Assembly: GCA_021904315.1 (NCBI GenBank)
Contig: CM038909.1
Span: forward strand, 24,833,032-24,897,031
Length of the DNA stretch: 64,000 bases
Direction: 5' to 3'
From: Sphagnum magellanicum
Taxonomy: Eukaryota; Streptophyta; Sphagnopsida; Sphagnales; Sphagnaceae
Shown: piece after piece, positions 1 through 64,000 of the stretch
How positions within the stretch are numbered: position 1 is the first letter of the stretch
How the letters are laid out: each line of letters starts with the position of its first letter
Position numbers and translations under genes: made by a program
The notes under the pieces: model-generated
Seen by the model: the letters and a program-made list of their open reading frames with translations, nothing else
Database searches by the model: none
Told to the model about the DNA's origin: nothing

Positions 1-3000
1 TTTTTCCAATGCTTTTAATTTTGGTGCAAAAAAGGAGGATTTTTCTTTTTTTACACATCGCATCATATCATTATAACCCATTGGTCCAAACTCATCTGTA
101 AAAAGGTTACTTCAAAATGTTATATTATTGACATATGCGCATGTGTTGTTTAATTAGGCTTCATGTGAATATGTTGACATTATGGTTGTTAACAAAGGAA
201 TAGATGCCAATGCAAAACATCAGAACGAGAAAATGCATGTGGGAACAACCATAATGGAATCATTTGAATATTATTCATGGTATTCAATTTTTTTCTTTTC
301 TTTTTGTTTCATTGATCATAATTTGTGGGATTTTTTGTAATTATGTACATATCATGTGAAAGTTATGTGCACAAAGGGTGGAAGGAGCAAATGGTAAAAC
401 ACATTATGAATGTAATAATGATCTAATAAAAAAATGTTTTGAATGTAAAATAAAAATGAAGGTTCACTATCAAATCAAAAATATTAAAATTTCTTGACTT
501 ACAAATGTAATAGCAATTCAATAATGAAACAGGGTCATTTGTTCAAAATTTATTGGAATATTGAGCAAGTGGTTTATCTCCATGCCCGTGAACAATCATG
601 TCAATGAATGTCATTGGAAATTGACCAAGCCCAACAACAATTTTGTTTTTCTCTTGGAACCTTGGTAATGAATGTTGCAATTATTCATTTTATTAAGAAT
701 GATGCACAAGAAGTCCTCCTTTCATTGAATGGATTTTGCTTTTCAAGTAGGTAAATTTTATTTATATGACTATTTGTGCTTATTATGCTTTTTGAGTTTG
801 AATTTATGTTCCTTGTCATTAATATTGTTTTCTCCAACTATAGAACTCATCTTTTTCATGGACTCTTAAACTATGCATTTGTAAGAGGTTGAACCTTTTT
901 TTAAAACATCCACATAGCCATCCACATTGAGATGACATTTCCTTTTCAATCAACTCACAACATATTAAGAGGTTTGATCAATATTTTAATTCCTTGTTAA
1001 TCTACAATCACACATATGATAATGAAAATTGTTGCAACTAATTTGATGCATCATCTTATCTTTACATAATGATTAAGTAACATGGAACATACACATATGT
1101 GTGACATTTGGCATATCTCATTGTTCCATTTTCGAATATTTTTTCATGTGTTCAAAATTAAAACGTGAATGTTTTGTCAACCATCCCCTATTCCTTTCAT
1201 TTTATGTAGCATTATATCAATGAATTACTCAATGAGTGATTGAACATTGGATTCCATTTGCTTAATTGCACAATGTTGTTTATTCATCCAATGTTGCCTT
1301 CTGGCTTATGTCAACAACCATGTTATTTTTCTTGCTTATATGCCATGTAAATAAATTGTGCCAACCCAACGATAATGTACTAAAAATTTCATGAATATCC
1401 TTTCCTTGTATTCTAATGAACTTTCATTTATTATTATTATTATTTCATGCAATATGTTTGGAACATCCTTGATATAGGATATTTTATTTCCAAATAACAA
1501 AGTCCCAAAATTATGGTTTGATGATAGATGTTTTATCAAAAGGAAAGTGTTAGTTTTGATTGATAGAGCAACATATGCATGCGCTCACATTACATTTGGT
1601 TCATCATACAAAGGGTTTTCAATCTTTGAAACAAAATAATCCACACTTGAGTCTTTATGCATTCTTTTAACGATCGTGTATTCATTTTTTTCCTTACACC
1701 AATTTCCTTTTCCTCATCATCTTCCAACATGTGATGTTAATCATAGGACGCAAACAATGACCAAAGATAACGTCCATAAAAAATTGTTTGAGTGAATGGT
1801 TATATATCCAAATCGACATTATTTGTGATATGGTAATCGCATATATTGTTACTTTGACATGATTTTCATTAAGATCCTCATCAAGAACAAGTTCTCTAAG
1901 TGCACATGGAATCATCCACCCTTTAGCAATTATAATTCCATTGATTCAAAATGTCACATTTCCTTCCACACCTCCACCTCCTTCCAATTCCAAGAACCTT
2001 GGCATCACTTAGGTGACTTTTTAACCTATCCAAATGAAATAATTCAATTTGCAAAGGACCATCCTTGTAACCAAAGGAGTGATTTTGAATGTCATCATTG
2101 GCCTTGTTGAAAAGTGCATCAAATGATTCATCATTGTACATGTTAAATTTTCAACCCCATGCATGATGGCATCCTTCATAACATGACTTGACATTAAACC
2201 TTGGACATTGGGTTATTTAACATTAAGCAAAATGTCTTTTAGTAGCCCAAAACCCCACATAGTCTAAGGTCTTTAAAACATTGTGCAAAGGGATCAAAGA
2301 AAACAATTTAACATTTTCAAAGACCTTCATAATAAGTTGAAAATTATAATAATCTGATTATGTCTAGCCACATGATTCAATTTGCATGTTTTTGTGAGGT
2401 GGAGGCAATTGGGCAAATGGCACATTTTTGTCACCTTTGTTATGAGGCGAAGGAAATGAATAAAACTCAAATCCTACTAGATAAAATTTTTACACTTTCA
2501 TGGATAAAAACATCATGAAATTTCAATATGCCACAAAGATCATTCATGAAATATTGTTGAAATTTTTATTTCATTCATGAAAGCTTAGATGAGGAAAACT
2601 AGTTTAAAATGACACAAAAGTGACAAATTCCAATCCGACCAAACAATCATTTTGGTCAAATCATGTTGAACATATCTATTTTGATGATGGGTTTTTTTTA
2701 TTAGTAAAATTGGTGGATCTTTGACTAGTCAAATGAGACAATAATATTTGGGCAACCCAAAAAAAATTGAAATTACTTTATTAAAAAATGAATGACCAAA
2801 ATTATAAGAATAATACTTATGCAAATAATTATTTTCCTAATTAATTGATTACTTTCAATTCATTCATTCATTCATTTACCTATCTAATAAAATAATAATA
2901 ATTAATTCATAAAATTATATATATACACACCCTACCTTACCCTACCCTACCATGCACCTATGTGTTATAATGTGTGGTATATGTTCATAATAAGAATTGA

Positions 3001-6000
3001 ACCTTGATTTCCATGGTCGAATGCCAATGTTTTTGACACCAACACCACATGTTTTTGTGACATAATGTGTCAAATAATAAATATAACATGTTTTTTCCAA
3101 ATCATTTAATAAGTTTAACTTTTGATATGCACTTTTTTTTCAATTTTTCTTACCTATCTACTTACCTACCTACCACTAACCAACCACCTTCATACCTATT
3201 AGTAATTAAACATTTTAAAAAAAAATCATCAAGGAAAAATATTTCAGCATGACTTCATTTGAATTTATACTTCATTTGAATTTGAATTTTATTTAATTTT
3301 CTATTTAATTTGAATTTTATGTTTCATTTTAATTTCATTTAATTTCTATATTTAAAAATATATTTTATACTCATTACCTAGGTGCAACTTATTTAGTTTC
3401 TTACAAACAACCTACCTTTCTTTGATTTACTTCAGACTTATGTACAACCTACCTTCTTACCTATCAAAAACTCAAAAAATATACATGCAATTGATTTGAA
3501 ACTATATAGGTATACGTTCATATTTACCTACTCACAACACACCTACGCATTATGTATTTTCATCCTTGGGTCTATTCAAGGTTGCGGTACCAAACAAAAA
3601 AAAGAAAAACCCTAGGACTTTCTTAGGGCCACTTTTTACAAATTACATTTTCATGAAACCAATGTAAGTGAGAAAAATTCAATAGTTGAAAAAAAGATAA
3701 TTTATGTGATGGTGGTGATTTTTCACATGCATACATAATTGTGCATGAATATTTTAGTTTATAAAAAAAATTGTAGAAAATGCCAAAATGGCTTTTAAAA
3801 TCAACTAAACATGGATTTTCACATGATTATTTCTTGCACATGTGACCTTCAGCTAGAGTTTAAAAAATTTAACCTAATGAATGTGAATAACTATGCAAAT
3901 GATTGAATAAAAGAATCATTTCCCTTGTAACCCATTACTTCAAAATTTGAAGACTTTGAAATTTTTGTATGATTTATTTTTTCGTCAAATTGATCTAATG
4001 AACATGTAGTTGTAGAAAGGGAAACATTTTTTTCTTGTAGATTTTGTTTGAAATCAATTGCATTATTTTATGCATTATTTTTAGCACTTTTAAGAAAAAT
4101 TGTAATTAGGATAGTAAAGGACTCAAAAGGACTTTTATTCAACATCCAATGATTATTTTTTAAAAATCTTGTTCTTTTAATCTTTCAATTTTAGGATCAC
4201 AACAATAAACCATAGTTTTAATATATTAAGACACTACAAAAATCTAAACTTGTTATTTTTAATCTTGTTTTAGTGAGATGTCCCTTTTTTGAACCCCAAC
4301 CTTGAATGAACCCACTTATTACTAGGTTCCTATTTACTTACCTACCTAGTTATATAAATATTTACAACCTAATTTGTCTTGCCCTCTGTAAATTTTATTT
4401 TTTAGAGTTTACAATCAATTTTTTTAAAAATTAATTTGCAAAAATTATATTAATAATTTATTTACTTACCTACCCATTCTACCTTACATAAACCCACCCT
4501 AATAGTTAATGACCATGTACCTTACATGGATCAACTTAGTTAATTAGTTATATACCCTTCCTTGTTATACTTATTTACCTATTTTACTTGCTATAATAAT
4601 TAATGAATATATATATATATATTTACCTATCCATGTTTTCTATCTAATGGTTACATTATCCTATTTAAGCCTAATTAGATCTTTCCAAATAATTAATGAA
4701 TAAATTATTTATTTATTTATTTACCTACCCTATCCTAACTTAACCTAACTTACTTAAATAATTACCCAACTTTATTGGGATTGACATAGTTCTATTTATC
4801 CTCCCTAGGTATATAATTCTCCTTCACTATTTATACCTAACTACCTATTGTATTTGATTTAATAATTAATGAAAATTTTTGTTTATTTATTTACCTAGCA
4901 ACATTATTTAAATATTAGTTGCCCTGCTCTCATTAAATTTAGTTTTAAACCTACTCAAATAATTAATGCATAAAATATTATTTTATTTATTTACATACCC
5001 TACCTTACTTTGACAAGGCTAATAATGACTTTTCCTACCTAAAAAATTAGTTATCCTTCCAAACTCTACCTAACTACCTACTTTACTTTTGTGAATAATC
5101 AATGAAAAAATACTAATTAATTAATTATTGACCTAACCCCTTACTTAACTAATAATTACCCTACCTTAATTAAGTATAATAAACCTACCCAAATAAATAA
5201 AGTATAAAGTAATAATAATCTATTTATTTACCTATGTACCTACATTACTTACTACCTACTTATGTAATTATTTTTTTCCAAATTTTTTTATTGCATATCT
5301 CGTTTGACCACATGTTATTTTGATTACATGTTTCATTTTATTACACCCATGTTTTTTTTTACTAAAGATGTCCATTTTGATTAAATGTCACATTGACCAA
5401 GTAACTAGAAAGATCATTTTAGTCAATTAAGCTAGTCCAAAAAAACATGTCACTTCAATTACTAAGGGCCTTTAGTCAAATTTGCCAAATTTTCAATCAA
5501 AACGGACATGTTAGTCAAATTAAACAACTTGAAAAGCCATGAATTCTTATAGTGCACTTTGCCAACTTGCAAAGTCTAGGTTGTTATTTTGTTAATTTTC
5601 CAAATTGGCTTTACCCATTGCCAAATCCACTTTACCAAATTGCAAAATCAAGAGTGCCCAATTGCCAAGTCCATATTGTTAATATTGCTAAGTTGTTGAC
5701 TACACATCTTTGAAGGAATGTTGCCATGTCCAGATTAATGTTATATGTGTATATCATTTACTCATATATACCCGCATTTTGTAAGGTATGGGTCGAAGTA
5801 CATTATTTATCTTACCATATTTTTTCAAAATCAATATACCTTATAAAATGCATACCCAAAGGTATATAAAATTGGAAAAAAATACCTAGTTCATAACCTT
5901 GGATATATCTTTAAAATACCCATACTTGAAACAATGTATGTTTTCAAATTTCCAATAAATCTTGTTAGCGTAAGTTTTGCCTAAACCTTAAAATCATAGC

Positions 6001-7290
6001 CTAAACCTTAAAATTGTTGCCTTATGATGTGTGATGATTATCCAATATTGAGGAAAAGTGTGTCTTTTGATGTCTTTGGGGAGGTTGAAGCAAATTTCTT
6101 AAGTCATATTGAGGAGTTTGAAAACCAATTAAATCACTATGTTGAATTCATTGACATTGCATATTTTGATTTTTACATTTGTTTTTATGTTTAATAAGCA
6201 AGTTGCATGTTATTAATTTGATTTCAATGGTTTCTTATTTTATGTATGTTTAAGAATAAAAAAAGAAATATTTTAATGCAATTTTATTATTGTAATTTGA
6301 CATCACATCTATGCATTGACCAACTAGATTTAGGCTTATGAAAGTTGTTTAAATAAATTCCAGAATGTGAAAAAAAAAATCATTTTTTATTAAATAAGAC
6401 AAAATTATTTGCCCTTTTTAAACCTTTTTTTGACCCTAACCAAGGGTATATGATAATGAATATCAAGGTGCTTCCCCTCCACCCAATTTTTTTTAAAAAA
6501 TTATATTGATTTTACTCCAAATGGAAAAAAAAATCATAATATACCCTTATTCGATGGGTAAATAAATTGAAAATGTATATATACCCTTACCTTAGGATAT
6601 ATCAAAAACAATATACAGACACAAGATTGGTCCAAAAAAAATTTTAATTGCCAAATGAGCTTCAAATTGCCCAAAAAATAAAAACTTTTAAGTTAGTCAA
6701 TGTTTTTTTCCAAATCTATTAAAACTTGTATCCCCACAAAATTAGACTTGCCTTTCAATTTATTTCTTTCATAGGTTGCTTAAGTGGCCATGTCCTTTTT
6801 ACTTTTTTCAAATTTTTCTCTTTTTTATTTCTTCTAACTTGATGGCTTTTTGAAGATTGAAAAAGGCCCTTGCAAAATTCAAACTACCTTCTAACATATT
6901 GAGAGCAAATTGAAAGGCTTGGGGTTCATATTTCATGTTTTCTTTCTATACCTTTTTAGGAATGATGAGAATTTGAAATTATATATATATTTTGTGAAAA
7001 ACTAAATCACCTTGAAAATAAATAATTAATAAAAAACCCCATTGTCATCTATGATAGTAGGTTGTCTTAAAAAAGTTAATTAAGGTGCCTAAGATTGAAT
7101 TTCAATTTATTTCAAAAACCCATTATCATCAATGACATTAGGTAATTTAAAGATATTTAAATAATTCAAAATTCATCATTGTTAACAACATTGATAAGAT
7201 TTGAAAAAAGTTTTGGCACCTTCAAAGAAAAATGAAAAATAACCCTCCATTGTCATCAACAACACTTGTAAATAGGTTTGAAGGAAGTTG
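1..7290. other. AT-rich intergenic DNA without a supportable gene
   Basis: Long AT-rich stretch with frequent stops in all frames. The open frames (up to 83 codons near 1859-2141) overlap on both strands and carry no recognisable motif. From about 2.9 to 5.3 kb the plus strand is rich in CCTACC/TTACCT tracts. Around 5.54-5.72 kb the motif TTGCCAA recurs, as it does near 12.3-12.5 kb. Between 5.75 and 6.6 kb there are scattered TATACCC segments. Nothing points to a functional gene. Confidence 0.6.
4380..5280. repeat. Degenerate AT/CCTACC repeat cluster
   Basis: The pattern AATAATTAATG(A/C), followed by a TTTATT tract and then TTACCTACCC, recurs near 4592, 4690, 4862, 4957, 5094 and 5195, with a weaker copy near 4437. 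Spacing is irregular (about 95-170 bp) and the units have drifted. It looks like an old tandem or nested repeat; no coding frame crosses it. Confidence 0.45.
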
Positions 7291-8150
7291 TGGTGTAATG
7301 TGAAAGGGGGGCTGTCTACTTATTGTGCAATCTGATCTAATCCTGGATTTTTGGCATAATTGCATCAATCGTTTTGTTGTGACGGCGCCCCATCATTGTT
7401 GCATGGAAATGCATGGCCGACTTGTTTTCTAAGCTGTGTGGTGTGTGCAAGATTGGGCATGGCGGCTGGCATTGATAGAGCTCGACTTATGAAGGCGGCG
7501 TAGCTGAGGATAAAGCGGGAAAAATGGAACGGCGTTGGATGACTGGAAGAAGCCAACGGGGAACTAAAGAAGGGAGATTAGAGGTCTGATGCAGGAGGAC
7601 ATAGGGAGGAGGTAGAGAAAAGAGAGAGTAGTAGCTCGGTAGCTGGAGTCTTGGCCATGAGGGTGATCTTCCGCTGCATCTGATGTATGGTCTAGCTCAT
7701 TGCTGCAGGAGTACATAGAGAGAGGGAGAGAAGAAGAATGAGAGGGACAATCAGTGCTTCCTGTTTTCGTAAGAACTTGTGTTTGAGGGCAGTGTTTGCG
7801 CTCTCGGACTGTATATACAATCCATGAATGATATCCAAGCATTTTTCCTCAGAAACATCTGCGTGCAGTGTGTAACTAGAGCCGTGTGTCATGTTGAGTG
7901 ATGCATTGCTGGGTCTGTCAGTCTTGAAGTTGCAAGTGGGTCAGTGAGCGATGGCAGGAAGGTAGTCCGAGTCAGGAGAGATTACGTGTCTGTGCAATTG
8001 CGGTGGATTGTTAGATCACAAGAGCTAGGGTCCGTGGGAATTCGCGTCATTACTGTGGGTTTTTCTGGATCCTCCTTTTTTGGTTACAATGGCACCTTTG
8101 GAAAAGGAAAACAAAAACCCATTATCATCAATGACATTTGGTCAATTTGC
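7020..8150. repeat. Degenerate ~100-bp repeat interrupted by a GC-richer block
   Basis: Units containing ACCCATTATCATCAATGACA or close variants occur near 7035, 7126, 7173, 7241 and again at 8116. Several are preceded by a (G)GCACCTT or GGTGCCT-like lead (7090, 7214, 8089). The array is interrupted between about 7290 and 8088 by sequence of clearly different composition, after which the last unit resumes. Confidence 0.55.
7290..8088. mobile_element. GC-richer inserted block of unknown type
   Basis: About 0.8 kb with markedly higher G+C than its surroundings, lying inside a degenerate repeat array that continues on both sides. Open frames of 63-92 codons exist on the minus strand (7365-7556, 7564-7842) and 73 codons on the plus strand (7944-8165). 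They overlap in different frames and match nothing I recognise. No clear terminal inverted repeat or target duplication was found by eye. It could be a captured exon, a transposon relic or an integrated foreign fragment. Confidence 0.35.
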
Positions 8151-8165
8151 TCAAATAATAAATAA

Positions 8166-10490
8166 ATAAATAAATAAATGACCATGGGGTGGATGTTAGC
8201 ATAGTAATAATAATATAATTAAAACATATTGAAAATAATGGCATTTAAAACCATAACCATCAAATACATTTATAATGGAATGTACATTATATTATTCAAC
8301 AAATGATACATCATATAGAATTAGATTGATTTTCATCAAGTTTTAATTTATTAAAATTATGGGAAAAACATTTAATCAATAATAGTTTAATGATAAAATC
8401 AAACATTCATCCATAATTTTGGTGGAAGTTCTATTTGTTATAAACATGTAATTTTTTAAAAAAAATCCATATATTAGATGAATGAAAATATCTTTCATTT
8501 ATAATGAAGATGAATTATCAAAAATTGTGTCTGCAAAAATTAGACCAGCATGCAACTAAGGTACAATTACCCTATAAAAATATGATGAATTAATAATTGA
8601 AATGCCATGTTATAATATTTCATAGTTGTAATTTAGTTGCACATTAGTTGCAACTTGGATTCTATATGGGTGTATGTATGCAAAATATATATAATGATAG
8701 TCAACTATAGTTTGACCATGATCACAAGTTGAAGCAAAGTGGTTAATTTCAATTGTGTTACAATTAGTGTAACTTTAATGCTGAGTGAACAACTACTTTG
8801 CAACTAATATATGGCATTGATATGTATGATCATGCCATGTGTACATTTAGGTAAAGGTCCATAACATCTAGAACTTACAACTTGTTTGTAATTAAGAGTC
8901 AATTAAATTAGCTAGTTTTACAACTAAGTTACAATTAAATGTGTCACTATGGTTTCACTACATAACTACTACTTGTCTGCTATTTTGGAACTAGAATGTT
9001 CATCTAGAATTAGTTTTCAACTATGTGCCAACTCATATTATTAAAAGATACAAATTGTGCAATTCATTCAAAGTGTAAATGCAAGCCTTTAGTTGGATTG
9101 GAATCGTGTATTAAAATGTTTATGGGTATGTACATATAGATATCATTGCTTATACATTTCAAACTTTTCTAGACTAGATTATTGAATGTTTCATTGATAC
9201 AAGTGGATTTTTTATTGAAGTAATTAATTAAATTAATTCATTTTCATAAACATCTAAATAACTAAAATTTAAATAATGCAGTGTATATTATAGTTCTATT
9301 TTTTGATTGATGTTTAATTGTTTTGTTAATAATATTTCACCACATTGGAATTCACAATATTATGTTGGTCTACATGTATATCAAACCATAGAATTTCATG
9401 AAAGGTGAAAATTTAATTTTGAATTGAAATTAAAAGCAATGTGTATATTTTTATCAAACATTCAATAAGGGTGTACATATGAATATGTCTTTATATACTT
9501 CAATGTCTTCTACTCAAATTCATGTTTATTATTTAATATTTCATAATCAATTATTTGTTACAAATTTTTAAATTAGTAATTAGTATGTAATATAATTAAT
9601 TACCATGAACTAATTAAGCAAATTAAATAATAAATTATTCATATGAATTCATTAATCAAATTTGATTAATTATTATTTAATTAATTCAGATACTAAATAA
9701 ATAATTATCTAATAAATAATTACTTAAACTTAGTAACTAATTATATAAATTTAATCAATTAATTCAAATAATTTTAGATAACAAACTTTGTTAATGAAGG
9801 TGAGTAATTATTGAATTTTATTGGAATTCAAAACATCAATTATCAACATAATTACTTATCTAATAGTTATTTAAATAATTAATCCTCTAATATTTATTTT
9901 GATGATTAATGATTTCAATCAATCAATTAACTGATTATCTGAATTATATTAATTAATTCACATATTTATTTCAAATAATTAATGCCAGATAATTATGTTA
10001 GATGATTAGTTATAAATTTCAAATTAATTACAAAATGAAAATAAAATAGAATTCATGTGGGAATTTTTTTTGGTAGTTATAACTCAATTGCAACTAGGAT
10101 GCCATTAAAAGATTTAACCCATATGTTTTGTCTTCAATGTCTCATTTCACAAATTATATAAAGGAGGTGTCTCCTCTTGCATTTTCATAATAAAATACAT
10201 GTGCCACGTTGAAATGAGTTCATAAAAGCTTAACACAAAAGGCAAAACACATAACAAATTAAAAAACTTATGTGGCTATTCTTTAGTTCACTTACTCTTT
10301 TAGTATTTTGCTTTCCTACCCACCTACTTGTTTACTTAAATAAGTAGATCCTACTTTTGTACCTACCTAGATAGTAAATAAGTAATGATGTAAATAGGTA
10401 GATAGTAGGTAGGTTGGAGCTATATCAACTTACCTACCTATGGTTATGTATCGACCTACTTAGGTACATATATTTATTTATTTATAAAAT
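8166..10490. other. Very AT-rich spacer
   Basis: No gene is visible. Around 8.54-9.06 kb motifs of the GTTGCAACT/ACAACTA type recur irregularly. Around 9.53-10.05 kb the sequence is almost only A and T with many TTAATTAA-like palindromes, a composition seen in matrix-attachment or unwinding regions (inference only). At 10.31-10.46 kb CCTACCTA and TAGGTAGG tracts on the same strand form weak inverted repeats. Confidence 0.5.
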
Positions 10491-10494
10491 TCAA

Positions 10495-10812
10495 TTAATA
10501 TGCCACATGGCAAATTTTGATTGTGCCACATGTCATAATCCAAGACCATTTAAATTGAATAATCATAATGGATGATGGATATAGTTGTAGAACAAACTTT
10601 AATGGACTAGATTTCATTTTTTCTCTAGAAATTTGCATTGAAAGGACCCGTATGGCAGACATTTTGATACTTGCAAAAATGATGAGATCAATTTTGATGT
10701 TTCTACTTCTAACAATATGCCAATCTCCTCCAATCTTTAAGAATGTACTAAGCATATATGAAATGACAATACTCCTTGTTCCATTGTCAAGCAAGGCTTT
10801 CCTTATAAACAT
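10495..10812 (-). pseudogene. Possible retropepsin-like retroelement remnant
   Basis: A 105-codon minus-strand frame contains ALLDNGTRSIVIS near its start, which resembles the active-site region of retroelement aspartic proteases (ALxDxGAxxNxxS). The expected D-[TS]-G is changed to D-N-G. A later segment, IRVLSMQI, could correspond to the flap/strand region. The plus strand is open over almost the same interval, which weakens the case. No reverse transcriptase or integrase lies nearby. Treat as a weak suggestion. Confidence 0.2.
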
Positions 10813-10899
10813 CCAAAACTTAATCTATTCATTAAATAACAAATATTTTCAAAATCATGTGCAAATCTTCAAACCCTATTGGAAAACTGTGAATTGACA

Positions 10900-12300
10900 T
10901 GTAACATGCATATTAGGTGCTAAAGAACATAAAATTATTTCTCGTGGATCCATTTCAACTACTAAATGTCATGTATTCCAATATTATCCCAGATTTTCAT
11001 ATCTTGTGATAGAGGGTAAAAATTTGATATTCTCATTGATTTTGAGTAGTTCTCTTCTATACAAGACCTCTTATGGCATTACCATACCTCATTTGTTTTT
11101 GTAATGCAACTCCCCTACTATAGTTCATTTTCCCTTACACAATTTGTGTTTTTTTCTCTTTGACTACTTATTGATATTTAGATTTTGGATTGTTGGTATT
11201 GTTGTATTACTTCCTTACCCTCTTCACTTTATGGTCCATAATTAGTTAATTAATTATTTGAGTTCAAGTGAATACAATTACAATCAATATAATGTAATTC
11301 CAATTTGAATTGGATTTGAAATTCAATTTAATTGAACTTCACTTGGGATAATCAATTTAATTTGAATTAAAATACAATTTGAATTGAATTGAAGTTCCTT
11401 AACAATGGTTATTGATTTTCATAATCCAACATAGGAGAAAAAAATCCAAAGTATGTTCAAAGGCAAATAGAGAAGGAGGCACCTTCCCTCTTTGTTCAAC
11501 AATTCCTTATTGAAGTGCATATTTATTTAAGAATCAGTTGATTGTGTGAATTGTCAAGTGGGTAACCATTAATGAGCTCTATACTTTTTTGACCTTAACC
11601 AATTTGATTATCATTGTCACTTGAATTATTTGCCAATATGATTAAAATGATTAAAAATGAGGCATATTTTAATTAATAAGCCCACATTAATGGTAGGTAA
11701 ATGGAACACAATGGGGAGACATATAGACATGTTACAATATTTAAGAAAAATTACTAACAATGACATTGCCATCCATTTGAAAATGGAACATATCCAGACG
11801 TCTTTTGTTGTTATCACCATTCATTGGTAGGCATTACATATTTCTACCTTTCATATATATATATGATTGTACAATCACATTGACTTAGGTAGAAAGCAAA
11901 AGAAGAAAGATATTATGTTTACTCCTTGAGAACGGGAGGGATCTTACACTATAAATAAGCATACTTGGTTTGTTAGATGTAAGATCCTTCCCAGTCTTAA
12001 GGAGCATCTATAACTCTCCCTTCTTACTCTTCTTACTCTCTATGATCAACAAATGTTTAGGTTCATGATAACTTTTAGCTCATGCTTTATGATAAATAAA
12101 GCCAATAAGTGGGGAACATTCCAAATTGTAAGGTAATCAACTATGACCTCATCCTAAGCTTTTTTATTTTGGGAATGATGCTACCTTGGAGTTCTACCTT
12201 ACACAAACAACCCATGTCTATGGCTTAAGGTTCCCCCCATTTAACATTTTTATGTAATATTATTTACTTGGTGAAATTGTGAAGTTGATTTTGCATTTTT
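10900..12300. other. AT-rich spacer, no feature seen
   Basis: Repeats of AATTTGAATT-like sequence occur around 11.29-11.39 kb. A short inverted pair, AAGATCC/GGATCTTA-like, appears around 11.94-12.0 kb (GGGAGGGATCTTACA and TGTAAGATCCTTCCC) and can form a hairpin of about 13 bp. No coding potential is visible. Confidence 0.4.
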
Positions 12301-12530
12301 AGGGAGTCCATCTTGTCAAATTACCAAATTGACATCCATTTCATAAGTTTGCCAAGTCCAATTTGCTTTAAGTCATTAGGTTCACCAAATTGTCAACCAC
12401 ACACATTGGCATGTTGCCAACTCCATGTCACCAATGCTACATTGCCAACTTGTCAAGCCTATCAAACTACCCAAAATGTTTGGAAATGTTACAAGTTGCC
12501 CAATATTGCTTGATCTTTTTTTTTTTTAGG
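12300..12530. repeat. TTGCCAA-rich degenerate repeat
   Basis: The motif (A)TTGCCAA(G/C)T recurs at roughly 20-35 bp intervals, including GCCAAGTCCAATTTGC, TGTTGCCAACTCC and ACATTGCCAACTTG. The same motif family is seen around 5.54-5.72 kb. It looks like a diverged short-period repeat. Confidence 0.4.
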
Positions 12531-12644
12531 CCAAATCTTGCCCCAAAAAGTAAGACAACCCAATTTTCACACATTGCCAAAGGGCTCAAGACTTTGTTTG
12601 TTTCTATTTATTTTGTTTTATTTTGTTTCATTCATGAGGGCTCA

Positions 12645-12790
12645 TCCAATCTTCATTCATAAAATTCCATCTACCAAAATTCATAACAAGATTATTTGCT
12701 TTATGTTAGTTATTTCTTGTGTTAGTTATGTTGGTTTAAAGGCTCCATGGTTGTTTAATGCAATTGCATATCTAATGCAGGCCTCATAGT
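12645..12790 (+). pseudogene. TE-like coding fragment, copy 1
   Basis: In one plus-strand frame this segment reads with motifs PSTKIHNK, CFMLVISCVSYVG and AYLMQA. A minus-strand segment at 21955-22155 in the same window reads CTRIHDK, SFMLVISFVTYVG and DVLTWCGQ. The two share IHxKxxxFMLVISxVxYVG, too long to be chance. Both sit in decayed, non-genic surroundings, so they are probably relics of one dispersed element. The protein family is not recognised. Confidence 0.45.
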
Positions 12791-12899
12791 TTGTGGCAAA
12801 TGCCAACTTTGCCAAAATTAATTTAATTTTGGCAACTTTCTTTGGGTAATTTTGGCAAAATTGGCAGTGTGTGTATTTTAACGTTAGAAAGTGAATTTC

Positions 12900-14335
12900 A
12901 AGGGTTACCACCATCGTTTGCAGCGTTTTGACATTTCAAAAGGGCCTTTAAGAGCTCGAATTGCTTCGCTTCATGATACCAGCCAACTGGTCAGGCTTGT
13001 GCGAGTGTCGTTCTTTTCCCATTTGACCATCGAAAAATCGCTTTCAACAGCCGCCATATTGGGAAACGCTGTCGCCAATCCACCACAAAACTGGCGTAGA
13101 CCATTGAATTGCCCCTTGACAACGTCCCACGCATCGTTAAAAAATGTGTTTTCGTCATGCTGATCGAATGCCTTCGCGACATGCGACTCGTTATCGTATA
13201 TCGCACGCAACTGTCGATGTTCTTTCTCCACGTCATCGATTTGTTGTTGAGACCAATGTTTCGAGAAATGAGCGCGATATGGATCCAACACATCTTAGAT
13301 GAATGCGATGGGGCGGATCTTGACGAGATCCGCGGGCATAATAGGGGGTGCTTCCAACTCCCGGGCGTTGTTGTTCAAATCACGCTCGGCTTGTACCTGC
13401 GATACATTCGCAACAATAGAAATCCCAAAGATAATGATTTCTTTCAAAGTTGTCTGTTTGTCAATGTCAGAGAGAGCATTGTACAAGTCACGAACCCAAG
13501 ATCCCTGATCTTGAATGTGCATGATGACAGAATCTTTCAGAATGAACCAATCGCTTCGTGTGATGATGGTCAGCGGATCAACCCCTTCTAACGCCTCATC
13601 GGTGGCGGGGCAGATGTCCAGACCTGCAGCAATATCAGCGACCAATTTCGACATTTCTTGTCGCTGCTGCGAGATCACGATGTTACGGGCCTAGATCTTA
13701 GTGAACGTGATTGCAATCCTGTCAAACAATGGTGAAATAGTAGCCGCAATAACCCACCACATTTCCAACGGCGCCTGAACGGGGCGTTTCGCGGCATTGT
13801 GGATCATCAATCAACGATAATTCTGAAGAAGCCAATACAGAATGCTACCAAATGCAACCCAACGCGTCGTGTCTTTCAAGCATTTGGATCCCATGTCCGT
13901 GATCAAATTTTGCTGCACTCGAAGATGAACAGAATAGGCATGGGCTACTTTGTAGAACGTTTGATCCAAAACATCTTGCGTGGCATTCTTGACGACAATG
14001 TCCAATTGATGTGGGACGCACCAAATCCGGAGCACAGGGTTGTTGCACTCCTTCTCGAGCAGGGTGACAACTCCTCCGTGTCGACCGGTCATCGTGTTCT
14101 CCCCGTCAGAGCTGATCGAAATCAATTTGGAGTGCCAATCTGGGCAGAGAGTATCGAGCATGGTTTTGATGAGTTTCACGTAGTTGATGGCCAGATGTCG
14201 TTCAAAGAATGGAACTAGGACCATATGGAGGTTGTAGAGCACCCCTTCAACGCAGATTCGAATACGCTGATCAAGTAGAGAGACTTGCGAGCTGGCGTCA
14301 GTAGCCAGTAGGCAATCCTGAAGGACACTTCTGAA
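12900..14335 (-). pseudogene. hAT-superfamily transposase pseudogene, 5' truncated
   Basis: Read on the minus strand, three open segments (14242-13811, 13678-13295, 13291-12971) form one decayed transposase. The first has SSDGENTMTGRHGGVV followed by RIWCVPHQLDIVVKNA, a layout known from the hAT catalytic region (acidic residue, then C..H). The last ends with AAVESDFSMVKWEKNDTRTS, the C-terminal hAT dimerisation domain, and homology seems to run on past the stop at 12971 to about 12900. The N-terminal BED finger is missing, since similarity is lost near 14335. About 1.4 kb is much shorter than a full hAT gene. G+C is higher than in the flanks, so it may have arrived later than its surroundings. 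Plus-strand open frames of 160 and 139 codons here are shadows. Confidence 0.8.
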
Positions 14336-14729
14336 CTACTAGTCAAATTGGTTTGAACACCTCTAATTGAAGTTAGATGAAAAAGAAATGATGTTTTATT
14401 CTGCCTCAAATACTGTTCCATGAAAGCTCTGCCACCTAGCATGGTCCATATGACTATAATTTTACCCAAACTGCATACACTAAGCCTAAAATGCAGAATC
14501 ATTCCTTGGAACTCCTAAATTCCAAAGCCAATTTGACATTTGGCCATACAATACTATTTTGTATTGCAGTCATGTCCCCATGCACTGATATGGCACTCCT
14601 CTTTCCCTTCCCCGTCTGAGGATCATCATAGAATAGCAGCACATGTCTTCATCAACCAAGCCTGGATGGTTGCAAGCTGACAGAAGGCAAAGAATAGTGA
14701 TATGATTTGACTGTATGTGTTCTTTCAAT

Positions 14730-15215
14730 TATCCAATCAAAATGTTGAAGAGCTCCCTTTCCATTCCCGTGCACAACACACATCCTCCAAGGATGGGCAT
14801 CCTGAAAACCCAAATTGCCTTCTCAGGTTGCATCACTTGAGGTTGCCCATCCTTCAGATGTTTTCTTCCTGTTCCGAACAAAAATGTTCAACTGCATGTA
14901 GCCTGGCACCATTGTAACTGCTGCCACCCATGGTGGGTTTTGTGAGTCCCCAAGCCGTAGAACTTCCCTGTCTTCTTATTTTTGAGATCTGAAGCCCCTT
15001 TCATTTCTCTACAACTAGAAATCCAGATCAAGTTGTTCTGCAGCCACATATTCTCTACATCCCACACAACAAATGTTATCATAGGAATAGAGGAGCCCAG
15101 AGAGTTTCTCTCGAGTGCTAACCTACAGTTCTGTCTCCAAGCATCCTCCAAGCTCGCACAAAGACATGTCAAACCATGCGATTCCCCACAAAGACATCTG
15201 AATCCCATCAATTAT
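14730..15215 (-). pseudogene. PPR gene fragment (5' part), related to the 18-kb copy
   Basis: Nucleotide sequence here parallels 18380-18700. Both have the shared stretches GCTGCCACCCATGG(T) and AGAAATCCAGATCAAG, and both have CATCCTTCA(G/C)ATGTTTT. On the minus strand, pieces resembling a PPR repeat boundary survive (SLEDAWR, and a decayed DVFVGN-type segment near 15150). Frameshifts and stops are frequent. It is probably a duplicated, scrambled piece of the same PPR gene family, with no intact product. Confidence 0.55.
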
Positions 15216-16140
15216 AGGCAGTACATAATTTGATACAACAGCACCTTCAGATAATTTCCCTATTAAGGAACTACCTGTGCGTCTGTAAATATTTTTCATA
15301 CTGTCTATATTTAAGTAAAATCTCTTAGATCTGTAGCTCTAGAAACAAAGTCCAAGCCAAGCTCATGACAGAATTTCTGAGGGTGTTCCTCACATATGGA
15401 ATGTGAACCATCAAGAATGATGACCTTCAGTTGCACCCAAATTGAAGTGAATAATGAGGTGCATATGTTTGTAGGTAGGGTTTTTTTTGGTAAAAAGTTT
15501 GACATCAAAACTTTGCAATTTTTCTCCTCAAAGAAAAGAAAAATCAGTCAAGTAAAAAAAGAACGGATATAAAGGTCAAAAAGATATATAAATAGTTGGC
15601 ACAATGCATGTCTGTAGAAGGGTATTATTGCTTGATACACTTATTTGATTGGTCTCCACATGAATAATAATAATATTAGAACCCCATGGCTAGGGAAAAA
15701 ACTCTAGATTTATGCCATGTACTTTAATGTTTAAATAAATATTTTAATTTAAATTTATGCTTGACTTTGAAAATGTGAGAAAAGATAAGAATAACAATAA
15801 AGGAGATGGAGGTTTATCAATTTAATAATATTCCCTCCCCCCTCTCCCCTATTTATTTCCTTCATACTTTCCCATATGTTATTAGCATCGCATAAATAAT
15901 AATAAATATACCTCATAAGGCACACACATATACATAGGTTCAACATTGGTTGCTACTTACCTCTTTGGCTATTTCCAGTTATAGACACACTTTTTTGAGG
16001 AGGTGAATAAGAATGATAGGCTATGATAGTTACACATAATGGGAACAAGCTTATAATTTTAATCCATGTTTTTTATATAAGCATACTTTACATCAAAAAA
16101 ATCATCCATGAAAGCATGGTAACATTTTAAGGCTGTAAAA
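15216..16140. other. Spacer, no feature seen
   Basis: AT-rich sequence with short frames only (65 and 63 codons, minus strand) and no recognisable motif. A CCCTCCCCCCTCTCCCC pyrimidine run lies near 15832-15850. Confidence 0.4.
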
Positions 16141-16560
16141 CATTTTCATGGCTTGAAATCCTAGGACATGGCCATTGTATCATGCATGTCCTATGATGGG
16201 CCTTAGGCCACCATGTTCAAGCCCTCAAGTAGTCAAGGATCATTTGGTTTGAGCCCCATGCCACCCATGGCCATAATGTCCTAGACCCCGGGCTATCACA
16301 TCCCAACCCATGGCAACCTAGGATCATTCTATCCTAGGCCCCATATTGCCATGTCCTAAACCTTAGGTCACCTTCTCCTAGCACCTAAGTAACTTGGGGT
16401 CCATTCCATTTTGTGATGGGCCCATGTTGTGTAATGTTTTAGGGGGTCCAAACCACCTTGTCCTAGCTGTCAAAAGGTCTAAAATCATTTTTCATAGGTG
16501 GTAGGTCGTCTCTTCTAGGCCCCAAGCAAGCTAAGGGGGTCTCAAGTGATGAGGAACATA
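16140..16560. repeat. Degenerate CCATGTCCTAGGCC-type minisatellite
   Basis: Variants of CC(A/T)TGTCCTA(G/A)(G/A)CC recur at intervals of roughly 30-60 bp, for example GGCCATTGTATCATGCATGTCC, GGCCACCATGTTCAAG, ATTCTATCCTAGGCCCC, GCCATGTCCTAAACC and CACCTTGTCCTAGC. The block is richer in G+C than its flanks and non-coding in all frames. Confidence 0.4.
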
Positions 16561-16945
16561 ATTCATATTCTTCAACATTGGTTTTATCTTGTTCATGATC
16601 AATAAATGTGAACATAAAATGAAAGGTCTTAAACCTAGGGTCGAAATCAAAGAAAGCATATTATGAGATTTTTTTTAAATATATTTTTTTCTTAAGAAAG
16701 AAATTAAAAAAATCTAAAACCCCAACATCTTTATTTTTAGTTTTGGAAGCCAAACATTATAATTTAAAAACAACATTTACATTTTTCTCCATTAAATTGT
16801 CAAAGCGTGCAAAATCAATTTTATCCATTCATGTAAATGTCAATTATCAAACTCTTTCTTGCACTGTTTATCATCTTCTGAGCTGTGCTTGAATCATGGT
16901 TGTCCTCTCTTCCATTGGAGATTGCTTGGAAAAAACATTGGGAAA

Positions 16946-17005
16946 TTTCACAAAACGATCCAAAAAGGTATCTGGAGGCTTGGGCCAAAGGATCGTTTTG
17001 TGAAA
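16946..17005. repeat. Short inverted repeat (16-bp arms, 28-nt loop)
   Basis: TTTCACAAAACGATCC at 16946-16961 is the exact reverse complement of GGATCGTTTTGTGAAA at 16990-17005. Pairing continues weakly outward with one bulge. Either strand can form the hairpin. No TSD or longer termini were identified, so it could be a MITE core, a foldback element or the stem of a small-RNA precursor. Confidence 0.6.
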
Positions 17006-17769
17006 ATTTACCAGGCACAAATCTTCTGGCAAACTTCACATTATGTTTTCAGAAACTTATTACTAACTTATTGCTTTTTGTAAGCTGCATGGGGGGATAT
17101 GTCTTTAAGGGAGAGACTACAGAATGATGCAATTTTCATTTGGCCCCACCTTTTGAGGAATGTTCACCAGGTGTTGTTGGGAACTTGATTATTTTGGGGG
17201 GGAATATGATTTCGTATTTTAGTTCTGTTCCAGGACTCAACTTCTCATAAGGGATAGACCTGTCATTGGGTTTGTCTAATCATAATCTGCTTGAAGAGAA
17301 ATAGTTAATGAGAAATTATTTCAATATTCTTCTTGAACTAAAATACATTTTCTTTAATTTCTGTTATATTGAATTTAGTTTTTATCAAAATTTCACATTA
17401 TGACTTTTGGAATTGATTGACTTTAACATTGGGCAGCTCTGTGTTGGCTCCCCCCCCCCCCATATACTTATATACATAGATAGAAAAACTCAGAAGTACA
17501 ACCAAAATAATATTGATACAACCTTGATAATCCTACTTTAGAAACCTAAAGTGGCTATGCTATTCACTATAGTTTAATCTTATTTTGAATTTCTTTTGTA
17601 GAAAAACCAATACCTACTGTGCTTCTTTTTTGATTCCGTGTACATATTAGACTAGTAAGTCTATATCTATGTATTAGTACAACATGGGTTTGTTCTTCAT
17701 GTGGATGAATATATTTTTTCATTTGGATTCATTTATGGTACCAAGATGCACTGCAAAAGTTGGATTATA

Positions 17770-17850
17770 CCACAATACAGGGGCGGCTTCAACACATGTC
17801 TGCCAAACTGGTAATTGATTAATTTCAAAGATTCCATGTTGAAAATAAAC
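17770..17850. repeat. Dispersed repeat, copy 1 (partner at 54484)
   Basis: The segment containing GGGCGGCT(T)CA(A/G)CACATG and TCTGCCAAA is repeated at 54484-54545, and similarity continues weakly through the following TTGATTT(C/G)AAAGAT region. Here it forms the aberrant 3' tail of the PPR pseudogene frame. Two copies far apart in unrelated contexts suggest a mobile or dispersed repeat end. Confidence 0.5.
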
Positions 17851-17894
17851 ATTCCTGCATATTCCAAATGGTTCTGTGTTTTCTTTCACAAAAC

Positions 17895-18620
17895 ATTGTT
17901 CTCTGAAAAAACTCTTGTTGAACGCTCTCCAAGCATCCTCCATGCTCCCACACTTTGCATAAATGCTAACTAAGCTACTCCCCACATAGACATCACATTC
18001 CAAACCGCTTTGAATGATGTCCCGATGAACACACCTACCCTCTTCAATTGCAACCATGCTGGCACATGCTTTCAGCACCCCCACAAAAGTAACAGAGTCT
18101 GGCTGCACACCTTCCTGTTGCATTTGTTGAAATAGTCCAAGTGCCTTCTGCCCACATTTCAGATGTGCCAATATCATGGTGCTCCAGTGACCACATTTTG
18201 AGATGGCATCTTGTTGAACAATCTCCAAGCATCCTCAATGCTCCCACATTTTGCATACATGTCCACTAAGCTACTCCCCACAAAGACATCAAACTCACAA
18301 CGAGTTTGAACAAGCTGTTTATGAACAAGCCTGCCATCTTCAAATGTTCGTAAAGCAGCACAATGCTTTAATCAGTTGAATAAAAGTGAATTTGTTAGGA
18401 CTCACTCCTTGTTGTTGCATTTGTTGGAAAAGCTGCATCACCATCTCCAGTCGCCCATCCTTCACATGTTTTGTAAGCTTCCGATTGCATGCAAATACGT
18501 TGAATTGCACTATACCTGGTGCCTTTGCAGCTATCTCTGCTGCCACCCATGGTGAGTTTCGTCGGTCCTCTACACAAAGTGCTTCCCATGTGTTCTTGTG
18601 TTGAAATCTGGATACCCTTC
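17895..18620 (-). pseudogene. PLS-type pentatricopeptide repeat (PPR) pseudogene
   Basis: PPR proteins are RNA-binding organellar proteins. Minus-strand frames show successive PPR motifs. An N-terminal part has RLEMVMQLFQQMQQQGVSPN and FTFIQLIKALCCF (18546-18340). A middle part in another frame has DVFVGSSLVDMYAKCGSIEDA (about 18275-18215). A third part (18228 downward) has LFQQMQQEGVQPDSVTFVG and GSSLVSIYAKCGSMEDAWRA. At least two frameshifts separate them, one near 18205 within the motif boundary and one near 18350. After AWRAFNK (about 17900) the frame continues to 17719 in sequence that is not PPR-like and matches a repeat found again near 54.5 kb. So it is a truncated gene with a foreign tail, and no DYW or E domain follows. 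The motif style resembles moss PPR proteins (recall, not checked). Confidence 0.8.
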
Positions 18621-18639
18621 ATTTGTCAACAACCAGAAA

Positions 18640-19600
18640 TCCAGATCAAGCTGATCAGCCATGTATTCTCCACATCCCGGGAATAAATATCATAAGAACA
18701 GAGAAAGGTGCACTGACCTTCTCCATCAGCATATTGCATTGACCTACCTTCTCCAGCCTTCAACTACTACTCCACGAGTGCAAAGGACCTGAAAAGAAAT
18801 TCTGCACAGTTTAGACCAGGGAAGGATAACAACAACCAACAAAGAGAAGGAAGATTGACACCAACAAGAGGTGTGGCTCCATTGACATGTGAACTCTGAC
18901 AGGTTTCTGTGTGACCTTCAGGGACTGGAGAAAAACTTCTTTTCAAATGGTGAAATCTGATCACAGAGAAGCCAGATGAGGTATTACATTTTGCACAGAT
19001 TGTATCCAGCCTCTCGATTTGACTGGGACGATATCACTGTAAACAAATCAGCTCAACATTTTTCAAGAAACAAAACACACGTATTGTTAGTAGAAGGCAA
19101 TACATAGAGAGGAACAACACAAGAAAGCTTACATTTGCCGTGATCTTTGAGTGCCGCCTTCGTTTCTATTCGGGGCAATCTGGAATGAAGAGCGGTATAC
19201 TGCGTAAGCTGTTGATGTGTAAAGTGGAATTGCTGGTGCAAAGTGACACGTAGCAAGAAGATCCTCCTCGTCCACCTCTCAATCTGGTCATGGGTCTGCT
19301 CTTTTGTGGTCTAGAACAGACTTAGACCTTGCACTTGCTGCACTGATGCTGAAGAAGAATTCTCCCCTTGGCAGAAACCTTTGGCAATTGCGGTCACTCC
19401 TCACGATCCAAGAGCATCCCAAGTAGACCCAAATGCAAATTCCCTGTCGAGCGTTCGAAGTCGAGCCAAATGCCATCTGTGTTCCACACCACCGCTTGCG
19501 CACTTGTTGGTGAGACAATTCCAGCAGCGAACGATGCCCTGCTGCCCCCCGCCTGCCCAGGTTTTCGCCCAACAACTGCCCAAGCAGCATGGAATTATTA
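18640..19600. other. GC-richer region upstream of the PPR pseudogene
   Basis: From about 18.7 to 19.6 kb the base composition rises, then falls sharply at the ATTATTATT run at 19595. This is the side from which the minus-strand PPR gene would be transcribed, so it may be the former promoter, 5' UTR or upstream exons. Open frames (100 codons minus at 19288-19590, 125 codons plus at 19381-19758) overlap each other and show no known domain. No product can be assigned. Confidence 0.35.
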
Positions 19601-19609
19601 TTATTATTA

Positions 19610-21950
19610 TTTTTAATTTTCAGATCCTAAAAATAAAAAATGATTTAAAAATTAAGGTTTCATTGGTTTCATGGGGGATAGTTGAATACAATTTGATCGA
19701 AAGATTTAATTTTTTCAAAACAAATCGCCAAGCAACAACAAGTATTTGGAATTTTTAAGAATATTTTATTTTCAGACTGAAATTTTGAAATTAATCAATA
19801 GTGGAATATTTGCACTATAGCTACCAAAAAAATTGCAATTCTTTGTTCTTTATTGGAAAAAAGATTAATCCAAAATTGGGGAGAATTGATTCTTTTCGTG
19901 TTAATCTGAAAAAATAAACTTCAAAAAATTAGAAAATTTCACGACCTAAACTTTTGAAGCCACCAGATTGAAAGTAAAAACAGTTGGTGGAATCATCACA
20001 AAATAAAGAACTTTAATGCATTTTTTGGGTCCAATCTTTTGATTTGAGGATTTTAAAAATTAAGGATGATTAAGAAATTAATTTGGGGTTAAAAAGTCTA
20101 AGTGCCAGTTTAAGAATTTAGTGAAAATGTTTTTTTTTGATGTTTTTGATTTTTTAAATTTATTTGTTAATAAGCGAGGTAAGAAAGAAAAAGAAATGAC
20201 CAAAAGGAGGGAAAAGTAAGGGCAAGAGGATACAGAAAGATTTGAGGGCCAGAGGGGAGGATTTCGGGCAGGGCGGAGGAACTGTACCAGGGGTGGCAGA
20301 TGAGCTTTGCCAGTGAAGGCAAAATATAAACTATTGCTAACTAAGTTCTTGCTTTAGGGTTTAGGGTTTAGGACAAGTAGGACAATAAAGAAAAATTATA
20401 ATCTTGTTACTATTTGACAACACACAAGAGCATGCATTTTGAATTTGGCGAATCTAGTCTGAAAACCCTATTTCTTTGGGGAAAAAATTCAAAGAATTTG
20501 AAATGAAACCTTGTAGGGATCATAGCTCTAAAAAAAAAAAATCATAATTTGGCACCAAAAACATAACATGTTGTGTAAGATTAGTTCATTTCACTTCATG
20601 TTGGTGTGCAAGATCCATCCTCAAAGCTGTTGTGACCTCCATTTGGCAATGCCACTATCACATCATCTCCTACATTCTATTAAAACCAACCAAAATTTTG
20701 GGGAGCATCAGGTGCGACCATTAACATTATAGGGATACACATGTACCCGTTTCTTCACAAAACATTTTCCAAATCAGAATGTGTTGTTGAAATTAATGTG
20801 CATGCTACCAGTAAGGACCCAGGATAATAAGCCGTCTACAAACCCCCACTAGGTTTTGAGTACACTTTCGACATGTTTAAAGTTTCTAGGACTTTGGACA
20901 CACCTATTAGATAATTCTCACAAATTTCAGAAATAATTTAGTTAACATCAAACTATGCCCAGGTACTACATTATTACAATTCCTAATGTGACAATTTCAA
21001 CAAAAACAATAACAGCCAAGTTGGTATATATGTGCATAGGACGGACAAAAATTATAAAGAGCTATCAAAAGCATTAACAAAAAAAAATTTACATTTTATA
21101 TGCAAAAAGAAAAATTCTGAATGAACTTACATTTCATGGATGAAATCAAATCATAAGTGATATTTTTAGAATGAATTTCATCTTTCATGAATTTTCATTC
21201 CGTTAAGTTGACTTCAAATCCACATCATTCATAAAAATGGATGTAAGGAAAATATGACACTTCACCATTTGGCAAAGTGGAATTGGGAAGTAGGTATAGT
21301 GAACTTGACATAATAGTTGAACACAGTATTCATATTTTATGGATGACCATTCATGAGTTATCGTTCATGAATCTTCAATTGGATGAACTTTCCTGAATAT
21401 TCTGGATGAAATAAACATCATCCTTGAAATTTTATCTGAAATTTTATTCCATACATGAAAATTCATCCAAGTATCATCTATGACTTGTAATACAGGAACA
21501 TCCTAAGATTATGTAGGATTGTAATCCAATCTAGTTGGAAAATTTGTGGGCAACAAAACTCATATCACCCATTACATGTTACCTTGTCACATGAAGTTTT
21601 CCCCCGCCCCAAACTTGCAATGACATGAGATATACAATTCCATTACATAGCCATGGAGCCTTTAGACCATGATGATGATGAAACCTTGTCAAACTTTATA
21701 AAAAGAAAGCACCCAAGAAAGGGAAAGAAAAAATATCAAATAGCAAGGACCAAAGTTGAGGCAGGCAAAAGAGCCCCAAAGAGGTGTACCACAAGGAGGT
21801 AATGGAACCATAAGTACTAAAACTTCCACAAGTCACATAAAGCATATCAACTAAAGAAAGGGGAGGTAAATCTGATAAAAATTCCAAGCTTTGAAAAACC
21901 TTCCTTGTGATAATAGCACACCTTGAGATGGAAGTGGCTAATGTTTTCTA
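19610..21950. other. AT-rich spacer with a short telomere-like run
   Basis: No gene is supported. A purine-rich patch lies around 20190-20290. GCTTTAGGGTTTAGGGTTTAGG at about 20352-20373 is close to three units of the plant telomere motif. From 21110 to 21480 there are repeated ATTCAT/ATGAAT inverted segments (TTCATGGATGAAAT, TTCATGAATTTTCATTC) that could form small hairpins. Confidence 0.4.
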
Positions 21951-21954
21951 TTAT

Positions 21955-22155
21955 GTCACTAACACTCTCTATTTATAAAAGGAATGCAAAATTGATAAAC
22001 GAGGGCCTCTGGTACCTTTTGTTGCCCACACCATGTTAACACATCAATGAAAAAAGTTGTCGGACTCTTGATGAAACCAACATAAGTAACAAAAGAAATA
22101 ACTAACATAAAGCTAGTAACCTTGTCATGAATTCTAGTACATGGAAATTTCATGA
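21955..22155 (-). pseudogene. TE-like coding fragment, copy 2
   Basis: The minus-strand 64-codon frame reads MKFPCTRIHDKVTSFMLVIS at its start and continues FVTYVG and VLTWCGQQKVP. It is a diverged homologue of the plus-strand fragment at 12645-12790 (shared IHxKxxxFMLVISxVxYVG). Both are probably pieces of one dispersed element. No known domain is recognised, and the minus-strand frame at 21696-21887 may be its continuation. Confidence 0.45.
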
Positions 22156-22159
22156 ATGA

Positions 22160-25100
22160 AGTTTGAATGAACTTTCATTCAGTGAACCCATCTTTCGGTG
22201 GTACCACTAGGAACATTTTGTGAGGGAAGAAAAACATTCATAGGAATCAAAATTAGAAAAAAACTTGGACAAGAAAGAGATGGAGGATAAAATTTTGGAA
22301 TTTTGGAATTTTTTTTTCCTAAACAAGTTGAATTTCTTATCAATTTAGAGTTACATTGAAGGCAATTGTAGATTATTACTTAATTAATTTAAGCTTTAAC
22401 CTTAGTAGAAAAATATTATTGGGTGATACCATGACAAATGTCATACTATCATTTTCTTTGCATATGTCTCAAGATCCAAGTACCTACATTATGTGTAAAC
22501 AACTTTTGTTTTCATTCTTTTAGGATCGGGGAGATGCATATACCATAGGACATAGTTACCATGAACTCGCATTACCATTATTTCCAAATCACATTGTCAT
22601 GAATCACAATATTTGATCTACCATTCTCCATTGTGTGTTATAGTTTATTGTCTTCTTTCACCTCACATATGAGTGTTCCAATTTCAACAAGTTTCCACAT
22701 CCAACCCATGTTTTTAGAACTCTTAGAAGGAAGGGGGTTCCAACATTGTCATGACTAGAATTCAAATTGAGATTGGTGTTAAGAATAAGGAAATTATGGT
22801 TGGGGCGGCACATGATCTTGAGAGTGGCATTAATCTACCAACATTTTGAATCAAACCAAAATTTCAAAATTCCTAGAATTTTACCAAAATGTCATGCTAT
22901 TATGAAACATAGATAATATCATCTTGAACAAGTTCAAAAATGAAGATGAACCATGAGTCCAAATTGTTCCATACAAAGGAGAACAAAACATAAGGGAGTG
23001 GACAATACTTTGTTGTTCTTAGGAATTGTTAAGCAAAGAAAATATTGAAGCAACTCAATGAAAACATGACTAACATTGGGTTGAACAAAGCTCATTTCAA
23101 ACAAAAACAACAAACAAAACAAAAAAATGTTGAAAATTATTTCTCTTGGTAATATAAGACATGAACTAAAGGCAAAATAATTGACTTGGATGTGATGAAA
23201 AATGTAACTCATGAATCTTCATCAATTAATCAATGTTACATCAAACCTATTATGAAGAAAGATCTACATTAAAAGGAACAAATGTATCACAAAACCTTGT
23301 CATGCACATTTTGATGATCTACAAGAATCAACATAAAAAAGACTATTAAATCAAAATCCAAAACAAATATTCAAATAGGAAGACTTAGAAAGCTAGACTT
23401 TCAACTCAATAAACTAGTGAATTGAACACACACTTTGATCTTATGTATCACTAAAACAATCTAAAACAAACAAACAAACAAAAAAACACCTTGACACATG
23501 TAGTGTCCAAATTTACATAAGGAAAAAAATGACAAGAAAAGTATAAATTTATTTTTTCTATTTCAGTAATATCATCAAGCCCCAATTCAATAGATAATAT
23601 TCCGACAAGATCCAAACCATCAAACTTTGCTCAACTATGTGGTGGTGTTAGTGGTGATGGGTTTAAACAAAAATCCATTGATTTTGACTTGAAAAAAAAG
23701 AAGCATGAGGAACTTATGACTCTTCTTACTTGGGAAACAAGTATGGAATCTTAATAATAGATGAGAGCTTAAAAATGTTTTGCCCAAAAGGCAAATCCAA
23801 TTCCAACAAATGAAAAACCATTGTTACAACCAAAATAAAACACATGAAACCTTTTTTCTAGAAAGGACATGACTTTTGTAGAAAAGTGCAAAAGCCACCT
23901 CTCCCAATTTTTCAAACGTGTTTGTTGTTGGATTATAAGGCCCATATTTTCATGCCAAAGGATGTTTCCTTATTTTTGAGTACAACAAGATGTCAAACCT
24001 AAACCTCGAGTTGCCACCAAGAATATACAAAGAGGCACACCTTATAACAACTAAGGAGACCCAAGATGAGGACCCCAAATATGCTCCATGCTTTTGGACT
24101 TGCAACATCAAGTGTATAATAATATATTGTTAACCAAAAAATTAAATTGGTAGTGGAAGAAGGGGAAATTTTATGTCAACAGGTTATGGCCTAGCATTTT
24201 GGAAAACTATTTAGTTAGAAGGTAAATGTTTTGGTTGTCACCTATCGTAGGTAACTTGGAGGTACAATTCTTTCAATAATTAATTTCACTTTTTCTAGAA
24301 TTTGAATGAGCTTCTTGGGCAAACAATTAGGTCAACATGTAACTATATATTAGTTCTCCCCTTACATTATATTTATTGATGTATTTGAGAAACTTCTTTG
24401 TTGCATTTGATTCAATCTTATTTAGTGAAATTATAACTTTTTATGTGTGGAGACATTATTCATAAATGTAAGACACGTCCTCTAGCATTAAAAAAGTCAT
24501 AATCATGTTGTTTCATATAGATTTGAATTGTTCAACGAAACATGTATTTGTTTAAAATGAATGAATTCATTATTCTTTGTTGCAAATGTTGTACAAACTT
24601 GGAGTTTAAAGTGTAAAGTGAATTTAATGGATTATGCATGATAATTCATTAGCTAAAACATGTTGGAATATTCTTATTTCATCTTCATAAGTAATATGAA
24701 CATGAATTATCATAATTACAAGAAAAAGACATCCAAATTTTATGCATTTGTCAAGATTGGCACAAAGAATTATAAGACTTATTAACATATAGTGTTTATA
24801 TAATCATCCATAAAGTATTCAAAATGAGAGGTAGTCAGCCTTGTTTTTGCCGATATTACGTACAAAATGATAATTCAAGATGAAAAAAGGGATGAAATGA
24901 AAAGTTGGGATGAAAACAATGGGGAGAAAATAGGGACATTACACTTTGTTTTCTCATTTTCTCACTTCAATTATTCCTTGGGAGCTCCACCCTTGTTTGG
25001 AATTATCTATAGATTTCTAATTTTTTTCAAAATTTCATCAAAATAAAGAGGTTACAAATTATCACCACTATCCTAAAACATCTGGTGAGAACTAGATGTT
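22160..25100. other. AT-rich spacer, possible decayed TE
   Basis: A 92-codon minus-strand frame (22934-23212) is hydrophobic and unrecognised. The rest is AT-rich with scattered A-runs and no motif I can name. I see no RNA gene and no repeat of clear period. Confidence 0.35.
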
Positions 25101-25109
25101 TATCTTCTA

Positions 25110-27110
25110 CTCTTTCAGATATATTGCAAGTCAAGCGTTCTCCATATTGAGTTTTCACAATTTCTCCTACAAGAGGTTAGAAGTGCATCCACACAGTTCA
25201 ATAGAATCAACTTTCTTTAGTTTGTTAGGACCTCCAAAGATAGAGGTAAACTTTCAAGACACTCATAGCTTTTGAATTCTAATGTTCGCAATTTAGGTAA
25301 AGGAGCTTCATTTACCTTTGGAAATTTAACAAGGCTTGAGGACTATATTCGAAGCTTTAGAAGAGCTGGAAAAACACTAGAAAGTGTGAAGGAGTTTGGA
25401 AGATACTTCAAACTTTCGAAGTCCAATAAATCAAATTGTTGAAGTTGAAGTGATATGCCATTTTAGCTGGCATGGTCCTGACATTCGCAAGCTCTAACCG
25501 TAAAATCTTAAGCTTTGTAAGTGCAGATATATTGTAAGGTAGCTTAACCACTCCAGAAATACTAAGTTTTGTTAGAGCAACTAACTTACATATGTCCTCC
25601 AACGAAGCTCTTTTATTTGGATATACATGATCCAAAGATTTTGTTCTTGCAATGTTTGATGGTGTATGTTTAGCCCAAGTGTCAAACCTTTCTGCATCTA
25701 ATATTTGCAATGATGTGAGTTTTACTAGTCTATAAGGAAGATACTTCAACATCCAACAATTAATTACAATCAGGCATTTCAACTTCTATAATTTCCATAC
25801 TATGTCTGGTAAAATCTTTAGATTTATACAATAAGAGATATCAAGACAAACCAAATTCGTAAGATTCCCAACTTCCTCAGATAAACGGTCAAACTTTCCA
25901 TTTCTTAGATCCAGAACCTTCAATTTTGGAAAATTGGCCAATAAATTGTCTAGCACAAACTATATTCAATTTCCACCAAGTAGAAAAAACACCAATTTAG
26001 TTGAATAAAAATTCTTAGGAAGTCTCTCCAATATATTTGTATCCAATGATAGTCTCCATGCTTTAGAAGGTTGCTGCAATGTTGATTTCCACTCTTGGGG
26101 GAAGTCTTCCAAATTTAAACATGTTCAATAAAGATGAAGTTGTTTTACATGGCGTTTGCCACAACCCTTTCTTAGTATATAGAAAACCAAGTTTCTCATC
26201 ACATCATGTACCTTGAACTCTTCAACTGGAACCTTTACATTTGACTCAATGAATGATTGGCTCAACAACTTCTTTGACAACAAAAAGGTATCTGTTCCAA
26301 GATCATCTCCATCATGTGCAGCACCATATACCCTCCCCCATCCAATGCCACAAAATGCGTTCAAAAGAAATCACACAATCTTAAGGAAATTTTGCAAGGT
26401 AAAGAAAATAGTCCTTCAAGTGACCATCATCCTCAGACAAGAAATCATAACCAAGTTTCAAGCGCTCATACAATCCTTTTCAACACTCTTCTCTTGCAGG
26501 TGTGATTCCTTTAGCTTCTTCAATAGTGGCTCCCATTCATATTCAGGTGAGGTCTTTCGGAACATTGTTTCACCTATAACCTTTATAACTAACAAAAGAA
26601 CTTTGCACTCCTCAGACATGGATTGTGCCAAATTCTTCAATTCACATGGAACATGGGATGGTGGTTTGAATGCATGCACACAAAAAAGGCTCCAACTATC
26701 TTGCTTTGAAAGAGGAATCATACACACTTGGCTTATGCGTTGATTTGCTCTTTCCAATAAAAACTGGTTTCTAGTAGTCAACAATGTGACACTTCCATTC
26801 CCCTTGGCTAAATCAAGTGAATCAAACGCCTTGTCTTTCCAAACGTCATCCAAAACCAAGAACACTCTCTTCTGTATGAACCGAATGTGTAAATAATGCT
26901 TATAATCCTCTACGTTTGCATGCAATTCTAGGTTAAAATGCAGTTTTTTACTTAGGGTCCAATATAGAGCCATCATGTCAGGAGTTTGCCCCACAGTGAG
27001 CCAAATGAACTTTGCTTCTTGAAAATGGCCTTGTACCTCTTAGCTCCCGTACAATGTTTGAAGAAGAATAATTTTTTCAACTGCACCCATGCCCCATACT
27101 CCCACATTTC
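25110..27110 (-). pseudogene. NB-ARC-LRR (NLR) disease-resistance-type pseudogene
   Basis: NLRs are intracellular immune receptors with an ATP-binding NB-ARC switch and LRRs. On the minus strand the order is correct: decayed P-loop NVGVWGMGAVEKIILLQ (about 27110-27050, in place of GMGGxGKTTLL), FIWLTVGQ (about 27010), kinase-2 FLVLDDVW (about 26862-26839), SVTLLTTRN, a poor GLPL equivalent (LLLVIKVIG), the MHD-type VHDVMRNLV (about 26211), then LRRs. LRR pieces include LKVLDLRNGKFDRLSEEVGN (about 25920-25860), LPYRLVKLTSLQILD (about 25735), ISALTKLKILRLEL and, near 25270, LRTLEFKSYECLESLPLSLE. Several frameshifts and stops occur. The N-terminal signalling domain is absent, because next to the P-loop the sequence changes to the plus-strand retroelement at about 27129. 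Loss of the P-loop glycine and threonines rules out normal nucleotide binding. Confidence 0.85.
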
Positions 27111-27128
27111 ACTTAGGCTTTCTCCACC

Positions 27129-27780
27129 AAGGGTAATTCTAGTAAGGATGCCAAAAAGAAGGAGCACAATGTTGACAGAAAGGAGGTGCTTCAAGCCCAT
27201 GCTGCTCAAGTTCAAATTCCACGAAATGAGCTCAAATCATTGAAGGCCCAACTTGCTAATCTAAAAGGCAAGTTTTCCCAACTAGCTAGTCATGCCCAAC
27301 CTGTACAAGGTTCAGGATCACGGGAGGGACCTCCTAGGTCGTTCTAGGCCTCTCACATAATGCCACGGTTGGGGAGTATGTTCTTTCTAGTGCACACAAT
27401 TCTAGTCTCACACCAAAATTTGCCACTTCTTTTTGCCCCCCTACTTCGTGGCACAAAAGGCTAGTGTGGCACCCAAAGTTTCTACCATTATGCAAGTAAT
27501 TTAGATTTATGGACTCGCATTTGGTTCAAGTCTTCTTACTAAGGTTAGAAGCATGCCACAATCTTTTTGTCTTTTCAACATGGAAAAAGAATGCACCTTG
27601 TTGGTGAGGGGGGAGGAGACTACTACACCACAAGCTGTTAGACATCAAATTCTAGCATCCCAGGAGTACATGTAAATTAGGAAAGCACATAATTTTTCGT
27701 TAATTAGCTTATGGAATGCCAACTTCAAATGCATGAAGTGGTGTAAAAGCTTGTGAATACACTATTGTTTAGTTCTTAAG
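27129..27780 (+). pseudogene. gag-like region with coiled coil (retroelement N-terminus)
   Basis: In frame from 27129 the translation is lysine-rich and then heptad-like: EVLQAHAAQVQIPRNELKSL, then KAQLANLKGKFSQLASHAQP, followed by GSGSREGPPRS. This is a plausible coiled coil followed by a flexible linker, as in Ty3/Gypsy gag proteins. A stop follows near 27345, and reading then continues in decayed form to the protease segment. No CCHC zinc knuckle is visible. The start is unknown because the 5' end is cut. Confidence 0.45.
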
Positions 27781-27782
27781 AT

Positions 27783-28487
27783 TTGAAGCTAAGCACCAAG
27801 GACATAATTGTAGTATTAAAAGATACCTTGAACACTACATCAGGTCCTCTTCCAATCCCTAATCCACATGCTATAAGGGTCCCATCTAACACCTTGGAGA
27901 GACGCTCAATTGGTTCAATTGTTATAGATGGCGTTTGTAATTTGGTCATTAGTTCTAACATGGTTAAACTAGTAGGCTTTCCTACCTCTAATTTTACATT
28001 CACATATCCAAAAGGAGCTAAAAACACCTCACTTGTGGATTTGTTACTCAGCAAAGGCGTTGTGGATAACCATTGTCTCCACAAAGTCTCTCACTCATTT
28101 TCGAAGGTGATGTTTAGTGAGAAAACTTCCATCGCCATCGAAGTTGCCATTGTCAACAATACTGAGTCAACAATCCAGGTGGGAGGTTATACACCCAGAG
28201 TGGTATTTCTTGATACAAGTGCCCAACCATTGATTCTTAGAATTCACTTTGCTAAGAATATGGGCATGCTCGACTCCAAACTACAGAAATCTATGTGGCA
28301 AATTCCAACAGCTAATGGGAGCATAAAGGAGTTACTTGGGGAGAGCTCGAATTTGATTGCACTTAACTTCAATGAAGGTACAAATCAGGAGCTCTGCCTA
28401 GATGTTAGATGTTTAGTCACCAATGCCATCAGTTATGATGTGTTCTTTGGGCAAGAAAGCCCTATTTCCACCAGGTTTCACAATTGA
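27783..28487 (+). pseudogene. Retropepsin (aspartic protease) region of the Gypsy element
   Basis: The 234-codon frame contains RVVFLDTSAQPLILRIHFAK with the catalytic triad changed from DTG to DTS (codons at about 28212-28220). It then has IALNFNEG and ends with CLVTNAISYDVFFGQES, the YDVLxGxE segment typical of retroelement proteases. The frame ends at 28487, but homologous reading continues in the +1 frame (FTIDN, then HHLGYISLDLHGNHSPMAHH), leading into the methyltransferase. D-T-S rather than D-T-G, plus the frameshift, indicates loss of function. Confidence 0.7.
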
Positions 28488-28869
28488 TAATTAGTTTGAG
28501 CATCCATACTACCGAGTGGATTGGGAGACTGATGGCCACCACTTGGGATACATTTCCCTTGATTTACATGGGAACCATAGTCCTATGGCTCACCATTATA
28601 TGGTCAAGGAAGCACACACTATTTTTTACATCTAACAAGCTAACCACAAGTGGACAGAAAGGAAATGAAGAGGACAGCTTACGCCCAAGCTATTGAAAGC
28701 TTGAGGGTGGTTCCTACTGACATTCAACATGGACTAGAGGTTTTACAGAGGTTCAAAGCAACCCACAAACCTTTTGTCAAAGCTCTATTTACTTTTGAGA
28801 ACATGGAGAGCCATGGCGAACTGATTAAGCTAATATTTTGTTAGCTAATCACCTGGACACCGCCTAAGG

Positions 28870-29850
28870 AGGGGATTATATTACTAGAGTTCTTTGGTGG
28901 TATTGGTACAGGTCTTGAAGCCCTATTACAGTCAGGGATGGTGGTTCAAAGTTATTTTTATGTAGACATAGATCCTATTACAAGGTAAATGGCAACATTT
29001 AGAATGATGGAATTCATAGCTAAATTTTCATAATAGTTTGCAACCACCGCATGGAAGGCGAGTTTCACATTTTTGCCCTATGACATACAATTAATTTAAA
29101 AGAAACATATGGAATTACTTGGCCATGTGGACCTCATCATTTCAAGTTAGGAATGTCAAGGATTTTCAACGACTGGATTTGGAGAATGCTTGAGTGACAC
29201 AAGATCCAGTTTCTTCACAAACATGGTACGATTGATCACCTGGGCTCAATCCATTTCCCTTACGCTTGATTATGCAATTGAGAACACCTTTCTTAGCTTG
29301 ATTAGAGGGAGAAAGTCTAAGAGCATTGCACATTGGTCAAACATTCCCTTAAAAAGTCGCTCTTACTTGATGTGGCACAATGCGGTTCTTATGGGCACTA
29401 GTTGCACAACTAGTGGACCAACCTTGCACCACTTTCAATTCTACAATTGGTTCTAAGATACACCATCAAAGACCCCCACCTATAGTTTCTCACATATTGG
29501 ATGATCAGAGTTCCTGCCAACCAGTTACAAGGCAAGAGAAACTTCCTTGGTTTCCTATGAACATAATAGGAAAACCAAGAGGTGTTTGGCTCACCTTTGT
29601 CTCCTTTTTAAGAGCACACATTTTTTAAGGGAATGGACCAAGCCTGATGTATCGTCATGCTTTAGCCACTTGGGATGAACCAAGCCTAGAAGAAAGAAAA
29701 AAGATTATGGGGTTCCAAATTGGCACTACTAATCACACCAAGGTGACTAGATTAGAGTGTAACATTCTATTAGGGAAATGCATGGACCTGAACTCCCTTA
29801 CATGGTTCTTGGTAACTTGTGTACTCTTTCAAATGTACACAACACCAACA
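28870..29850 (+). pseudogene. Cytosine-C5 DNA methyltransferase domain inside the retroelement
   Basis: C5-MTases methylate cytosine using S-adenosylmethionine and a catalytic Cys. Motif I is LLEFFGGIGTGLEALL (28881-28928, the FxGxG SAM-binding loop). YVDIDP follows at the expected place for the acidic residue of motif II. Motif IV is ECQGFS with the catalytic Cys codon at 29154-29156 (Pro of the usual PC replaced by Glu, and a stop just before). Motif VI is IENT (ENV-type Glu at 29280-29282). In a shifted frame AQCGSYGH...WTNLAP (about 29375) fits the motif VIII region. EPSLEERKKIMGF (about 29677-29715) fits motif IX, and LLGKCMDLNSL (about 29767) fits the motif X region. The order I-IV-VI-VIII-IX-X is canonical, not the permuted order of plant DRM enzymes. 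The GI.TGL...L.SGM and MGF..(G)T..V.RL...LLG patterns most resemble DNMT3. At least five stops and two frameshifts make it non-functional. Confidence 0.75.
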
Positions 29851-30140
29851 TTAATTCAATCAGCATGCAGGTCTAGCGATGCGATTACATGGCATCCTAA
29901 CCAAATACACTTGCCTATTTTCAACACTTTACACTTCACTTTTAATATTGGGGGGGGAGGAGGTACCATGTAAATTCGACTCAAGTTATTTCTGATACAC
30001 CTAGAAATACATCAACTTTTAGAGAAACAATTACAACCTTTTATGAATTTATGTAGTTCGATAGTAGAGAACCCAATACACCAAGTTCTTCAAACACACT
30101 TTCTAACTCCATTCCATGTGTTTCCAACTACCTTTTTGTT

Positions 30141-30930
30141 ATGGGGGACCAGTTCACCAAGAAGGAGAGAGACCAGGTCATAGACTTGCTAATTAAGTAT
30201 GAAAATGTGTTCACATTTTCAATGAAAGACTTAAATAGGTGTAAGACCATGCAATTTTCTATAGACCTTATAGATGAGGCACCCATTTATTGGAAGAGGC
30301 ATAGGTTGAGCAAGCATGAGTGGGAACTGGTAGATGAAAGATGCAAAGAGCTCCATGAGGCCGGTTTCATTCAACCATTAAGGTCTGATTTCATAGCTAT
30401 TACAATAATGCCAGCGAAGAAAGATTCAGCTGGATTATGGATTGAGAAAAGGATGTGTGGGGATTATAGGCCTTTGAACTTAGTTACACTTCAAGACAAG
30501 TACCCCATGTCCATCCCTGAAGAACTATTTGATAACATTGGAAATTCAAACATCTTCACAATTGTGGATCTGAAGCAAGGCTTCAATTAGATTGTGTTCG
30601 CTACAAAGCTTCGCAAAAAAAACGACATTCCATGGAAGCAACAAATTGTGGGAATGGCTTATGATGCCTTTTGGATTAAAGAATGCACATGTTTTCTTTC
30701 AGCAAGTCATGGACCAAGTTCTTGAAGGGGCAGATTTCTTGAAATGTTACATAGATGACATCCTAGTGTAGAACAAAGGATTCCTGCAACACTTGGCTCA
30801 TCTTGAAGAGTTATTCAAAAGGCTCCATGAAGTCAATATGAAGATCCATCCTAAGAAATGTGAGTTTGTTGTCACCTCACTAGTATACCTTGGACATAAA
30901 ATTTTGCCAAATGGTATATGGCTCACTGGG
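30141..30930 (+). pseudogene. Reverse transcriptase of the Gypsy element
   Basis: The 149-codon frame from 30141 carries RT fingers/palm motifs RMCGDYRPLNLVT and NIFTIVDLKQGFN, ending at a TAG (30588-30590) where CAG is expected. After a frameshift in the A-run near 30618 it continues with MMPFGLKNAHVFFQQVMDQV (about 30661) and the catalytic KCYIDDILV (YIDD at 30748-30759), immediately followed by another TAG. HPKKCEFVV and LGHKILPNG follow before a further frameshift near 30918. All RT landmarks are present in order, and YIDD itself is intact. Confidence 0.9.
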
Positions 30931-31059
30931 CCAAAGTAATAGCCATTTTGGAGATGCTTAATCCTACTGATGTTCACATTTTGAGAAGTTTCATCGGACT
31001 ATGTAATTACTACAACATTTATGTCCAAGACTTTATTACTATTACTCATCCTTTTATGC

Positions 31060-31560
31060 ATTGTTAAAGAAGGGTGTTGCTTAGACATGGAATGAAGAGG
31101 GTCAGGAAGCTTTCAGAGTTCTCCATTCTGAGAAGACCTGATTTCAGCAAGGTCTTCATTCTACACACTAGCTAGAATGTTCTTGGTATTGTGTTATTCT
31201 TGGCCAATTTGATGAAAAAGGCAAGGAATATGTTATCGCCTATGCATCCTGAAACAACAAGGCTAAGAGCAACTACTTTTCATACGAGTGTGAGTGTCTT
31301 ATTGTTGTATGGGTCATCATACATTTTAGGCCTTATCCTTATGGCACCAAGTTCACTTTGTATATCGATCACTAGCCTATCAAGTGTTAATGACCAACAA
31401 CAAGCTTATTGGTAAGTTAGTTCATTGGGCGCTTATACTTAGGAGTATGAATTCAAGGTTATTCATCAACCTAGAATTAAACATCAGAATGTGAATACCA
31501 TGTTGTGGAGACCCCTCACTACCTTTGAAAATTTCTCAGAAACCAAACAAGACTTCGACC
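31060..31560 (+). pseudogene. RNase H and connection region of the Gypsy element
   Basis: After the RT, TWNEEGQEAF (about 31087) marks the connection before RNase H. Decayed RNase H segments follow: FILHTS (where the first catalytic Asp is expected), CECLIVVWVIIHFRPYPYGT and KFTLYIDH (about 31350). Then come KLIGKLVHWALIL in one frame and EYEFKVIHQPRIKHQN in another, the usual transition to the integrase linker. Multiple stops and frameshifts occur. Confidence 0.75.
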
Positions 31561-31639
31561 AAATTTGAGCAGTACATGTATTTTATGCATCTAGTTATCT
31601 TGCACTATTATAATGTAACTTGGTTGAGCATCCCATTGT

Positions 31640-32640
31640 GGATATATGGGAGGACTTGGACACTTTGAGTTTTCTTCAATATGAGAAATACCCTCCCCAA
31701 GTTACATCAAATCATCGGGATCGCATACAATAGCGGTTTAAACATTACTCATGGAAAGACAATCACCTTGTTCGATGCTTACCACAAGGTGATAGAGTGG
31801 TTCCTCCACCACATGAACGACCTAGTCTTATTCAAAAGGTACACTTGACGCTTGGATACTTTGCATACTTATAGCCTTCTCACTCTTCATTACCATTGGA
31901 GAGGTATGTATGCTCAAGTCTGAAACGCCATTGCTAGGTGTGAACAATGTGATAGAATGGGAACTTCTTTCTCCTTTCGATAGTTCATGCTTTTTCCACT
32001 CCCTATTCAAGGCATGTTCTATTGCTGGTCATGTGATTTAGCTAGAAAGTTACCACAGACCTCTAGGGGTAATGTGTACATCATGATTATGATTGAGCAT
32101 TTTTCAAAGTGGGTCAAACTTGTTGCACTATTAAACAAATCATCACACAACACCAACCATGCTTTCTTACGATAGGTCCTAAGTAGGTTTAGGGCTTGTG
32201 TTGAGTGCCTTACTAATCAAGGATCATAATCAAAGGAGAATTCCAAGACTTACTTGATCATGCTCTCATTGACCATCGTCGAACTTCAAGGGATCATCCC
32301 CAAGTTGATGGCCTTGTAGAGAGGATGGTTAAAACATGCAAGAAGGGACTTCGGAAGATTTGCCTTATTGGGAACAAAGAGGATTAGGACATGGCCTTAC
32401 CTTACATCGCCATGGGTTACAAGATGTCCAAACATGCCTCTTTGTCTCATTTCATTCCTTACTTTCTACTTTTTGGGAGATATCCCATTCCACCCTCTTC
32501 CATTGTTACTCAAATGGACCAAGTTGTGGACTTAGACTCCTTAGCCACTTAAGCTAGGGTCATCATAGAGAGGGTCGTTCCATTAAGGAGGGTTATGCCC
32601 ATGGCCATGGAGAATTTGTCCATTACACAACGTTAAGACA
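31640..32640 (+). pseudogene. Integrase of the Gypsy element
   Basis: The HHCC zinc module is recognisable at about 31860-31965 (YHWRGMYAQV, then a stop, then NAIARCEQCDRMG). The catalytic core has WSCDLARKLPQTSRGNVYIM with the first Asp (about 32033), then FSKWVKLVALLNKSSHN. CLTNQGS (Asn codon at 32215-32217) stands where the second catalytic Asp of LTDQGS is expected. SRDHPQVDGLVERMVKTCKK contains the Glu (32319-32321) about 35 residues on, matching the DD35E spacing. The Asp-to-Asn change is G-to-A, and together with frameshifts it abolishes activity. Decayed C-terminal integrase sequence runs to about 32640. Confidence 0.85.
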
Positions 32641-32915
32641 CCTTATGGTATGCACACACACAAGGTGGCAGTTACAAACCTAAGGTGAGACAATTTGATG
32701 TTGGTGATTTTGTGTATTTCTAGCAACAACCTAATGATACTTTAGACACTTCTTCCGATCACATTATTTTGAGGATTAAGGCAATCAGGCCTTCAGGTGT
32801 GTTAGAGTTATAAGGAGTTAATGGACGCACAATTTGGGATCACTACTATGCTCCTTGGCACTTGCTGAACTTGGATCCTACCACCATCACGTCAACTTGG
32901 ATTCCTCCACTTGAC

Positions 32916-33068
32916 TATCCATGTCAAATATGTTCAAGGACAGATGATGCTGATTAGATGCTGTTTTGTAATAATTATAATGGTGGATACCATCTATTTT
33001 GCCTCAAGCTGGAGTTCACTCAAGTTCTCACTAGCATTTGGTACTATTCATCATGTTCTCTTGTAGCA
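32916..33068 (+). pseudogene. C-terminal PHD finger of the Gypsy polyprotein
   Basis: PHD fingers bind histone H3 tails through a C4-H-C3 zinc site. The frame reads YPCQICSRTDDAD, stop (TAG 32955-32957), MLFCNNYNGGYHLFCLK, then IWYYSSC, ending at TGA. Matches to the C4HC3 pattern are Cys 1-3, His 5, Cys 6 and Cys 8. Cys 4 and Cys 7 are both Tyr (TAT for TGT), consistent with G-to-A decay. The position after the integrase is where many plant Gypsy elements (chromoviruses) carry a chromodomain, so this element probably had a PHD finger in that targeting role (inference). Confidence 0.7.
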
Positions 33069-33110
33069 CCTTGATTTCTACTCAAACCATGCCACACTTT
33101 TCCCAATTTA

Positions 33111-33820
33111 GGTATAGGGGGGGATACATGAGAATTTCATTTCAACTTCCTCTTATGCATTGTATATATATGTGCCTGCATCTCTTTTTGGTCGATTAGT
33201 TTCTACCTTTGATTAATTTTAGTGTTTTTGTTCAGTAGAGTTTACTATGGATTTACACCTTTATGACACCACATATCATGACACTACGTGTCACGAGAAG
33301 TGCCTAACTTTGCAAGACATTGTTCAACTTATACATTGTACATCTAGGGGTTTTTTTTCTTTTTTCTTGTTTTTCAATTTTGTGATATTGAAAATTTGGC
33401 AAAATTTACACTATACAAAATAAAAAGTTTCTCAATTTTTTCAAAAGAAAAAATATTGTATAAATCTCTCATGAAAATACTTGCAAAATAAATATGGAGA
33501 ATTAGTTGGTCCTTTTTGGGACTTGGAGTGGAGGTAGGCCTATCACTGTCTTTTATTGACTACGTCTGTCTCTCTTTCGAATAGAATAATACTACTCCTG
33601 CAGCACTAACCTAAACGTTGTCAGCTTGGGTCACTAGAGAAAGTCAACATAGATAGAGCGAATGATGATATTACACTCTTCCTCTGCAATATTACCTAGT
33701 CATTACCTATTAAGAAGAGGTGAGGACTTCGAAAATTTCACATAGCCTGTAGTTTCCAATAACTACAAACACAATGAATGATTGCTAGTCACAGTATGAG
33801 ACTTGGAAAAAAGAACAGTA
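33111..33820 (+). repeat. Polypurine tract and probable 3' LTR of the Gypsy element
   Basis: AGGTATAGGGGGGG (33110-33123) ends the internal region like a polypurine tract. A TG at 33129 could open the LTR. The region includes the short palindrome TGACACTACGTGTCA (33279-33293) with an ACGTG core that could serve LTR transcription. The LTR end cannot be set because no second LTR is available and the Mutator-like composite is inserted at 33830. Confidence 0.4.
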
Positions 33821-33829
33821 CTAATTTGG
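33821..33829. repeat. 9-bp target-site duplication, left copy
   Basis: CTAATTTGG here is repeated exactly at 50728-50736, just outside the matching inverted terminus. Nine base pairs is the usual Mutator-like target duplication length. Confidence 0.65.
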
Positions 33830-33900
33830 GGTTGGAGTGAACTAGAAGCCACCAATGCACCAGTTGCGAATGAGCCCATTGAGGCTGTTTTCTGGATGAA
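33830..33900 (+). repeat. Left terminal inverted repeat of unit A
   Basis: Contains GTTGGAGTGAACTAGAAG and the 20-bp core AGCCACCAATGCACCAGTTG, followed by a region (GGCTGTTTTCTGGATGAA) that pairs imperfectly with the inner part of the right terminus. The left terminus of unit B (about 43941-44030) is the same sequence with few differences. Confidence 0.65.
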
Positions 33901-33920
33901 TGAAAATCCGATCTTCCTTG

Positions 33921-33926
<6 letters not shown>

Positions 33927-33959
<33 letters not shown>

Positions 33960-34078
33960 CATCTCTTTTCTACCCCAAAATTTCCCCCCCTCTTACCTAC
34001 CATCTACCTCCCCCCTCCTACCTACCACCTACCTCCCCCCTCTTACCTACCACCTACCAACCCCTCCCCCCCCCTCAC
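33927..34078. repeat. (TA)n run and 25-bp pyrimidine minisatellite, unit A
   Basis: An (AT)n run at about 33927-33956 is followed by a G-free CCTACCTACCACCTACCTCCCCC array of about 3-4 units. The same array in unit B (44087-44240) has about six units of exactly 25 bp. The C-rich strand lacks G, so triplex or i-motif structures are possible. Proline/tyrosine/threonine-rich reading frames across it are a by-product of the repeat. Confidence 0.75.
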
Positions 34079-34229
34079 TCCATCGCCAGAGCTCCAGAGA
34101 CGTCGAGCGGGAATGAGCTTGGAGCAGGGGAGGGGTTCGAGCCAAAGTGGGACCCACGTGGGACCCAGGTAAGCATCTTACTTTTTGCATTCCTTGGTTA
34201 ATTTGTTTGTTTGTTTATGGAGTTGCGTT

Positions 34230-35060
34230 GCACAAGATTTGTTGCGCTGTAGCGTAGCTCCACAAAGCAGCGTTTGCACTTTGTGTTGTAAGAAAAAAAG
34301 AAGAAGAAGGCGATGGCAGCGTTACTGCTGTCGCTTTCTTCTTCTTGTTGTGGAACTACGTTGCAGCGCAGCTCCATGAAGAAGGCGACGACAACTGCTG
34401 TCGCCTTCTTCTTCCAGTTGTGGAGCTGCGTTGCAGCGTAGTTCCCTGAAGAAGGCGACGGCAGCAACGTTGCTGTCGCCTTCTTCTTCTTCTTCGTGTT
34501 GCAACACCTTCTTCATGTCATCGTCGCCTTCTTCATGGAGCTGCGCTGCAATGGCAACGTTGTTGCCATCGCCTTCTTCTTCCTGCTGTGGAGCTAGGCT
34601 GTAGCGCAGCGTAACTCCACGAAGAAGGTGATGGTAGTTGTCGTCACCTTCTTCTGCCTGCTGTGGAGCTGTGTTGTAGCGTAACTCCACGAAGAAGGCA
34701 ACGGTAGCTGCCGTCGCCTTCTTTTGTCTGCTCCGGAGTTGCGTTGCAACGTAGCTCCACGAAGAAGGCGACGGTAGCTACCGTCACCTTCTTCTTCCTA
34801 CTGTGGAGTTGCGTTGCAACGCAGCTCCATGAAGAAGGCGACGATAGTTGCTGTCGCCTTCTTTTGTCTGTTGCGGAGCTGCGTTGCGGCGTAGCCCCAC
34901 GAAAAAGGCGACGGCAACTGCCGTCACCTTCTTCTCTTTGCTACGGAGCTGCGTTGTAGCGTAGCTCCACAAAGAAAGCGACGGCAACTGTCGTCGCCTT
35001 CTTCCTGCTATGGAGTTGTGTTGTAGCGCAGCAGAAGAAGGTGACTCTGTTATGGAGCTA
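34230..35060. repeat. 70-bp palindromic minisatellite in intron 1, unit A
   Basis: A GC-rich array with an exact 70-bp period over successive GAAGAAGG anchors at 34691, 34761, 34831 and 34901 (the decayed copy at 34971 keeps the period) and about ten further-decayed units in total. Each unit has two self-complementary parts: GAAGAAGGCGACGG...CCGTCGCCTTCTTC, and GGAGYTGCGTTGCAACGCAGCTCC-like. Because 70 is not a multiple of three, the long apparent ORFs here (for example 34322-34690 and 34784-35113, minus) rotate frame between units and are not genes. A likely splice donor (CAGGTAAGCATC) lies upstream at about 34169. Confidence 0.85.
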
Positions 35061-36468
35061 CGCTGCACTGTAATAGTGTAGTGAAGCAGGTGATGATAGC
35101 AACATGCCGTCACCTTCTTTTCTGTCTTCTGAAGCTGCGTTATAGAGTAGCTTCATGAAGGAGGTGATGGCAGCTACCGTCACCTTCTTTTTCTTTTGTG
35201 TTTTTTTGTTTTTTTTCTTGTGTAGCATAGCAAATAAGGCTGCAACTTTGTATTGAAGAAGAAGAAGGCGACATTTGCCGCCACCTTCTTTGCTTTGCTG
35301 CAAGGAAATGGCGAATTTGCCTTTTTTTTGTGGTTTTGCTACAAAGAAGGTGACAACATTAATGTCGTCACCTTCCTCTATGGTGGCGATTTTACTTTTT
35401 TTCTTTGTTACTACTTATGTTTTTATTCATTAGAATTAACAATTGGTAATAATTGGTGGTTTTTGGTTTAGGGTTGGAGGTTGTAATAGGTAGGGGAAGA
35501 AGATTAAGGAAAAGTGGTGGTGATGAGTTGGAAGTCAATAGGCAAGATTATGCAACGTCAGATGAGGCAATTCTTTTGCCAAATGTTACTGTGTTAGATG
35601 AGGCGATTCTTCTTCCATATGTTGCTGGAGGAGTTGAGGCAATTGTTGAGCCACATGTTGCTGCATTAGATGTGGCAATTGTTTAGCAAAATATTGCTGC
35701 ATGAGATGCGACAAGTGCTCAACAAAATATTGTTGCATTAGATGCGGGAATTGCGCAACAAATTGTTGTTGCATCAGATGTGGGAGGTGCTCAGCAAAAT
35801 GTTGCTGCATCAGATACAACAACTAATGATTGAAATGTTGTTACATTAGATGAAGTAACTGGTGACCGAAGTGTTATTGCATCAGATCAGGAAATTAGTG
35901 AGCAAAATTGTGCTCTATCATAATTGAAACATAAGGATAGCATTGATATAGATTGTTTTAAAAATTTGTGGACATTAGAAGATAGGACATTAGATTAATT
36001 ACAGATTAAGAAAATTGTACAAGTTTCTTGAAGTTTAATTATATCCGCACTTTGCATCATTTATTGGAAGGTGCGAGAATTTTTTTGTCAAAATTTTTTT
36101 ACTGCAATATCTTAGAATAGTTCATGCTTATAGGAGTAGTATGTGATTTTGTGATTTGATGTTTTGTAATACCTTCATTCTGTTTTTTGAACTTTCATTT
36201 TTCGAATTTAGGTCCGGAACTGGAAACTAAGCAAGCTTCTCAACCACTTGCACTTTTTTGTCCACCTAATTTAGCTCGGAAGGATAAGGAATGGACAAAA
36301 GTTGGGTCCAAATGGAAGTGCAAAGTTGGCAATTGCAATGTCGCATATTGTGCGAAATGGTTATTGACCAAGCATTTGAAAGAGGTGCATGGTTTGGTGG
36401 TAGAAAAGTCCAAACTTGGGAGGCCTTCAATTGCTATAGGAGGTCTTCAACATCAAAACCATGCCAAA

Positions 36469-36589
36469 ATGATTGCTCGCATCTTAGGAAATGCCATGGT
36501 TGTGTAAAGGCGAAATGATCAAAAAGTTGCTAGTCGTGCTCGTGCCAAAGTAGAGCGCAAGTGGAATCACCTGGTAGCTATTGCAAAAT
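36469..36589 (+). repeat. 121-bp direct repeat, left copy, flanking the solo LTR
   Basis: From ATGATTGCTCGCAT to GCTATTGCAAAAT this segment is repeated at 37749-37869 with five differences by eye (about 4%). Gene sequence is continuous upstream of the left copy and downstream of the right copy, so the repeat behaves like an unusually long target duplication. Confidence 0.8.
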
Positions 36590-37702
36590 TGTCGCGCCCC
36601 CAAGTTCCTTATGGACCCACTCGAGGGTCCAAGTATGTGGCAATGCGGAAGCGGTTGGAACTTGGGGCACGATCCCGACTTCTAGCACTAGAAAGGGGTG
36701 AGAAGGATGTGTTAGAAGTCCCGGGAAAGACTAGGAAGAGTGGACAAGCTTGACTCACTCACATGGACCCTCCATGAACCACTCCAAGTGGTTAGTCCAA
36801 AGTTGGAGCACCTTTGGTGCTAGGAAGAGCCACGGCCCGGACCTTGGGGAAGCCATCACCTTCCCCCTTGAGACTCATGTTGAATCCTTTTGGTGTTGGG
36901 ACAAGCCACGGGTGAACTCGGACTCACTTTGAACACACACACACACTCCGGGCTCGGGAGTAAGCCACCACCTCACTCCCTTTGGTGGGGAAGCCAGCAC
37001 CTTCCCCCTTGGGGAAGCCGACCACTTCCCCCTTATAGTATACTTTGTGACTCGCCGCGGGGGTGACATCCAAATGGCCATTTTGTCCTAGGACTCCCGG
37101 GACTCCCGCGTGGGAGTCCTGAAATCGCGCAACTTCAGGACTCCCACGACTTTGAAGCTTCATAACTTTCGGAGCAGACCTTTGATCGACTCGCTGTCTA
37201 AACCAAAGTTGTAGATCTCGTCGAGACCTTTCCAACGGTATGTCGCACGTTTTCTGCAGCCAAGTATTTCGGGTCGATTTTCAACTTTTAGTGGTCGGGA
37301 GTCAAAACTAAGAGACTCCCGGGAATTCGACTCCCGCCCCTTCTTTTGGCCATAACTTGTGTTTCAGATGTCCAAATGAGCAATGCGAGCCCATTTTGGA
37401 CATCTACACTTTGAGAGCTTTTCATTGATATAAAGAGCGCAATAAGCCATGGAGTTTTGACCCCTCAAAACGTGCTTTGAAGTTTCGCGAGTTCCTCCGG
37501 GACTCCAACTCTCACCAACTCCCAATGTGGGAATTCACTTGGGAGTGTCAGGGTTCACTCCCTCACATTCTCTAGACTCTTTGTACTCTTTGCACTCTTT
37601 GCACTCCCGGGAGCATGTGATGTGCCTCCCGGGTCTACTACTAGGCTCGTAACCTTACAACCCCTTTGCCTTGGTCGCAAGCCAAAGGCTAGGGTTGCGA
37701 CA
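36590..37702 (+). mobile_element. Solo LTR inserted in the unit A zinc-finger gene
   Basis: The segment begins TGTCGCGCCCCC and ends GGGTTGCGACA, giving TG...CA ends within a short inverted repeat TGTCGC/GCGACA, the hallmark of an LTR. It is about 1.11 kb, much richer in G+C than the surroundings and has no long ORF. GATATAAAG at about 37428 could be the LTR TATA box. The 46 bp that follow (37703-37748) are not part of the gene and may be retroelement leader sequence or filler. There is no second LTR or internal region, so it is a recombination product or truncated insertion. Confidence 0.75.
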
Positions 37703-38819
37703 CTCTCCTCCACTAGAAGAAGAGGTCAATGTCCTCATTGACACTTAGATGATTGCTCGCATATTAGGAAATGCCATGGCTGTGTAAAGGCGAAATGATC
37801 AAAAAGTTGCTAGTCGTGCTTGTGCCAAAGTAGAGCGCGAGTGGAATCACCCGGTAGCTATTGCAAAATAGTGTCCACCACTCCCAACTAGCTTTGGTCA
37901 AACTAGCTTTAGAACAATTGTTGAAGGTGTTGGGCATTAATGCTTGGGGCGTGGGCAGTGTGCCTCGAGATGCAATATTAAGGATGGAGAAGGATGAATA
38001 AGGATGAATATTTATAAGGGATGATCCGATCCACCCGTTGTGTATATGCACGATAGTTGAAAACGACATGGGATGTCAAAAATTGGGATCGAGAGTCCAA
38101 TAAAACAAATCGAATAAAACAATTGGTAGATGTTTTGGATTTTCATGAATCTAGAATGATTCATGGAAGGTAAGAAACACTAATAAGCAATGTTTATTAT
38201 TTTTTTATTATATTTCATCCAAGGTGTGTTACGGTTTAATTTGTTGATTTTTGTGTGTTTATAGGGTTCAGGACCAAACAAAGGCCCAATTTGTGGCAAA
38301 TGCAGTTTAGGTTGAAATGCAACGCCACCATTTTTACATTGCTCGTCATGCAACAAAGGCTGCAAATGTAACAGCTGCATATCAAGCTAAACACGAGATT
38401 ATAGATATTGATATGGGTTAGGGTTTCACTTTATATAATTAATTAGGTTTTGTAACCTTTTCACTTTTTAGACTACCCAATTTTGAATTTCAATCCTTTG
38501 ATATGTTATAAAGAACCAACGTTTTTTTTTCATTAGGTTCTTTAGTAATTTTTCATGCACCCATTTTTGTACATCTTTTATCAATATAATAGTACCTTCT
38601 ACTCACATTTGTTTGATGGGTATATGGTTAATCATATATGTCTTCTTTGTCATAATTTTTTTAGTATTGGAGATGTAAGAATCAAACCAAAGATCAAAAT
38701 GAACATTATGTAATACTTATGTTTAATATAATAGGACTCACATCACCTGAAGACTTTTAAAACAATCCACACATTTTAAACATATAATACCTACATCATT
38801 CTCTATTATGAACTCCATA

Positions 38820-39085
38820 AGGCCATTTTCAAAAATGCAATACCTGCATATATGTCCAAAAATGGCCACATGCATTTTGCATTCATTGCAATACCCCCAT
38901 AAAAGTCCCATGATAGCCACTGGCATTTTGCATTCCTTTCAATACCCGCATATAGGTCCCATAATAGCCATTGGGTTTTTTAAACATTCCTTACAATACT
39001 CACATATAGTTCCCATATAGGCACTAGTTTTTTGCATCTCTTGCAATACCCGCATGTAGGTCCCATAATAGTTGTTGGTTTTGAG
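38820..39085. repeat. 52-bp tandem array, unit A
   Basis: TGCAATACCCGCATATA followed by GTCCCATAATAGCCA and a T-rich spacer repeats at about 52-bp spacing (anchors 38836, 38888, 38939, 38992, 39042). Unit B has the matching array at 46500-46810. Confidence 0.8.
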
Positions 39086-39149
39086 ATTCACTATAAAACT
39101 TACATTTTGTCATAAAATTAATTTAGAATAATAATTAATTTAGGTATAT

Positions 39150-39440
39150 AAAAAGACATAATTTTGGTACCCATGCCACTTTTGAAATGACATTACATGC
39201 GAGTATTGCATTGAGGGTTTAAGGTCTTCACATATGGTTTCCTTCAATCACCTATGTATTATTTCAGTATGATCTTGCATGTAGGTATTACATCTAGGCC
39301 TTGGTCTTCATTCAAAGGCGCACCCAAACTACATATTGGGTATTTCAAAGTGACCTTACATGTGGGTATTACATTTAAGGTTGCCCTTTCATTGTAGGTT
39401 TTACCTTATCCACCTATGGGTTATTTTCAAATAAACATGA
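39150..39440. repeat. Degenerate ~80-bp GGTATTGCATTTAGGG repeats, unit A left part
   Basis: Diverged relatives of the 79-bp repeat: GCGAGTATTGCATTGAGGG, GTAGGTATTACATCTAGG, GTGGGTATTACATTTAAGG and similar, at about 80-100-bp spacing. Confidence 0.55.
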
Positions 39441-40069
39441 ATATGGCTATTGCATTCAGGGTTAAGGTTTCATATAATTTTGCAATATCCACACACATAC
39501 TTACTTTCACCATTTGTAAATTTAGCCATAATTTTTAATAATTAAATAAAATTTGTGACAAAACACAAAAGAAGGTGTGTTTCTTACCATTTGTTAATCT
39601 CCAAGCTGATTTCTTTCAATTTCTTTAAAAATATGTATTGCATTTTTTTACATATAAAATTCCCCCTATAATGCACCATAGATTTATTTTATTTACTATT
39701 AATTTAGGGTTTCCCAAACTCTAAATTTGAATCATACTCCAATAGTATATACTTATAACAATTATATGGAAAAATGTGTTTTTTTTTGATAAATTCTTTT
39801 ACTTCAAATTTAAAATGTTATAACACAATAAGGATTAGACATTAAACTATCATAAATGTTTATTAAGCTTACATGGCCTAGGCTAATATATTACCTATAT
39901 GACTAGTAGGTTTATTTAATAAATTCAATCACCTTCAATGCCTACATAGACCATCTAAGATATTAACTTAGAAGGCTTACATTAATGAATAAATTACATA
40001 ATAGGCCTATATTAAGTAGGTAGCCTATCAGGTAGTTAATTAGGTTACTTAACAAATAGCTATATTTGT

Positions 40070-40125
40070 AGGGTTTAGGGTTTTAAGGTTTACCCAACCC
40101 TAAACCCTAAACCCTAAAATATTAT
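40070..40125. repeat. Interstitial telomere-like repeats with inverted orientation
   Basis: GGGTTTAGGGTTTTAAGG is followed by AACCCTAAACCCTAAACCCT, so both orientations of the plant telomere heptamer lie within about 55 bp and can fold back on each other. Confidence 0.75.
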
Positions 40126-40129
40126 ATGT

Positions 40130-41200
40130 ATTGAAATGGATCAACAATAATTCCATAATATCATTATTTATATATTAGGTGTTATAAATAACAATATATT
40201 TGGACCAATATTTAAACCAATATTATACATCATAAAAAATAAAGTTTACATAAAGACTTTTGTTATATATCTACGAAATATAAAATATTTTTGACCCACT
40301 ATATGAATATTTTAACCAAAAAATTATTTACTATATATCAAAAAAGTATAAATTAAAATTTCAATTAAACATAGGATTAATATATGGGAGAGATCATTTT
40401 TATTATTATGTGAAAAAAAAAAGTAGACAATTATGTGTTTTGATTTTTTTAAAACATAATTTTAAATCTCATTAAATTAAAGACTTTATGTTTACATTTT
40501 TAGTATGAATATACAACTTTAAAAGGGGAAAAAAAATATGAACATCTTTGAAAAATATTTAAGCTTGAACTTTTTATTTTTTGATTTTGACAAACTTTGT
40601 ATTGCATTTAGGGTTGGGTTTTCACATAAGGTTTGTTTTTTACCTTTGTGTGATAAATCCAACCTAATTTTCCTAATCTCTTTCAGGAAGATATAGAATG
40701 AAATTATATTGTTTCACATATGTCTAAACCTTAAAAAATTTCGGCCAATTTAATATAAAATATTTATGATAATTAATGAATTATCGATAAAATTTGTCAT
40801 ATAATTAAATAATTAATAGACCATTATTTTAGATAATTTAGATGATTAATTATGAAGAATTAGATAATCATTTATTTATTTAATATAATTAACTAATCAT
40901 TTGGCTTAAATTTATTTAATTGAAAATAAAAAGTTGAATTTAATCAGATTAATTAATTTGATATTTGATTGACTAACTTTAGTATATTTTTGTTTTAATA
41001 AGTTATTGGAATCACTATTTAAGATAATTATTCCATGTTATAGATTGCAAGTTCAACTTTTTCATGAAAATTTTTTACACCAAAATAAACTTGATCATAA
41101 TTGTCATTATATTATTTGTTCCACAAATAATGGAACCTTTTTTCAAATTCATGAAAAAAAGTAAGATTCATGGATTCCTAATTAACAACCCCAACCTCTA
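40130..41200. repeat. AT-rich segment duplicated in unit B
   Basis: This segment is repeated at about 47860-48840, and its second half also at about 47090-47520. Shared landmarks are GACCAATATTTAAACCAATA, the TTAGATGATTAATTATxAAG stretch and TTCCATGTTATAGATTGCA. No ORF is conserved, so it is structural repeat DNA. Confidence 0.75.
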
Positions 41201-41254
41201 TACACACATTTGTTAGCATATGATTTTGAAATTAACTAATTATTTTAGAGTGAC

Positions 41255-41560
41255 CCCAAATGCAGGTATTACATTTAGGGTAGAATCTTCATTTAAAGAA
41301 GGTTTAAACCCCACATGTGTATTTTTTGTGTGACCCAAAATGCAGGTATTGCATTTAGGGTAAGATCTTTGTATGAAGATGCTTGAACCCACATGCGTAT
41401 TTTCGAAATGGCCCAAAATGCAGGTATTACATTTAGGGTAAGATTTTCGTATAAAGAAAGCTTGAACCCCACATGTGTACTTTCAAAATGGCCCAAAATG
41501 CAGGTATTGCATTTAGGGTAGGGTTTTTTCAAGGTGACTTTGCGTCTGCATATTGTGTTT
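41255..41560. repeat. 79-bp telomere-motif tandem repeat, unit A (first block)
   Basis: Four units of GACCCAAAATGCAGGTATTG CATTTAGGG type, spaced 76-81 bp (GCAGGTATT at about 41263, 41342, 41420, 41499). Related single or paired units follow at 42700-42900. Confidence 0.75.
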
Positions 41561-42701
41561 AGGGCTAGGTCTTCACTTAAGGGTATCCAAACTATTTAGA
41601 TGGGTTTTTAAAAAAATGTGTGGGTATTGCATTTAGGCTTGTTTTTCATTTAAACTTGCAATACTCGAACTTATACTTACCTCTACTAACTGGAATGTTG
41701 GGGTTTCATTGCAATACCTACATCCATACTTACCTTTACCAACTGGAATTTTGGGGCATGATTACAACAATTAGGAAATGAAAAGAGGTTGAATTGTGAA
41801 AATATAAACAAAAAAACAAAAGAAGTAACAAGAGACAAATGCATACCTTTAAGAATAAAAGATGACAACGTTCCACCAAAGTTTATAGTCCCAATTGAAA
41901 ATGCAACCCTAAAAAATCATAACTCGTACAAAAATGGGTTAGAAAATATTGAACTCTAGCAACTATGGAACATATGGAAACAAAGGAAATTCAAATTATG
42001 GTATAGATATAAACAAGTGAAAAGATCAAAAACCAATACAATGAGCAAAATTTAAAGTATAAACCTTAAGTTCTCAAATATATGAACCAAATTCTTATAC
42101 ACTAAATAATAAAGCATAACCCTAAAAATCCAAATGATATTTTGCCATAAGCCTTATTACAACCCTAATTATACAAACCATAACAAAAAAAAGTCTTAGT
42201 GATATATGTCCTAAACCCAAAAAATTATACAAACTATACAAATTATATAATGCAAAATACGTTAATCTTTAAAAACAATCAAATAAATTTCATACAAAAC
42301 CAAAAGAGAAGATATGTCTTTTACCTTTGTGTGATCTTTCCAATTTAATTTTTTCCACTCTTTTTGAAGAATATATAGAATGCAATTGTATTACTTCACA
42401 TATGTGTAAACCCTAAAATTTTCCCCCCAAATTTAGTTTACTTTAGATTAATTACTATACATTTGTGAAAAACTTATTAATTAATTTATGTGTCTCAACC
42501 CTAAACCTAATGGTTAAGTTAGTAGGGTATGTAATTAATAGAGTAGCTAGGTTAGTAGGGTAGGTGGTTAATACAATAGCTAGGTCAATAGGATAACTAG
42601 TTATTAGGGTAGCTGTGTTAGTAGGGGATAATAAATAAGGTACCAAGGTTGGTGCAATACTTATGAGGGTAGGAAAGTGAGCAGGGTAGCTATTCAAAAT
42701 G

Positions 42702-42730
42702 ACCCAAAATGCAGGTATTGCATTTTGGGT
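42702..42730. repeat. Perfect 12-bp hairpin within a 79-bp repeat unit
   Basis: ACCCAAAATGCA (42702-42713), loop GGTAT, then TGCATTTTGGGT (42719-42730) pair perfectly. Other units with CCCTAAATGCA at the left arm have TGCATTTAGGG at the right arm (49020-49046), so both arms have changed together at one position. Confidence 0.8.
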
Positions 42731-43744
42731 AGGATCTTCATATAAATAACCCTAAACCCCACATGTGTACTTTCGGAGTGACCCAAAATGTAGGTATTGC
42801 ATTTAGGGTAAGATCTTCATATAAAGAAAGTTTAAACCCTACATGTGTCCTTTCGGAGTGACCCAAAGTGCAAGTATTGCATTTAGGGTTGGGTTATTTC
42901 AAAGTGACTTTGCATATGCATATTGTGTTTAGGGCTAGGTCTTCATTTAAGGGTATCCAAACCATTTAGATGGGCTTTTTTGAAACGTGAGTATTACATT
43001 TAGGTTTGTTTTTTCATTTCAACTTGAAATACCCAGATTTATACTTACCTTTACCAACTAGAATTTTCGGGTTTCGTTGCAATACCTACACCTGTACTTA
43101 CTTTTAACAACTGGAATTTTGGGGCATAATTTCAATACTTGCACTTGTACTTACTTTACCAAACCCTAACAAAAAAAAGTCTTAGTGATATATGCCCTAA
43201 ACCTAAAAAATTATGCAAGCTATACAAACCATATAATGCAAAATAAACAAATTTAAAAGAACATAGGAAAAAATAAAAAAACCAAAATTCAAAGGTTTTA
43301 AACTATAAATATTTATTAACTAAAAGAAAATACATTAATCTTTAAAAATAATCAAATAGATTTTATATAAAACATAAAGAAAATATATGTCTTTTATCTT
43401 TGTGTGATCTTTCCAACCAAATTTTTTCCACTCTTTTTGAAGAAGATATAAAATGCAATTGTATTATTTCACATATGTGTAAACCCTAAAATTTTCCCCC
43501 CAAATTTAGCCTACTTTAGATTAATTACTACACATTTGTGAAAAATTTATTAATTAATTTATGTGTTTCAACCCTAAATCTAATGGTTAAATTAGTAGGA
43601 TATGTAATTAATAGAGTAGCTAGGTGAGTAGGGTAGGTGATTAGTACAATAGTTAGGTCAATAGGATAAGTAGTTATTAAGGTAGCTATGTCAGTAGGGG
43701 ATAATAAATAAGATACCAAGGTTGGTGCAATACTTATGAGGGTA

Positions 43745-43940
43745 GGAAAGTGAGCAAGTAGCTACGTGTGAGGTCAGGTCCAGGAAAAACAACCAAAAAC
43801 AAAAAAAAAAAAGAAAAAAACAGTACAGTGGTCAGCAGCAAAAAGAAATCGATTGTGATGAACCCCATCTGGCGTCGAATGAAAAAACGCAACCCATCCA
43901 GTGGACAGAACGGCCAATTGGTGCATTGGTGGCTGTTGAT
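43745..43940 (-). repeat. Right terminal region of unit A
   Basis: From GTGTGAGGTCAGGTCCAGG through AACGCAACCCATCCAGTGGA to GTGCATTGGTGG, this stretch is repeated at 50543-50727, the right terminus of unit B. Read in reverse complement it matches the left termini, so it is the inverted end of the unit. Confidence 0.7.
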
Positions 43941-44086
43941 TTCTGGCTGGAATGAATTAACACCCACCAATGCACGAGTTGCGGATGAGCCCGTTGAGGC
44001 CGTTTTCTGGATGGACGAAAATCCCATCCTCCCTGCCCATTTTTTTTTTTTTTCCACCTCTTCTCTACCCCAAAATTTTCCCCCGT

Positions 44087-44240
44087 CCTACCTACCACCT
44101 ACCTCCCCCCGTCCTACCTACCACCTACTTCCCCCCTCCTACCTACCACCTACCTCCCCCCTCCTACCTACCACCTACCTCCCCCCTCCTACCTACCACC
44201 TACCTCCCCCCTCCTACCTACCACCTACCAACCCCAGCCC
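44087..44240. repeat. 25-bp pyrimidine minisatellite, unit B
   Basis: About six G-free units with an exact 25-bp period (TCCTACC anchors at 44162, 44187, 44212). A downstream purine/G-rich stretch GGAGTTGCTGGAGTTGGAGC (about 44310-44365) is itself repeated. The 257-codon plus-strand frame through this block is a repeat artefact. Confidence 0.8.
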
Positions 44241-44419
44241 CCCTCACTTCATCGCCAGAGCTCCAGAGACCTCGGGCGACTGTGGAGCGGGAGCTGGAGC
44301 TGTGGTTGTGGAGCTGGAGCGGAGTTGCTGGAGTTGGAGCGGAGTTGCTGGAGTTGGAGCGGGACCCACGCGCACACGAAAAGGTAAGAAGTCTTCTTCT
44401 TTTTCTTGCTTGCTTGCTA

Positions 44420-44575
44420 CAACGCAGCAAGCTCCGGAGCTAGGCTCCAGAGCTTGCGTTGCTTTCTTGCAACGTAGCAAGCTCCGGAGCGTGAGAGCTT
44501 GCTGCTGCAACACAGCAAACTTCAGAGCTTGCTACAACTAAACCCTGCAACGCAACAAGCTCTGGAGCGTTTCTT
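44420..44575. repeat. Palindromic AAGCTCCGGAGC-type repeats in intron 1, unit B
   Basis: Variants of GCAACGCAGCAAGCTCCGGA recur about four times, and adjacent units form inverted pairs such as GCAAGCTCCGGAGC / GCTCCAGAGCTTGC. The array occupies the same place in the gene as the unrelated 70-bp array of unit A. A likely splice donor (AAAAGGTAAGAAG) is at about 44383. Confidence 0.65.
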
Positions 44576-44693
44576 GCAGTAGAAGAAAAAGAAGAACCCT
44601 GAACCTTTTGCCCCATCCTCTATATTTTTTATTTTGCTTTGGTTTAGCTGATTAGAATTAACATTTAACAATAACTAGTGGTCTTTTGTTTAG

Positions 44694-46110
44694 GGTTGGA
44701 GGTTGGAATGGGTAAGAGAAGAAGACTCAGGAAAAGCGGTGGTGGTGAGCTGGAGGTCAATATGCAAGATGTTGCATCAGATGAGGCGATTCTTCCAAGT
44801 GTTGCTGTGGCAAATGTGATGATTCTTTTACCATATGTTGCTGGAGGAGATGAGGGAGTTGTTGAGTCACATGTTGCTGCATCTGATGCAACAATTATTC
44901 AGCAAAATGTTGCATCAGATGAAGCAAATAATGAACAAGATGTTGCATCAGATGAGGAAATGGGTGAGAAAAATGTTGCTCTATCACAATTGAAATATAA
45001 AGATAGCATTAGTATAAATTGTTTTAGAATTTGTGGACATCAGATTAAGAAAATAATACAAGTTTTTTTAGGTTTAATTATATCCGCACCTTCCATCATT
45101 TGTTGGAAGGTGCGGGATTTTTTTTGTCAAATTTTTTTTATGCAATACCTGAAAACAATGATTTGTAATATTTACATTTTGTTTTTTGATCTTTCTTTTT
45201 TTGGCTTAGGTCCAGAAGTTGAATCTGATAAGGCAGCTCTGCCACTTGCACTTCTTTGCCCACCGAATTTGGCTCGGAAGGACAAGGAATGGACGCATGT
45301 TGGGTCCAAATGGAGGTGCAAAGTTGGTAATTGCACTACTGCATATTGTGCAAAATGGTTGTTGACGAAACACTTGAAGGAGGTGCATGGGTTGGCGGCT
45401 GAAAAGTCCAAACCTGGGAGGCCTTCAACTGCCGCAGGAGGTCTTCGACATCAGGACCATGCCAAGATGAATGCTCGCATTTTGGGAAATGCAATTGCTG
45501 TGCAGAGGCGGAACGATCAAAAGGTGGCTAGTCGCGCTCGTGCCAAAACATAACGCGAATGGGAAAACTTGGTAGCTGTTGCAAAACAGTGTCCACCATT
45601 CCCAAAACCAGGTTTGGTGAAATTAGCTTCAGAGAAACTTTTGAAAGTGTTGGGGCTTACTGCTTGGGGTGTGGGCAGTGTGCCTCGAGATGCAACATCG
45701 CGAATGGAGAAAGATGAAAACTTACAAGGGATTATTCGATCCACCCGTTGCGCATATGCACGGCAACTCAAGACAGCATGGGATGCCAAATATTGGGATC
45801 GAGAGTCTAATAAAACAAGTCAGAGAAAACAGTTGGCAACTGTTTTGGATTTTCATGAATCTAGAATGATTCATGGAAGGTAAGAAACAATCATAAGCAA
45901 TGTTTATTATTTTTTTATTGCATTTCATCCAAGGTGTGTTAGGGTTTAACTTGGCGGTTTTTGGGTGTTTATAGGGTTCAGGGCCAAACACAGGAAGAGT
46001 TTGTGGCAACTATAGTTCAAGTGGAAATGCAACGTCGGCATTTATACACTGCTCGTCATGCAACAAAGGCTGCTGCGTACCGAGCTAAACACGGGATTGT
46101 AGATTGCTAG
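44694..46110 (+). pseudogene. C2H2 zinc-finger gene of unit B, near-intact with one nonsense codon
   Basis: Best copy of the cargo gene. After an acceptor (TTTAG, 44689-44693) a frame with ATG at 44708 starts MGKRRRLRKSGGGELEV, followed by acidic ~12-residue repeats (VAASDATIIQQN, VASDEANNEQD). An intron probably ends at 45209 (GGCTTAG). The next exon has a C2H2 finger C-x4-C-x12-H-x4-H (Cys at 45317 and 45332, His at 45371 and 45386), an AT-hook-like KPGRPS and a basic region (QRRNDQKVASRARAK). A TAA at 45551-45553 interrupts it; the aligned unit A codon is GAG. The same frame continues with LTAWGVGSVPRDATSRMEKD to the donor GGAAG/GTAAG (45879/45880). The last exon begins at 45975 after ATAG and restores the frame exactly (phase 2): VQGQTQEEFVATIVQVEMQR to a stop at 46108-46110. 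A first non-coding or short exon probably lies before 44383. The family is not recognised. The TAA could be real decay or the mark of an unannotated intron. Confidence 0.7.
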
Positions 46111-46239
46111 ACACTAATATGGGTTAAGGTTTAGGGTTATACAGTTAGTTAGGTTTTATAGCCCTTTTACTTTTTGGACTACCCAATTTTGAACTACCCA
46201 ATATAATAGCATCTTCTATTCACACTTGTTTTATGGTAT

Positions 46240-46500
46240 ATGGTTAAGCATATGTCTTCTTTGTCATAATTTTTTTTAGTACTTGAGATGTAAGAATCAA
46301 ACCAAAGATCAAAATGAACATTGTGCAATACTTACATTTAATATAATAGCACTCACATCACTTGAAGAGTTTCAAAACAATATACACATTTTAAACATAT
46401 AAAATACCTACATCATTTTCTATTATAAATCTCATAAGGAGATTTTCAAATATGCAATACCCACATATACGTCCTAAAATAGTCACAGGCATATTACATT
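46240..46500. repeat. 3' flank of the cargo gene, duplicated between units
   Basis: Segment with AGATGTAAGAATCAAACCAA and AACATTTTAAACATATA-like landmarks, nearly the same as 38640-38830 of unit A. It is the best evidence by eye that the duplication runs through the gene into the repeat region. Confidence 0.8.
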
Positions 46501-46812
46501 CAGTGCAATACCCGCATCTAAGTCCCATAATAGTCGTTGCAATTTTTGGCATCCCTTGCAATACCCGCATCTAAGTCCCATAATAGCCGCTGGTATTTTT
46601 GGCATTTCTTGCAATACCCACATATGGGCCACCCATAGTTGTTGACATTTGTCATTCGTTGCAATACCCGCATATGGGTCCATGGTTTTCGTTGGGTTTT
46701 ATAACATTTCTTGCAATACCCGCATATAGTTTCCATAATAGCCACTGGTTTTTTTTGTGTCTCTTGCAATACCCGCATATAGGTCCCATAATAGTTGCTG
46801 GTTTTTTTCATT
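46500..46812. repeat. 52-bp tandem array, unit B
   Basis: TGCAATACCCGCAT anchors at 46504, 46557, 46610, 46660, 46712 and 46765 (50-53-bp spacing). The 100-codon minus-strand frame through it (repeated CGYCKKCxK-like peptides) shifts frame between units and is not taken as a gene. Confidence 0.85.
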
Positions 46813-46944
46813 CTTTGCAAAACTTACATTTTGTCATAAAATTAATTTAGAATAATAATTAATTCAGGTATATAAAAAGACATATTTTGGGTATCCATAA
46901 CACTTATTTGTTATTTTGAAATGACATTACATGCGAGTTTTGCA

Positions 46945-46980
46945 TTTAGGGTTTAGGGTTTAGGGTTTAGGGTTAGGTTT
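46945..46980. repeat. Interstitial telomere-like repeat (TTTAGGG)n
   Basis: TTTAGGGTTTAGGGTTTAGG plus a variant unit, about four heptamers, orientation TTTAGGG on the plus strand. Confidence 0.85.
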
Positions 46981-47527
46981 TCACATAAGGTTTACTTCTT
47001 ACCTTTGTGTGATAACTCCAACCTAATTTTCCTAATCTCTTTGAAGAAAATATATAATAAGATTGTATTAGGTCCCATATGTTTAAACCCAAAAAATTTC
47101 CCCCCAATTGAATATAAAATATTTTTGATAGTACATGAATTATCAACAAATTTTGACATATAATTAAATAATTAATAGACCATTATTTCAGATAATTTAA
47201 ATGATTAATTATCAAGAATTAGATAATCATTTATTTATTTGGAATAATTAACTATTCATTTGGCTTAACTTCATTTATTTGGATAATAAAAAGTTGGATC
47301 TAAAAATCAGATTAACTTTATTTGATTGATTAACTTTAATATATTTTTATTTTAATAAGTGATTAAAATCACTATTTAAGATAACTATTCCATGTTATAG
47401 ATTGCATGTTCAGCTTTTTCATGAAAAATTCATACACCAAAATAAGTTTGATCACAATTGCCATTATACTATTTGTTCCACAAACAATACAATTTTTTTT
47501 CAAATTCATGAAACAAAATAAGAATCA

Positions 47528-47595
47528 TGGGTTTAGGGTTTAGGGTTTTAGGGTTTTTTAGGTTTAGGGTTTAGGGTAAACCCTAAACCTTAAAC
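47528..47595. repeat. Telomere-like repeats in both orientations
   Basis: GGGTTTAGGGTTTAGGGTTT with interrupted variants is followed directly by TAAACCCTAAACCTTAAAC, an inverted pair able to form a hairpin. Confidence 0.8.
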
Positions 47596-47669
47596 TCCTA
47601 ATCAACAACCCCAGCCTCACACCTTTGTTAACATATTATTTTGAAATTAATTAATTATTTTAGAATGAC

Positions 47670-47860
47670 CCAAAATGTAGATATTACATTTAGGGTAGGA
47701 TCTTCATTTAAAGAAGCTTAAACCCCACAACCGTATTTTTATAGTGGCCCAAAATGCAGGTATTGCATGTAGGGTAGGATCTTCACTTAAAGAGGGCTTA
47801 AACCCCCCATGTGTACTTTCAAGGTGACCCAAAATGCAGGTATTGCATTTAGGGTTCAGT
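47670..47860. repeat. 79-bp telomere-motif repeats, unit B first block
   Basis: Three units with (T)GCAGGTATTGCAT(T/G)TAGGG at about 47677, 47757 and 47837 (spacing about 80 bp). Confidence 0.7.
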
Positions 47861-48859
47861 GTATATCATTATTTATATATTAAGTGTTATGAATAACAAT
47901 ATATTTGGACCAATATTTAAACTAATATTATACATCATGAAAAATAAAGTTTACATAAGGACTTCTGTTATATATGTATAAAATATAAAATATTTTTGAC
48001 CCACTATATGAATATATTAACCAAGAAATTTTTTACTATATATCAAAGAAATAAAAATAAAAATTTCAATTAAACATAGGATTAATATATGAGAGAGATC
48101 ATTTTTATTATTATGTGAAATAGAAAAGAAGAAAGTAAATAATTACGTGCTTTGAATTTTTTTTAAACATAATTTAAAATCTTGTTAAATTAAAGACTTT
48201 ATAGTTATGTTTTTAGTATGAATATACAACTTTAAAAGGGGAAAAAAAATATGAACATCTTTGAAAAATATTTAAGCTTGAACTTTTTAGTTTTTGATCT
48301 TGACAAACTCCGTATTACATTTAGGGTTGGGTTTTCATATAAGGTTTGTTTTTTACCTTTGTGCGATAAATATTTATGATAATTAATGAATTATCACAAA
48401 ATTTGTCATATAATTAAATAATTAATAGACCATTATTTCAGATAATTTAGATGATTAATTATCAAGAATCATATAATCATTTATTTATTTAAAATAATTA
48501 ACTAATCATTTGGCTTAAATTTATTTACTTGAAAATAAAAAATTGGATTTAATCAGATTAATTAATTTGATATTTGATTGATTAACTTTAGTATATTTTT
48601 GTTTTAATAAGTTATTGAAATCACTATTTAAGATAATTATTCCATGTTATAGATTGCAAGTTCAATTTTTTCATGAAAATTTTTTACAGCAAAATAAGCT
48701 TGATCACAATTGTCATTGTATTATTTGTTCCACAAACAATAGAACCTCTTTTAAAATTCATGAAAAAAAATAAGAATCATGGATTCCTAATCAACAACCC
48801 CAACCTCCATACACACTTTTGTTAACATATGATTTTGAAATTAACTAATTATTTTAGAG

Positions 48860-49300
48860 TGACCCAAAATGCAGGTATTGCATTTAAGGTAGGATCTTCA
48901 TATAAAAAACCCTAAACCCACATGCATACTTTTGGAGTGACCCTAAATGCAGGTATTGCATTTAGGGTGGGATCTTCATATAAAGAACCCTAAACCCCAC
49001 ATGCGTACTTTCGGAGTGACCCTAAATGCAGGTATTGCATTTAGGGTGGGATTTTCATATAAAGAAACCTTAAACCCCACATGCGTATTTTCGGAGTGAC
49101 CCCAAATGCAGGTATTGCATTTAGGGTGGGATCTTCATATAAAGAACCCTAAACCCCACATGTGTATTTTTGGAGTGACCCTAAATGCAGGTATTGCATT
49201 TAGGGTAAGATCTTCATATAAAGAAAGCTTAAACCCTACATGCGTCCTTTCGGTGTGACCCAAAGTGCAAGTATTGCATTTAGGGTTGGGTTATTTCAAA
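48860..49300. repeat. 79-bp telomere-motif tandem array, unit B main block
   Basis: Six units with GCAGGTATTGCATTTAGGG-type cores at 48871, 48949, 49028, 49108, 49187 and 49267 (spacing 78-80 bp). Each unit also carries a CCCTAAACCC-like segment about 25 bp downstream. In three units CCCTAAATGCA, GGTAT loop, TGCATTTAGGG form a perfect 11-bp hairpin (best at 49020-49046). Confidence 0.85.
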
Positions 49301-50149
49301 GTGACTTTGCATATGCATATTGTGTTTAGGGCTAGGTCTTCACTTAAGGGTATCCAAACCATTTAGATGGGTTTTGAAACATGGGTATTACATTTAGGTT
49401 TGTTTTTTCATTTCAACTTGAAATACCCAAACTTATACTTACCTTTACCAACTAGAATTTTGGGGTTTCGTTGCAATACCTACATCCGTCCTTACTTTTA
49501 CCAACTGGAATTTTGGGGCATAATTTCAATACTTGCACTTGTATTTACTTTTACCAAACCCTAACAAAAAAAAATCTTAGTGATATATGCCCTAAACCTA
49601 AAAAATTATACAAGCTATACAAATCATATAATGCAAAATAAACTAATTTAAAAGAACATAGGAAAAAATTAAAAAACTAAAATTCAAAGGTTTTAAACTA
49701 TAAATATTTATTAAGTGAAAGAAAATACGTTAATCTTTAAAAATAATCAAATAAATTTCATATAAAACCAAAAGAAAATATATGTGTTTTATCTTTGTGT
49801 GATCCTTCCAACCTAATTTTTCCACTCTTTTTGAAGAAGATATAAAATGCAATTGTATTATTTCACATATGTGTAAACCTTAAAATTTTCCCCCCAAATT
49901 TAGCCTACTCTAGATTAATTACTATACATTTGTGAAAAACTTATTAATTAATTTGTGTCTCAACCCTAAACCTAAAAATTTCCCCCCAAATTTAGCTTAC
50001 TTTAAATTAATTACTATACATTTATGAAAAACTTATCAATTAATTTATGTGTCTCAACCCTAAACCTAATGGTTAAGTTAGTAGGGTATGTAATTAATAG
50101 AGTAGCTAGGTTAGTAGGGTAGGTGGTTAGTACAGTAGCTTGGTTAACG

Positions 50150-50350
50150 GTGTGACCCAAAATGCAAGTATTGCATTTAGGGTATGATTTTCGTATAAAG
50201 ATGTTTAAACCTCACATGCATATTTTCAAAATGGCCCAAAATGCAGGTATTACATTTAGGGTAGGATCTTTGTATAAAGAAAGCTTGAACCCCACATGCG
50301 TACTTTCGAAATGGCTCAAAATGCAGGTATTGCATTTAGGGTAAGGTTTT
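50150..50350. repeat. 79-bp repeats, unit B last block
   Basis: Three units (GCA(A/G)GTATT at about 50165, 50246 and 50323). The 60-codon plus-strand frame here is a repeat by-product. Confidence 0.7.
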
Positions 50351-50375
50351 TAGGGTAGGGTATGTAATTAATAAG

Positions 50376-50520
50376 GTAGCTAGGTTAGTAGGGTAGGTGG
50401 TGAGTACAGTAGCTAGGTTAGTAGGGTAGGTGATGAGTACAGTAGCTAGGTTAATAGGGTAGGTGGTAAGTACAGTAGCTAGGTTAGTAGGGTAGGTGGT
50501 GAGTGCAGTAGCTAGGTAGA
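50376..50520. repeat. 33-bp tandem repeat at the right side of unit B
   Basis: GTAGCTAGGTTAGTAGGGTA plus GGTGGTGAGTACA repeats with exact 33-bp spacing (50376, 50409, 50442, 50475, 50508). More diverged versions lie at about 42530-42690 and 43600-43740 of unit A, just before its right terminus. Confidence 0.85.
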
Positions 50521-50542
50521 AAAGTGAACAGGGTAGCTATGT

Positions 50543-50727
50543 GTGAGGTCAGGTCCAGGGAAAAACGAGCAGGAACCAAAAAAAAAAAAGTACAATGGTC
50601 AGCAGCAAAAAGAAATGGACTGTCATGAACCCCATCCGGCGCCAAATGAAAAAACGCAACCCATCCAGTGGACAGAACGGCCAACTGGTGCATTGGTGGC
50701 TGTTAATTCACTCTGGCCACTCTGCCC
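50543..50727 (-). repeat. Right terminal region of unit B and of the composite
   Basis: Matches 43745-43940 closely and ends with CAACTGGTGCATTGGTGGCT (50682-50701), the exact reverse complement of the left-end core at 33847-33866, then TTAATTCACTCTGGCCACTC. Confidence 0.7.
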
Positions 50728-50736
50728 CTAATTTGG
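50728..50736. repeat. 9-bp target-site duplication, right copy
   Basis: CTAATTTGG, identical to 33821-33829. Confidence 0.65.
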
Positions 50737-50922
50737 AACAGTTGGACTATTTACAGGATCTTAACAGACTGTTGTTCTCTAACGTTGTAGACCAAGCTGC
50801 CCAAAAAACTGAATACTACTTAGCCTACTACATGGGGGGGGGGGAGATAAACAAGCCAGCAGCAGCTGCAAAATCACTGGCATACATAAGTTTTCTTCAG
50901 CACCTGGACGCTTTCTGCAACT
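50737..50922 (+). pseudogene. Open frame at the right flank, possibly an exon split by the composite
   Basis: From the duplicated 9-mer the frame reads NLEQLDYLQDLNRLLFSNVV, then QAAQKTEYYLAYYMGGGE and KSLAYISFLQHLDAFCN to a stop at 50922-50924. It has ordinary amino-acid composition in AT-rich surroundings. Taking the left flank up to 33829 and continuing at 50737, the frame stays open for about 19 codons leftward to an in-frame ATG. The family is unknown, and a run of nine or more G near 50833 suggests slippage. Weak but worth a database search. Confidence 0.3.
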
Positions 50923-50984
50923 GATGTCCACAGACATGTCTCTGATGGATTTAATGATACAAATGAGATCGGAGGGGATTTTCA

Positions 50985-53900
50985 CAAGAGCCCTGTGAAT
51001 TATATGGTCTCGGACTTCTTGTGCAACTCTAGCTCACCTTTTTTTTTCCCCCAAAATAAATATTGCTGCTAGTGAGAACCGGCATGTAGGTCACAATAGC
51101 CTGTCATTGTGCCCTTTAATAGTACCCAACATATTTATTTTAAAACAATTCCCCAATAACAGGGCAACACTAGCCTCAATGCCTTGATTGTTTTTATAAA
51201 AAAATTGTGGACTCTGAGAAACTTTTTCAAATTCCCATCTTGCTATTAAGTAGTTTCAATGATATTTCATCAGCCAACAAGGGCACAGTGACTTGAGAGC
51301 CTTTGGGTGAACCCAAGCTAGTCCATTTAAATTATTTCTAAACATTACAAATATCCCATGCTAAGACTAAATCAGGGTGTCTGAGTTCAGATTTTACATT
51401 TTTTGGGCTTAAGATGGCCACTAAGAGGCCTCACTCAAAAAGGTCAAGGTACCAACATGGGTGCTGGTTCACCCTGGCCAACTTGCAGCACCTACACCGA
51501 TGACTGGTTGGTCACCCTCAGCTTTCCTTTGAAAGTGTTTTAAATGATGCCACGTGGCACTCTGAAAATTTAGATTGCGTTTTGAGCCCTCAGGCCTACC
51601 TCCACTAAAAATGTGAACACTAGTAAATATTTGCATTCATTGCAATGTGTTTAATTAGGGGAAAATGAGGAAAATTTTGGTCTTCTTTAATCTTATCCTC
51701 CTCCACCAACATTGCTTAAAAGTAAGCTAGTATAATCATTCTACAATTGTTGAGTTATAATTGCTTCAATTCTCTATCATACAATAGAAATGTATGTTGT
51801 TACTTAACAACACTTTTTTTTGGTGGCTAAAATTAGCCAAAATGTGATGAAAAAATTATGGATGCTAAAAGTACTAAGGAAAATTGACAAGGCAAAAATG
51901 AAAATATTGTCAGGATTCATTGACTTTTCATGCCATCGTAGCCATTACACAATAATGATGATGATTCAGATCCTCACATATATGTTGAACTAATCCATAT
52001 AAATTCATCACTTTATTCATTTTTCATTAGAACGTTAAAGGTTTCATCACTAGTGCATGAATGAAGTGTGCTTCTAGTCCTAGTGTCATTTGTTGGGATG
52101 AACTAGTTAGTGATGGGTCTAAAGTTTTAAATGTTTTTATTTAAGATGGTGCTTTCAAAATGAATTCTCTTTCCACTAATAAGATCCCGACATATGTTAT
52201 CAGCTTTAACATCCATCAGTTTGGTTTTTCTGTGTGTAAATAATGATCCTGATAAAGGTCAGGGTTTAGGGTTGAGGTTTTAAGGTTTAGGGTTACTTTC
52301 TTGGAGCTTCATTTTTTTAAATTTTTTGAATGACACATGAAAATAAGCTCCCTCCCAATTGTACCACTCAAGTCCTCCATATAAAATGTAATCTATTATT
52401 GGACAGACCTGACACACTCATTCTCAACTCATGATGAGTTCACAAATTGTCACCTAGCTTTGCCTACCTGACGAGATGTTATTCTCCTCCACGTCCCAGG
52501 CCTGGACATCATCAAGAACATCATTCACTAGTTTGTGTATGTGTGTTTCAATATATACTAGCATTCGCCAGGGTCTGTTGTCTCTTCACTCCCAATCTGC
52601 AGTCTGCTGCAATTCTTGAAGACAGAAGATTTCTGAACCAAGAGGCCCCTGGTTCTTCTTCTGGTTACCCACAAGATGGGCACTACTAGCTATATAGCCT
52701 CTATTTGTGGGCACACAAACAAGAGCATCTCCACCCACACCCTCTATTAATAGAGGCCTCAACCCCTATTAAGCACATAGTGCATCCAATATAGAGTTTT
52801 AATCATTTTCCCATAAAAAAAACCATAAACATGAAAATTTGAACAACATAAAGTAGAGACCAAAGGCTTTGTTTTTTTCATCCAAAATAGTGTTCTACAT
52901 TTCAGTTCTAATAGATGTTCTTTTCTTTTCTTTTTTCTTGTTTTTTTGCCTTTCAATTTTGTGATGTAGCTGAAGTGGCAACCATCCATAAGAAAATTTA
53001 GCCAAATTTGGCTATTAAAATGAAGGTAAGAAAATTTACACATCCTTCCATGGTTTTGGCTATCTACTAGGCCTTATATGGAATCTGACAAATGCATATA
53101 TTTATTTATTTTAATTATTTTTTAATTTTTTAAATCTCAAAATTTGGAAAAAAAACCCTTTAAAAATAAAATAAAATTGGGTCATTTTGAAAGGAAATTA
53201 CCAGACCAAAAAACATACATGGGTGGGTGGCTACTACTCATGCACAAATTTGTGTTGATATAGATTCGACCTTCTTTCGATGGAATGATGACTTTCATGC
53301 TTTGATTGCCATGTCCAAAAAAAATGGTATTTGAGTGCAATTGTTTGACACCATAATGATGACTAGTTTTGTATCTACTAAACCTCCCACCATCACTACC
53401 AGCCCCTGAAGTTCCTTTAACTTTCATTCAATGAGAGAGGACTTGCAACCACTGAATGAAACCCCTTTCTTGAAAGAATTGTGCTAATATATGGAGTGGG
53501 TGAATGAGTAAATAAATGTAAGTACAATTGTGGTGGGCTCTCTCTCTCTCTCATAAGGGAATCTTAAAAAAGCAGTCAGCAAAAAAGAAAAGCCTATGGT
53601 TCCCACCCAATTGCCATAAGCTCCCAATATTGTTATGTGTGTTTCAATATATATAAAAAGGAACAAAAGATTATTACAAGGGAATCCATTGGGAACCTAT
53701 TAAACATTTGGCACCAAACAAAATAATTTATTGTTTTGTGTCAGTCTTTATTGTCAGCCCTGCACATGCTCTCTATCACTCCATGGAAAAAGTCCCAACT
53801 TGGGTGGGGGGAAGGTGGGTGATCTCAAATATGCAATATCATCATGCATTTTCTTCACACCCTTAAAAACTTGCGGACCGACAATCTTATGATTTTTATG

Positions 53901-54480
53901 CTGAAGTTTTGATCAGTAAGTGTGAACTTTTCCACCTACTTCATCTGTCTAGTCGGTTCTTACAAAATGGACTTTTGTTCTGAACACCCATTATTGCTTT
54001 GAATATTTTATGTTGCATGTGCTTCAAAGAAAGGAAGATCAAAGTCTTGTGGTTTTAATGTCTACCTTCTAACAACCCACTAACTCTTAGGTAGTGATTA
54101 ACTATCTACAATGCATCTACCTACTCTCTAACCCTCTTACTAATCCTACCTTCCTAACCTCAAGGGATGGTTGGTTAGCACAATTTATGCCTACTAATAA
54201 TAACCCACATTCTCTTACCAATGTCCAAACCAGTGTTGGGAGGTTCTTTGCTTTTTCAAAGGGGTAGTTGACCAAACCATTGCCTTCAGTTAACTAGCAC
54301 CTACACTGGTACATGCTCAACAAGTAGTATGGTACTGCTGGTTAATTAAACTATCAGAATTTGGCTAAATTTGGACACTTAGGCTTGTGTAGGGTTGGGT
54401 AATTGACAAAAAATACTCATTTTGTACACCAATCACAACTAAACCCATTGAAGAAAAACACGTTTAGGAAACAAATTAGC
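50985..54480. other. Spacer with low-complexity sequence
   Basis: No gene is supported. An 80-codon plus frame at 52447-52689 lies in a slightly GC-richer patch but shows no known motif. GGGTTTAGGGTTGAGG at about 52262 is a short telomere-like run. A (CT)n run lies at about 53540-53552. Frames at 52759-53043 and 53182-53427 (minus) are unrecognised. Confidence 0.4.
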
Positions 54481-54483
54481 ATA

Positions 54484-54545
54484 GTACAAGGGCGGCTCAG
54501 CACATGTCTGCCAAATAGTTAGTTGATTTTGAAGATGCTATTTCA
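54484..54545. repeat. Dispersed repeat, copy 2 (partner at 17770)
   Basis: GGGCGGCTCAGCACATGTCT, GCCAAA and the following TTGATTTTGAAGATGCTA correspond to 17770-17850. It lies beside a MITE. In the minus strand both copies read through a ...C-x-A-D/E-M/A type peptide, but no conserved domain is recognised. Confidence 0.5.
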
Positions 54546-54676
54546 AACAATAAAATATTTTGAAATATTTCAAAAACTTCTTCATTTTTTTTCACAATTT
54601 TTTTCCTTTGTGTAAAATATTTTTTGAAATTTTCAGCATTTTTAAAAATAATATTTCTGCCATTGCCATCAAGGTA

Positions 54677-55362
54677 CAATAAACCCCCTTTATAATCATG
54701 CCCTTGGTAACCATGTTTTCTGCGACATTAATGAATTGTGACTTAAACATATATAATCACATTTCATGTAAACCCTTACAAGATTGTGATCATAGGAAAA
54801 AAAAAACTTTACAAAACAACCTTTTTATGCTAGAATAAAGGTGTTAACTATTTAAATTTCTTACATGGGTTATTATAAGCTCTATTATGCATTATTAGAC
54901 TTAGAAGAAGATTATGATTTCTACATGTTTTAATGTGATGATTTATATTGAGTTTGAACTTCTTAACTATTGGTTTGTGTATCTTAACAACTAGATCTTT
55001 TTAATTAAATTTTTTGTTTTTTATTTTGGGCAAGTTGCATATCTTTGACTTGGTTGCATTAGAAAGTTATTTTTTCCTTTTCTTTTCAATTGGATTCATT
55101 GTAGTTAGTTTGCACAATTTGAACACAAAACAACACTAACATTGTCAAAGAGAACTCTAATTTACAAACCCTAATATTTGTTTTAGATTTCCCACATTAT
55201 AGTCATATTTACAAAAAAAAGCTTTGCAAATACTTTGTGCTACTAAGCGTGATAGTGACTATAAAGAATGGTGTTTCTTCCTAAAATGGATGGTTATCAA
55301 AAAATGTGTGACACAAACAAGAATGTGACTAAAATGGGTGTGATCATAAAGGGGGTTTATTG
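54677..55362. mobile_element. 686-bp MITE with 27-bp inverted termini and TA duplication
   Basis: The left end CAATAAACCCCCTTTATAAT plus CATGCCC (54677-54703) matches the reverse complement of the right end (55336-55362) at 24 of 27 positions. TA dinucleotides flank it at 54675-54676 and 55363-55364. TA duplication and short termini fit the Tc1/mariner/pogo group. The interior is AT-rich with no transposase, so it is non-autonomous. Confidence 0.8.
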
Positions 55363-55364
55363 TA

Positions 55365-58300
55365 GTATGATACATACACAATGACAAACTAACACACAAG
55401 AATAATTTGAGGTATTCAGGGAATTGAACCCTAATTACCCCACATATGCAAACATTTCAAGATCTTGTTCAAGTTTTAAGACTTTGTTTAAGATTTCAAA
55501 TATGGAGGAACCCATGTGGCCTCGTTAGTGTCCAATATTTCATGGACAACCCAAAAAGCCAACTACATGCTCATTTTAACAAGGAGCAAAAGCTTTCCCA
55601 AAAAAATTTGCATTAGAAAAAAAAATTTCCCTAGATTCTATGGATTTTCAAAAATTATCCAAACAACATGTTTGCACATTCTAAGATACTCACTCATGTT
55701 CAAATTGGTGTTTGAACACACATTCAAAAAAGTAGACATTAGAAGTGTTTTGCTTGTTCTACTTTGTTTCCACAATGTCAACAAGTTTTCTCGTTGTTAA
55801 GTTTTCTGGTTGTTTGGTGAATGAATCATACTAGGTATGGGGAGGTTGTAGGAAGGTTTCAAATTTGCTTACAATTGTCAAGTCTGGAAGTGTTTACAAG
55901 GCCAAGTAAAGAGAGGCACAATGGATCCCCTTGAAGAATGCAAAGTTCATGCAACATAGATTTGGTCAGTCACTTTTTATCTAACCCAAAATTTAGAGTT
56001 GGTGTTTACCTTTCAATCCAATAACACATGTAAAAACTAATGTTGAGTGATTCTTTACTCTTATGAAGAACCTTCAGTTTTGGTTTTATAAAATAAATCA
56101 GAATAATTCTAGTTCTAGTTTCACACTCAAATGAAACTAGGAATCCAATTCTTTATCCAGTTTTTCAAAAATAAAAATTCCAGTTCGAATTCCAATTCTA
56201 AAAATTAGACCTAGTTGTAGTTTAATGCTAGATAACTTAGATTGGAAAGTGAAAGTATGATTGGGTAAACCCATTAAGAACCATCTTAAAAAACAATAAA
56301 AGTAGTAAAATTGGCCAAATCATATTCCTTGACCTTCTCCTTTGCTTGTATAATATAAATTACTTTTTTTTCATGTGTATCCATTACATCCCAAAGTATA
56401 TGTCCTTGAAATTTCATTGAAAATTTTTAATGAAATTTCTACAAATTTACATTCTTAATTGTTATGACCTTTTTTGGAATCATGCTTTTAAAATTTTAAA
56501 AATTCATAATTCAATTAAACCTATTCAATCAATTACTCAATAAAAATAAAATAAAATAAAATCCAAATACCTTGAAAATCATATCCCAAAAAAACAAAAT
56601 CAAAACTTATTTCAAAAATATTCAGAAACAAAAAGTTTAAGAAAATTTAACCATTTTTATATTTTCAAAACTTTTTCTAAATTTGTAATGATTGAAAACA
56701 TCAAATTTTTTTATCTCACTAAATTTTATATAATCTAGTTAATGTATTCAACAAAAAAATCTAATGAAAACCCTTTTTAAAATGTTTTTTTATACTTTTA
56801 AAAAGTTAATGGGTCAAGTCCAACCATGTTAATACAAGCCAAAAATAGTTTGTATACATTCCTTATATTTCATGTTTTTAAATGAAATATTAAGTTGGTG
56901 TTGAAATTTTTGGATTTACTTATATAGTAACATTGATAATATATCATGTGAAAATATGGAAAATTTTGAAATCAATTGAACAAACTGAAAAATTCTAAAA
57001 ACATTTTTTAAATAGTTGTAATCAGTCCTTTTAAGTAGTACAAAAACTAATTGATGCACATTTTTTGACAAATTTTTATTATAAACTTGAACACAATAAT
57101 ATAGGGCATTCTCAAAATATTTTTAAAGGTTTTTAAAATTTCAAAAAAAATCTTGAAATAAACAATAGTGTGGTTGGATTTGGTTTGCTAAAATGAAAGT
57201 GTGATGTTCCTTGTAGTATTGGACCCAATCATTTTTCACCTTGAAGATGGTGGTCAATTCCTAATATTAAAGCCTTTGATTCTAGTTTTCTTTTCAATTT
57301 TTTCTAAAAATTTGTGTTTTCCTTTCACATATCAATAAAATTGAAAGCTTTAGGTCCTAGTCTAATTCATAATTCTTTCCAATTCCAATTCTTATTGAAG
57401 AACTAATTCCACAAATCAAATTTGGTTTTACTTTCATTTTTTTAATAATTGAAACTAATTCATGGTTCCAACACACCAAATCAGGTAACCATCCAACATT
57501 GGTTGGTATTGAATGAATGATGATTTTACCTATGGTAGCCATAAGCCATTCTCTGGCTCATTTCTATCATTGAATATTTAATACATGTTTTCAAAGAAGT
57601 CAAATAGATTTTATTTATTTATAGATGGTGAATTATTTACATACCCAATTTGAGCTTGCAAGAATTGAATTTTATTGTAATAAAGAGTAAGTTGCGAATG
57701 AAATATGATTTTTAAAAATATTTTGGAATTGAGTTGGATCAATATTGGTGGGTTTAGGGTATTGAGCAAGTTTTAAAGGTCTAAGTTCTTGGTTAGGTTT
57801 TGAAACATTTAGATAAAAGGTTTAGAATTTTGCTAAAATTGGATTTGAATTTGGATCATGCAATTGACCTCTTTTTGAACTTGAAACTCAAACCTAGCCT
57901 TAGTTGATGTCTCCTTTTCAAATAGCTTCACATTATCTAGGTATATAAATTCAAGTAATTCAAAATTTAACAATAGTCAAGCCTTGGTTTTTGGAAAGCT
58001 ATTAGTTTGAGTTGATTGTACATAACAATTAATACACAATTTTTTATCTCGATGACAAACATTAATTGGAAGAAACTAATATTACAAGTAATGTAGATGA
58101 AACCAAACCTTGTTTAAATTAAATTGCTCTCCAATTGTTTTGGGAAGTCTTTGGAACCATATTTTTTAAAATCTTGGGAAAACACCCAAGGTTTTATCAA
58201 ACCAAAAACTACAGCTAAAACTAAAATCAATTTCTCCTTTAAAAAAAAAAAGAATTGAATAACACTAGTTTGGACTTGTAAATTTGCAGAACATATAATG

Positions 58301-59520
58301 ATCTCCAAAAGGTCAATAAAAAAAATTATTATTTTTGATTGATCATTCTAATGATTTGCCAAAATTAGCATTTAAATAGCCTCTGATTTTATATTGTCCA
58401 ATTTTTCAAGTTTATGGATGGTGATGGAGAAATCATTAACACTAGATCTTGGATACATTAGGAGAGGCCCAGATTAGGGTTTGGGTGGAGAAACACTTAT
58501 TGCTTCCACCATTGCTATATATATTTTAGATGAAATACAATAAGTTTATGTAAGTTTGAACTAATAAATTGACTTTGGACTAGTATATATGCAAAGGATA
58601 ATGTGCTTGCAAAAATCATTCCACAATATAATAACTACTCTTGATTGATCTACGTGATTTTTATTTAAGTAATCTCTCACCGTTTACTATCTGGTTGTAT
58701 GTGTAAATAAAAGAACAAGCTATGATGGAACATGGTTGAATATCTTGGCCAAAGTTGGAACCACTTTATTGAACACAATGGTTGAACTTGATGATTGAGG
58801 GCAATAAATTACTTGCTTACTTATATGCAACCAACCAAACTACATAGCTCCAAAAACCATGCACTCACTCACTTACAACCCCTGCACAAGATCTTCCGAT
58901 GAAGCACATCTCAAGTCTTGTGAATAACGTGATGGGTAGGCCATTTGTAGCGTTCTCTTCAAAGAGGATTGATCTTCAAAGAGGATTGATTGTCAAGGCA
59001 ATATTAACATATAGTAGTCCATTGTTCCAACTTTGAGGTTCTTCTATCTGGTCGAAGTGAACCAGCTCCGGGCCATCAACAAACCATATTGCATGATGGA
59101 TGGTATTTGCAAAGGAAACACTTTTTCATGGTATTCCTATCCCATAGCTAACCATGGTGGGTTAGCTTTGGAGTTTGTACTAACCATCCACATGCATCTA
59201 CCTACCTCATAGCCACCACTTGTGTCTTAAGTCTACTAACCTATATACCGTACCTACAACAGACGTTTGACACAAAATAATTTGCATAAAGTATAGCCGG
59301 GAAAAAAACAAAAAACAACCCCATTGACACTTGCCAAAATTGTTGAGGATCAAACTCATGTCCCAACCATTGGGTTACTATTACAAATACAAAATGCAGC
59401 TGGGTGTATTTTCCATTTTTATTCACCAATTGTGAAAATTCAAAAAAATTAGATTTGAAACCACCAAATTTCATTTTTTAAGATAAATAAATATTTGACA
59501 AAGAAGTGTCAAATTCTCAG
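55365..59520. other. AT-rich spacer, no feature seen
   Basis: No ORF with recognisable content. The 94-codon plus frame at 55516-55800 is lysine/phenylalanine-rich and unrecognised. Many AAAATTTT-type tracts occur between 56.4 and 57.2 kb. Confidence 0.4.
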
Positions 59521-59533
59521 TCGTAGGGATAAT

Positions 59534-59628
59534 GGTAATAAACCCTAAACCATTATACCTACGTAAACCACTTATTAGGGTTTAGGGTTTCTTACCATTA
59601 TAATGGTTTAGGGTTTAGGGTTTATTAC
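59534..59628. repeat. Telomere-motif foldback
   Basis: GGTAATAAACCCTAAACCAT TATA (59534-59557) pairs with TATAATGGTTTAGGGTTTAG GGTTTATTACC (59599-59629), the right arm having one extra heptamer. Between them lies another TTAGGGTTTAGGG (59575-59590). The 12-bp palindrome CCATTATAATGG is at 59595-59606. Confidence 0.8.
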
Positions 59629-59639
59629 CGCTTATTATT

Positions 59640-62460
59640 ACTTGCTAGGTTAAGTATGATGCTTTGCCCACATGCCAACTTCCATAAGGTTGTCATCCAA
59701 GTGTTGCAAGGAGGAAATAGGAGGCTTTTCACATGACGGTTAACCAAGGGGGAACCTTGCTAACTTGGGTTGTGATTCATTCACAACTGAGTCATGTAAC
59801 AAGTTTGCAATGGAAGGTGCGAGTCTGGTGGGTGCTGAGTAACATAAGCGCCTTTTGTATCTTTATTTGTGTCAGTGAAGTGAATTTCACAAACAATTCA
59901 ACCATGCAAAAAGCACAATGCAAAAATGCCCCGAAGCTCCTCCTCCTCGTATTATGTCTGCAAACAAGTCATGATTTGTGGCAGGGGGTGACAAAAGAGA
60001 TGTGCATGAAGAAAGTAATGGAAACTATGTTGTACAATTATCTGGCTCGTACTACTTATTATGGGACTCACTAGTACCCAGTTTCTAGAAGTAGATAATG
60101 CAGAAATAATTTCTAGCAAACCTCGAGAAACAAAATTCAAACTGGTCGCCAATTCTTGATCTATACATAGTACACGCATTGCAAATGGTGATCTTTCTTC
60201 TCTTTGGGACAAAAACTTAGGAAAATTTTGGAATTTTTTTTATTGTAAATTTAATGAATTTTGCAAAAAAATTGAAACTTTTTTTTCCCAAATTTTTTTA
60301 TTAAAAAAATCTGATTGCAAGTTTGGACATTATGTAAAGAAGAGTGTTGTCCAACAAAATTAGAATGATCAACAATCAATTGAGAAATACAAAAAGCTAC
60401 TTATAACATTTTTGAAACAGTAATTTACACCGCAAACTATCAAATGGTCCCCCTCCTCTAGGGCAATGTGTTGCAATAGCCTAGTGGGGGGATAAATGGA
60501 GAAGTGGTGATGAGTCTCAACCAATATTTTATGGAGAAGTGCAAATACACATATGCCCATTGTCAAATCATTTACACTTAGCTTGCCCAATTTTTTGGCA
60601 TTTACACTTATCTTACTCATCCTGTAAATGGATTAGGTTTTCAACAAATAAGGATCAAAGAAAAAATTGAGTTATATGCACTTTTAGGATATTGATGGGT
60701 ATTTAGTATTTCTCCTATGAGTACTAGCCAATTTTTTTGGGTGAAATTTCACATCTATAGTACACTTTTTTCTATTAGTCACAAATTTTTTTTTTAATGC
60801 CTTTTAGTTCACCACATCACGAGGAGAAAAACATGAAAGTCACCATATTTGTACACTGGGTTCTTGGAAGTGGCTAAGACATAATAGGATTCTAGAATAT
60901 TCCAACCCCACCCATAAAACTAAATTTTGAATTGCAAATAGGTGGATGGCTGACTATTAATAGCAAACCACCTAAACCAATCATTATGATTGACCAATTA
61001 GAAATTGGGTCTGCCTTCAACCAGCCTCAGCAAACTGTACGAAAATGCTGACCCAAAATCATTTTGCTGAGCCAAACCAGCAATTTCAAACTTTTCTTCA
61101 TTCAAATTTATTGTGCAATGTCACATACAGAATACTGTTGAGGAAGCTCTTACACTTATACACTGCTGTGAGTGAAAGGTTTTGAGGTTTTCACACTTAC
61201 ACAGAGTATAAACAAGTTCACTACTTGTACACACCAGGTATGCCCAAAACCATCTATATGAGTTGATAAACTCAGAGGGAACTTGCAATGTTTTCATCTT
61301 GCTTTGTGTGTACATAGTTTAGACACAAAAAAGATTGAATTTAAATTCATAATTAAAATTATGTTTATGTGTACCCAGTGATTTTTTTGCAAAATGTTTT
61401 GTGTTTTTTTTTTTTTTTGGTGACAAAACAAGTGGAAAGTTTTGGAATTATGTAGTATTTTCTAATGTAAATGAATTGACTGATTTTGTTACATTTTTGC
61501 AAATATTCGCCAGAATTTAAATCATATCACAAAATTGAAAAAATAAAAAATAAATGCTGTGTAATGTGTACCCAATGGTTTTTTTTTTTTTTTCCCCTAG
61601 AAAAAGTTCACAATTTATTTATTTTTTAAATGTCAAAACCTGATGAAATTTTTTTAACCTGATAAACATCAATTGTTTCACTGTTATAAAACAAATTAGC
61701 CAGTGTAAAAGCCCAGTTTAAAATCATCCAGGAGAAGGAAATGAACACCTAAGAATGCATGAATGAATGAATGAATTAAAACCCATGTGATCATTTCATT
61801 CATCCCTTTTGTGTACTCATCACTACTCCCTTAGTAGTGAACAGAATCTATGGCAATAGACACCACTTTTGAAAAAGAAAAGAATCTAGACCTGCACTCC
61901 TCTGTACCAGTAAAAAAATATTTGGTGGCTAAAAACAATTCGCCATTTTGCTATAATTAAAAAATAAAAAAATAAAAAAAATCCTGAGCAAAACATGGTC
62001 CAGGGAACTAACTAACTGTTAAGAAAATTTTCCAAAAAAAAATCACCACATTTGTTTGAAGGGAAAAAAAAAAGGTTTTGAAATTGTGATGCAAGAATTG
62101 TGAAGGGATTTTAGCATACATATATTTCTAATTTTCTTCTTTTGAGAAAGAAATCACCATAGTTAGCTAATGGGTTTCTAGTGGCTCGATCGCCAAGATG
62201 TAATAGGATTCCTAGAATTTTCTTTTTTTTTTTTTAAAAATTCTTGTAATCAGATTTGGCTAAATCCTCTTGAGAACTGACTGATCACCAATTTTTTGAG
62301 CAACATGAGGAAAAAAAAAAAAAAAAAAAAAAGGAGAAAATACTGGCTCTGTACAAGTCTCTCAAGACCACTGAGTAGATCTGTGCAGTTGAATATACAG
62401 AGTAAGCTTCTAGACCTGAGCTCTTGATGTAGGCAGTAGCTTGCTAGTAGTGTGTGCAGT
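59640..62460. other. Spacer upstream of the expansin gene
   Basis: A 113-codon plus frame (59733-60074) and an overlapping 86-codon minus frame (59952-60212) show no known domain. Poly-A/T runs lie at 61403-61420, 61580-61594 and 62310-62332. No repeat or RNA gene is seen. Confidence 0.35.
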
Positions 62461-62504
62461 GAGTAAAATTGCACACTTTGCTAAGGTAGCAGCTCACTCA
62501 CTGT

Positions 62505-62560
62505 AAGAACTCCTCCTCCTTATAAGCTCAGCTCAGCTCAGCTCAGCTCAGCTAGTGTGT
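62505..62560 (+). promoter_or_regulatory. Candidate core promoter of the expansin gene
   Basis: CTCCTTATAAGC (62515-62526) resembles a TATA box. It is followed by five GCTCA pentamers (62527-62553), where transcription could begin. The position fits a 5' UTR exon ending at 63150. It is inferred only from position and motif. Confidence 0.35.
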
Positions 62561-62639
62561 GTGCTCAGACTCAGCCTCATTCACTCTAGTATTGTGTCTC
62601 ATGAGCTCATGATCCCTGGGAAAAAATAGATATTACTCT

Positions 62640-62900
62640 CATCAATCCCTTCCCACAGCTCTCTCTCTCACTACTTTGTTGCTGTTGTTGCTGTTGTTGT
62701 TAGGACTGCTGTTGCAGCTCCTCCTCTGTGTCTGTGTGTGTGTTGGTGGTGGTTGTTGTTGTTGTTAGGACTGCTGTTGCAGCTCCTCCTCTCTGTGTGT
62801 GTCTGTGTGTGTTTTGGTTGTTGTTGTTAGGACTTCTGTTGTAGCTTCTCTGTGTGTCCAGGTGTGTGTGTGTGTTTGTTTCTGGGTGTGTTTTCCAGCT
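62640..62900. repeat. Microsatellite-rich 5' UTR region (CT, GTT and GT repeats)
   Basis: Contains CTCTCTCTC, GTTGCTGTTGTTGCTGTTGTTG and several TGTGTGTG runs. The segment TTAGGACTGCTGTTGCAGCT CCTCCTCT occurs twice, and a third, diverged copy begins near 62827, giving a ~65-70-bp tandem repeat. It lies in the probable leader of the expansin transcript. Confidence 0.7.
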
Positions 62901-63150
62901 CCTCAATTTCTTCTCCCATTGTAGTTCATGCAAATTGTTGGGTGTGTGTCATCTGCAGCTAATTTTATAACTCTAGAAACTTTCCTTAATTATTCAGGCA
63001 GCTGATCCAACAACCACCACCAACAGCAGAGTCCCCCAGCTTGCGGGAGCTGCACTTGTAATTTGGTGCAGGATTGATCTCAGCTAATAGTGATCAGCCA
63101 GCTTTGGCAGTCCAGAGCAGTTTGGTCATTTGCATCAGTATTATACTTTG

Positions 63151-63679
63151 GTGAGTTGCTGCAGATCTATAGCTAGAGAGCTCTAGGACTATCTGATGTA
63201 CTAGAGGAGCTAGTGTTGAAATGTTTTTTTTTGGTAGGCAAATATTATCACAAAACTAGCTATAGAATGTAGTAGGTCATATATGACCAATATGGGCGTT
63301 GTCATGATCCATTAATAAGATTTGAATCCGTTGAAAGTCCTTTGAAATCCTGTAGAATTCATGTCATGAAGTTGTGTCACCAACAGATTTTTGTGTTTTT
63401 TTTTCCCCCACCCCTAGGATTCAATAATGTTTTGAATTGAGGATCAATGCAAATAGTGTATGTCGTTATGAGAGAATTTTTCCTGAATCACAACTTCAAT
63501 GTGTCATGTTACTTGAATAGTTCAGACTGATCAATTCCTGGAAGAGAGTGATTTGCAGGAAGCAAAGTGTAGGACTGATTTGATTCTCGAGAGCCAAATA
63601 TTGAATGATGAGTCGAGTGATGATGATCTCCGCCCAGCTTCTGAATTCAGAAGAGTGTGTGGTACATAATTTTGTGCAG
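63151..63679 (+). other. Probable 5' UTR intron of the expansin gene
   Basis: A good donor TTTG/GTGAGT at 63151 and an acceptor TTTTGTGCAG at 63679 enclose an AT-richer stretch. Removing it places the leader about 20 bases before the start codon. Leader introns are common in plant genes; no transcript evidence is available here. Confidence 0.45.
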
Positions 63680-63698
63680 GCAGGCAAGCGTATCTAAA

Positions 63699-63906
63699 AT
63701 GATCTGCGGCAGCATCATGGAGAAGAGGAGCACACTAGTGGTGCTGCAGCTTCCGATGCTGCAGCAGCTAGTCATCATGGTTATACTGTTGATGATCGCA
63801 ACCAGCTCGCGCTTCTTTGTGTCTGCTGGAGGTTACACTGGCGACAGTCAGTGGATTCCTGCCCATGCTACCTTCTATGGCGGCGATGATGCCGCTGGCA
63901 CTCAAG
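63699..63906 (+). CDS. Alpha-expansin, first coding exon (partial)
   Basis: Expansins are secreted cell-wall-loosening proteins that act without hydrolysis at acid pH. The exon begins at ATG 63699 (MICGSIMEKR), with a second in-frame ATG at 63717 that may be the true start. A hydrophobic signal peptide follows (QLVIMVILLMIATSSRFFVS), then the mature N-terminus, in which WIPAHATFYGGDDAAGTQ matches the alpha-expansin W-x-x-AHATFYGGxDAxGTMGG motif at the start of the GH45-like domain 1. The donor CAAG/GTGAGC at 63906/63907 splits the first Gly codon after GTQ (phase 1), a position where expansin genes commonly have an intron. The frame is clean and the composition is richer in G+C than the upstream DNA, so it looks functional. 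The remainder (rest of domain 1, domain 2) lies beyond the window. Which expansin subgroup it belongs to cannot be decided from this exon. Confidence 0.9.
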
Positions 63907-64000
63907 GTGAGCTTTCATTGTCTGTCTGTCTGTCTCTCTTTTGACAATTGTGTTGGATTTCAATTGTGTCTGTTGTCAACTGTCAGCTGCTCCAGGATAC
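63907..64000 (+). other. First coding intron of the expansin gene (cut by window end)
   Basis: Starts GTGAGC and contains (TGTC)n, T-rich sequence. The acceptor is not in the window. Confidence 0.7.

What the first reader, a model, noticed from the sequence alone, without database searches (positions are those of the whole stretch)
28870..33068. Ty3/Gypsy element encoding both a cytosine DNA methyltransferase and a C-terminal PHD finger
Seen: in one plus-strand polyprotein, C5-MTase motifs I, IV, VI, a probable VIII, IX and X lie between the protease and the RT, and a C4HC3-type PHD finger follows the integrase. Known: cytosine methyltransferases have been captured by retrotransposons in some algae and dinoflagellates, and chromoviruses carry a C-terminal chromodomain. 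Inference: a retroelement that carries its own methyl-writer and a histone-reading module could mark or choose its own chromatin. I do not know of this exact MTase-plus-PHD architecture being described.
Basis: partly seen in the sequence, partly recalled or inferred. Interest (0 to 1): 0.88.

Follow-up and report, generated by a model that had tools for sequence, protein, structure and literature searches.

The report
Moss retrotransposon with methyltransferase and PHD
A family of jumping genes, in a genome that is almost certainly that of a peat moss, carries in one reading frame the enzymes that copy and insert it plus a domain predicted to methylate DNA and a finger predicted to read histones, which would let new copies mark and choose their own chromatin.

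Summary
The window carries a decayed, 5'-truncated Ty3/Gypsy copy (27107-33296, +). In the same genome (almost certainly Sphagnum magellanicum) an unbroken 2370-aa frame reads gag, protease, DNMT3-type cytosine methyltransferase, RT, RNase H, integrase, PHD finger. 54 of 56 match rows run from methyltransferase into RT. Catalytic Cys, Glu and Arg are present in 49 of 49 family members with letters there. Methyltransferase and PHD are about as constrained as the integrase. It is not a nested insertion.

DNMT3-bearing Gypsy elements with DIRS-like repeats are known from the alga Klebsormidium (PMC5890265). Not found in my ten searches: land-plant members, the PHD finger, a second layout with the methyltransferase between RNase H and integrase, and 4-bp target duplications (16 of 19 copies) with two 3' forms at the split repeats.

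Likely working, inferred: the methyltransferase marks new cDNA and the PHD guides the integrase to H3 unmodified at K4. No activity was tested; a motif-IV Pro to Glu change in 30 of 49 members leaves catalysis open. New variant of a known kind.

The parts
27107..33296 (+). Decayed Ty3/Gypsy-DNMT3-PHD retrotransposon copy, 5' truncated inside gag, short-form 3' end
   Evidence: blastn to genomic copy C8a: 27107-27175, 27182-33071 (85.8% over 5960 columns), 33072-33123, 33124-33296
28173..28340 (+). aspartyl protease remnant
   Evidence: PF13975 0.018, below cut-off; colinear tblastn to P0001 and P0003; 28.1 bits against cut-off 28.2 in the intact frame, over cut-off in P0004
28845..29833 (+). 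DNMT3-type C5 cytosine methyltransferase: motifs I-VI in the frame of 28845, VIII in the frame of 29297, IX-X in the frame of 29485
   Evidence: PF00145 4.6e-05; tblastn P0003/P0005; end coordinate estimated from the P0005 alignment; 985 of 987 bases aligned to the intact copy
30144..31372 (+). reverse transcriptase and RNase H (frameshifted)
   Evidence: RVT_1 8.5e-07 on 30574-30768; tblastn P0005, P0055
31641..32800 (+). integrase (zinc-binding and core); end approximate
   Evidence: tblastn P0051, P0012; Integrase_H2C2 and rve in the intact frame
32922..33056 (+). C4HC3 PHD finger at the integrase C-terminus (one internal stop at 32955)
   Evidence: PF00628 5.3e-07, over cut-off; 153 of 153 bases aligned to the intact copy
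33124..33296 (+). terminal repeat B (B1 only; no A2B2)
   Evidence: blastn 79.7% to B of copy C8a

Best explanation
This is a dead copy of a Ty3/Gypsy retrotransposon family whose single Gag-Pol frame holds a DNMT3-type cytosine methyltransferase between protease and reverse transcriptase and a PHD finger after the integrase; the methyltransferase is predicted to methylate the element's new cDNA, and the PHD would likely tether the integrase to nucleosomes with unmodified H3K4, so that copies arrive already marked in chromatin that tolerates them. Shown: the architecture in an intact copy, many copies in the host genome, MTase-bearing relatives in a liverwort and the alga Closterium, conserved catalytic residues, constraint on both extra domains, integrase-type insertion (TGTC...GACA ends, 4-bp target duplications) with split direct repeats A1-internal-B1-A2-B2, and methylation-like decay of the window copy. 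Inferred: catalytic activity, its target (cDNA, insertion neighbourhood or both), the histone mark read, and replication through a circular or tandem form whose B-GC-A junction (GACA-GC-TGTC) the integrase cuts, which would explain why full (B1A2B2) and short (B1) 3' ends are equally common (9 and 9 of 19).
For: Intact 2370-aa frame with all domains in order. 54 of 56 genome match rows join MTase to RT-RH, 49 of them over residues 1-820; the other two rows are halves of one copy (capped list). 46 of 49 RT-IN-PHD copies have MTase sequence upstream: 31 by list, 12 of 12 fetched (one with only a C-terminal piece), 3 more by overlap rows; 3 not examined. 26 of 68 proteins have an MTase match and a full PHD motif in one prediction. 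DNMT3 identity: PDB sequence hits are DNMT3A/3B/3C first, HaeIII and HhaI behind; the 50 listed Foldseek matches are DNMT3A/3B/3C entries. Cys, Glu, Arg 49 of 49 with letters, 2 of 51 gapped. pN/pS over nine copies: MTase 0.16, PHD 0.14, IN 0.18, RT-RH 0.34, protease 0.38, gag 0.53. PHD nearest to CHD4, WSTF, KDM5D, KMT2C/D, ATXR5, EHD3, Lid, BAZ2B, KDM5A/B PHDs, several of which I recall as H3K4me0 readers. Exact 4-bp duplications in 16 of 19 copies; 9 full, 9 short, 1 self-inserted form. Window copy: C-to-T/G-to-A at 36.6% of CG, 37.8% of CHG, 13.5% of CHH sites relative to one intact copy.
Against: No activity or binding was measured. Motif IV has Glu in place of the usual Pro in 30 of 49 members, including the window's Sphagnum family. 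The one Gypsy relative assayed in print, the Klebsormidium DNMT, gave no methylation in yeast, which the authors call inconclusive (PMC5890265 section 10). Among named hosts the MTase-PHD pair is shown in Sphagnum only: the Calypogeia and Closterium proteins lack the 3' part, and the K. nitens gene model has no Pfam PHD. Nine of 12 RT rows on the window's side of the tree show no MTase in the predicted protein; these proteins start close to the RT, so loss, absence or truncation cannot be told apart. If protease cuts the polyprotein as in other Gypsy elements, MTase and PHD end on different products. The CG/CHG decay could be due to host enzymes alone. Not every PHD relative reads H3K4me0, as far as I recall. 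The AlphaFold model is modest: mean pLDDT 55, residues 81-180 at 78-89, but the motif-IV loop (185-200) below 50. Two of nine fetched copies have a damaged PHD and three have a stop in the MTase.
Confidence: 0.55

Rival explanations
1. The MTase is a structural or RNA/cDNA-binding passenger without methylation activity, kept because it helps polyprotein folding or reverse transcription; the Pro to Glu change in motif IV reflects lost catalysis.
For: Glu replaces Pro in 30 of 49 members; no activity seen for the Klebsormidium DNMT in yeast, called inconclusive by its authors.
Against: Catalytic Cys, Glu and Arg are kept in 49 of 49 with letters, Pro is kept in 19 of 49 and in both layouts, and MTase constraint equals that of the integrase.
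Confidence: 0.2
2. Self-restraint: the MTase methylates the element's own copies so that they are silenced early, lowering harm to the host and letting the family persist; the PHD merely steers insertions away from promoters.
For: Window copy decayed mostly by C-to-T at CG and CHG; a host benefit by slower retrotransposition is also raised in PMC5890265.
Against: Host methylation explains the same decay; a very recent copy exists (A1/A2 0 of 310, B1/B2 0 of 178 differences in copy C8a), so silencing is incomplete.
Confidence: 0.2
3. The MTase and PHD are unrelated nested insertions or assembly artefacts beside an ordinary Gypsy element.
For: The window copy is frameshifted and full of stops, which alone would allow this.
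Against: Unbroken frames with both domains in the same genome and in other sources; 54 of 56 genome rows keep MTase joined to RT; RT and MTase trees part the two layouts alike.
Confidence: 0.01

Closest known systems
KnitGypsy-Dnmt3 of Klebsormidium nitens (PMC5890265)
   Same: Gypsy pol with an in-frame DNMT3-type MTase in a streptophyte; repeats described in a figure legend as like those of DIRS elements; purifying selection on the MTase (section 9). A K. nitens integrase (P0065) falls inside the window-type clade in the IN tree.
   Different: The paper's main text has no PHD (0 occurrences; figures and supplements not seen); it reports charophytes, not land plants. The K. nitens gene model P0065 ends without a Pfam PHD; whether it is linked to a DNMT3 was not tested.
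SymbioDIRS-Dnmt3 of Symbiodinium (PMC5890265)
   Same: DNMT3 inside a retrotransposon Pol; activity on CG shown there in yeast.
   Different: DIRS, not Gypsy; the paper treats the two as independent acquisitions.
Chromoviruses (Ty3/Gypsy with integrase C-terminal chromodomain)
   Same: A histone-reading module at the integrase C-terminus.
   Different: PHD finger instead of chromodomain; no chromodomain hit in the intact frame at E 0.01.
PAT/Ngaro elements with split direct repeats (passages of PMC4157794)
   Same: A1-B1-A2-B2 repeat organisation.
   Different: They use a tyrosine recombinase; this family has a DDE integrase and makes 4-bp target duplications.
CR1-like non-LTR elements with PHD domains (Kapitonov and Jurka 2003, title seen in a reference list)
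   Same: A PHD finger in a retrotransposon protein.
   Different: Non-LTR element; no integrase and no MTase that I know of (recalled).
DNMT3A/3B
   Same: MTase fold and sequence class; DNMT3 itself pairs the MTase with an H3K4me0-reading ADD module (recalled).

Membership tests
Ty3/Gypsy retrotransposon | PR-RT-RH-IN order with DDE integrase | tested here: met
   Intact frame, (protease 28.1 bits, just under cut-off 28.2); PDB hits of the RT-RH part to the Ty3 polyprotein
Ty3/Gypsy retrotransposon | Two plain long terminal repeats | tested here: not met
   Split direct repeats A1...B1A2B2 in 9, A1...B1 in 9, self-inserted form in 1 of 19 copies
Gypsy-Dnmt3 elements (KnitGypsy type) | DNMT3-class MTase inside a Gypsy Pol frame | tested here: met
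Gypsy-Dnmt3 elements (KnitGypsy type) | Common descent with the K. nitens element | tested here: inconclusive
   IN tree places P0065 in the window-type clade; bootstrap not settled; P0065 not shown to carry the MTase
C5 cytosine methyltransferase | Motifs I, IV (Cys), VI (Glu), VIII (Arg) | tested here: met
   49 of 49 with letters for Cys, Glu and first Arg, second Arg 48 of 49; motif I Gly 43 of 43
C5 cytosine methyltransferase | Pro-Cys in motif IV | tested here: not met
   Glu-Cys in the window's Sphagnum family and 30 of 49 members; Pro in 19
C5 cytosine methyltransferase | Catalytic activity | not testable with these tools
   none
PHD finger | C4HC3 over the Pfam cut-off | tested here: met
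   42.8 bits against cut-off 24 in the intact frame; window 30 bits
PHD finger | Histone binding | not testable with these tools
   none
DIRS/PAT/Ngaro | Tyrosine recombinase, no target duplication | tested here: not met
   rve integrase; 4-bp duplications in 16 of 19
Chromovirus | C-terminal chromodomain | tested here: not met
   No chromo hit at E 0.01, PHD instead

The most novel reading that the evidence does not exclude
A streptophyte retrotransposon lineage has rebuilt the logic of DNMT3 (an H3K4me0 reader working with a de novo methyltransferase) inside a Gypsy polyprotein, so that each copy reads its landing chromatin and writes its own methylation; and it spreads through split-direct-repeat intermediates whose GACA-GC-TGTC junctions are cut by a DDE integrase, a replication route between the LTR and DIRS types.
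Probability: 0.3. Interest if true: 0.9.

Novelty: new variant of a known kind. Interest (0 to 1): 0.74.

Why it matters
It shows a mobile element carrying both a likely epigenetic writer and a likely reader, each under selection, in a land plant, where one article said transposon-encoded DNA methylases are not present (land plants 'such as tracheophytes'; PMC6338049, passages). The host is a moss with a chromosome-scale genome and many copies of different ages, so whether an element can set its own methylation, and whether a PHD finger steers a Gypsy integrase, become directly testable from methylomes, histone maps and insertion sites.

Tried and rejected
Nested insertion or artefact: rejected by the unbroken frame and the conserved linkage. 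DNMT1, CMT or bacterial-type MTase: DNMT3 entries come first in sequence and fold searches; HhaI and HaeIII follow. Ordinary LTRs: the repeat finder saw no such pair in 20000-42000, and fetched copies show split repeats. Related DNA in viral contigs: nothing confirmed with P0051, P0003 or alignment A2. A leader open frame in copies C8a and C20 looked like an extra gene, but is repetitive low-complexity sequence. Of 19 copies, C7 and C2:21.1 lack an exact target duplication and C10:16.2 has inserted into itself; all three are kept in the count. One copy (C15a) ends AACA, not GACA. Trees: IN tree bootstrap not settled, P0041 and P0068 are long branches, midpoint roots only. In the pN/pS counts codons with stops or gaps were dropped, no multiple-hit correction was made and pairs are not independent; PHD nucleotide divergence is oddly high.
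Full report
What is in the window. Three-frame translation of 27400-34000 shows protease, MTase, RT, integrase and PHD signatures on the plus strand, broken by stops and frameshifts. Pfam gives PHD 5.3e-07 and DNA_methylase 4.6e-05 over their cut-offs and RVT_1 8.5e-07 just below its own. tblastn with relatives is colinear over 27126-33059, and blastn with a genomic copy extends the element to 27107-33296. The 5' part (terminal repeat A, leader, most of gag) is missing; blastn found no match to it in the window. Upstream lie remnants of an NB-ARC/LRR gene on the minus strand.

Host. The own-genome search reports 439 Mb in 31 contigs with the window at C3:24833032-24897031. Contig C15 is 18169471 bases, the same length as the contig of P0006, a Sphagnum magellanicum protein of this family. 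I therefore take the host as S. magellanicum, a moss (lineage). This is inferred from one contig length.

Relatives. The MTase piece finds 7 proteins among 1724 candidates, including Sphagnum P0006 and the liverwort Calypogeia fissa P0004. The MTase of P0003 finds 46 among 2871, including two from Closterium. The integrase-PHD piece finds 19 among 370, including Klebsormidium nitens P0065 and Calypogeia P0066. Together 68 distinct proteins; 26 of them hold an MTase match (family profile) and a complete PHD motif (pattern) in one predicted protein: 25 with the MTase next to the integrase, between RNase H and integrase where RT is present (layout B), and one, P0055, with the window order (layout A; only the C-terminal part of its MTase is in the protein, and Pfam does not call it). 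Most are from sources without a host name. Among named hosts the pair is shown only in Sphagnum: the Calypogeia and Closterium proteins do not reach the PHD, and P0065 has no Pfam PHD.

The intact frame. Nine genome copies were fetched for long open frames (from the list). One has a single open frame of 2379 codons between stops. From its first Met (2370 aa) Pfam gives: protease 719-815 (28.1 bits, cut-off 28.2), DNA_methylase 1016-1103, RVT_1 1478-1632, RNase H 1695-1824, integrase zinc domain 1943-1999, rve 2018-2111, PHD 2321-2365, all but the protease over cut-off. In all nine the Cys of motif IV, the EN of motif VI and motif VIII are unchanged; three of the nine have one stop elsewhere in the MTase; the PHD is undamaged in seven (one stop in C7, one metal-binding Cys changed in C15b). 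The own-genome search with P0005 gives 56 match rows (55 of 5281 candidates scored, so a lower bound); 54 run from MTase into RT-RNase H, 49 over residues 1-820, and the other two are halves of one copy. From the RT-IN-PHD side, 31 of 49 copies have a listed MTase match 0.5-2.5 kb upstream; of the other 18, 12 were fetched and all 12 hold MTase sequence, one only a C-terminal piece; three more overlap full MTase-RT rows; three were not examined. A second Sphagnum family, about 50% identical in RT-IN and with canonical PCQ, has the same protease-MTase-RT-IN-PHD order, with stops and shifts in the two copies read.

What the MTase is. The MTase parts of P0005, P0011 and profile A1 hit DNMT3A/3B/3C first in the PDB; HaeIII (2.2e-05) and HhaI follow for P0011 and HhaI (8.3e-06, against 6.1e-08 for DNMT3A) for A1. 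The AlphaFold model of P0002 is modest (mean pLDDT 55.4; residues 81-180 at 78-89; the motif-IV loop 185-200 below 50). All 50 listed Foldseek matches are DNMT3A/3B/3C entries, TM by target length 0.39-0.75. Across 51 aligned domains, 49 have letters at the catalytic positions: Cys 49, Glu 49, first Arg 49, second Arg 48. The residue before Cys is Glu in 30 and Pro in 19, in both layouts. What the Glu does is unexplained.

What the PHD is. The PHD of P0051 hits CHD4, WSTF, KDM5D, KMT2C/D, ATXR5, EHD3, Lid, BAZ2B and KDM5A/B (108 sequences matched, 60 shown). I recall several of these as readers of H3 unmodified at K4, others not; that assignment and its transfer to this PHD are inference.

Selection. 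Summed over all pairs of nine copies, pN/pS is MTase 0.16, PHD 0.14, IN 0.18, RT-RH 0.34, protease 0.38, gag 0.53; the window copy against the intact one gives 0.44 for MTase and 0.36 for PHD. Pairs are not independent and stops were dropped, so these are rough, but both extra domains look as constrained as the integrase.

Ends. Where a standard A1 is present (18 of 19) it starts TGTC; 18 of 19 last B repeats end GACA and one (C15a) AACA. In 9 of 19 the 3' end is B1-A2-B2 (A about 310 bp, B about 178 bp), in 9 it is B1 alone, and one copy (C10:16.2) carries inverted end pieces as if it had inserted into itself. Exact 4-bp duplications flank 16 of 19 (chance roughly 1 in 256 each). B1 and A2 are separated by GC in 7 of 9 full copies and AC in one; the script left one unresolved, whose letters begin with GC. 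Copy C8a has 0 of 310 and 0 of 178 differences between its repeats, so insertion was recent. KnitGypsy-Dnmt3 was described in a figure legend as having DIRS-like repeats with Gypsy domains, so the odd ends seem shared; the target duplications and the two 3' forms I have not seen reported.

Two layouts. In the RT tree (32 rows) layout B is one side of a branch with 100/98 support; in the MTase tree (45 rows) a 100/99 branch parts 10 layout-A and 2 unassigned rows from 31 B and 2 unassigned; in the IN tree (43 rows, bootstrap not settled, one layout-A row) the A-side rows with P0065 of K. nitens form a 100/99 group. So the domains seem to have travelled together since the layouts split, with one move of the MTase or two captures; this cannot tell which, as no outgroup DNMT3 was included. 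Against this, 9 of the 12 A-side RT rows show no MTase in the predicted protein; they start close to the RT, so absence or truncation is open.

Decay. Against the intact copy C17, the window copy has 510 C-to-T/G-to-A, 190 the other way and 117 transversions; the rates are 82 of 224 at CG, 139 of 368 at CHG, 289 of 2133 at CHH. This fits long methylation at CG and CHG, by whichever enzyme.

Literature. Ten full-text searches gave one primary paper on Gypsy DNMT3, PMC5890265 (abstract, sections 9-11 and passages read; figures and supplements not seen); PMC12344493 (passages) refers back to it; PMC6338049 (passages) says such transposons are not present in land plants such as tracheophytes. In what I saw, none names a PHD in such an element; most listed papers were seen as listings only. 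Most subscription papers and all bioRxiv preprints are outside the library.

Mechanism. Shown: architecture, copy number, constraint, integrase-type insertion with split repeats, past methylation-like decay. Inferred: MTase acts on the cDNA as it is made; PHD tethers the integrase; the B-A junction is the integrase substrate. The chain as a whole I put at 0.55.

Noticed in passing
window 25408-26994 (-): NB-ARC (1.3e-23) and a weak LRR match (below cut-off) of an immune-receptor-like gene just upstream of the truncated element.
   Followed up: partly
window 34293-35193: Tandem family with a 70-bp period, at least seven copies, in a GC-richer stretch downstream of the element.
   Followed up: no
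MTase motif IV, family-wide: Glu replaces the near-universal Pro before the catalytic Cys in 30 of 49 members, in both layouts, while Cys never varies. No explanation yet.
   Followed up: partly
L001, L003, L004, L064, L065: A second, distant Sphagnum Gypsy family with MTase (canonical PCQ read in L001) and a PHD in the same order.
   Followed up: partly
G000 copy C10:16.2 (L040, L041): Both ends carry inverted pieces of A or B, as in self-insertion of a copy into its own terminal repeat.
   Followed up: no
PHD codons of nine copies: Nucleotide identity to the intact copy falls to 88-97% in the PHD while the protein stays nearly fixed, more than in MTase or RT.
   Followed up: no
P0043, P0045: Two deep relatives have Glu-Met instead of Glu-Asn in motif VI and sit on a long branch.
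   Followed up: no
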